A stretch of 41,215 nt of DNA from Terriglobia bacterium (lineage in GTDB: Bacteria > Acidobacteriota > Terriglobia > Bryobacterales > Bryobacteraceae). The stretch is from contig JAIQEX010000055.1 of assembly GCA_020073615.1 (NCBI GenBank), positions 1 through 41,215 of the forward strand, in the 5' to 3' direction. The notes under the pieces are model-generated. The model worked only from the letters and a program-made list of their open reading frames with translations, was not told the DNA's origin and did not search any database. Positions 1 through 41,215 of this stretch are shown piece after piece (the stretch's first letter is position 1; each line of letters starts with the position of its first letter). The position numbers were made by a program, and so were the translations under genes.

Positions 1-44
1 TCGAGATTCATCGTGAGGGCTTCAATGCGTTCGTCTATGGTCAT
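1..44 (-). CDS. Small orphan protein, N-terminus only (runs off left edge)
   Basis: An ATG at 44 reading leftward gives MTIDERIEALTMNLE before the window ends. The pattern (MT-x-x-ERIE-A-L) resembles the starts of short coiled-coil proteins common in Acidobacteria, and resembles the small protein at 19885 in this window (MTPEERFERIETAL). It is divergent from the cytochrome oxidase operon. Only 14 codons are visible, so no function can be given; the call rests on the start codon and the similarity to the other small protein. Confidence 0.5.
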   Translation of the reverse strand, partial: MTIDERIEALTMNL

Positions 45-191
45 TACCGTGGTATGTTTCCAGTCTAGCGCAACCAACGTAAATCCTCGCGCGCGCGACG
101 GAATCCGAGTTGCACCTCCTTCATCGCGTGTGCTAATGTCTTTTCACGTTCCATTCGAAGAGGGTGTGGTAGTTCGTGGAGGATAGCTGGG
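45..191. promoter_or_regulatory. Divergent intergenic region upstream of the cytochrome oxidase operon
   Basis: This 147-bp stretch separates the small leftward gene from coxB and should hold promoters for both. A good Shine-Dalgarno GGAGG lies at 178-182, nine bases before the coxB ATG at 192, which supports that start. I could not identify a convincing -35/-10 pair. Confidence 0.4.
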
Positions 192-974
192 ATGCTGCTT
201 GCGCCCGTGGTTTGGGTACTCACGGTTGTTATCGTCTATTTTTTCGCAGCCAAAACATGGTGGTTTCCGCCCCCGATCAGCCAGCACGGTCTGGCGTATG
301 ACGCGCAATTCATGCGCACCCTGATCGTGGTCGGGATCATTTTCTTCCTGGCGCAATTCGCCCTGGGTTACGTCATCGTGCGCTTCCGCAACGATGGCCG
401 GCGCGCGGAATACTCGCACGGCAACAACAGGCTCGAGACGCTGTGGACCAGCGCCACGGCGCTGCTGTTCATCGGGCTGGTGATCATGGGCACGAAGATC
501 TGGGCGGCGGTGCATTTCGATGAAGCCCCGCCCGACGCCATCCCCATCGAGGTGATGGCCAAGCAGTTCGCCTGGAGCTTCCGCTATCCCGGCCCCGATG
601 GCAAATTCGGCCGCGCCGATCTGCACCTGGTCAACGATTCGGCGGGCAACCCGATGGGCCTCGACGATAAGGACCCGGCCTCGGCGGACGATATCGTCAG
701 CGCGTCGCTGAAGGTTCCCGTGGGCAAGCCCATCAACCTGATCATGCACTCGCGGGACGTGATCCACAATTTCTTCGTACCGGAGCTCCGCATGAAGCAG
801 GACATCGTGCCCGGCATGGAGATTCCGCTGCACTTCCAAGCCGACAAGATCGGCATCTATGAGGTCCCCTGCTCCGAGTTGTGCGGCCTGGGCCACTTCC
901 AGATGCGCACCACCATGCAAGTGATGAGCGCTGCCGATTTCGAACAGTGGAAGCGGCAACAGGCCCAAAAGTGA
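192..974 (+). CDS. coxB: Cytochrome c oxidase subunit II
   Basis: Subunit II of an aa3-type heme-copper oxidase. It carries the CuA centre that accepts electrons from cytochrome c and passes them to subunit I. The 260-residue protein has hydrophobic segments near residues 4-20, 43-63 and 87-105, then a periplasmic cupredoxin domain. The CuA ligands are all visible: H192 (VIHNFFVPEL), then CSELCGLGHFQM with C227, E229, C231, H235 and M238. No CxxCH heme c motif follows, so this is not a caa3-type fused subunit. The start is supported by GGAGG nine bases upstream. First gene of a six-gene operon with coxA, two coxC-like genes, subunit IV and a small membrane protein. Confidence 0.95.
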   Translation: MLLAPVVWVLTVVIVYFFAAKTWWFPPPISQHGLAYDAQFMRTLIVVGIIFFLAQFALGYVIVRFRNDGRRAEYSHGNNRLETLWTSATALLFIGLVIMGTKIWAAVHFDEAPPDAIPIEVMAKQFAWSFRYPGPDGKFGRADLHLVNDSAGNPMGLDDKDPASADDIVSASLKVPVGKPINLIMHSRDVIHNFFVPELRMKQDIVPGMEIPLHFQADKIGIYEVPCSELCGLGHFQMRTTMQVMSAADFEQWKRQQAQK

Positions 975-1008
975 TGGCAGGCGCGACCAATTCCCCGAGG
1001 TAAACCCT

Positions 1009-2784
1009 ATGTCTTCTCCCTCAGCCCATACGGCGCAGCACGCGCCTCACGGCTTCATTCGGAAATATATCTTCAGCCTGGATCACAAAGTGATCGGCCT
1101 CCAGTATTATTTCCTGGGGCTGTTCTCGGTGTTCCTGGGCATGTCGCTTTCGCTGTTGATGCGCTACCACATGGTGAACCCGAACGTGGCGGTGTCGTGG
1201 TTCGGCAAGCTGTGGCCCACGGCGGCGGCGGGCGGGGTGATGACCCCGGAGCTGTACCTGTCGCTGATGACCATGCACGGCACCATCATGGTGTTCTTCG
1301 TGCTGACCACGGTGCCGCAGAGCGGCTTCGGAAATTATTTCCTGCCCATCCAGATCGGCGCCGAGGACATGGCGTTCCCGGTGCTGAACATGATGTCGTT
1401 CTGGACCACGTTTCTGGCGCTGATCGTGATGGTGGCGGCGTTCTTCGTGCAAGGCGGCGCGCCGCTATCGGGCTGGACGGCGTACCCGCCGCTGTCGGGC
1501 GCGGGGCGCATCACCGGTCCCGGGGAGGGGATGGGGCAGAACCTGTGGCTCGTGAGCATCGCCATCTTCTGCGGCGCTTCGCTGATGGGCGCCATCAACT
1601 TCATCGCCACCACCGTGGATCTGCGCTGCCAGGGCATGAGGCTGATGCGCATGCCGCTGACCTGCTGGACGTGGCTGGTGACGGCCATCCTGGGGCTGCT
1701 CGGTTTTGCGGTGCTGCTTGCCGCGGGGGTGCTGCTGCTGCTCGACCGCGTGGCGGGGACCAGCTTTTTCCTGCCCGCCGGCCTCATGATCAACGACCAG
1801 ATTCTGGTGAGTCACAAGGGCGGCTCGCCGCTGCTTTGGCAGCACCTGTTCTGGTTCTTCGGCCATCCCGAGGTGTACATCGCCATCCTGCCGGGCATGG
1901 GCATCACGTCGCAGTTGCTCGCCACGTTTTCGCGCAAGCCCATTTTCGGGTACAAGGCCATGGTGTACGCCATCCTGAGCATCGGTTTCCTGGGCTTCCT
2001 GGTGTGGGGCCACCACATGTTCATGAGTGGGATGAATCCGTACTCGGCCATGGCATTTTCGGTGCTGACCATGGCGATCGGAGTGCCGTCGGCCATCAAG
2101 ACGTTCAACTGGATCGGCACGCTGTGGGGCGGGAAGATCCACTTCGACACCGCCATGCTGTTCGCTCTGGGGTTCGTTTCCCTCTTCGTCACGGGCGGCG
2201 TGAGCGGCATTTTCCTGGGGCAGCCGGCGCTCGATCTGTACTTTCACGACACCTACTTCGTGGTGGGCCACTTCCACATGATCATGGGCGTGGCGGCCAT
2301 CTTCGGGATGTTCGCCGCTACGTTCTACTGGTTCCCCAAGATGTTCGGGCGCATGATGAACGAGACCCTGGGCAAGATCCACTTCTACCTGACGTTTATC
2401 GGCGTGTACGCGATCTTCACCCCCATGCACTACCTGGGAATCGCCGGCAATCCGCGCCGTTATTCGGCATTCACCGACGTGGAGTACCTGGGGAAACTGA
2501 TCCCCGTGCACCAGTTCATGAGTTGGGCGGCGTACGTGACGGCCACGGCGCAGATCATCTTCCTGGTGAACCTGTTCTGGAGCATGAGAAAGGGCAAGCC
2601 GGCCCCGATCAACCCGTGGCACGCCACGTCGCTCGAGTGGACAGTGCCTTCGCCGCCGCCGCACGATAACTTCGCGGGCGTGCACCCGGTAGTGCATCAC
2701 GGTCCTTACGAGTACAGTGTGCCGGGCGCGGTCGCGGATTTCATCATGCAGACCGACCCGGCTTCAGTCCGCTCCGAAGGCTGA
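1009..2784 (+). CDS. coxA: Cytochrome c oxidase subunit I
   Basis: Catalytic subunit of the terminal oxidase, which reduces O2 to water and pumps protons. Length (591 residues) and about 12 hydrophobic segments fit the family. Visible ligands: H90 (MTMHGT, heme a), H286 and Y290 in GHPEVY (CuB and the cross-linked Tyr), H335/H336 (CuB), and H421/H423 in VVGHFHM (heme a3 and heme a). E288 of GHPEV is the glutamate diagnostic of A1-type oxidases. K364 (SAIKTFNW) fits the K-channel and D120 (GAEDMAFP) the D-channel. The loop before helix VI departs from the usual DRNxNT (here DRVAGT). It follows coxB by 34 bp. Confidence 0.96.
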   Translation: MSSPSAHTAQHAPHGFIRKYIFSLDHKVIGLQYYFLGLFSVFLGMSLSLLMRYHMVNPNVAVSWFGKLWPTAAAGGVMTPELYLSLMTMHGTIMVFFVLTTVPQSGFGNYFLPIQIGAEDMAFPVLNMMSFWTTFLALIVMVAAFFVQGGAPLSGWTAYPPLSGAGRITGPGEGMGQNLWLVSIAIFCGASLMGAINFIATTVDLRCQGMRLMRMPLTCWTWLVTAILGLLGFAVLLAAGVLLLLDRVAGTSFFLPAGLMINDQILVSHKGGSPLLWQHLFWFFGHPEVYIAILPGMGITSQLLATFSRKPIFGYKAMVYAILSIGFLGFLVWGHHMFMSGMNPYSAMAFSVLTMAIGVPSAIKTFNWIGTLWGGKIHFDTAMLFALGFVSLFVTGGVSGIFLGQPALDLYFHDTYFVVGHFHMIMGVAAIFGMFAATFYWFPKMFGRMMNETLGKIHFYLTFIGVYAIFTPMHYLGIAGNPRRYSAFTDVEYLGKLIPVHQFMSWAAYVTATAQIIFLVNLFWSMRKGKPAPINPWHATSLEWTVPSPPPHDNFAGVHPVVHHGPYEYSVPGAVADFIMQTDPASVRSEG

Positions 2785-2793
2785 CGCATCCAA

Positions 2794-3447
2794 ATGGGTA
2801 TGCCTGCTTCGCTCACGCACGACACCATTCACCGGCCGCCGCCACCACCGCCGCCCATCGACCACGGCTGGGGAGGCGGGGGAGGCGGCTCGGACGGGCG
2901 GGGTGCGGACCGCCGCGCGTCGTTCACCGGGCTTTTCGTGCTGCTGGCGGCCAGCACCATGGTGTTCGCGGCCTTCACCAGCGCGTTCGTGGTGCGGCGC
3001 GGCCTTTCCGACGACTGGGCCAGCATGTCCAAGCCGCCCATCCTCTTCGTGAATACGGTGGTGCTGCTGGTCTCGAGCTTTCTGCTGGACCTTTCGCGCC
3101 GCGCCTTAAAGGCGGGCGACCGCAGCAAGTTCAACCTGTGGTGGACCGCCGCCACGGGGCTGGGCATTCTGTTCCTGCTCGGCCAGGCCGTAGCGTGGCG
3201 GCAGTTGAGCGCGGCCGGGGTCTATATGGCCACCAATCCGTCGAGCTCGTTCTTTTACGTGCTGACGGCGGCCCATGCCTTCCATCTTCTGGGCGGCGTG
3301 TCGGCGCTGGTGTATGTGGACGTGCAGGCGCTGCGGTTGCGGCTGGGGCCGGCCAAGCGCACGGCCATCGACGTTACCGCCATCTTCTGGCATTTTCTGG
3401 ACGGGCTCTGGGTTTATCTGATGGTTTTATTTTACGTTTGGGGGTAA
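2794..3447 (+). CDS. coxC: Cytochrome c oxidase subunit III, copy 1
   Basis: Membrane subunit of the heme-copper oxidase, thought to stabilise subunit I and aid proton uptake. The 217-residue protein opens with a proline run and a glycine run (about residues 14-35), probably a flexible cytoplasmic tail. It then has about five hydrophobic segments and typical subunit III elements: HAFHLLGG near residue 160 and FWHFLDGLWVYL near the C-terminus. It starts 9 bp after coxA and ends 3 bp before a second subunit III gene. The two differ greatly in sequence, so this is an old paralogy or a split of roles, not a recent duplication. Confidence 0.88.
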   Translation: MGMPASLTHDTIHRPPPPPPPIDHGWGGGGGGSDGRGADRRASFTGLFVLLAASTMVFAAFTSAFVVRRGLSDDWASMSKPPILFVNTVVLLVSSFLLDLSRRALKAGDRSKFNLWWTAATGLGILFLLGQAVAWRQLSAAGVYMATNPSSSFFYVLTAAHAFHLLGGVSALVYVDVQALRLRLGPAKRTAIDVTAIFWHFLDGLWVYLMVLFYVWG

Positions 3448-3450
3448 TGG

Positions 3451-4086
3451 ATGTCGTCCCAAGTCAGCACCGCCGCGGCCACATCGCTGTGGGAGGGCGG
3501 GCGGTCGCCGTACGCCACCAACTCGAAGAAGTTCGGGATGTGGCTGTTCATCATTTCGGATTCGCTCACGTTTTCGGCACTGCTGTTCGCCTACACGTAC
3601 AGCCGCGTTTCCAACCCGAACTGGCCTACGCCTTTCCATTTTTCGCCGAGCATCATCTTTTCCACGGTGATGACGTTCTGCCTGCTTTCGAGCAGCCTCA
3701 CCATGGTGATGGCGGTGCACTCCATGAACCACGGCAAGCGCAAGGCAGCGGGGGCGTGGATCCTGGCCACCATGGGCGGCGGCGCGGCGTTCGTGGTGCT
3801 GCACCTGAGCGAATGGCTGAACCTGATCAACAACGAGCACGTAACGCCGTTTGAAAACCCGTGGGGCGTGCCCTTGTTCGGCGGCACCTTCTTCGCGCTG
3901 ACGGGCCTGCACATGACCCACGTCGTTATCGGGCTCATTTACCTGGCGATCGTCTGCCAGGCGGTTTTTCGCGGCAAGTTCAAGGCCGAGGATGTGGAAG
4001 TGAGCGGCCTGTACTGGCACTTCGTCGACCTGGTATGGATGTTCATCTTCCCCCTGGTCTACCTGATGTCCGCCAGAGTCCACTAG
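3451..4086 (+). CDS. coxC: Cytochrome c oxidase subunit III, copy 2
   Basis: Second subunit III family protein, 211 residues, directly after copy 1. It has the family start (KKFGMWLFIISDSLTFSALL), then further hydrophobic segments, and the family signatures FFALTGLHMTHVVIGL and LYWHFVDLVWMFIFPLVYL. This copy is closer to the canonical short bacterial subunit III than the first. With both copies in one operon, each may form part of one oxidase, or they may be alternative subunits; the sequence does not decide this. Confidence 0.9.
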   Translation: MSSQVSTAAATSLWEGGRSPYATNSKKFGMWLFIISDSLTFSALLFAYTYSRVSNPNWPTPFHFSPSIIFSTVMTFCLLSSSLTMVMAVHSMNHGKRKAAGAWILATMGGGAAFVVLHLSEWLNLINNEHVTPFENPWGVPLFGGTFFALTGLHMTHVVIGLIYLAIVCQAVFRGKFKAEDVEVSGLYWHFVDLVWMFIFPLVYLMSARVH

Positions 4087-4098
4087 AGGAGCGAAGCG

Positions 4099-4422
4099 AT
4101 GAGCGTGCACACCGAAGAAGTGGAACACATAGGCGGCGCCACCACCATGACCTTCGCCAAGGTCTGGATCGCGCTGCTGGCGATGACCGGCGTGGAAGTG
4201 CTGCTAGCCTACGAGCAGGTGCCGATGATGATCATGCTGACCGCGCTGCTGGGCCTGTCCATCATCAAGGCCGCGCTGATTATCGCCTATTTCATGCACC
4301 TGAAGTTCGAGAAGCTGAGCCTGTTCCTGACGCTGTTCCCGATGTTGGTTTTCTGCATCATCCTGATGTTGATTTTTCTGGGCGACGCGGTGCGCATACC
4401 GGCGATGAGGCCGCCGGTATGA
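4099..4422 (+). CDS. Cytochrome c oxidase subunit IV family protein
   Basis: A 107-residue membrane protein of the bacterial oxidase subunit IV (CtaF/CyoD-like) family. It has a polar N-terminal tail followed by three hydrophobic segments, with the family-type stretch AYFMHLKFEKLSLFLTLFP near residues 63-81. It probably helps assembly or stability of the CuB site in subunit I, as inferred for relatives. It sits 12 bp after the second subunit III, and its stop overlaps the next start (ATGA at 4419-4422). Confidence 0.88.
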   Translation: MSVHTEEVEHIGGATTMTFAKVWIALLAMTGVEVLLAYEQVPMMIMLTALLGLSIIKAALIIAYFMHLKFEKLSLFLTLFPMLVFCIILMLIFLGDAVRIPAMRPPV

Positions 4423-4637
4423 GACGGCTGCTGTTGATGCCCGTGCTATACGCGGCGCTGACGCTCCCGGCGGCGGCGCAGTGCGTGATGTGTTACCGCA
4501 CGGCGCATTCGCAGCAATCGGCCCGCGCGCGCGTTCTGAACGCCGGCATTTTGATTCTGGGCGCTCCGCCGTTTCTGATTCTGGCGGGGTTTGTGGCGTT
4601 TGTGATGCATCGCAACGAGCGGTTCCGGGGGGAATAG
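4419..4637 (+). CDS. Small CxxC membrane protein of the oxidase operon
   Basis: A 72-residue protein whose ATG overlaps the stop of subunit IV. It begins with a signal-like hydrophobic stretch (MRRLLLMPVLYAALTL, then AAAQ), followed by CVMCYRTAHSQQ with a CxxC motif just after the predicted cleavage site. One transmembrane helix follows (about residues 42-63), then a short basic tail. Position and topology suggest a small accessory subunit or a copper/thiol assembly helper. That role is inference; I do not recognise a named family. Confidence 0.75.
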   Translation: MRRLLLMPVLYAALTLPAAAQCVMCYRTAHSQQSARARVLNAGILILGAPPFLILAGFVAFVMHRNERFRGE

Positions 4638-4669
4638 ACGGCGAGGCCCGGGCGCTACCATGAAGTGGC

Positions 4670-7042
4670 GTGTGGCTGCCCATCGATCCCCTCGTTCCGG
4701 AAATCGTGGCCCACCTCCGCACGGCGCGCAACCTGGTGGTGGAAGCTCCGCCGGGCGCGGGCAAGACCACGCGCGTGCCGCCGGCGCTGCTGGCGCTCGA
4801 CGATCGCGAAGTGCTGGTGCTGGAGCCGCGTCGGCTGGCGGCCCGTCTGGCCGCGCGGTACGTGGCGGCGGCGCGCGGAGAGGCGGTCGGCGGCACCGTC
4901 GGCTACCACGTGCGCTTCGAGGAAGTCGCCGGGCCGCGCACCCGCCTGCGCTTTCTCACCGAGGGCGTGCTCACGCGGCGCCTGCTCTCCGATCCCGGGC
5001 TGGAACGCGTCGCCACCGTGGTGCTCGACGAATTCCACGAGCGCCACCTGGAAGGCGACCTGGCGTTGGCCCTGCTGCACCGCCTCCAGCGCACCCGCCG
5101 CCCGGACCTGCGCCTGGTGGTGATGTCCGCCACGCTCGATGCCGCGCCCATCGCCCGCTACCTGGGTGAAGCGCGCGTGATGCGTTCCGCGGGCCGCCAG
5201 TATCCGCTCGAAATCGAATACACGCCGCACTCGGCGGCGCCGCTCGAACAGCAGGTGGCGGCGGCGCTCGAACGGTTGGCGGCGCGCAGCCTGGCCGGCC
5301 ACGCGCTGGTGTTCCTGCCCGGCGCCGCGGAAATCCGGCGGGCGCAGACCGCCTGCGCGGCCCTGGCGCGGCGCCACGGATGGGTGCTGCTGGCACTCCA
5401 CGGCGACCAGTCGCCCGAGGATCAGGATCGCGCCGTCGGGCCGTCGGAGCAAACCAAAATTGTCCTTTCCACCAACGTCGCCGAAAGCTCCGTCACCATC
5501 GAAGGCGTCGGCGCGGTGGTCGACAGCGGCCTGGCGCGCGTGGCCAGCCACTCGCCGTGGTCGGGGCTGCCCGCTCTCCAGGTGGCGCGCATCAGCCAGG
5601 CTTCGGCCAACCAGCGTGCCGGGCGCGCCGGCCGCACCGGCCCCGGCCGCGTCATCCGCCTCTATCCGCTCGAAGACTTCGTACGCCGGCCGGCGCAGGC
5701 CTCTCCGGAAATTGCGCGCGCCGATCTCGCGCCCGCCGCGCTGCTGCTGGAAGCGATGGGCGCCGACGCGCTGGATGCACTGGAGTGGCTGGACCCGCCA
5801 CCCGCAGCCGCCGTGGCACAGGCCGCGGAGCTGTTGCGCCAACTCGGCGCGTTCGGTTCAGCGGGCCGCGAGATGGCGCGCTATCCCCTGCATCCGCGCT
5901 TGGCGCGGCTCATCGTGGAAGCGCGGCGGCGTGGTGTCGCCGAAGACGGCTGCACGGTGGCGGCCCTGCTCAGCGCGGGCGAGCGCCTGCCCGCCCAGCC
6001 GGAGCACGCCACGCGGTCGGACCTGCTGGCGCTGATGGAATCGCCATGGGAGCCGCGCACCGCGCAGGTAGTGCGCCAGGTGCGGCGCATCGTCACGCCA
6101 CCGCGCCAGAAGCGCCGCGACGAGGATGCCCTGCTGATTTCCATCCTCACCGCCTTCCCCGACCGGGTGGCGCGCCGCCGCCAGGGCGCCGAGCTGCAGC
6201 TCGCTCTCGGCGGACCGGCGCAGCTCGCGCCGGCGAGCACCGTAACCGCCGCCGAATTCCTGGTGGCCGTGGAGGCCGAGGACCGGCGCGACCAGAAGCC
6301 GCCGCTGGTGCGCCTGGCGAGCGCCATCGAGCCGGCCTGGCTGCTCGATCTGTTTCCCGAGCGCATCCGCGAAGTCTCGCACGTGGCATGGAACCGCACC
6401 CGCGAATGCGTGGAAAGCGCGAGCGCGCTCATGTTCGGCGAGATCGCCATCGATGAGAGCCGCCGGCCCCCCGATGCCGAAGCCGCCGGCGAATTGCTGG
6501 CTGACAAAGCCCTGGAAGCGGGCGTGGCGAGGTTCGCATCGCCCGAGGAGACCGCCGCCTTCCTCGCACGGGTGCGGTTCGCATCCGCGCACGGCCCCAT
6601 TCCGCCGCCCGACGCGGAGCGCGCCCTGCGCTCCCTGGCGCAAGGGCTCAAGAGCTTCGCGGAGCTCGCAGCCGCGGCGCGCGATGGCGGCCTCATCCGC
6701 GCACTTGAGCAACAAATGACGCCGGCCGAGCGGCGCCTGCTCGCCGATCTCGCTCCAGAGCGCATCCGCCTGCCGCGCGGCCGCCAGGCGCCGGTGCACT
6801 ACGAGCCCGACCAGCCGCCCTGGATCGCTTCCCGCTTGCAGGACTTCTTCGGCATGCGCCAGACGCCCGCCGTGGCGCGCGGCGCGGCGCCCGTGGTGGT
6901 GCGCTTGCTCGCCCCCAACCAGCGTCCGGTGCAGGTCACCAGCGACCTCGCCGGCTTCTGGCAGCGGCTCTATCCGCAGGTGCGCCGGGAGTTGGCGCGG
7001 CGCTATCCCAAGCACGCCTGGCCGGAGGACCCCCTGAAGTGA
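4670..7042 (+). CDS. hrpB: ATP-dependent RNA helicase HrpB
   Basis: A DEAH/RHA-family helicase of 790 residues, the usual HrpB length. Walker A is at residues 25-33 (APPGAGKTT). The motif II variant is DEFH at 120-123, motif III is SAT (153-155), and motif VI region QRAGRAGRTGPGR follows near residue 315. The C-terminal part has the HrpB-specific ending with LAPNQRPVQVTSDL and RYPKHAWPEDP. The start is a GTG at 4670; the ATG at 4660 is in another frame. It lies 32 bp after the oxidase operon and converges with the DUF1697 gene, leaving only 2 bp between stops. Its biological role in bacteria is poorly known. Confidence 0.94.
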   Translation: MWLPIDPLVPEIVAHLRTARNLVVEAPPGAGKTTRVPPALLALDDREVLVLEPRRLAARLAARYVAAARGEAVGGTVGYHVRFEEVAGPRTRLRFLTEGVLTRRLLSDPGLERVATVVLDEFHERHLEGDLALALLHRLQRTRRPDLRLVVMSATLDAAPIARYLGEARVMRSAGRQYPLEIEYTPHSAAPLEQQVAAALERLAARSLAGHALVFLPGAAEIRRAQTACAALARRHGWVLLALHGDQSPEDQDRAVGPSEQTKIVLSTNVAESSVTIEGVGAVVDSGLARVASHSPWSGLPALQVARISQASANQRAGRAGRTGPGRVIRLYPLEDFVRRPAQASPEIARADLAPAALLLEAMGADALDALEWLDPPPAAAVAQAAELLRQLGAFGSAGREMARYPLHPRLARLIVEARRRGVAEDGCTVAALLSAGERLPAQPEHATRSDLLALMESPWEPRTAQVVRQVRRIVTPPRQKRRDEDALLISILTAFPDRVARRRQGAELQLALGGPAQLAPASTVTAAEFLVAVEAEDRRDQKPPLVRLASAIEPAWLLDLFPERIREVSHVAWNRTRECVESASALMFGEIAIDESRRPPDAEAAGELLADKALEAGVARFASPEETAAFLARVRFASAHGPIPPPDAERALRSLAQGLKSFAELAAAARDGGLIRALEQQMTPAERRLLADLAPERIRLPRGRQAPVHYEPDQPPWIASRLQDFFGMRQTPAVARGAAPVVVRLLAPNQRPVQVTSDLAGFWQRLYPQVRRELARRYPKHAWPEDPLK

Positions 7043-7044
7043 AC

Positions 7045-7605
7045 TTACTTGTGGGCGGCTTCCAGCTCCCGGGCAATGTCCAGCATTTTCACGACGCTGT
7101 TCCAGTTTCGCCCGGTGCCCGGAGTCCGCAGCGTCCGTTCGATCGCAGCCATGGGCAGCTTGCTGCGTCCCTGGCCGTTGGCGTAATAGATGTAGAGCTC
7201 GCGGCCGTCGAGCCGCAACTCCTCGGGATCTGTCTTCATGCTGCGGACCTTCTCCGCAGCTTCCCGGCCGGGGTCCGCGCCGAGAAACGTGACAATCAGC
7301 CGGCTGGGATCGATGCCCTGCCGCGCGGCGAACGGATTTCTGACGATGACGTCCTGGAGCTCGGATGCGGTACGCACAATGACATCGGAGCGAAATCCGA
7401 AGCGCCGCTCAAATGCGTCCTCGATCCGTCCCGCAAGGCGCGCAGGTTGGCGTTCGCCGGTCAGAAAGATGACATTGCCGCTCTGTATGAAGGTGGTCGG
7501 CTGGCGCAGTTCGAGGGATTCGTAGACCGCGCGCAGCTCATCCATTTTGATTCTGCGGTGCTTGGCGAGGTTGACGCCGCGGAGCATGGAGATTACCGCC
7601 TGCAT
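7045..7605 (-). CDS. DUF1697 family protein
   Basis: A 186-residue cytoplasmic protein of the DUF1697 family. Family signatures are the N-terminal MLRGVNLAKHRRIKMDELR, the FIQSGNVIF strand, and the C-terminal RNWNSVVKMLDIAREL. The ATG at 7605 lies 5 bp after the treY stop, so it appears to be the last gene of the treS-mak/treY operon. The biochemical function of DUF1697 is not known to me, and nothing in the sequence ties it to trehalose beyond position. Confidence 0.9.
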   Translation of the reverse strand: MQAVISMLRGVNLAKHRRIKMDELRAVYESLELRQPTTFIQSGNVIFLTGERQPARLAGRIEDAFERRFGFRSDVIVRTASELQDVIVRNPFAARQGIDPSRLIVTFLGADPGREAAEKVRSMKTDPEELRLDGRELYIYYANGQGRSKLPMAAIERTLRTPGTGRNWNSVVKMLDIARELEAAHK

Positions 7606-7610
7606 ATTCT

Positions 7611-10366
7611 TCACGCCGCCAGCAGTGCCACCGGGAACTCGGCCAGCAGATCGGCCATGCGCCAGCTCCCAGGAATCAATCCGGTGAGAACGTCTTCCCA
7701 TTCGGACGGCGCCTCCTGCGGGAGCACCAGCTCCGTATCCTGCCAGCCGTCCAGCCGGCTGGTGAAGCGCGGCGCCACTGCCACCACCCACTTCGCTTCC
7801 CATCGCCGCGCAAATGCGCACACATGGGCCGCGCAGGCGCCGCGCGCGGCCAGCGGGAGATACTCGCCGCGAGCGAACATCTCGCGGTTGGCCTTGCGAT
7901 AGGCCAGGGCCCGGCAGGTGACCAGCAGCTTCATTTCGTCCTGCAGCGGATCGGCCGTCAGCTCGCGCACCAGCGCGATGCGGTCCTCCGATTCCCGCTT
8001 GCGCAACGATTCCAATAGCGCGATGCGGCGCCGGTAATCCACCGGGCGGCGGTTGTCGGGGTCTACCAGGCTGAGCTGCCACAGCTCGCATCCCTGATAG
8101 AAATCGGGCACGCCGGGGGCGGCGATTTTGAGCACCACCTGGCTCAGGCTGTTGCGCGCGCCGGCGCGCGCCAGCACCGGTTGGAACTCGCGGAAATCCG
8201 GCAGAAACTGCGCATCCGGGGCCAGAATGCGATTCACGAAATCCTGCACTCCGCGTTCGTACTCTTCCTGGGGCGCCATCCAACTGCTGTGCTCCTTGCC
8301 TTCGCGCAGCGCCTTCACCAGGAATTCCTGCAACCGCGCGCGAAACGCCGGCTCTTCGGCGGGCGCGTTGGGCCACGCGCCGGCCAGGGTCTGGTAGATC
8401 AGAATCTCCTCGCCCGCGCTGGGCGCCGGGGCCCCGTTCACCAGCGGCTTCAGTTCCGCATTCCACGCCATCCAGCGTTCCAGCCGCCGGTCCCACTCAT
8501 CGGGCATTTCCGAGAGGACGTTGAGGCGCGCGCGCACATCCTCGCCGCGCTTGGTGTCGTGCGTGGCAGTGGCGTTCAGTGTGTCCGGCCATTCTGCCAG
8601 GCGGCGGCGGTTGAAGTCGTGAAACTCCTCGAGATTGACCGGGGGCCGGTCGCGCAGCGGGTCGCCGCCCACCTCGTTGAGCGAGAGCAAACTGTTATGC
8701 CGGTAGTTGGCCGTATCCTCCAGCCCCTTGGCCATCACCGGCCCGCTGAACTGCTGCCAGCGCATCACGAAATCCAGCCATTCGCCCTTGCGGTCCTCGA
8801 GATAATAAGGCGGATCCAGCAGCAGCACGCTGCGCAGGAAATCGAAGGCCGCGCCGGAGATCTGTTCGGGCGACGTGCGCTCACGTGCCAGCGCGAGCGT
8901 GCGTTCGATGTATCCGCGGTCGCTGGCGGAGATCGCCCGGCCGTGGATGTAGGTCCGGTAGACCGGCAGGCACGCGGTCACCTCGACCAGCATCTCCCGC
9001 AACTCGGAGAGCCGGACGTCGCGCGCCGCACGATGCCTCGCCGCCAACTCGCCCAGGTGATGCGTCAGGGCATGCACATCCCCGGTGAACAGCGCCTGCA
9101 TCACCAGCTTGTTGCATCGATAGCAGAGCTCCGCGAACGGCAGACCGTTGCCGGTGCGGCGGGCGTAAATCTCTTCCAGCCGGGCGAGCCCTTCCCGGTG
9201 AACGAAGATGCCGTTCACGGCGTTCAGGAATTCGTATCCCGTCGTCCCGTTCACCGGCCACTCGCGCGGCAGCGATTCGTCGCGGCCGAGGATTTTCTCC
9301 ACCACCACATACAAGCGCCGTCCGGCGCCCACGGCATTCTCCAGCCGTTGCAGGTAGCAGGCCGGGTCCCACAGGCCGTCGATGTGATCGATGCGCAGCC
9401 CGGTCACCTTGCCGCTGCGCACCAGCTCGAAGATCTGGCGATTGCGGTTGTCGAACACTTCGGGGACTTCAATGCGCAGGCCGATGAGCTCGTTGATATC
9501 GAAGAAGCGCCGGTAGTTGATCTCTTCATAGCCGATCTTCCAGTAGGCCAGGCGGTACGCCTGCTCGGATAGGATGCGGTCGAGATCGTCGATCGACCCG
9601 GTGAAAAACAGCAGGGCTTCGTCCACCGCGCGCTTGACCTCGGCGTTCGCCTGATAAGCCTGCCACAGGCGCTCCTTGATGCGCTCCTTCTCGCGGCGGC
9701 GTTCGAGCACCCGCTCGCGCGCCGATTCGTCGCGTCCCGGCAGCAGCTCCAGGTCGCGCACGATGGCGGGAATCTCGGGCGCGCCGTTTCCGCAATGCTG
9801 CAGGATGGAGATATACGATTTGGGATCGAGCGGCAGCCGGCTATCGAAATAGCGCACATGCATGCCGGTGTCTTCGATCTTCAAGGTGAACTCGCCCCTG
9901 GCCAGCACGTTGCCGTAGAGATCGCCGAGCACGGGCAGCAGCACGCGGTTGTCCTGGAGAAAGGCGGCTTTGGTGGTGGCGGGATGCCAGTCGATATCGA
10001 AGTAGACGGCGTAGGCGGAGGCCTGCCCGTTTTCCAGGACATCGGTCCACCAGGGATTTTCGTAGCTGGCCGCCATATGGTTGGGGACGGTATCGAGCAG
10101 CAAGCCCATGCCGTAGTTGCGCAGCTTGTCGGCCAACTCGTCGAAGTCCTGCTCGGTGCCGAGCTCGGAGTTCACGCGCAGGGGGTTGGCGATGTCGTAA
10201 CCGTGCGAGCTGCCGCGGCGCGCCTTATAGCGGGGAGAAGAGTAGAGGTCGGTGATGCCCAGGTCGCTCAGATAGGGCACCAGGTCGCGGCCGTCGACGA
10301 AGCGGAAGCCCTGGTTGAATTGCAGACGATAGGTGGCGCCGGGCGCGCCGCCTTCCGGTGGCGGAA

Positions 10367-10370
<4 letters not shown>
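7611..10370 (-). CDS. treY: Malto-oligosyltrehalose synthase (TreY)
   Basis: A GH13 enzyme that turns the reducing end of a malto-oligosaccharide into an alpha,alpha-1,1 trehalose linkage. At 919 residues it has the TreY length. Signatures: TYRLQFNQGFRF at the start, LLLDTVPNHMA (region I), GLRIDHIDGLWDP with the nucleophile Asp, VVVEKILGRDESLP with the acid/base Glu, GTTGYEFLNAVNGIFV, and ATATHDTKRGEDVRARL near residue 600. Its ATG overlaps the treS-mak stop by 4 bp (10367-10370), so the two are translationally coupled. TreZ, the usual partner that releases trehalose, is not in the window. Confidence 0.95.
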
Positions 10371-13633
<3,263 letters not shown>

Positions 13634-13843
13634 GTCAGCGGCGCAGGCGGGGTGCCTGGCAGAGGAGGCACTCGTGCTTAGAATTTTACAGCAAGCCGGA
13701 TTCCCGAAAAGGCGGCGAGGCTTCGCTCGGAGTGTGTTTCGGCACAGATAAGGGGCTGCCTGCGCTGGCGGCGGCGCGGCCTCATTCGGCAGGTGCGGTA
13801 CTCCTGCCTGGTGAGAAGTTTGGTATGATCATTGGTAGTAACA
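13634..13843. promoter_or_regulatory. Divergent control region between treS-mak and mazEF
   Basis: About 210 bp between two divergent operons. Near mazE there is an extended -10-like element TGGTATGAT (13821-13829) and, overlapping it, a direct repeat TTGGTA (13820-13825 and 13832-13837) flanking the palindrome TGATCA (13826-13831). Overlap of a repeat with the -10 suggests an operator for the antitoxin. I saw no clear promoter facing treS-mak. Confidence 0.4.
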
Positions 13844-14089
13844 ATGAAGACGGCGATTTCCATGGATGACGGACTACTGCAGGAAGCGGACGAAACCGCA
13901 CGGCTGATGGGGCTGAGCCGCAGCCGGCTTTTCGCGCTGGCAGTCGGCGATTTCCTGCAACGGCGGCGGCGGGAGCAGATGCTGCTCCGGCTTAACGAGG
14001 TCTATGCCAAGGGTATGGAACCGGAGGAAACACCTTTGCTGAAGGGAATCAAGGCCAAGGTCCGCCGCGCCGTCAAGGCAGGTTGGTGA
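13844..14089 (+). CDS. MazE-like ribbon-helix-helix antitoxin
   Basis: An 81-residue protein with the N-terminal RHH pattern MKTAISMDDGLLQEADETAR and MGLSRSRLFALAVGDFL, which should form a DNA-binding dimer. The C-terminal tail (EPEETPLLKGIKAKVRRAVKAGW) would wrap the toxin. I chose the ATG at 13844; an in-frame TTG at 13832 would add four residues but lies inside the likely operator. Its stop overlaps the toxin start (GTGA), the classic coupling of antitoxin and toxin. It probably represses its own promoter through the repeat just upstream. Confidence 0.85.
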   Translation: MKTAISMDDGLLQEADETARLMGLSRSRLFALAVGDFLQRRRREQMLLRLNEVYAKGMEPEETPLLKGIKAKVRRAVKAGW

Positions 14090-14436
14090 GCGAGATTCGG
14101 CAGGGACAGGTGTACTGGCTTGACTTTGGACCTGGGGCCGGTTCGGCGCCGGCGGACCGGCATCCTTGTGTGGTTGTCCAGAACGATATTTTCAACCGGA
14201 GCGCGATTGCCACCAGCGTCGTGTGCCTGATTACCTCGAACCTGAGCAGGGCGAACGCGCCGGGCAACGTGCTTCTGAAAAAAGGCGAAGCCAACCTTCC
14301 GAAGGCAAGCGTGGTGAACGTATCCCAGATCCTCACGGTCGACAAGGCAGAGCTTGTGGAATCGACCGGCAAGCTAAGCGGCGCGGCGGCCGGCGCCGTG
14401 CGCGACGGATTGCATTTGCTGTTCGACAGGCTGTGA
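14086..14436 (+). CDS. MazF/PemK family endoribonuclease toxin
   Basis: A 116-residue sequence-specific mRNA interferase. Family features: IRQGQVYWLDFGPGAGS with the conserved basic residue, RHPCVVVQNDIFN, VVCLITSNLSRA with the catalytic Ser/Thr region, LPKASVVNVSQILTVDK, and the final helix LHLLFDRL. The GTG at 14086 overlaps the mazE-like stop; a TTG one codon upstream is less likely. All core elements are present, so the toxin looks functional. Target specificity cannot be read from the sequence. Confidence 0.92.
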   Translation: MSEIRQGQVYWLDFGPGAGSAPADRHPCVVVQNDIFNRSAIATSVVCLITSNLSRANAPGNVLLKKGEANLPKASVVNVSQILTVDKAELVESTGKLSGAAAGAVRDGLHLLFDRL

Positions 14437-14467
14437 CGCCGCAGCTTCGCCCAGGGGCAGGTCACCA

Positions 14468-15622
14468 TTACGCCTTCCGCCCGTCTACGATGGCGCGGAT
14501 CTCCGCGATGGTGTGGTCCAACTCTTCGTCGCTCGAGTAGAAATGCGGTGCCACGCGGATGCCGGCGCCGGGACGATAGTCCACCAGGATCTGGCGGCGG
14601 CCCAGCTCGCGCACCACCTCGTGACCGTTGGGTACGTCGATGGTCACTACGCCGCCGCGCTTCTCCGGGTCGCGGCAGGTGTTGACGCGCAGGCCGGCGT
14701 CGTCGGCCAGCGCGATCAGGCGCGCGGTCTGGCGCTGCGACTTGGCGCGAATCTTCCTCACCCCGATGGCATTCACGATTTCATACCCGCTGCGCGCCGA
14801 GTAGAGGGCCGGCACGTTGGGCGTGCCGTTGAGGAAACGCGCCGCGCCCTCGGCGTAGCGGATCGGCCCGCCCTCGAAGGCGAACGGTTCTTCATGCGCC
14901 ACCCATCCGGTGGCGATGGGGCGCAGCGTGGGCCACAGGTCGCGCCGCACGTAAAGGTAGCCCGCACCCGGTCCGCCGCACAGCCACTTCACCGATCCGC
15001 CGGTGGCGAAATCGAGCTGCAGCTCGCGCACGTTCACCGGCACCGTTCCCGCCGATTGGTACAGGTCGGCGATCACCAGCGCCCCCACGGCATGCGCGCG
15101 CGCCGTGATGGCCGCCAGGTCCTGCACGTAGGAGCTGCGAAAGGCTACGTGGGAAACGGAGACAAGCTGCGTGCGGTCGTCGATCTCTTTCAGCAGCAGC
15201 TCCACGGGCAGGGTCATCCCGTCGGGGGAAGCGGCCTGCACCACCTGCGCGCCGAGCCGCGAGAGCCCGTGGTAGATGTAGTCGTTCGAGGGGAAGTTCA
15301 GCCCGTCGGTGACCAGTTTATTGCGGCGGCCCGACCAGTCGAAGCAGGAGGTCACGATGGACTGGCAGATGGAGACGTTCTGCTGCATCACTACTTCGCC
15401 CTCGCCCGCGCCGATGATCGCGCCCACCAGGTTGCCCACCGTCAGCGGCATCTCCCACCAGCCCTCTTCCCAGGCGCGTATGCCGCGCGTTTCCCAGGTT
15501 TCGGCGAACTCGCGCAGCCGATCGGCCGCGAGCCGCGGCATGGCCCCCAGCGAGTGGCTGATCATATAGGTGGTGTGTTCGAGGATGGGGAACTCGCGCC
15601 GCCAGGCGAGCAGGGAATCCAT
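14468..15622 (-). CDS. Kynureninase-like class V aminotransferase-fold PLP enzyme
   Basis: A 384-residue fold-type I PLP enzyme. The Schiff-base lysine is K212 in GGSVKWLCGGPGAGYLYV, and D186 in IADLYQSAG should bind the pyridine nitrogen. The KWLCGGPG motif and N-terminal SHSLGAMPR resemble bacterial kynureninase-like proteins, which cleave kynurenine to anthranilate and alanine. A cysteine desulfurase or aminotransferase role is less likely, but the substrate is not certain. Its start (15622) faces the Rieske oxygenase gene with only about 30 bp between, so the two share a control region and possibly a pathway. Confidence 0.82.
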   Translation of the reverse strand: MDSLLAWRREFPILEHTTYMISHSLGAMPRLAADRLREFAETWETRGIRAWEEGWWEMPLTVGNLVGAIIGAGEGEVVMQQNVSICQSIVTSCFDWSGRRNKLVTDGLNFPSNDYIYHGLSRLGAQVVQAASPDGMTLPVELLLKEIDDRTQLVSVSHVAFRSSYVQDLAAITARAHAVGALVIADLYQSAGTVPVNVRELQLDFATGGSVKWLCGGPGAGYLYVRRDLWPTLRPIATGWVAHEEPFAFEGGPIRYAEGAARFLNGTPNVPALYSARSGYEIVNAIGVRKIRAKSQRQTARLIALADDAGLRVNTCRDPEKRGGVVTIDVPNGHEVVRELGRRQILVDYRPGAGIRVAPHFYSSDEELDHTIAEIRAIVDGRKA

Positions 15623-15653
15623 GGCTAATATAGTAGCCTGGGGTTTCGCCGCT

Positions 15654-16742
15654 ATGGATTTGAGCGACTACACCTACACACCCGATCTGGCGCGCGCCTC
15701 CACCATCCCCGCTCGCTGGTACACCGACCCCGCATTCCTCGAAGCCGAGCGGCGCAGCGTTTTCGCGCGCACCTGGCAAGCCGTGGGCCGTGCGGACCAG
15801 GTGGCTGTTCCCGGCAATTACCTGGCGTGCGAAATTGCGGGCGAGCCGGTGCTGGTGACCCGCGGCCAGGACGCCCGCCTGCGCGCCTTTTCCAACGTGT
15901 GCCGCCACCGCGGCGCCGTGCTCGCCGAAGGCGCGGGCCAGGCGAACGTGATCCGCTGCCCGTATCACGCCTGGACCTACGCGCTCGACGGCCGCCTGTT
16001 GGGCCAGCCCGAATTCGACGGCGTCGCGGACTGGGACCGCTCCCGCGTCTGCCTGCCGCAGTTCGCGGCCGAAACCTGGGGGCCGTTCGTGTTCGTCAAC
16101 CAGGATCGCGCCGCGCCGCCGCTGGCCGAGGTGTGGGGCGCCATTCCCGGCGAAATCGCCGCCCTCGGCTGCCCCATCGAGCGGCTGCGCTGGGCCGTGC
16201 GCCGCGATTACGTCATCGCATGCAACTGGAAGGTCTACATCGATAATTACCTGGAGGGCTATCACCTCCCGGCCGCCCATCCCAGCCTCTTTCGCGAGCT
16301 GGATTACGCGCAGTACCGCGTGGAAACGTTCCGCCACTACTCCTCGCAGATCGCGCCCATACGCGCGCGCACGGGAGATTCCGAGCGCCGCCGCTACGCC
16401 TTCGCCGACAGCAGCCGGAGCGCGCTCTACTATTGGATCTTCCCCAACTTCATGCTCAACGTTTACCCGGACAACCTGAGCAGCAACCTGATCCTGCCGC
16501 TGGGACCGGACCGCACGCTGACGATCTTCGAATGGTTCTCGTATGGCGGAGAGGTGGCGCAAGCGACCATCGACTTCAGCGACGAGATCCAGCAGGAAGA
16601 CATCAAAATTTGCGAGTCGGTGCAGCGTGGCCTGCACTCGCGGCACTACCACCAGGGGCGTTTTTCGGTGAAGCGCGAGAACGGCGTGCACCATTTCCAC
16701 GGTCTGCTCGACGAGTACCTGCGCGGCGGTGAGCCGCGGTAG
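15654..16742 (+). CDS. Rieske non-heme iron oxygenase, alpha subunit
   Basis: A 362-residue oxygenase. The Rieske 2Fe-2S ligands are C83 and H85 (NVCRHRG) and C102 and H105 (RCPYHAW). The catalytic domain follows with NWKVYIDNYLEGYHLPAAHP, where H204 and H209 are mononuclear iron ligands; a later Asp in the DFSDEIQQED region is likely the third. The NWKVYIDNYLEGYH motif resembles the choline/carnitine/glycine-betaine monooxygenase branch as well as ring hydroxylases. I preferred the ATG at 15654; an in-frame ATG at 15621 would overlap the divergent gene. No reductase or ferredoxin partner lies nearby, so electrons must come from elsewhere. The substrate is unknown. Confidence 0.88.
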   Translation: MDLSDYTYTPDLARASTIPARWYTDPAFLEAERRSVFARTWQAVGRADQVAVPGNYLACEIAGEPVLVTRGQDARLRAFSNVCRHRGAVLAEGAGQANVIRCPYHAWTYALDGRLLGQPEFDGVADWDRSRVCLPQFAAETWGPFVFVNQDRAAPPLAEVWGAIPGEIAALGCPIERLRWAVRRDYVIACNWKVYIDNYLEGYHLPAAHPSLFRELDYAQYRVETFRHYSSQIAPIRARTGDSERRRYAFADSSRSALYYWIFPNFMLNVYPDNLSSNLILPLGPDRTLTIFEWFSYGGEVAQATIDFSDEIQQEDIKICESVQRGLHSRHYHQGRFSVKRENGVHHFHGLLDEYLRGGEPR

Positions 16743-16749
16743 AAAGCTT

Positions 16750-18490
16750 TCAGGATGGGGTGACGCGGTTTGCCGCGGGAAATTCCTCTTCCAGGCTGGC
16801 GACCAGGTCGTGACGGCCGATGCTCTCCCAGGCGGCGCGTGCAGCCGACACGAAGGCGTACCGCTCCTCGCCCTCGCTGATGCGGGCGAGACGCTGATTC
16901 GCGAGACCGGATGAATATGGATCGGCAATTCGCAGGTAGAGATCGAGGGCGGCACGGTAGCACTTCTTCGCGCCTGCACTGTCGCCCCGTGCCGCCACGA
17001 GATCCCCGAAGCCTACGACGCAATTCGCCTCGCCCACCACATTTCCCGCCCGTCGGAACAGTGGCATCGCTTCCTGGTAGCCCGCTCGCGCCGCCTCGTG
17101 TTCCGAACGCTCCGAGGCAATGTCGGCGAGGCTCCTGATGCAAAGCGCCTCGCCCAACACATCTCCCACGCGACGGTGAAGGGGCAGCGCTTCCTCATAG
17201 CGCGACCGAGCCGTCTCGTGATCCGAGCGCGCCAAGGCGACATCGCCGAGCCTCCTGATACAATTCGCCTCGCCTACCACTGCGCCCACCCGGCCGTAGA
17301 GCCGCAACGCCTCCTCGAAGCGCGCCCGCGCGGTCTCGTGATCTGAACGCTCAAAGGCAATATCGCCGAGGCTCCGGATGCAATTCGCCTCTCCTACCAT
17401 TTCGCCCACCCGGCGGTAGAGCCGCAATGCCTCCTCGAAGCGCGCGCGCCGTCTCGTGATCTGAACGCTCAAAGGCAATATCGCCGAGGCTCCGGATACA
17501 ATTCGCCTCGCCTACCACACCTCCCGCGCGGCCGTAGAGCGGCAGGGCTTCCTCGTAGCGTGCTCGTGCCGTCTCGTGGTCCGAACGCCGCAGTGCAATG
17601 TCGCCGAGACTCTTGATACAAAGCGCCGCCCCAAGAAGATTCGCCGCGGCATCATACGCGGCTCGCGCCGCTGCCAGCACAGCTTCGGCACGATCGAAAT
17701 CCGCCAGCCATGTCAGCGCAACGCCAAGCTGGTAGCCGGCATCCGCCACATCTTCGGATGGCCCCCCCGCGCGGCGGCGAATGTCGAGAGCTTCCGAGAA
17801 TGCCTGTGCGGCATCCCGCCATTTGTAGCGCGCGGCAAATCCCAGGCCGGCCCGGTACAGAAGCCGTGCAAGAGCCAGTTCCACACCCGCCTTGCCCCGA
17901 AGCCGGTCGGCCTCCGCCAAGGCCAACTCTGGGTCGGGGCCGCGCCCCGGCGCGCCCGTGTCCGGCGCGGCCTGGCGCAATTCGGGAACGGCGGTTGCCT
18001 GCGGCTCCACCCACGCCACCAGCGTCCGGACCGACCACAGGTCCGGCGCATTTTCCCGCAGCACCTGCTGGAGCCAGGGCGCGCCGGCGAAGATCAGCGG
18101 TATGTCGAATTGACGGCGCAACGGGTTGCGGAACTGGTTCAATCGCGCGACACCCTCGCGCCACGCCTCCTGCCACAAGGGGAACTCGGGCACGCCCTCG
18201 GGCACGGCCCGCGCCACCCAGACCGCCCCCGTCCGCGCGTCCGCCTGCGCCTCCAGAAGCGTCTGCGCGATGTTCCGGAGATCCGCCGGAGCGGTCACCG
18301 GCACCTGCGTCACCGCCTTACCGCTTGCGCTGAGGTACCGGTCGAGCGCGGCCTGGCATACTTCGGCGCCGTCATCGTTGGGCACCAGCAACACGATGAA
18401 GGCGAACCCCTGCCCCAGGTCAAAATGCGTCAGAAGGGCCTGCCAGTCGGCTGAACCCGCCAGGTTGTAGATGCTTGCCAGGTCTCTCAC
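16750..18490 (-). pseudogene. Frameshifted TPR protein with iSTAND-like N-terminal domain
   Basis: Restoring one 2-bp loss near 17440-17456 gives a protein of about 580 residues. Residues 1-170 form a domain with [19 protein letters not shown], then [20 protein letters not shown] and [14 protein letters not shown]. From memory this resembles the degenerate (inactive) STAND NTPase modules fused to TPRs in bacterial conflict or signalling proteins; that match is inference. The rest is a TPR array with about six 40-residue units ([20 protein letters not shown] type) and a C-terminal extension. The GTG start overlaps the stop of the NTPase gene (GTGA), so the two were translated together. As written, the frame breaks in the second repeat and a short out-of-frame tail ends at 17351. 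Confidence 0.75.
17021..17618 (-). repeat. Tandem 120-bp repeats encoding TPR units, one unit shortened to 118 bp
   Basis: The anchor ca(a/t)-type sequence CAATTCGCCT or CAAAGCGCCT recurs at 17021, 17141, 17261, 17381, 17499 and 17619. Spacings are therefore 120, 120, 120, 118 and 120 bp. The 118-bp unit reads CGCGCGCGCCGTCTCG where its neighbour reads CGCGCCCGCGCGGTCTCG, which pins the 2-bp loss. Two adjacent units share a run of about 40 identical bases, a sign of recent unit duplication or gene conversion. Confidence 0.9.
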
Positions 18491-19789
18491 GTCGTGTTGG
18501 CCGCCGCTATTTTACAGACCTCTTCCCGGATGAGCGGGTGAACGTCGTACCATTCGTCGCCGTTCTTCAGGTACAAAACAACATGCGTGTCGAGGAACCG
18601 GGTCAGGCGGGCGATCTCCGCCGGTTCCCTGTTCTTCAGCAGCGTGGCCCGCTCGCGTTCGATCTGCGCCAGCCACTGCGCGTCCTCGAGCGAAATCGGC
18701 AGGAAGTTGCTGCGCACGCGCACGATGGCCGCTTCTATAGATTCGTCGGAGACGGGAAGAGAAGTGGTCCTCAGCACGGTCTCCCGCAGCAGGAGCAGGA
18801 GATCGCGGAAATGGCCCCCACACAACTCGATCAGGCGTACCGCGCGAGAAAACGGACTGGGTCCGAAAAACCGCTGCAAGCCACCTGCGGAGAATCGCCT
18901 TTCCACCAGCGACCGCAGCGCCTCAATGCCGGGTGTGCATTCAGAACGGGCCGTGTCCTTATTCCACATCCTCACACATGGCAGCACCACCATGTTGGTG
19001 CCCGGGAGCACGAATTTGAGCCAGGGTGGAACCGTGTACACCATGTGCAGGTACGGAATCGCCAGCAGCTTCAGGTAACTGGAAAAGAGCAGTTCCACGC
19101 TGCGCGTCACTTCCCGCTCGTTCGATAGCGACCCGCGAATCTGTTCCAGGGAGTCGAACAGGAACACGACTTTGGCGTCGCTGCCGCGGCTCTTGCGTAT
19201 CGCCTTGAAGCCGTCTTCGAAAAAGCTCTTGACCTCGTTGTCCAGCTCGCCGACGCGCCCTTCCACTGCTTGCGACAACTTCTGTCGAAACGAAGCCGAC
19301 GTTTTCAACTCCAGCTTCACATCGAAGCCGGCCTTGAGATTGAGCTCCTTGACATCGACGTCGGTCTTCGTAAGCCAGTTCGTAAACCTAGTCCAGTAAC
19401 CTTCCGCAGCCAGATCGATGTGATGCTCCTGCAAGGCATCGCTGAAGGCGCCCGCCAGAATAATCAGCAGGTCGGAGATCTGGATTGGCGCCGAGGGATT
19501 GATGTAGTCGAGGGCGTCCGCGTACAGCACCACGTAGCCCTCGGCCTCCAACCGCTGTCTGAGGCGGAAAAGCTCCGTCGTCTTGCCCGAGCCTCGAAAT
19601 CCCGAAAAACAGGTTCAGGCTCTCGCTGTCCGCATACTCGATGCTGTTCTGCAGCAACTGAATCGGGTCCTCGCACCCCGGATGGTCGTAGGGCGGCTGA
19701 TAGCGAGGGTCACCCGGTTGCAGCGGCTGGTCGTCCGGTTGCTGGTACACGCCCTTCAGGAACTGCCGGTCATCCGCTGTAAGAGGCAC
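18487..19789 (-). pseudogene. Frameshifted P-loop NTPase paired with the TPR protein
   Basis: Removing one G from the run at about 19600-19604 joins two frames into a protein of about 433 residues. The join restores FFGFRGSGKTTELFRLRQRL, a clean Walker A (GFRGSGKTT). As written, the upstream frame reads FFGISRLGQ and is out of frame through the P-loop. Downstream come YVVLYADALDYINPS, ISDLLIILAGAFSDAL, and KVVFLFDSLEQIRG, a Walker B-like strand ending in an acidic residue. A C-terminal helical region (RLIELCGGHFRDLLLLL) follows. Start GTG at 19789 with no ATG in frame nearby. It precedes and overlaps the TPR gene, so the active ATPase and the iSTAND-like partner form a two-gene unit. Confidence 0.75.
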
Positions 19790-19884
19790 TAATCATCAGT
19801 ATCATACGGCCCTTGTCCTGCGCATCGTGTCAACCCAAGACCGCCGCCGCGAGAGGCCTACAGGTGGGCTATCCTGGAGACATC

Positions 19885-20094
19885 ATGACACCCGAGGAAC
19901 GATTCGAGCGCATCGAAACCGCCCTGTACGGACTTGTTGACGCTCAACGGCTCGGCCAGCAATCCCTCGCCACTCTCACCGAATCCATCGCCCGCTACGC
20001 CGACTCCGCCGACGCCCGCATGCGGCGCCTCGAAGAAAACCTCGACGGCCTGATACGTGCCATTACCGCCGAGCACACCAACGGCAAACAGTAA
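19885..20094 (+). CDS. Small coiled-coil orphan protein
   Basis: A 69-residue hydrophilic protein, MTPEERFERIETALYG at its start, with heptad-like spacing of hydrophobic residues through RMRRLEENLDGLIRAI. It likely forms a coiled coil. The ATG at 19885 follows a GGAGA-like ribosome site (ggaga at 19876-19880). Similar short proteins occur repeatedly in Acidobacteria, and the truncated gene at 1-44 may be a relative. No function is recognised. It is divergent from the NTPase-TPR unit and could be part of its neighbourhood by chance. Confidence 0.6.
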   Translation: MTPEERFERIETALYGLVDAQRLGQQSLATLTESIARYADSADARMRRLEENLDGLIRAITAEHTNGKQ

Positions 20095-20175
20095 CCCCGC
20101 TCCGCCACAGAAATGCCGTACAGGTTCCATCCACGGCGGCGTCCCCGGCTGCGTCTAAAATTATAGATACCCAAC

Positions 20176-20958
20176 ATGAAGATCGCACTACTGGCAGTAA
20201 CTCTGTGTCTCGCCGCGGCGGCGCAGACGCCCGGCGACCCGCCGCCCATCATCAAGGTGATTCGCAAGCCCGGCACCGACCCCAATGCCGCCCGGCCCTA
20301 CGCCGATGCCCGAGCCGCAGTGGATGTGGTCGGCATGACCTCGGTCACGGGCCTGCCGGAGACGTGGCTGATCGAGGCGCACTATACCTACGCCAGCATC
20401 GAGGACCTGGACAAAGCTCTCAGCGCGCTCGGCGATTCCCGCACTCCCGCCGATTCCGGGAGCCAGCCGCAGGAAGATCTGCAGGCGGCGCCGCGCACCC
20501 TGATGGCGGTCCTCCGCCCCGCCTGGAGCTACCGGCCCGACCAGGCGATGCGCGTGCTGCCGCGGGCGCGCTACGTGCACGTCTCGATCTTCCGCATCCG
20601 TCCGGGCACGGAGGGCGATTTCGGTGAGCTCGTCAAACTGCGCGGTCTCAGCGCCGACAGCATCAACCTGGACCGCCCCGTCCTTGCCTACGAGGTGGTG
20701 TCGGGCGCGGCGGCGGGCACCTACTTGTTTCTGTCGCCCCTGGCTACGCTGCGCAGCATGGATGAAGGTGTGGCCAATACGCCCGTCTATGCCGAGTCCC
20801 TGGTGGAGGCGCGCGCCAAGGCAGGCGCCAAGGCGGCCGCCGCCGAACTCAGCCGCGAACACCTGCTGTTTCGCGTAGCGCCGCGCATCAGCTATGTCTC
20901 CGACGCCTTCGCCGCCGCCGACCCGGAGTTCTGGCGGGGCAAGCCCAAGGAGCAATAG
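20176..20958 (+). CDS. Secreted protein of unknown function
   Basis: A 260-residue protein with a clear signal peptide (MKIALLAVTLCLAAAAQ, cleavage likely near residue 16-17). The mature part has alternating alpha/beta character with YTYASIEDLDKALSALG, RYVHVSIFRIRPGTEGDF, and YLFLSPLATLRSMDEG. The central section, with its H-x-S-x-F-R-I-R-P-G and later E-x-x-S-G elements, recalls ferredoxin-like dimeric alpha/beta-barrel domains, but I would not assign a family. No cysteines that could bind metal or heme stand out. It precedes the SpoIIE-type phosphatase by 57 bp and may be co-transcribed. Confidence 0.75.
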   Translation: MKIALLAVTLCLAAAAQTPGDPPPIIKVIRKPGTDPNAARPYADARAAVDVVGMTSVTGLPETWLIEAHYTYASIEDLDKALSALGDSRTPADSGSQPQEDLQAAPRTLMAVLRPAWSYRPDQAMRVLPRARYVHVSIFRIRPGTEGDFGELVKLRGLSADSINLDRPVLAYEVVSGAAAGTYLFLSPLATLRSMDEGVANTPVYAESLVEARAKAGAKAAAAELSREHLLFRVAPRISYVSDAFAAADPEFWRGKPKEQ

Positions 20959-21015
20959 CGCCCGGCGCGCCCGCCGTATAATGAGTTGGATCGCCGCCAC
21001 CATAAGGACAATCCC

Positions 21016-22656
21016 ATGCTTCGCGAACTCCTCATCCAGTGCCCCGACGGCCAGATGAAGACCGTGCCCCTCACCGGCGAGCGCCTGGCCATCGGCCGCT
21101 CCAGCGCTGCGGAATTGTGTTTTCCGGAAGACGCCGGACTCTCGCGCCAGCACTTCGCCTTCGAAGCCCAGGGCAGCGACTGGACGGTGCAGGACCTGGG
21201 CAGCAAGAACGGGACCTTCGTCAACAGTATTCCCCTCAAGGCCCGGCTCATCCTCAAGCCCGGCGACCGGGTCACAGCGGGGCACCTGGTGATTGTATTC
21301 GCGCCCGAATCCGGCACGGCGCCCGGCGCGCATGTGGTCTTCGAGGGCACCGACAGCACCGCTCCCACCACTTCTACGGTGCTCACCAACCTGCAAGGCG
21401 CGCTTTCCAACCAGACCATGGTCTTCGAGCGCGGCACGCCGCGGGCTTCGTCGCCCATACAGGCGCTCATCCGCGCCGGCCAGGAGCTCACCCGGAACCA
21501 AACGCTCGACGAACTGTTCCCGGTGATTCTCGAGCTGGCCACCCAGGCCGTCAACGCCAAGCGGGGCGTGCTGCTGATCCTGGAGGGCGGCGAACTGGTG
21601 CCGCGGGCGCACCAGGGGGCCGACTTCCGCATCAGCACGGGCGTGCGCGATCGCGTGCTCAACGAACGAAACTCCATCCTGGTGCGCGACGCGCAGTTGG
21701 ACGACGCCTTCAAGGGGCGCATGAGCATCGTGGAGCAAAAGGTCCACACCATGATGGCCGTCCCCCTGCAAACCAAGGAAGAGCGCATCATCGGCCTGAT
21801 TTACGTCGACTCGCCGTCGGTGCTGCGCGAATTCACCAAGGACGACCTGAGCCTGCTCACGGTGATGGCCAACGTGGCGGCGATCCGCATCGAAAACGCG
21901 CGGCTGGCAGAGATCGAACAGGCGGAGCGCATCATGCAGCGCGATCTTTCGCAGGCGGCCGAGATCCAGGGCCGCATGCTGCCCGACAAGGCGCCCGCCG
22001 TGGAGGGCGCGGACCTGGCCGGATTCAACGCCGCGTGCCGCACTGTGGGCGGCGACTATTTCGATTTCTTCCCCTACGGCGGAGGCCGCGTGGCCCTGGC
22101 GCTGGGCGACGTCTCGGGCAAGGGCATGCCCGCTTCCCTGATGATGATGGCGCTGCACGCGCGCGTGCAGGTGCTGGCCGAGGAGCCCGGGGACCTGTCG
22201 GCCTTCATGACCCGGCTGAACAAGGCGACCTGCGCCAAGTGCCCGAGCAACCGGTTCATCACCTTCTTCTTCTGCGTGCTGGACGCCGCTACGGGGGAAC
22301 TGAAGTACGCCAACGCGGGCCACAATCCGCCGATCCTGATCCGCGCGTCGGGCCAGGCGGAGCTGCTCGAAGGCGGCGGCCCGCCCCTCGGGATTCTGCC
22401 CATGGCGCCCTACCGCCAGCAGCAGGCGCAGCTTAACGCCGGCGACATGCTGGTGCTGTACAGCGATGGCGTCACCGAGGCCAACAACGCCGCCTTCGAC
22501 GAATTCGGCGAAGAGCGTTTCATCGAGGTGCTGCGGCAAAACCGCGAACGGCCCGCCGCGGAGATTGTGGCCGCGGTGACCAGGTCGCTCACCGAATTTG
22601 CCGCCGGCGCGCCGCCCGCCGACGACATCACGCTCCAGGTGGCACGGCGGGTGTAA
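21016..22656 (+). CDS. FHA-GAF-SpoIIE family serine phosphatase
   Basis: A 546-residue signalling protein with three domains. Residues 1-100 are an FHA phosphothreonine-binding domain (AIGRSSAAELCF, GLSRQHFAFE, LGSKNGTFVN). Residues about 150-310 are a GAF sensor (TLDELFPVILELATQAV, VRDRVLNERNSILV, MMAVPLQTKEE). About 320-546 are a PP2C/SpoIIE phosphatase with metal-binding GGDYFDFFPYGGGR, ALGDVSGKGMPASLMM, YANAGHNPPILI and LVLYSDGVTEANN. I chose the ATG at 21016 because it opens directly into the FHA domain. Such proteins act in partner-switching or stress pathways; no anti-sigma kinase or STAS partner lies beside it. Confidence 0.94.
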   Translation: MLRELLIQCPDGQMKTVPLTGERLAIGRSSAAELCFPEDAGLSRQHFAFEAQGSDWTVQDLGSKNGTFVNSIPLKARLILKPGDRVTAGHLVIVFAPESGTAPGAHVVFEGTDSTAPTTSTVLTNLQGALSNQTMVFERGTPRASSPIQALIRAGQELTRNQTLDELFPVILELATQAVNAKRGVLLILEGGELVPRAHQGADFRISTGVRDRVLNERNSILVRDAQLDDAFKGRMSIVEQKVHTMMAVPLQTKEERIIGLIYVDSPSVLREFTKDDLSLLTVMANVAAIRIENARLAEIEQAERIMQRDLSQAAEIQGRMLPDKAPAVEGADLAGFNAACRTVGGDYFDFFPYGGGRVALALGDVSGKGMPASLMMMALHARVQVLAEEPGDLSAFMTRLNKATCAKCPSNRFITFFFCVLDAATGELKYANAGHNPPILIRASGQAELLEGGGPPLGILPMAPYRQQQAQLNAGDMLVLYSDGVTEANNAAFDEFGEERFIEVLRQNRERPAAEIVAAVTRSLTEFAAGAPPADDITLQVARRV

Positions 22657-22709
22657 GTGCGCCCCCCGCGCCCCTGCATTTCTTCCGGGGAGAGAACGGC
22701 GCCGGGGAC

Positions 22710-22973
22710 TTACTGCAAGCTCCCGATCCGCCGGCGTTCCTGGTTAAATCGATCCCTGAGCGAGCGGCGGAGTTGCCGCAGGCGGCCGGCATCCATCCCT
22801 AGCGAACGCTCGATCTGCTCCGCGTTTTCCCCGTCCGCGTAAAACCGCATGATCGCCTCCTGGTCCCGCTTGGGCAGTTCGGCCAGCAGCCTCCCGGCCA
22901 GGTCTTCGGCCGGGGATCTGGCTGGATCGCCGGCTAATGCCCGTTTCGCGTGTTTCAGTAGCCGTCTCAGCAT
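22710..22973 (-). CDS. Stand-alone sigma region 4-like protein
   Basis: An 87-residue protein resembling only the C-terminal sigma-70 region 4 (LPKRDQEAIMRFYADG, then EQIERSLGMDAGRLRQLRRS as the helix-turn-helix). No region 2 is present, so it cannot be a complete sigma factor. The ATG at 22973 has a strong Shine-Dalgarno GGAGG about seven bases upstream; an in-frame TTG at 23042 would add 23 residues without a good site. It follows the mini zinc-finger gene by 94 bp on the same strand. It may bind a promoter or core polymerase, or be a remnant of an ECF sigma factor. Confidence 0.65.
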   Translation of the reverse strand: MLRRLLKHAKRALAGDPARSPAEDLAGRLLAELPKRDQEAIMRFYADGENAEQIERSLGMDAGRLRQLRRSLRDRFNQERRRIGSLQ

Positions 22974-23067
22974 CCCGAGGCCCTCCGGGACAGCGAGGAC
23001 AATACTCCAGTTTCTTTCGTCGCAGCATTTGAATTGTAACAAAAAGCGTTCGGCTATTCCCTCAAAA

Positions 23068-23328
23068 TCAAAGGGCAGGCCGATGGATTAATGGACGTTT
23101 TCTTGTCAGGGAATGGACACGAGGGCTTGCGGCGGCTTCCGTCTGGCGAATGCGGCGCGCCGCCTGCCGCATGCTTTTGACGAACGCGGCGGCCTCGGCA
23201 TGGATCTGGCGGCAGGCGCTGCAGCTTTTCATGTGGGCCTGGAATCGCCGGGCTTGCGCCGGGTTGAGCCGCCCCATGTACAGCGCCTCGGCTGTTTCCT
23301 GGGGATCGGATGGGCATCGATGAACCAA
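23068..23328 (-). CDS. Small putative zinc-finger (anti-sigma-like) protein
   Basis: An 86-residue soluble protein with the pattern LNPAQARRFQAHMKSCSACR, giving H-x3-C-x2-C as in the zinc-binding anti-sigma (ZAS) fold. The rest is basic, with no transmembrane helix, so it differs from typical membrane anti-sigma factors. I chose TTG at 23328 because GAGGT lies 7-8 bases upstream in the minus strand and no ATG fits the frame before the motif. An ATG near 23317 is in another frame. With the region 4-like protein downstream it could be a miniature sigma/anti-sigma pair. Confidence 0.65.
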   Translation of the reverse strand: MVHRCPSDPQETAEALYMGRLNPAQARRFQAHMKSCSACRQIHAEAAAFVKSMRQAARRIRQTEAAASPRVHSLTRKRPLIHRPAL

Positions 23329-23744
23329 GATGCAGACCTCAACAACAATTATTGCTGTTTTTGTTTGAGATTGCAAGTTAGCCGAAGTACCGGGAGTACC
23401 TATAAGCGTGGAAGTAAGCGTGGCAGGGCTCAAGCGGCGCCGCGGGGCCACCGGTTGCATGAAAGCGTCCGCGGCGCCGGTGAAGGTCCGGCAGTTAGTG
23501 GGCCTGCTTGCGTCCTCGCTCGGGTAGCGCGGGCCGCACGGGACCATTCTCATCGGTCGTGCGGGTTCTGGTCCATGACAGGACCTTACGCATCAGCAAC
23601 AACAGGGGGAAGCCGGAAGCCGCCAATACGGGCGTGTTTGGTTCCATGTACTGCATTAGTCGGAACGCCGGCCGGTTTTTCTCAATTGATTTCCGCCGAA
23701 ATGCCGGAAATTTCGGCCCGCCGGCCCGGACGATCGCGGATCGC
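23329..23744. other. Intergenic region of about 416 bp with a hairpin near the ftsK stop
   Basis: I see no convincing gene here: open frames across it are shadows of ftsK or lack family features. It should hold the promoter of the zinc-finger gene and the 3' end of the ftsK transcript. A perfect 8-bp inverted repeat GCCGAAAT / ATTTCGGC (23695-23702 and 23710-23717) with a 7-nt loop lies about 28 bp past the ftsK stop. Confidence 0.5.
23695..23717 (-). terminator. Possible hairpin terminator after ftsK
   Basis: Stem GCCGAAAT/ATTTCGGC, loop of seven bases, located just beyond the ftsK stop codon in the minus direction. No U-tract follows it on that strand, so it is not a textbook intrinsic terminator; it may protect the 3' end or be chance. 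Confidence 0.3.
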
Positions 23745-26126
23745 TCACCGCGGCTGGTTCTCGATTTCGCGCAGCCAGTCGGGGCGCTTCAATACTTCGC
23801 GCGGTTTGCTGCCGTCGGGCGGGCCAATGATGCCGTCGCGCTGCATCATGTCGAGGATGCGCGCGGCGCGGCCGTAGCCCAGGCGCAGGTGGCGTTGCAG
23901 CGTGGAGGTGGAGGCTTTGCCCATCTGCAACACCAGGCGGACGGCCTCCTCGTACATGGGGTCCTGGTCGCCACCCGCGGCGTCGCCCTCGGCCGCCGCT
24001 TCTTCGTCGTCGGCCGGCGGCGCGATCAGGAAGGACTGGTCGTACTCCGGCGTGGCCTGCTGCTTCCAGAAATCCACCACGCGGCCGATCTCCGTCTCCG
24101 TCACGAACGCGCCGTGCACGCGGATCAGGCGCGACGATCCCGGCGGCAGAAACAGCATGTCGCCCTTGCCCAGCAGGTGTTCCGAGCCCATCACGTCGAG
24201 AATGGTGCGCGAGTCCACGCGCGTGGCCACACGGAAGCTGATGCGCGCCGGGAAGTTCGCCTTGATGAGCCCGGTGATCACGTCCACGCTGGGCCGCTGC
24301 GTGGCCAGCACCAGGTGCATGCCCACGGCGCGCGCCATCTGCGCCAGGCGCGTGACGCTCTCCTCAACGTTGCGGCCTTCCAGCATCATCAGGTCCGCCA
24401 GCTCGTCGATGAGAATCAGGATGTAGGGCAGCGGCCGCAGATCCTCGGCGGTTTCCTCGCCCTCGTCGAACAGGTTGCGCGGCTGCTCCTGCAATTTGCG
24501 GATCTTCTTGTTGAACTGGTCGATGTTGCGCACCCCGTACTCGGCCAGCAGGCGCAGGCGGCGCTCCATCTCCAGCACCGCGTTGCGCAACGCGTTGGTA
24601 GCCTTCTTGGGGTCGATGATCACCGGCGTCAGCAGGTGCGGGATGCCCTCGTACAGCCCCAACTCCAGGCGCTTGGGGTCCACCATGATCAGGCGCACCT
24701 CGTCGGGAGTGGACTTGTAGAGGATGGACATGATCATGGAGTTGATCATGACGCTCTTGCCCGAGCCGGTGGAGCCGGCGATCAGCAGGTGCGGCATGGC
24801 GTCGAGGGCGGCCACGCGGATGCGGCCGTTGATGTCTTTGCCCAGGGGTATGGTGAGGCGCGAATGCGATTGCGCGAACTCGTCCGATTCCAGCATCTGG
24901 CGCAGCGCGATCAGCTCGCGCCGCGTGTTGGGCACCTCGATGCCCACCGTGGGCTTGCCGGGGATGCGTTCGATGAGGATCGATTCGGCTTGCAGGCCGA
25001 GGCACAGGTCCTCGGTGAGCGTCGTGATGCGGCTGTACTTGATGCCCGCCTCGGGCTTGAACTCGAAGGTGGTCACCACCGGGCCGGGGTTGATCTGCAC
25101 CACGTTGCCCAGCACGTTGAACTCCTGGAACTTGGCCTTGATGCGCGCGGCGGTGTCCTTCAGCTCCTGTTCGTCGTACGGGTTGCGCGCGGGGATTTCG
25201 TTGAGCAAATCGGTGGAGGGCAGGTGAAACACGGGCGCGGGGCGCGGCCCTTCCGGCCGCGGCGCGGTCATCGTGGTGGGCGGCGCGGCGGACGCGATGG
25301 GCAGGGGTAGCGGAATGGGCGCCAACTCTTCGATGGGGCAGATGGGAATCTCCTCGATGACGCCCGCCTCGGATGCTTCGGCCTCGTCCCGAGCCGCCGT
25401 TTCCCGCGGCTGCCAGGGCGGAGTATCGGATCCGGGCGCGGGGCGCGCGGTCTCCACGGAGACGATCTCGGTCTTCACCTTCTTTTGCGCGCGGCGGCGG
25501 CGATCGCGCTCGCGGGCCTTTTCGATGGCGCGCGCCTGCATGCGCTCGCGCCATTCGCCGAACCGCTCCATGCGCCGCTGGAAGCGGGCGATCGGCCCGG
25601 CAAACCATACCCCGAGCTTCTCCAGGGTGAAAGTCGAGACCAGGTACACGGAGACGATCACGGTGGTGGCGGTGGCCACCAGCGCGCCCGCCAGGTTCAG
25701 CGAGTCCACCAGGTACGCCGCCAGTACGAACCCCAGCGTCCCGCCCAGCCGTATGGCGCCGCCGAAAAGACGCCACGGGATAAACGAAAGCGCCGCGCAC
25801 ACGCCCAGCGTGAGCAGCAGCGAGCCGAAAATTTTGACCGCGCCGGCTTCCACCTCATCCGAGCGGATCCACTTCCACGAGAGGACGAAGATGAGCAGCG
25901 GAAACAGAAACGCGGCGGCGCCGAAAACCTGGTAGAGCAGGTCGGAGACGTACGAGCCCGGGTAGCCGATGAGGTTCAGCGGGCGCGAAGCGGAGGCGGT
26001 GTCCCAGGAGGGGTCCTCGGTGTGATAAGACACCAAGCTCAGCAGGATCACGAGACCGAGCGAGAGAAGCAGGAACCCGGCGGCCTCGTTCCACCGTTTA
26101 TGCTGTGTCGGAGATAAGAGCTTCAT
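23745..26126 (-). CDS. ftsK: DNA translocase FtsK/SpoIIIE
   Basis: A 793-residue membrane-anchored DNA pump that clears the chromosome terminus at the division septum. The N-terminal 190 residues hold four hydrophobic segments (LLLSLGLVILLSLVSY first). A charged linker follows to about residue 420. The motor has IAGSTGSGKSVMINSM (Walker A) and LILIDELADLMM (Walker B). The C-terminal winged-helix gamma domain (QMGKASTSTLQRHLRLGYGR) binds orienting sequences. The ATG at 26126 overlaps the uppP stop by one base (TGATG). A much longer upstream extension in this frame lies within uppP and is not coding here. Confidence 0.95.
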   Translation of the reverse strand: MKLLSPTQHKRWNEAAGFLLLSLGLVILLSLVSYHTEDPSWDTASASRPLNLIGYPGSYVSDLLYQVFGAAAFLFPLLIFVLSWKWIRSDEVEAGAVKIFGSLLLTLGVCAALSFIPWRLFGGAIRLGGTLGFVLAAYLVDSLNLAGALVATATTVIVSVYLVSTFTLEKLGVWFAGPIARFQRRMERFGEWRERMQARAIEKARERDRRRRAQKKVKTEIVSVETARPAPGSDTPPWQPRETAARDEAEASEAGVIEEIPICPIEELAPIPLPLPIASAAPPTTMTAPRPEGPRPAPVFHLPSTDLLNEIPARNPYDEQELKDTAARIKAKFQEFNVLGNVVQINPGPVVTTFEFKPEAGIKYSRITTLTEDLCLGLQAESILIERIPGKPTVGIEVPNTRRELIALRQMLESDEFAQSHSRLTIPLGKDINGRIRVAALDAMPHLLIAGSTGSGKSVMINSMIMSILYKSTPDEVRLIMVDPKRLELGLYEGIPHLLTPVIIDPKKATNALRNAVLEMERRLRLLAEYGVRNIDQFNKKIRKLQEQPRNLFDEGEETAEDLRPLPYILILIDELADLMMLEGRNVEESVTRLAQMARAVGMHLVLATQRPSVDVITGLIKANFPARISFRVATRVDSRTILDVMGSEHLLGKGDMLFLPPGSSRLIRVHGAFVTETEIGRVVDFWKQQATPEYDQSFLIAPPADDEEAAAEGDAAGGDQDPMYEEAVRLVLQMGKASTSTLQRHLRLGYGRAARILDMMQRDGIIGPPDGSKPREVLKRPDWLREIENQPR

Positions 26127-26950
26127 CACGCTGGCCGGCGGATGAAAGCCAGAGCAAGCACTATTATGCCAAAAATTATGCGATAGTACACGAACGGCCG
26201 CAGGCTGCTGCCACGCAGATAACGCAGAAACCAGGCGATGACCGCGCAGCCGGTGAGCGCGCTCACCGCCACGCCGGCGATAAACGTCGTATTCCAGATG
26301 GCATGGAGCCCGCCGTGCTTGTGCATGTCGTAGAGCGCCTTGGCCGCGGCGGCAGCAATGGCCGGCGTGGAGAGCAGGAAGGAAAAGCGCGCCGCCGCGT
26401 GCCGGTCCAGATCGCGAAACAGGGCCGCCGTCATGGTGATGCCGCTGCGCGAAGTGCCGGGCACGATGGCCAGCGCCTGTGCCGCGCCGATCACCATGGC
26501 ATCCGGCAGGTCCACCGCCGCCAGGTTGCGCCCCTTGCGTCCGGCGTTTTCGGCGAGCCACATGAGCGCGCCCACCAGGATCAGCATCACGCCCATTACA
26601 TAAGGATTGCGCCAGGTGGTCTCGGCCTGTTTGCTGAAAACCACGCCGACAACCCCGACAGGAATGGAGCCGATGGCCAGCAGCCAGAGCAGCATGTAGT
26701 TGTGCCTGAGTTCCTGGTCGCGGCCGATATGCATGCCGAAACCCTGCGCGACGATCTGCAGCCAGTCGCGCAAGAAATAGAGCAGGACGGCGAGGAGGGT
26801 GCCGATGTGCAGCGCGATATCGAAATCGAGCGCTTCGGATTGCCAGCCGAGCAGCCAGGAAGTGAGGAAAAGATGGGCCGTGCTGCTGATGGGCAGAAAC
26901 TCGGTAAGGCCCTGGACGACGGCCAGGACGATGACCTGGTATAGCGGCAT
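26126..26950 (-). CDS. uppP: Undecaprenyl-diphosphatase
   Basis: An integral membrane enzyme of 274 residues that converts undecaprenyl pyrophosphate to the monophosphate, recycling the lipid carrier for peptidoglycan. Both BacA-family signatures are present: [14 protein letters not shown] near residue 15 and [10 protein letters not shown] near residue 160. Multiple hydrophobic segments fit the fold. I used the ATG at 26950 ([14 protein letters not shown]); upstream residues in the frame are unlike the family. It sits 43 bp after the orphan gene at 26994 and is coupled to ftsK. Confidence 0.95.
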
Positions 26951-26993
26951 AAAGGTCCAGCGTGCGGGTACCGAAGGCGGGTTGTCAAGTTCA

Positions 26994-27464
26994 TCAGCGG
27001 TCCCGGCCCATCCGCGCCTTCCGCGCCGCAACCCAGGCCGCAAACACCTCGGGATTCTCCAGCCATACCAGCATCCACTGCGCCATCTCTTCCTTCTGCG
27101 CCTGCTTTTCCGGCGCCGTGCGCGGGTTGCGCGCCAGGAATTTGGCGCGGTCCTTGGCGGCCATCACCTGGCGCCGCGCGTAGCGCGCGCGTTCCCGGTC
27201 GCCCGCCGCCAGGGTGGCCGCGTACACCTCGTACATCTCGCCGAGCGACTGCTCCAGCTCCTCGAAGGTGTGCTGGCGGATGCCGGCATAGGGCTGCTCG
27301 AAGGGCAGGCCGGTGGCGCGCAACAGGTCGCGCAGATAGCTTTCCGAAACCGGCGCCAGCCGCGCCAGCAGCTCCTGCCACACCGCCGCCGTGATGGCCG
27401 GCGGCCGCGCCGCCTCCAGGTAATCGCGCAACTGCCTCTTAACGGAGATGGTTCCGGAGCCCAC
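26994..27464 (-). CDS. Conserved-looking cytoplasmic protein, unknown function
   Basis: A 156-residue protein, rich in Ala, Arg and Glu and probably all-helical, without signal peptide or membrane segment. Visible stretches include [37 protein letters not shown] and [18 protein letters not shown]. The GTG at 27464 overlaps the mltG 3' end by 26 bp, which suggests coupling within the ruvX-mltG-uppP-ftsK operon. I do not recognise the family. Its placement between MltG and UppP suggests an envelope-linked role, but this is only context. Confidence 0.7.
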
Positions 27465-28431
27465 GGCGGTACTTCTCGGTGGCGGCTTCGTGCGCCGCTA
27501 TGTTGTTGGAAAATTCGTGCGCTCCCGAGCCGTCGGGCCGCAGCACGAAATAGAGTGCGCCCGAAGCGGCGGGATGAAGCGCCGCCTCCAGGGAGGCGCG
27601 GCCGGGGTTGGCGATGGGGCCGGGCGGCAGGCCGGCATGGCGATAGGTGTTGTAGGGGGCCTCGCTGTCCAGGTCCGACCGGTAAATCGTCCCGCGGTAG
27701 CGGTCCTCCAGCAGCGCGGCGTAGATCGTCGTGGGGTCGCAATCGAGCTTCATGCCGATGCGCAGCCGGTTTTCAAACACCGCGGCGATGCGCGGACGCT
27801 CCTCGGCGAGCTTGCCTTCCTTCTCCACCAGCGAGGCCACGGTCACCGTGTCGTGCACGCTGGCGGAGCTGTCGAGCGCGCGCCACACTTCGCGAAACTT
27901 CTCGGTCATCATGCGGCACAGCCCCTCGGGCGTGGTGTTCCGGCCCAGCCGGTAGGTGTTGGGAAACAGGTAGCCCTCGAGCGACGGCGCCGCCGGGTCC
28001 AGGTCGCGGATGAGCGCGGGACTGCGCGCCGCGGCCACAAAACCGCTCGCCGGAAACACCCCGAGCTTGTCGCAGGCGGCGCCGATATCGAACATGTTCC
28101 AGCCCTCGGGCGCCACCAGCTCGTAATAGAAGATATCGCCGCGCGCGATCCGCGCCCGCACTTCCGCGGCCGAGGCGGCATGGTCGAAGCGGTATTCGCC
28201 GGCTTGCAGCACCCGCCCCCGCCCCGTCAGGCGCGCCAACAGAAAATCCCAGCGGCTGCGGACCACCCCGCTGGCGGCCAGCAGGTCCGCCATCTGTCCG
28301 CTTGAGGTGCCGTGCGGGATGTCCACGAACACCTCGCCCTGAAATCCCCGGTACGGCCGGAGCACCCGGAAAGCGTAGGCGCACGCCACCAGCGCCGCCA
28401 CCGCCAGCAGGCGCGCCAGCAAGCGTCTCAT
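27439..28431 (-). CDS. mltG: Endolytic murein transglycosylase MltG
   Basis: A 330-residue inner-membrane lytic transglycosylase that cuts nascent glycan strands and so terminates their growth. One N-terminal membrane helix (LLARLLAVAALVACAYAF) is followed by a LysM-like subdomain and the YceG domain. Signatures: LEGYLFPNTYRL, VASLVEKEGK with the catalytic Glu, KLDCDPTTIYA, and YNTYRHAGLPPGPIANPG. The ATG at 28431 overlaps the ruvX stop (ATGA); longer upstream in-frame sequence lies inside ruvX. RuvX-MltG adjacency is common in bacteria. Confidence 0.95.
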   Translation of the reverse strand: MRRLLARLLAVAALVACAYAFRVLRPYRGFQGEVFVDIPHGTSSGQMADLLAASGVVRSRWDFLLARLTGRGRVLQAGEYRFDHAASAAEVRARIARGDIFYYELVAPEGWNMFDIGAACDKLGVFPASGFVAAARSPALIRDLDPAAPSLEGYLFPNTYRLGRNTTPEGLCRMMTEKFREVWRALDSSASVHDTVTVASLVEKEGKLAEERPRIAAVFENRLRIGMKLDCDPTTIYAALLEDRYRGTIYRSDLDSEAPYNTYRHAGLPPGPIANPGRASLEAALHPAASGALYFVLRPDGSGAHEFSNNIAAHEAATEKYRRGLRNHLR

Positions 28432-28850
28432 AGCGAATCCAGGTAGCTCTGCAAAAGGATCACCGCGGAAAGCCGGTCCACCGCCGCCGCGCGTTTCTCG
28501 ATGCTGATGCCGCTCGACCGCAGCACGCGCCCCGCCTCCACCGAAGTCAGACGCTCGTCCCACAACCGCACGGGAAGGCCCGTATGCTTCTCCAGCGCCG
28601 CGGCGAACTCGCGCACCCAGCCCGATTGGCGGCCTTCCAATCCGCCCATGTTGATGGGGTTGCCCATCAGAATCAGTCCCGCCTCGCGCTCGCGCGCCAG
28701 TTGCCCGATCGCCGCCAGGTCGCTGCGCTTGTTGGTGCGCACCAGGTTGGGCAGGCCCTGCGCGGTCATTCCCAGGGGATCGCTGATGGCCAGGCCGATG
28801 CGTTTTTTTCCCAGGTCCAAAGCCAGGATGCGGCGTCTCGCGGCGGTCAA
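28428..28850 (-). CDS. ruvX: RuvX/YqgF family nuclease
   Basis: A 140-residue RNase H-fold protein of the YqgF/RuvX family, linked to Holliday junction resolution and 16S rRNA 5' processing. Visible motifs: LALDLGKKRIGLAISDP with the first catalytic Asp, GLILMGNPINMGG, VRLWDERLTSVEA with DER, and DRLSAVILLQSYL at the end. First gene of the leftward envelope operon, divergent from the PerM-type transporter with 24 bp between starts. Confidence 0.95.
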   Translation of the reverse strand: MTAARRRILALDLGKKRIGLAISDPLGMTAQGLPNLVRTNKRSDLAAIGQLAREREAGLILMGNPINMGGLEGRQSGWVREFAAALEKHTGLPVRLWDERLTSVEAGRVLRSSGISIEKRAAAVDRLSAVILLQSYLDSL

Positions 28851-28874
28851 ATCAATTTCATTATAGACGGCGCC

Positions 28875-30089
28875 ATGTTACAGTCGAGACAAAGGCCGGC
28901 ATGCCCCGTGGCGCTGATCACCAAGCCTCTCACCAGCACAGCGAAAGCCGTCCAGGACGCGCGCCAGTCGGCTTCGCCCATCCTGGCGGCGGCGGCCATC
29001 ATCGCCATCCTTTACCTCGGCCGCGTCTTCTTCATCACCTCCATCATCGCCCTGGTCACGGCGTTCATCCTGGAGCCGTTGGTGACCCTGCTCATGCGCG
29101 CCCGCTTGCACCGCTCGCTCGCCAGCTTCGTGGTGTGCACCATCGCGCTGCTGTTCCTCTACATCATCGGCATGGGCGCTTATTCGCAGCTCTCCGCCGT
29201 GTACCAGGATCTGCCGCGGTACGGCCAGCGCATCGGCGACATCGTCGACAACATCCAGCAGAAGTACGCGGGCATGGAAGAGCGGGCCTACCAACTGCTG
29301 ATCCCGGCGCGCCAGCGCGAACAGGAGAAGTTGCGCGCGCAGCAGGAGCAGCAGCAGGCGCAACAGCGCAAGGGCAATAAGAAGGGGAACCCGCCGGCCG
29401 CGCCCCCCGCCGGAAACGCCATCCCCGAGGTGCGTATTCACGAGGAGCGCCTGCGCATCGGCGACTACGTCTATTCTCGCCTCAGCTCGTTCTACCAGAT
29501 CCTGCTGATGGCGTCGTTCATCCCGTTCCTGGTTTATTTCATGCTGAGCTGGCGCGACCACATCAACCGCAGCTTCCTCCAGTTCTTCCACGGCGAGGAC
29601 CGCACCGTGGCCACCCGCAGCCTGCAGGGCATCGCCGACATGGTGCGCGCCTTCGTGGTGGGTAACTTTCTGCTGGGCCTGGTGCTGGCCCTCATCAGCT
29701 CGGTCATGTTCTGGAGCATGCGCCTGCCCTACCCGTTGCTCATGGGGCCGTTGAGCGGCATATTGAGCCTGGTGCCTTATGTGGGACTGCCGCTCGCCAT
29801 GGTGCCGCCGCTGTTTGCCGCCCTGGGCATCAACACCGTGCCCCTGTACGTGCTGGTGGTGGTCTCGGTGGCGTCGCTGCACCTCATCGCACTCAACGTG
29901 CTCTATCCCAAGATCGTGGGCTCGCGCGTGCATCTCAACCCGCTCGTGGTCACGTTCTCCTTGATGTTCTGGGGCTTCCTCTGGGACGCCGCCGGCCTGG
30001 TGCTGGCCATACCGCTCACCGCCGCGCTCAAGGCCGTGTGCGACAACGTGAAGGGCCTGCGCCCCCTCGGCAAATTCCTCGGCGATTGA
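28875..30089 (+). CDS. AI-2E family transporter (PerM-like)
   Basis: A 404-residue polytopic membrane protein. It has the family architecture: two or three N-terminal hydrophobic segments, a soluble central section, then a C-terminal membrane half with FVVGNFLLGLVLALISS, GPLSGILSLVPYVGLPLAM and LYPKIVGSRVHLNPLVV. The central section contains a Gln/Lys-rich insert (about residues 150-185, QQEQQQAQQRKGNKK) that is probably flexible. The ATG at 28875 is preferred; longer frames run back through ruvX. Family members move small signals or sodium/protons; the substrate is not predictable. It converges with the permease gene, 6 bp between stops. Confidence 0.9.
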   Translation: MLQSRQRPACPVALITKPLTSTAKAVQDARQSASPILAAAAIIAILYLGRVFFITSIIALVTAFILEPLVTLLMRARLHRSLASFVVCTIALLFLYIIGMGAYSQLSAVYQDLPRYGQRIGDIVDNIQQKYAGMEERAYQLLIPARQREQEKLRAQQEQQQAQQRKGNKKGNPPAAPPAGNAIPEVRIHEERLRIGDYVYSRLSSFYQILLMASFIPFLVYFMLSWRDHINRSFLQFFHGEDRTVATRSLQGIADMVRAFVVGNFLLGLVLALISSVMFWSMRLPYPLLMGPLSGILSLVPYVGLPLAMVPPLFAALGINTVPLYVLVVVSVASLHLIALNVLYPKIVGSRVHLNPLVVTFSLMFWGFLWDAAGLVLAIPLTAALKAVCDNVKGLRPLGKFLGD

Positions 30090-30095
30090 AGGCGG

Positions 30096-32714
30096 TCAGT
30101 CCTCCCTCAGCATCTCGATGGCATCGATATGCGTCGCCCTCCACGCCGGCGCCGCCAGCGCCACACCCGCCGCCGCCCCCAGCACCGCCACCGCCGCGCC
30201 CACCGACCTCGCATCCACCGCGTGCACCCCGTACAGCACGTCCGGCAGCACCCGCGTCACCACCCACACCCCGCCCAGCCCCAGCGCCACTCCCACCCCC
30301 ACCATCTTCAGGCTCTGCCCGAAAATCGCCCCCGCCAACTGCCCCGGCTGCGCCCCGATCGCCATGCGGATGGCGAACTCCCGCATCCGCTCGTGCACTA
30401 CGTACGACATCACCCCGTGCAGCCCGAACGCCGCCAGCAGCAGCGCCAGCCCGGCGAACAGCGCCAGCAGCGTCGCCGTGATCTTCGCGTAGCGCACCGA
30501 TTCCGCCGCCACTTCCTCCATGGGCTGCACTTGGTACACCGCCGCCTGCCCGTCCACCCCCGCAATCTCCCTCCGGATCGCCGCCCCCAACGCCGCCGCC
30601 CCCAGCGGCGAGCGCACTACGATCGACTGCTCCGTCTGCCGGAAGCTCTCCGCCGTCAGCGGCATGTACATCTCCGGCCGCGCCGCCTGCTCCAGCCCCG
30701 ACTGCCGCACGTCCCGCACCACCCCCACCACGCGGCCCGGGTCCGGCGTCGTCTCCAGCGGCCACCCGATCGGGTCTCGCTCCCCCCACAACGTCCGCGC
30801 CATCGTTTCGTTGATGATTGCCGCCCCTCTCCGCCCCCCCATCTCCTCCGGCAGAAAGTTCCGCCCGCGCACCAGCGGTATCCCCATCGTCCGGAAATAG
30901 TCGCCCTTCACCCAGCGGAGCTCCACGAAGTAGTTGCTCGGCGGCTTGGGCAGCCCCGGCACCTCCAGGCTGCCGTTGAATCCCGATTGCTGGATCGGCA
31001 GCAGGTTGATCGACGCCGCGCTCTTCACCCCCGCCACCGCGCTCACCCGGCTCACCGCCCGCTCGAAAAAGTCGCTGATCCCCGCCCCGTCCCCGTACTG
31101 CGAATCCGGCAGCGCCACGCGCATGGTCAGCACGTGCGCCATGTCCAGCCCGCTCTCCACCCGCGTCAGCCTCTCGAAGCCGCGCACCAGTTCCACCGCC
31201 CCCGCCACCAGCGTGACCGCGCACGCCACCTGCGCCGCCACCAGCGCCTTCCGCGTCCGCGCGCTCTTCCGGCTCCCCGCCGTGTGCCCTCCTTCCCGCA
31301 GGGCCCTCTCCAGGCCGCCGGCGCGGCCCGCCAACGCCGTCGCCAGCCCGAACGCCACCGCGCCCGCCAGCGTCGCTCCCGCCGAGTACACCACCAGGCG
31401 CCAGTCCACCCCGATCTCCGCCTCCCGCGGCAGCGACGTCCCGTAGAGCCGCAGCAGGAATTGCACTCCCCCGTACGCCACCACCGCTCCCGCCGCGCAC
31501 CCGATCCCCGCCAGCAGCAGGCTCTCCGTCAGGTGCTGCCGGATCTGCCGCGCCGTCGACGCTCCCAGCGCGGCGCGCAGCGCGAACTCCCGCCGCCGCC
31601 CCGAATGGCGCGCCAACAGCAGGCTCCCCACGTTCGCGCAGGTCATCAGGAACACCGCCAGCGCCGCCCCTTGCAGCACCACCAGCCGGTCCCGCGTCTG
31701 CCCCACGCTCCATCGCTGCAACGGCCACAGCAGCACATGGGTCCGGTCCCGGTCCTGCTCCGGGTACGCCGCCGACAGCCGCTTCATGACCCCCGACAAC
31801 TCCCGCTCCGCCTGCTCCAGCCTCACCCCCGCCTTCAGCCGCCCCACCATCGGAAACCCGTGCCACCCGCGGTCCTTGGCTTGCTCCGCTGCCGGCACCA
31901 GCGGCGCCCACACCGCCACCTGGTCCCACGGGAACCGGAACCGCCGCGGCAGCACCCCCACGATCTTCGACCGCCGCCCGTTCAACTCGATCTCCCTCCC
32001 CAGCACCGCCGGGTCCCCATTCAGCGTCTCCCGCCAGAAGTCCTCGTGCACCAGCGCCACCGCGTCGTTCCCCGCCTGCGCCTCCTCCGCCGTGAACAGC
32101 CGCCCCACCACCGGCCTCACTCCCAGCGTCGTGAAGTAGTCCGGCGTTACCAGCCCGCCGCGCACCCGGCTCGTCTCCCCGCTGCCCGCGCGCAGCACAA
32201 ACGTGCTCGCATAGGAGAACGCCCCCACCGATTCGAAAACGCGGTTCTGCTCCCGGAAGTCCCTCTGGTCCAGCCACGAGGGCGGACTGTCCCCGCCGCC
32301 CGGCATCTCCTCCAGCAGCACCACCAGCCGCTCCGCGTGCTCCAGCGGCAGCGGGTGCAGCACGATGCTGTTCAACAGCGTGAAGATCGCCGTGTTCACC
32401 CCGATCTCCAGCGCCAGCAGCAGCACCGCTGTCGCCGTGAACCCCGGCGCCTTGCGCAACTGCCGCGCCGCGAACGCCGCGTCCCGCAGCGTGCTCTCCA
32501 CCCACCCCAGCAAGTCCCGCTCCCGCGCCCGCTCCCGGTACACCGCCTCGTTTCCAAACCTCCGCCGTGCCCGCCGCCGCGCTTCCTCGGGGCTCGCCCC
32601 GCGCTTCACCTCCTCGGCTTCCAGCAGCGCCAGGTGCGTCTCCACCTCGCTCGTCAGTTCCCCGTCCAACCGCCCCGGCCGTACGGCATTCTGCAACCGG
32701 CTCCACAGCGACAT
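30096..32714 (-). CDS. ADOP-type MacB/FtsX permease
   Basis: An 872-residue permease of the Acidobacteria-expanded ADOP type. An N-terminal permease prefix domain (SLWSRLQNAVRPGRLDGEL, EEARRRARRRFGN) is followed by LRKAPGFTATAVLLLALEIG, a first MacB periplasmic/FtsX half and a second FtsX half ending in three more membrane segments. No ATPase gene is adjacent, so it is an 'orphan' permease with two FtsX units in one chain. A PadR regulator lies 33 bp upstream on the same strand, the usual arrangement. Likely exports lipids, peptides or antibiotics, but no substrate is known. The coding strand is unusually G-rich. Confidence 0.93.
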   Translation of the reverse strand: MSLWSRLQNAVRPGRLDGELTSEVETHLALLEAEEVKRGASPEEARRRARRRFGNEAVYRERARERDLLGWVESTLRDAAFAARQLRKAPGFTATAVLLLALEIGVNTAIFTLLNSIVLHPLPLEHAERLVVLLEEMPGGGDSPPSWLDQRDFREQNRVFESVGAFSYASTFVLRAGSGETSRVRGGLVTPDYFTTLGVRPVVGRLFTAEEAQAGNDAVALVHEDFWRETLNGDPAVLGREIELNGRRSKIVGVLPRRFRFPWDQVAVWAPLVPAAEQAKDRGWHGFPMVGRLKAGVRLEQAERELSGVMKRLSAAYPEQDRDRTHVLLWPLQRWSVGQTRDRLVVLQGAALAVFLMTCANVGSLLLARHSGRRREFALRAALGASTARQIRQHLTESLLLAGIGCAAGAVVAYGGVQFLLRLYGTSLPREAEIGVDWRLVVYSAGATLAGAVAFGLATALAGRAGGLERALREGGHTAGSRKSARTRKALVAAQVACAVTLVAGAVELVRGFERLTRVESGLDMAHVLTMRVALPDSQYGDGAGISDFFERAVSRVSAVAGVKSAASINLLPIQQSGFNGSLEVPGLPKPPSNYFVELRWVKGDYFRTMGIPLVRGRNFLPEEMGGRRGAAIINETMARTLWGERDPIGWPLETTPDPGRVVGVVRDVRQSGLEQAARPEMYMPLTAESFRQTEQSIVVRSPLGAAALGAAIRREIAGVDGQAAVYQVQPMEEVAAESVRYAKITATLLALFAGLALLLAAFGLHGVMSYVVHERMREFAIRMAIGAQPGQLAGAIFGQSLKMVGVGVALGLGGVWVVTRVLPDVLYGVHAVDARSVGAAVAVLGAAAGVALAAPAWRATHIDAIEMLRED

Positions 32715-32747
32715 TCCCGTCTCCTTCCACTCCCCGGTACCCAGCCC

Positions 32748-33095
32748 CTAGCCCCCAGCCCCCGCTCCTCGCAACACCCGTCCCACCGCGTCGATCAACT
32801 GCGCCCAGGTCCGTTCTTCCGACTCCAGTTGTCTCCGCCCCGCCGCCGTGATCGCGTAGAACCGCGCTTTCCGGTTGGTCTCCGTGATTCCCCACTCCGC
32901 CTTCAGCCATTTCTCTTCGGTCATGCGGTGCAGCGCCGGATACAGCGATCCGTCTTCGATTTCGAGCATTTCGTCCGACCACCCCCGGATCGCCTGTGCG
33001 ATGGCGTACCCGTGCATTGCCCCCGACCGCGCCACCGCATTGAGAATCAGCAGATCGAGCGTCCCCCCCAGCCGGTCGTTCGCATGTTTCGCCAT
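32748..33095 (-). CDS. PadR family transcriptional regulator
   Basis: A 115-residue winged-helix repressor. Family features: GTLDLLILNAVARSGAMHGY, AIRGWSDEMLEIEDGSLYPA, LHRMTEEKWLKAEWG and RKARFYAITAAGRRQLE. I used the ATG at 33095 (MAKHANDRLGG), the common start of these regulators; a GTG two codons upstream is possible. It precedes the ADOP permease and probably represses the two-gene unit through the palindrome just upstream. Ligand unknown. Confidence 0.93.
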   Translation of the reverse strand: MAKHANDRLGGTLDLLILNAVARSGAMHGYAIAQAIRGWSDEMLEIEDGSLYPALHRMTEEKWLKAEWGITETNRKARFYAITAAGRRQLESEERTWAQLIDAVGRVLRGAGAGG

Positions 33096-33118
33096 TTCCA
33101 CCCCCAGCCAGCTAGCCC

Positions 33119-33128
33119 TAGCCGGCTA
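33119..33128. promoter_or_regulatory. Candidate PadR operator palindrome
   Basis: TAGCCGGCTA is a perfect 10-bp palindrome 23 bp upstream of the padR ATG, within the divergent padR/pta region. PadR proteins bind palindromes near their own promoters. The site is short and could be chance in GC-rich DNA. Confidence 0.3.
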
Positions 33129-33207
33129 TGCATAAGACGCCGCGGCCGTCCAAACGTTAGCGGCCCTGCCCGGCATCCACCGCCTCCGCGTCAATTATTC
33201 GGTTTCC

Positions 33208-33216
33208 TGCTAGACT
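33208..33216 (+). promoter_or_regulatory. Possible extended -10 for pta
   Basis: TGCTAGACT fits an extended -10 (TGN plus a TAnnnT hexamer) 15 bp before the pta ATG. No good -35 is seen. The placement leaves a very short leader. Confidence 0.3.
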
Positions 33217-33231
33217 CAGATTCTCGGCGCC

Positions 33232-34227
33232 ATGGCGGCTATTCCTGAATCGGCAAGGCTCTTCATGCAAGGGCTCCTCGAGCGGGCCCGCAAGCTGAAA
33301 AAGACCATCGTATTTCCCGAAGGGGACGATCCGCGGGTGCTCGCGGCCGCCGCCCGCCTGGCGCGCGAAGGCGTCGTGAAACCCGTCCTCCTCGGACCGC
33401 CGCCGCCCCACCCCCTCGAGGGAGTCGCCTTCACCGACCCCGCCCGCTCCCCGCTCGCCGCCCGCTACGCCGCGCTCTACTACGAACGGCGGCGCGCCAA
33501 AGGCATCACGCAGGTGGAGGCCGGCGCCATCGCGCGCCAGCCGCTCTACTTCGCCTCGCTCATGGTGGCCGCGGGCGATGCCGATGGCAGCGTGGGCGGC
33601 GCCGTCAACAGCACCGCGGAGACCGTCCGCGCCGCGCTCCACGCCGTGGGGCCCCATCCCCGCGCCCGCCTGGTATCGAGCGTCTTTATCATGGCGCTGG
33701 CCGATCGCTCGCTCGGGCACAACGGGCTCATGGCCTTCGCCGATTGCGCCGTGGTGATCGATCCCACCGCCGGCGAGCTCGCCGATATCGCCGTGGCCAC
33801 CGCGGAAAGCACGCGCGCCCTCCTCGGCGTCGAGCCCGCCGTGGCCCTCCTCAGTTTCTCCACCAAGGGCAGCGGCCGCCATCCCGAGGTCGACAAGGTG
33901 GTCGAGGCGCTCCGCATCGTGCAGGCGCGCGCCCCCGACCTCAACGTCGATGGCGAACTCCAGGCCGACGCCGCCGTCTCGCAGGTGGTAGGCAAATCCA
34001 AAGCGCCCGGCTCCCCCGTGGCCGGCCGCGCCAATACGCTCGTGTTCCCCAACCTCTCTTCCGCCAACATCGGATACAAGCTGGTCGAACGGCTGGGCGG
34101 CGCCATGGCCATCGGTCCCTTCCTGCAAGGACTCGCCAGGCCGGCCAACGACCTTTCCCGCGGCTGCACCGCCGAGGATATCTTCAACGTGGCGGCGGTC
34201 ACCGCGCTGCAGGCGGAGCGCAGCTAG
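33232..34227 (+). CDS. pta: Phosphate acetyltransferase
   Basis: A 331-residue enzyme that interconverts acetyl-CoA and acetyl phosphate. Typical motifs: [16 protein letters not shown] at the start, [50 protein letters not shown], and [18 protein letters not shown]. Length is that of the short, single-domain Pta class, without the N-terminal DRTGG regulatory region. Two base pairs separate it from the deacetylase-family gene. No acetate kinase lies in the window. Confidence 0.94.
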
Positions 34228-34229
34228 CC

Positions 34230-35159
34230 ATGGGGCTCCCCTTCCGCCTGGTCTATTCCCCGGGCTACGATCTGCACCTCGGAGAACACGTCTTCCCCTC
34301 CCAGAAGTTTCGCTGGCTCCACGACCGGCTCCTCCGTACCCGCTTCGCCGCCGAGGACGATTTCGTCGCGCCCCCGCCCGCCAGCGACGAAGACATCCGG
34401 CTCGTGCACGACGCCGAGTGGGTCGCCAAACTGCGCACCGGCACGCTGTCGTATCAGGACATCCTCCAGCTCGAGATCCCCTACTCGCGGCAGATGGTGG
34501 AGGCCTTCTGGCTGGCCGCCGGCGGCACCATCCTGGCGGCGCAACTGGCGCTCACTGCCGGCGTGGGCTTCAATGTCGGCGGCGGTTTCCATCACGCCTT
34601 CCCCGGCCATGGCGAGGGGTTCTGCGCCATCAACGACATCGCCGTGGCCATCCGCCGCCTGCAGCACGATGGCAAAATCCAGCGCGCCATGGTGGTCGAT
34701 TGCGACGTCCATCACGGCAACGGCACCGCAGCGATTTTCGCGGGCGACCTCTCCGTCTTCACCATCTCCATTCACCAGTTCAACAACTATCCCAGCGAAA
34801 AACCGCCCTCCAGCCTCGATATCCACCTCGCCGACGGCATCGGCGACGGCGAATACCTGCACCGCCTGGGCAACGGCTACCGCGCCGCGCTCTCCATTTT
34901 TCGCCCCGAGCTGGTCTTATACGTGGCCGGCGCCGACCCCTTCTTTGAAGACCAGTTGGGCGGCCTCTCGCTCACTTTTGACGGCCTGCTCGAGCGCGAC
35001 CGCCTGGTCATCTGGACCGCCCTCACCCATCAGATCCCGGTCGCCATCGTGCTCGCCGGCGGTTACGCGCAAAGCGTCGAAGACACCATCACCATTCACG
35101 CCAACACCGCCGCCGTAGCCAAGGAAGTCGTGGAAAAAGTGCGCCCGCCGCAGGCCTGA
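34230..35159 (+). CDS. Histone deacetylase family protein
   Basis: A 309-residue zinc hydrolase of the HDAC/AcuC/acetylpolyamine amidohydrolase superfamily. Visible elements: GGFHHAFPGHGEGFCAIND with the catalytic His pair region, VVDCDVHHGNGTA with the zinc-binding Asp and His, YVAGADPFFEDQLGG with the second zinc Asp, and VLAGGYA with the catalytic Tyr. I chose the ATG at 34230; longer frames run through pta. In bacteria such enzymes deacetylate acetyl-CoA synthetase, polyamines or other substrates. Coupling to pta suggests control of acetylation or acetyl flux, as inference. Confidence 0.92.
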   Translation: MGLPFRLVYSPGYDLHLGEHVFPSQKFRWLHDRLLRTRFAAEDDFVAPPPASDEDIRLVHDAEWVAKLRTGTLSYQDILQLEIPYSRQMVEAFWLAAGGTILAAQLALTAGVGFNVGGGFHHAFPGHGEGFCAINDIAVAIRRLQHDGKIQRAMVVDCDVHHGNGTAAIFAGDLSVFTISIHQFNNYPSEKPPSSLDIHLADGIGDGEYLHRLGNGYRAALSIFRPELVLYVAGADPFFEDQLGGLSLTFDGLLERDRLVIWTALTHQIPVAIVLAGGYAQSVEDTITIHANTAAVAKEVVEKVRPPQA

Positions 35160-35164
35160 GGCCG

Positions 35165-35941
35165 TCAAAACACCCGCAGCAGCTCTTCCGCCTCGCGCGC
35201 TCCTCCCGCAAACGCCGCTCGCACCGTCCGGTCGTCCCGGCTTACCTCGATCTTACTCAGCAGCGCCGCCCACTGCGGCCGCCGCTCGCTGCCCGCCGCG
35301 GCTAGCGAGAACAGCGCGCGTAGCGTCTCTTCCAACCGCCGCGCGCCGCCGGCCGAGCCGCATACTGCCGTCGCGTCCACTGTGATTCCGTCTCCCAACT
35401 GCGCGGTCACGGTGGTGTACTGCGTGGCGTGAAGCAGCCGGTTCACATTGTCCGCGTTCCCCTCGAATGGCAGCGTGGCGCTCCCTCGCGCCGCCATCCA
35501 GATCTGCCTGCCCGCGGCCTTGCCTGCCGCCTGCGCCAGCAGATCGGGCGCGCCCGTGCCGCCCGTCCGGTGCTGCGCCACAGCGGCGCGCACCCGCTCG
35601 TCCGTCCCCGCGAGGGCGACATCCCGTGCTGCGAGCGTGGCCCCCGGCGGCGCTTCCCGAAAACTCCCCCGCGCAATTGCCAGAAACTCCTTGCCGTCCC
35701 ACGCCACCAGCAGGTAGCGGGCCTCGTGCAACGGTTCCACCATCGCCCGCGCTGCCGCCGGCAGGTCCGCATATAGCGGCGAAGCTCGCAATTGGTCCAG
35801 ACGCACCGCGGCGAGCGCAACCGTGTCCGCCGGCACGTACCCGCTCAAATCTGCATCCGTCCCCAGCGGCGCGGCCGTCCGGCAACCGGGCATCGTCGCA
35901 GCCAGCGCGATCGCCGCCGCAAGCTGCGCCCTACTCCTCAC
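35165..35941 (-). CDS. Putative lipoprotein of unknown function
   Basis: A 258-residue protein with a signal-like start (MRSRAQLAAAIALAATMPGC) in which Cys20 could be a lipidation site, although MPGC is not a strict lipobox. The mature part has YVPADTVALAAVRLDQLRAS, YLLVAWDGKEFLAIARG and DLLAQAAGKAAGRQIWMAARG. This layout resembles secreted acidobacterial proteins of unknown function. The GTG at 35941 overlaps the ubiX 3' end by 11 bp, so the two are probably co-transcribed. No family recognised. Confidence 0.75.
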   Translation of the reverse strand: MRSRAQLAAAIALAATMPGCRTAAPLGTDADLSGYVPADTVALAAVRLDQLRASPLYADLPAAARAMVEPLHEARYLLVAWDGKEFLAIARGSFREAPPGATLAARDVALAGTDERVRAAVAQHRTGGTGAPDLLAQAAGKAAGRQIWMAARGSATLPFEGNADNVNRLLHATQYTTVTAQLGDGITVDATAVCGSAGGARRLEETLRALFSLAAAGSERRPQWAALLSKIEVSRDDRTVRAAFAGGAREAEELLRVF

Positions 35942-36554
35942 TCCCGCTGCCCCGCGTCGCCCGCGGCGCGCCCGCCGTCATCTTGCCTTCCCAGCGCTCC
36001 GCCAAGTCCAGGTGGATATCGAACTGGTCCAGGATGCGCATCACGATGTGGTCCACCATCGCCTCGAGCGATCCCGGATGGTTGTAAAATGCCGGCACCG
36101 GCGGCAGAATCACCACCCCCATGCGCGCCAGCTTCAGCATGTTCTCCAGGTGGATCTCGTGCAGCGGCGACTCGCGCACCACCAGCACCAGCTTCCGCCG
36201 CTCCTTCAGCACCACGTCCGCCGCGCGGTGTATCAGGTGATCCCCGTGCCCGTGCGCGATGGCTGCCAGGGTGCGCATGCTGCACGGCGCCACCACCATC
36301 CCGCTGGTCACGAACGACCCGCTCGAAAGCGCCGCCCCCTCGTCGCCCACGGCATAACAGCACGTCGCCATCGCCTGCACCTGCTCCACCGTGTACGCCG
36401 TTTCGTGCACCAGCGTGCGCGCGCCCCACTTGCTGATGATCAGGTGCGACTCCACCGCCGACCCGCGCAGCGCCTCCAGTATCCGCACTCCGAATATCGT
36501 GCCCGTGGCGCCCGTAATCCCCACGATCAGCCGGCCAGGCTCGCTCCGCTTCAT
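35931..36554 (-). CDS. ubiX: Flavin prenyltransferase UbiX
   Basis: A 207-residue flavoprotein that prenylates FMN to make the cofactor of UbiD decarboxylases. Motifs: IVGITGATGTIFGVRIL at the FMN-binding start, MVVAPCSMRTLAAIAHG with the conserved Ser/Met, DHLIHRAADVVLKERRK, and VVRESPLHEIHLENMLKLA. The TIFG after GATG differs from the common SGxxYG. UbiD is not in the window, so its partner decarboxylase lies elsewhere. Confidence 0.95.
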   Translation of the reverse strand: MKRSEPGRLIVGITGATGTIFGVRILEALRGSAVESHLIISKWGARTLVHETAYTVEQVQAMATCCYAVGDEGAALSSGSFVTSGMVVAPCSMRTLAAIAHGHGDHLIHRAADVVLKERRKLVLVVRESPLHEIHLENMLKLARMGVVILPPVPAFYNHPGSLEAMVDHIVMRILDQFDIHLDLAERWEGKMTAGAPRATRGSGSEE

Positions 36555-36646
36555 CCGTCACCCAGTATCGCATCCGCCGATTCGCCCGGCGCCGCGGAGG
36601 ACGCAGCTTCAATCGTGTTAATCTCGTCTATCGAGGAAGCGCGGCC

Positions 36647-36925
36647 ATGACCAGGACGGTTCGTTCACGATTTGATCACGAAGTTGGTGGCACAGTCGAG
36701 GGCTGCACCATTCTGGAGAAGCGCACCGTCATCCCACCGGACCCGGTCGAAAAAAGGCGTGGAGTCTACGACTACCTCGTGGAAGTGCCGCCGGCGGCGA
36801 TGAAGCCGGCGCCGCGCGCGGAGAAGGTCGCCGCATCTCGAAAATCGGTCCCGGAACGTGGATCCTTCACTCGTTCCACGCCTGACGAGAGAGCCGGCGT
36901 GGTCCGCCGTCTTCCTTCACGATAA
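36647..36925 (+). CDS. Hypothetical small protein, doubtful
   Basis: A 92-residue open frame with a fair ribosome site (GAGG about nine bases upstream). It starts MTRTVRSRFDHEVGG, which faintly recalls short DUF104-type antitoxins, but the rest is basic, Pro/Arg-rich and unlike any family I know. It lies in a stretch with other decayed genes, so it could be a remnant. Confidence 0.3.
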   Translation: MTRTVRSRFDHEVGGTVEGCTILEKRTVIPPDPVEKRRGVYDYLVEVPPAAMKPAPRAEKVAASRKSVPERGSFTRSTPDERAGVVRRLPSR

Positions 36926-37035
36926 GGTTGGCGTTACGTCGTTGGCCATCGCCCGGACGCCTGGGCTCACCAGGCCCGCCGCGCCCGCGGTGCGGCGTCT
37001 GCACAGTCCTCCAGCCCGGCGCTACGCTGAACGGG

Positions 37036-37270
37036 ATGCCGGAAGCGCTCCACACCGGGCCGATACCACGCGGCACTCGCATCGCACTGGACACGGTATG
37101 GTCCGCGTTTGGCGACGGTGCAACCGCGGAGGAGATCGTTCAACAGTATCCGTCGCTTTCGTTGGCCGATGCCTGTCAGGCGCCTGGATATTTGTCTGCG
37201 GCATCCCTCGGAACTGGAGGCATACCTGGCGCGGCGAAGCCGGAGCATCGGGAGACCGGGAGATCGAATG
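37036..37270 (+). pseudogene. Frameshifted DUF433 (VapB45-like) antitoxin
   Basis: The first frame reads GTRIALDTVWSAFGDGATAE and then EEIVQQYPSLSLADACQA, the DUF433 core. It should continue with a tyrosine-rich YYLRHxxE segment; instead that piece (LRHPSELEAYLARR) appears in another frame from about 37192. A small indel at about 37186-37193 joins them. No DUF5615-type toxin partner follows. The antitoxin is therefore broken, with its toxin lost or never present. Confidence 0.65.
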
Positions 37271-37395
37271 AAGCCCGGTAGCGGCCGGAGGGAATCCGCG
37301 CCCGATTGCTGGGACGGCGGCAACAGTAGTGGTGCGCTGGCTGGTAACGGTCGGAATCGATCCGGGCCGGGCCCCCGAAATCCGGCCAGATCGCC

Positions 37396-37431
37396 TGGGT
37401 CAGTTTTGGAAAGTAGACGTGGGTCACTTTT
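37396..37431. repeat. IS21-like end repeats (element remnant)
   Basis: TGGGTCAGTTTT (37396-37407) and TGGGTCACTTTT (37420-37431) match at 11 of 12 bases and lie 24 bp apart. Spaced TGGGTCA-type repeats are, from memory, typical of IS21-family ends. No IstA/IstB coding sequence accompanies them, so this would be a remnant. Confidence 0.45.
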
Positions 37432-37488
37432 CCCAAGCGCCGAAGGCAAGGTCGGCATCCTGAGCGCCACGGCGCCGCGGTTTTTCTC

Positions 37489-37508
37489 TTGACAACTTAA
37501 TTTGTCAA
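37489..37508. promoter_or_regulatory. Operator palindrome overlapping the -35 of the ArsR-type gene
   Basis: TTGACAA (37489-37495) and TTGTCAA (37502-37508) form a perfect 7-bp inverted repeat with a 6-bp spacer. The left arm contains a consensus -35 TTGACA. A repressor bound here would block the promoter, and the HTH protein encoded right downstream is the obvious candidate. Confidence 0.75.
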
Positions 37509-37519
37509 TGTTCTAATAT
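37489..37519 (+). promoter_or_regulatory. Promoter of the regulator-AHSA1 operon
   Basis: -35 TTGACA at 37489-37494; -10 candidates TCTAAT (37512-37517, 17-bp spacer) or TAATAT (37514-37519, 19-bp spacer). The AT-rich patch stands out in GC-rich DNA. The GTG start at 37524 lies about where transcription should begin, so the message may have little or no leader. Confidence 0.7.
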
Positions 37520-37523
37520 TCTC

Positions 37524-38123
37524 GTGCTGGATGTCGAGGTCATACAGTCTCCGCAGGCCGCCGCCGCCGCGCTCGACCCGGTCCGCGCCCGGCTCCTGGC
37601 CGAATTGTCGGAGCCCGCGTCGGCGGCCACCCTGGCCGCGCGCCTCTCCCTTCCACGCCAAAAAGTGAACTACCACCTGCGCGCCCTGGAGAGCCACCAC
37701 CTCGTGCGCCCTACCAGCGAACGCAAGTGGGGCGGCATCACAGAGCGCCTGGTGGAAGCCACCGCGTCGTCTTACGTTGTGTCGCCCGCCGCCATGGGCC
37801 CCGCGGCGTCCGACCCTGGGCGCAGCCGCGACCGCCTGTCGGCGGGCTATCTGATCGCGCTGGCGGCCCGTGTCGTCCGTGAAGTCAGCGAACTCGCCAC
37901 CCGCGCGCGCGAAACCGGCAAGCGCCTCGCCACGCTCTCGATCGACACCGAGATCCGCTTCCGCTCGGCCGCCGAGCGCGCGCAATTCAGCAGCGAACTC
38001 ACCGCCGCGATCACTCAGCTCGCGGCGCGTTATCATGACGCTTCCGCCCTGGGCGGACGCACGCACCGCCTCGTTCTGGTGGCGCACCCATTACCCCAAG
38101 AAAAAAAGGAGACCGCAGTATGA
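37524..38123 (+). CDS. ArsR-type winged-helix regulator
   Basis: A 199-residue regulator with an N-terminal ArsR-like HTH (DPVRARLLAELSEPASAATL, LSLPRQKVNYHLRALESHHL) and a longer C-terminal helical domain. The second part lacks the metal-binding Cys pairs of ArsR/SmtB, so it is not an arsenic sensor. GTG at 37524 is the first in-frame start after the promoter and has no Shine-Dalgarno. Its stop overlaps the next ATG (ATGA at 38120-38123). Regulator plus AHSA1-domain protein is a recurrent bacterial pair; it probably controls its own operon through the TTGACAA/TTGTCAA site. Confidence 0.88.
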   Translation: MLDVEVIQSPQAAAAALDPVRARLLAELSEPASAATLAARLSLPRQKVNYHLRALESHHLVRPTSERKWGGITERLVEATASSYVVSPAAMGPAASDPGRSRDRLSAGYLIALAARVVREVSELATRARETGKRLATLSIDTEIRFRSAAERAQFSSELTAAITQLAARYHDASALGGRTHRLVLVAHPLPQEKKETAV

Positions 38124-38908
38124 GCGTAAAGAAAGAAGCGAACGGACGCCGTTCGGTCCAGGTGGAAGTGGAAGTACCGGGCACCCCGGAACAGGTGTGG
38201 CAAGCAATCGCCACCGGTCCGGGCGTGGGCGCATGGTTTGTGCCCACCGAGATCGATGGCCGCGTCGGCGGCACCGTCACTACCCACTTCGGAGGGGGCA
38301 TGGACTCCGTCAAAACAATCACCGAATGGGACGCGCCGCATCGCTTCGCGGCCGAAGGGTCCTGGGGGCCGAACACGCCCACCGTGGCCACCGAATGGAT
38401 TGTGGAGGCCCGCGGCGGTGGCACATGCATAGTGCGCGTGGTGCACAGCCTCTTCGCCGAGACCGATGATTGGGACAATCAACTGACCGGCACCGAATCC
38501 GGCTGGCCCACATTCTTCCGCATTCTGCGGCTGTATCTGGAGCACTTCGCCGGCCAGCCGAGTTCGCTAATCCAACTCGTAGCGATGCCGGCGGCCTCGG
38601 GCGCATGGGAGAAGCTCGCGGGTGCCCTGAATCTCGCGGGGGCAGTGCCGGGCGAGCGGCGCAATGCGGGCGACGGTGCCCCTCCATTGAGCGGCATCGT
38701 GGAGTCAGTCAATGCCGCCGGGAATCCACACACGCTGTTACGCGTCGATCTGCCCGCTCCGGGTGCGGTGTTTGCCACCGCGTGCCCCGCCGGCGAGAAA
38801 GCGTGGGTCACAGTGAACTTCTATCTCTACGGCGACACCGCAGCAGCCGTCGTGGCGCGCGACCAGTCCGCCTGGACTGCGTGGATGACGAATCTCTTCC
38901 CGGCGTAA
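38120..38908 (+). CDS. SRPBCC/AHSA1 domain protein
   Basis: A 262-residue protein. The N-terminal 150 residues are a START-like SRPBCC (AHSA1) domain with VEVEVPGTPEQVWQAIATG, WFVPTEIDGRVGG and EWDAPHRFAAEG. Such domains form a deep hydrophobic pocket for lipids or other small ligands. The C-terminal 100 residues (GWPTFFRILRLYLEHFAGQ onward) form a second, probably ligand-related, domain. It is translationally coupled to the ArsR-type regulator, so it may serve in the response to the regulator's ligand. Confidence 0.85.
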   Translation: MSVKKEANGRRSVQVEVEVPGTPEQVWQAIATGPGVGAWFVPTEIDGRVGGTVTTHFGGGMDSVKTITEWDAPHRFAAEGSWGPNTPTVATEWIVEARGGGTCIVRVVHSLFAETDDWDNQLTGTESGWPTFFRILRLYLEHFAGQPSSLIQLVAMPAASGAWEKLAGALNLAGAVPGERRNAGDGAPPLSGIVESVNAAGNPHTLLRVDLPAPGAVFATACPAGEKAWVTVNFYLYGDTAAAVVARDQSAWTAWMTNLFPA

Positions 38909-38958
38909 ACCCGGAGGGGCCTCATTTGGCTGAGCTTTGCACGCCTTGTGGTGCGGAG

Positions 38959-38986
38959 CTTCAGCCCCCACGGCGTCGGGCTGAAG
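38959..38986. repeat. REP-like palindrome CTTCAGCCC/GGGCTGAAG
   Basis: Perfect 9-bp inverted repeat (38959-38967 and 38978-38986) with a 10-nt loop, 50 bp after the AHSA1 gene stop. From memory, similar TTCAGCCC palindromes recur between genes in Solibacter-like genomes. It could also serve as a transcription stop, although no T-run follows. Confidence 0.6.
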
Positions 38987-39157
38987 ACCCCAGATGACGT
39001 ATGCAAGATTGATGAAACACCTCACCGGCATACAAGGCAGGGTGAACCCGGCGAAACCAATCACAAGTCCACCACCCAAAATTCCCCCCATCCCCTCAAC
39101 CACTTACCGCCCGCCCCCGCTTCCCCGCCTCCGCTCGCCAGTTATCCTCGAATTGAA

Positions 39158-39174
39158 ACAGACCCCCAGTCTGT
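39158..39174 (+). promoter_or_regulatory. Hairpin in the leader of the STGPR-family gene
   Basis: ACAGAC (39158-39163) and GTCTGT (39169-39174) form a 6-bp stem with a 5-nt loop, 20 bp before the ATG at 39195. It could mask or shape the ribosome site. The surrounding 280 bp (38909-39194) hold no other gene; the region is C-rich. Confidence 0.3.
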
Positions 39175-39194
39175 CTACCCAAATTTCCAAACTC

Positions 39195-39902
39195 ATGTCT
39201 ACTCCCCTGCAAATCTCCGCGAATCGCCGTAATTCGCAAAAATCCACCGGTCCGCGCTCCGTCGAGGGCAAGGCCGCCGTCCGCTTCAATGCCCTCAAAA
39301 CCGGCATCGACGCCCAGTCCCACATCATCCCCGGCGAAGACCCCGACGCCCTCGCCGCCCTCAACGCCGAGTACCATCAGCGCTTCCAGCCCGCCAATCC
39401 CGACGAGCGCGCCCTCGTCGACCTCCTCGTCTCCGCCGAGTGGCAGCTCCGCCGCTTCCGCACCGTCGAGGCCCACCTCTGGACCGCCAAAATCCAGGAC
39501 GCCTACAAAACCGATGAGGACGCCCCCCTCGGCAACGTCTTCGCCAGCTCCAGCAATACCTTCGTCCGCCTGCAGCGCCTCATCGATTCCGCCCAGCGCT
39601 CCTATCTCCGCACCCTCAAGGAGCTGCGCCACGCTCAGGAGCTGTCCGCCCAGGCCCCGCCCGACCCCGATCCCCCCGCCCTCTCCCCGCTTCCCTCCGT
39701 CCTCCTCCCCGCGCCCGATCCCCTGCCAAATCAATCGCCGCGCCCCCAAATTGGCTTTGTTCCTGACACTCACCCCGATCCCGCCGCCGGTCCCGTTCCC
39801 CTCTCCGCCGCCCCCTCCGTAACCCCGCCGCCCGCGCCGCTCGCCAACGCGCCGCTCTTCTTTGACTTGCTCTCCGCCCCTTCTATGCTGAATTCGCGGT
39901 AG
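39195..39902 (+). CDS. STGPR-motif family protein (Acidobacteria-expanded)
   Basis: A 235-residue soluble protein. The N-terminal block ISANRRNSQKSTGPRSVEGK and AAVRFNALKTGIDAQSHII define a family I associate with many paralogs in Solibacter-like genomes. Next is a helical region (ERALVDLLVSAEWQLRRFR, SYLRTLKELRHAQEL), then a Pro-rich tail of about 65 residues. Function unknown. I used the ATG at 39195; the in-frame upstream extension is Pro-rich and unlike the family. The coding strand is unusually C-rich, so other frames are full of Pro and Ser. Confidence 0.75.
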   Translation: MSTPLQISANRRNSQKSTGPRSVEGKAAVRFNALKTGIDAQSHIIPGEDPDALAALNAEYHQRFQPANPDERALVDLLVSAEWQLRRFRTVEAHLWTAKIQDAYKTDEDAPLGNVFASSSNTFVRLQRLIDSAQRSYLRTLKELRHAQELSAQAPPDPDPPALSPLPSVLLPAPDPLPNQSPRPQIGFVPDTHPDPAAGPVPLSAAPSVTPPPAPLANAPLFFDLLSAPSMLNSR

Positions 39903-39939
39903 ACAGATAGTTCGGATTCCGATATAACAGAATACGACT

Positions 39940-41010
39940 ATGTCCGCGAAAGGGAGAAGGCTGACACTGGCTGTTTTGATCTTTGGGGCAGGCCTCTTGG
40001 CGATCGCCCTGGTCTCCGGCGCCCTTTACGAGCAGGTACAGCGCGCGCGAGACCGGGAGGCCCTCCCGCAAGTGGGCCGCTCCGTGGATATCGGCGGCCG
40101 GATGCTCAACATCTATTGCTCCGGCGTGGGCCAGCCCGCCATCATCCTGGAAACCGGCGCCACCTGGACTTTCTACAACACGCCCAAAGCGATGTTCGAA
40201 AACGGCGTCCAGCGGCCCGGCTACAGTTGGGTACGGATTCAGCGCGAGTTGGCAAAATTCACCACGGCGTGCTGGTACGATCGGGCTGGCTCCGGCTGGA
40301 GCGACGCCGGCCCCTATCCGCGCGACAGTGCCTCCCACGCCCGCGATTTGCATGCCCTCCTGGCCGCGGCTGGCGTTCCCCCGCCTTATGTGCTGGTGGC
40401 GGAATCGTCGGCGGCCCTGGATGCCCGCCTGTACACGCGGTTCTATCCGGACAGCGTGGCCGGCCTGGTGATGGTCGACGGCGTCCATCCGGATTTCTTT
40501 ACAAGAGCCGGGCCTGGCCGCGGGAGAATGGCGCGCTTTCCGGAGTTTGTAGGCCACTCACAGGATGTTGCGGCGCAGGCATTCAACCTGTTCGGGCTCT
40601 ACCGGTTGGGTTCGGCCAATCGTCCGGCGCCCCCACTCCCCGCGGGAATGACCGCCTCGGAATGGAACACCATCTGGCGCCTGGCCCAGGCCCCCAAGGC
40701 GCGGGCCGCGCTCATACAAGACATCGCCTCCTGGGTACAGAGCACAACCCAGGCGCGGGCAGCGGGCAGTCTCGGCGACCGTCCACTCATTGTGGTCAGT
40801 TCCGAAAACTCCGCCGTGGAATCCGCATCCCGCAGCTTATGGATGGAGCTACAGACCGATCTGGCCCGATTGTCCACGCGGGGAAAACAGATGGTGCTCC
40901 CCGAGAGCAGGGGCGACCTCATCTACCAGGCGCCCGAAGCGATCGTCGACGCCGTTCGCCAGGTTCTCGATGACGTCCGGCATGAGCCGGGAAGCCGCCG
41001 CATCCGCTAG
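39940..41010 (+). CDS. Alpha/beta hydrolase fold protein with altered active site
   Basis: A 356-residue protein with one N-terminal membrane or signal-anchor helix (LTLAVLIFGAGLLAIALVSG). Fold markers are INGG-like IGGRMLNIYCSG, ILETGATWTFYN (oxyanion region), WYDRAGSGWSD, and VLVAESSAALDARLYTRFYP at the nucleophile elbow. That elbow reads A-E-S156-S-A instead of G-x-S-x-G. Where relatives have a catalytic His after S-G (SGH-type, before the last helix), this protein reads ESRGDLIYQAPEAIV, with no His. The usual hydrolase mechanism is therefore doubtful. It may be a binding protein or use another chemistry. Confidence 0.82.
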   Translation: MSAKGRRLTLAVLIFGAGLLAIALVSGALYEQVQRARDREALPQVGRSVDIGGRMLNIYCSGVGQPAIILETGATWTFYNTPKAMFENGVQRPGYSWVRIQRELAKFTTACWYDRAGSGWSDAGPYPRDSASHARDLHALLAAAGVPPPYVLVAESSAALDARLYTRFYPDSVAGLVMVDGVHPDFFTRAGPGRGRMARFPEFVGHSQDVAAQAFNLFGLYRLGSANRPAPPLPAGMTASEWNTIWRLAQAPKARAALIQDIASWVQSTTQARAAGSLGDRPLIVVSSENSAVESASRSLWMELQTDLARLSTRGKQMVLPESRGDLIYQAPEAIVDAVRQVLDDVRHEPGSRRIR

Positions 41011-41051
41011 AGTCCTTACCCAAGAGATTGTAATGTAAATGAGTCAAGTTT
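41011..41051. mobile_element. Likely edge of an insertion sequence
   Basis: Short AT-richer stretch (gattgtaatgtaaatgag) between the hydrolase stop and the transposase stop. It probably contains the terminal repeat of the element whose transposase begins beyond the right edge; the repeat itself cannot be verified without the other end. Confidence 0.35.
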
Positions 41052-41215
41052 TCAGGCGACGAGTTTTTCCTCCTTGCAGCAGCGGTCAATCTCCGTCTGG
41101 AGACGATCGAAGGCGGCCCGGAGAGGAGAGTCTCCGGGTGGACCAGCGGGCATGATTTGAGCGAGTTTTGGACGCAACAGGCGCGCGTAGGTTCGCGTGA
41201 AGAACAGGGCAATGC
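41052..41215 (-). CDS. Transposase C-terminus (runs off right edge)
   Basis: The last 53 residues of an open frame entering from the right: ALFFTRTYARLLRPKLAQIM, then GDSPLRAAFDRLQTEID and RCCKEEKLVA before a TGA. The FTRTY-x-R-x-LRP pattern followed by SPLRxAFD and a charged ending is, from memory, typical of the C-terminal end of a family of DDE transposases. The catalytic part is outside the window, so the IS family cannot be fixed. Confidence 0.65.
   Translation of the reverse strand, partial: IALFFTRTYARLLRPKLAQIMPAGPPGDSPLRAAFDRLQTEIDRCCKEEKLVA

Follow-up and report, generated by a model that had tools for sequence, protein, structure and literature searches.

The gene at positions 39195-39902 of a contig from a Terriglobia bacterium of the Bryobacteraceae raises the question of whether it belongs to a family that moves within genomes. 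The window, by which we mean the whole stretch of 41,215 nucleotides that was analysed (contig JAIQEX010000055.1), had previously been described in a sequence-only reading, which assigned this gene to an Acidobacteria-expanded, many-copy family and saw hints of mobility in a nearby palindrome, a leader hairpin and a transposase. The reading preferred here, to which we give a probability of roughly 0.45, is that the gene represents an undescribed repetitive family, termed STGPR after its motif, in which a leader and the open reading frame (ORF) are copied together within lineages and the encoded protein would act on the leader.

The gene and its product

The window ORF lies on the plus strand and encodes 235 amino acids, with the N-terminus MSTPLQISANRRNSQKSTGPRSVEGKAAVRFNALKTGIDAQ. 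The same frame is open farther upstream, giving 302 codons from 38994; the alignment of relatives starts at the equivalent of 39195, not at 38994. Translation confirms that both N-terminal blocks pointed out earlier are real. In a family alignment of 28 diverse members the NRRNSQKSTGPR block (39222-39257, plus strand) contains the invariant residues S17 and P20, and the EGKAAVRFNALKTG block (39264-39305, plus strand) contains the invariant residues G25, N32 and G37, with R87 as a further invariant position. Members from other genera share 26-47% identity with the window protein.

The window protein comes near the cut-off of no Pfam family and is claimed by no NCBIfam or PHROG family, in keeping with its earlier description as a member of a family of unknown function. 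Over the 28 diverse members, no Pfam, NCBIfam or PHROG family recurs consistently and no HTH match was found, and a transposase or recombinase domain is recognisable neither in the window protein nor consistently among these members. The likeness to PHROG terminase small subunits (phrog_9231, phrog_1889) consists of weak matches only: phrog_9231 matches 4 of the 28 members with a best E of 0.0089, which was judged to be chance, and ten members scanned singly gave no terminase match better than E 0.1. The best NCBIfam match, to a surface-protein model in 2 of the 28, was attributed to low complexity. Structure prediction, which the sequence-only reading had proposed as a check, did yield a model (mean pLDDT 77.3, pTM 0.57), all-helical and of low confidence in the proline-rich tail, but the fold searches returned long-helix coincidences that are uninformative.

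The likeliest role for the STGPR product is that of a small, helical protein that binds nucleic acid, perhaps DNA, and would act on the leader shared by the copies. We infer both nucleic-acid binding and the leader as its putative target from the association of leader and protein, which persists from genus to genus, and from the recurrence of the leader alone.

Copy number and taxonomic distribution

Three copies are present in the genome to which the window belongs (G000), namely that of the window, a copy on contig C217 with one stop (86% protein identity over residues 1-218) and a copy on C195 that is cut by the contig end; a fourth match (E 0.07) was weak and left uncounted. All three lie in unrelated flanks. 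The C217 copy (L002) carries, at about 1550-1572, an insertion with the palindrome GGGTACCC inside the STGPR motif, and a similar stretch occurs in L168.

A search with the window protein at E 0.01 matched 32 of the 61 genomes covered; in the order and class outside the family 3 of 24 genomes match, one of them weakly. The same query finds at least 60 matches in G030, where 60 of 78 candidates were scored. A profile built from the 28 rows matches 202 of the 237 Bryobacteraceae genomes (at most 13 candidates scored per genome) and 2 of 148 in a phylum sample outside the family. Three related genomes, G231 among them, have 63, 48 and 35 matches; the 63 of G231 were merged by hand into 50 places by joining neighbouring matches. 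G008, a genome of 2 contigs, holds 18 copies, 11 of which belong to subfamily A. The STGPR family is expanded in one bacterial family, not in the Acidobacteria at large, so the earlier label was too broad; the placing of a many-copy family among Solibacter relatives agrees with these counts. Many-copy is apt for the family as a whole, given the numbers in G231 and G030, and not for the present genome. Carriage by plasmids or phages was considered and set aside: the N-terminal part of a relative matches 4 plasmid records and no phage record.

The repeated unit

The window and C217 copies are 88.6% identical over 773 blastn columns (window 39058-39815). Their similarity starts at 39058, 137 bp before the ATG, and delimits a non-coding leader (39058-39194, plus strand) that is repeated with the gene. 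This leader holds a two-part motif, TCAC ... CAACCACTTA (39061-39106, plus strand), recognised by pattern match and cross-genus comparison, and a -10-like box, TATCCT (39143-39148, plus strand), seen by eye. At the corresponding place in other copies, TAnCnT-like boxes are also visible by eye. The leader, roughly 110-190 nt ahead of the start codon, consists of TCAC, about 31 nt, CAAnnACTT or a variant, and then the -10-like box.

In G008, 11 copies of about 83-94% DNA identity are found in unrelated flanks. Their similarity begins some 195-220 bp before the match start, near TCAC, in nine of the 11 and is mostly lost at or near the stop codon; the exceptions are L076, masked at its left edge, and L072, whose leader has diverged, and L079 was left out of this alignment. 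The leader is part of the unit in G030, G231, G238 and G235 as well. The unit of G030 and genus g84 has its start 30-60 bp or so ahead of TCAC; among the G231 and G238 copies, certain pairs have up to about 620 bp in common on the left side. The left end is sharp in G000 and most G008 pairs and variable in G030, G231 and G238, and the right end is loose. Neither a target duplication nor a terminal inverted repeat was seen in the copies compared, nor an empty site that is clean on both sides. The repeated unit is the leader plus the ORF, more than the ORF alone. The comparison of flanks suggested in the sequence-only reading brought out a leader repeated with the gene in dispersed units; the window's hairpin and palindrome do not appear to be common to the copies.

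TCAC stands at the expected place in 19 of 20 copies in G231, 12 of 12 in G238, 8 of 8 in G235, 18 of 20 in G030 and 9 of 11 in subfamily A of G008, the last figure excluding a second TCACA nearer the start. Across genera, CAAnnACTT occurs upstream in 11 of 29 rows compared with 3 of 661 control windows, TCAC together with CAAnnACTT in 7 of 29 compared with 3 of 661, and a looser form of the two-part motif in 11 of 29 compared with 11 of 661; the motif was first noticed in some of these 29 rows, two of which (L047 and L065) are one place, and copies with less than 250 bp upstream were dropped. Plain TCACA, counted in one copy per genome, is found in 11 of 25 where 6.1 are expected.

A structured RNA in the leader was considered and rejected, RNAalifold giving only -2.9 on 40 aligned leaders. 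A CCGGC..GCCGG hairpin followed by T is present in 37 of 40 leaders of one genus, in none of 20 in G030 and in none of 11 in G008. Searches of the window and nine further loci for known RNA families returned two lysine riboswitches, both outside the unit.

Several other sequences were noted near the units. The same sequence, IS256-like by eye from its translation, abuts or lies near the left side of the G008 units L066, L075 and L076, the gap in L076 being masked. Many copies of one genus (L119-L158) have a hairpin and a boxA-like TGCTCTTTGAcAA about 650-800 bp past the STGP codon, also seen by eye. Downstream, L147 and L131 contain tandem repeats (339 and 411 bp), and in G231 the loci L124, L129, L132 and L136 are repeated units of about 2.3-2.8 kb with a second STGPR-like frame upstream of the main one.

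Copying of the unit and the window junction

In the preferred reading, the unit of leader and ORF would have spread within the individual lineages through copying that as a rule preserves the leader end while the opposite end varies, with transposition, rather than repeated duplication, as the putative mode. Recombination between the dispersed copies would then rearrange chromosomes, and the putative leader-binding protein could serve in autoregulation and possibly in mobilisation in trans.

On one side of the window copy is a hairpin that follows an AHSA1/SRPBCC gene, and on the other an alpha/beta-hydrolase gene (39940-41007). The palindrome to the left of the unit (38928-38966) and the short leader hairpin (ACAGAC-CCCCA-GTCTGT, 39158-39174, plus strand, -6.5 kcal/mol) are both present as had been described. 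As hints of mobility they are not supported: the hairpin is missing from the C217 copy, and the palindrome did not recur in the 116 kb of sequence from the same genome that was compared. The supposed transposase is a 97-amino-acid minus-strand frame at the contig edge, for which Pfam gives no match at E 0.01.

Directly past the hydrolase stop, gene order diverges from the sister species G001, which would fit an insertion there. The empty-site comparison with G001 covers the right junction of the window copy. Homology to G001 begins at 39902, within the promoter-like stretch of the next gene (39902-39928, plus strand), whose -35 box is cut by the junction; in G001 an intact -35 box stands upstream of the hydrolase gene. 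The 3' tail of the window ORF is itself a promoter-like TTGACT..TATGCT stretch (39861-39903, plus strand) that precedes a lysine riboswitch on contig C195 and in G001. This stretch makes up about the last 42 bp of the ORF, and in G001 its place is 297 bp downstream from the hydrolase gene. The right end of the window copy contains host DNA, since its tail of about 42 bp is the promoter-like stretch of the C195 locus, and a local segmental duplication explains this at least as well as transposition. G001 was rejected as a clean zero-copy or empty control, since some leader copies there extend to the end of a contig and the assembly may have lost copies.

Such a junction speaks for STGPR as a paralogous family of the ordinary kind, dispersed without transposition through small segmental duplications together with recombination and gene conversion, in which the leader is kept as promoter and regulatory site. 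This account has an appreciable chance of being correct. It is also favoured by the longer flanks common to L069 and L075 (1270 bp) and to L070 and L077 (1197 bp) in G008 and to L149 and L150 (1418 bp), as well as by positions conserved between congeners. Between G231 (20 loci) and G235 (8 loci), L134 and L152 have both flanks in common and L125 and L158 the right flank only. In favour of the preferred reading, some copies are found at synteny breakpoints. In L157 the left flank is that of L138 and the right flank that of L119, as would be expected from recombination between copies. The flanks of L156 match places in G231 that are about 36 kb distant from each other, and the DNA between flank and unit has no match there. 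The 12 loci of G238 have no clearly shared place; only the right flank of L144 weakly matches L155 (65%). As some positions are conserved between congeners, movement is not rampant.

Gene conversion could give the clustering by genome that is seen in a tree of 95 copies from six genomes. This tree, which speaks for lineage-specific amplification, has 8 genome-label changes (minimum 5) against 46 when shuffled; rows of less than 110 amino acids were dropped, its bootstrap is unsettled and several long branches meet. The 20 sampled copies of G030 form one clade, and those of the congeners G231, G238 and G235 interleave. Against duplication as the main process, most G008 pairs lose similarity where the unit ends, whereas intergenic DNA duplicated along with it could, at 85-95% identity, still be recognised. 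Copies are scattered over the whole of the near-complete G008 and G231 chromosomes, and their strand bias (see below) would require a second cause.

The unit is dispersed, it has amplified in a lineage-specific manner, its copies share a leader, and in two genomes they show a strand bias. The earlier interpretation is partly supported, with dispersed units and genome-specific expansions on one side, and some stable positions and the unsupported hints at the window on the other. Likewise, the combination of low copy number and stable position, which the sequence-only reading held to speak against mobility, is found in some measure, as there are few copies in this genome and certain places are retained among congeners.

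The leader without the gene

A search by pattern also located this leader where the gene is absent. In G000, at least four leader copies carry a different, non-coding body, about 310 bp overall: L186 (C116:9310-9670, minus strand), L188 (C252:8226-8561, minus strand), L190 (C207:533-745, plus strand) and L192 (C74:7111-7360, plus strand), with the right end ..AGCGAATTTGAAGAAA. At least 11 stretches in G001 match this non-coding repeat, several of them halves at contig ends; the counts are lower bounds, 40 of 73 and 40 of 67 candidates having been scored. For ten loci, chosen as non-coding bodies, as leaders or as controls, Rfam returned only a tRNA at E up to 1, and the folding of two bodies did not differ significantly from shuffled sequences (z of -0.33 and -1.20). 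The non-coding repeats are not fast-moving, since three of the five places compared between G000 and G001 retain an orthologous left flank.

Half of the leader motif is also found ahead of host genes. By eye, one such part lies upstream of an HU-like ORF with a similar -10-like box (L171, own C200), and another lies before the same cyclic-nucleotide-binding-like ORF in L172 (own C154) and L179 (G001 C98), where it is conserved between the two genomes. In L173 (1836-1930) and L180, again in G000 and G001, a tRNA gene is directly followed by TTTCAATCACTTA, which is like the second half of the motif. These cases favour either a promoter or chance.

Accordingly, the leader could be a promoter or upstream element that is read by a host factor and belongs to several kinds of gene, in which case STGPR and the non-coding repeats would be co-regulated and mobility would be incidental. 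The recurrence of the leader before non-coding bodies at the four places in G000 and in G001 supports this idea, as do the motif parts before host genes and at the 3' flank of the tRNA. It is nevertheless unlikely, though not strongly so: dispersed repeats in several genomes have the leader at their edge, and the host cases may be chance. In 5 of 6 genomes the leader pattern search gave no more matches than its reversed control (18 against 33 in G000), and in G021, with 37 matches against 22, many are one repeated sequence; the search requires TCAC and yields candidates, and its counts prove nothing. Because of the host genes with a motif part and the uneven left edge, we weight the preferred reading lower, and the promoter explanation higher, than we otherwise would; the reading of STGPR as a new mobilising factor (see below) is weighted lower as well.

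Orientation of the copies

All 15 placed copies of the 18 in G008 fall into two opposite-strand arcs, an arrangement matched by 29 of 5000 permutations. In G231, 40 of 50 places fit such arcs (8 of 3000 permutations as good); among the 27 best-scoring places 22 fit, which is marginal (244 of 5000 permutations). The GC skew of the flanks, taken along the sense of the element, is negative for 19 of 20 G231 copies, and this holds for both co-directional (55) and opposed (38) neighbour genes. Outside G231 the negative skew is weaker (9 of 12, 6 of 8, 13 of 20 and 9 of 15).

This orientation relative to GC skew, together with the arcs in G008, would suit a non-autonomous passenger of a single-strand transposition system (HUH, IS200/IS605 or TnpA-REP) acting in trans, with insertion on a lagging-strand template, beside a TCAC-like site and with no target duplication. 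The lack of visible terminal inverted repeats or target duplications and the recurrent tetranucleotide near the left edge also speak for this explanation, and Solibacter usitatus reportedly contains REP-like structures, about 600 in number, along with three class 3 genes (PMC6006769). We consider it rather improbable. Neither the non-coding copies, whose similarity does not resume until 12 nt past the first letter of TCAC, nor the two genera in which the unit starts ahead of TCAC are what a terminal cleavage site would predict. Furthermore, the lagging strand is a presumed one, since the G231 origin of replication was not located: 40 stretches of 20 kb yielded one weak DnaA-box cluster, and dnaA was not seen by eye in the first 9 kb of that stretch. 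Finally, it is very improbable that STGPR is a new mobilising factor, a leader-binding protein of no known recombinase fold that drives the copying of its own gene and, in trans, that of the non-coding repeats with the same leader, which if true would make an autonomous/non-autonomous pair unlike known transposons.

Comparison with known systems

STGPR is a gene repeat, dispersed and very abundant, of one family of soil bacteria; the four family libraries searched contain no model for it. Should it be mobile, it would constitute a bacterial repeat whose coding unit has no known transposase, accompanied by a shorter non-coding partner, and would bear on the growth and rearrangement of large Solibacter-type genomes. 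Literature searches by motif letters and bacterial group found no description of the family. The large genome of Candidatus Solibacter usitatus Ellin6076 has many paralogs, mostly old, of functional groups (PMC3174227); this expansion is comparable to that of STGPR in concerning the same bacterial group and many paralogs in a large genome, and the portion of that text consulted holds no description of the STGPR family.

In behaviour, the nearest analogues are REPIN/RAYT (REP-associated tyrosine transposases and REP doublets) and IS200/IS605 with its non-autonomous derivatives. REPIN/RAYT (PMC3116915) resembles STGPR in combining a dispersed multi-copy unit with shorter non-coding repeats that have sequence in common with it. 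Unlike in REPIN/RAYT, the STGPR coding unit is itself the abundant repeat, the window ORF has no Y1 transposase match, and the non-coding repeats have only the leader in common. IS200/IS605 elements, which insert into the lagging strand (PMC6006769), are similar in that no terminal inverted repeat or target duplication is seen and in the skew-related orientation bias of G231; they differ in that the STGPR ORF is predicted to be all-helical and matches no transposase. STGPR was filed under neither system because it lacks a recognisable transposase. The STGPR unit resembles no known transposon gene, yet it behaves like a repeat element.
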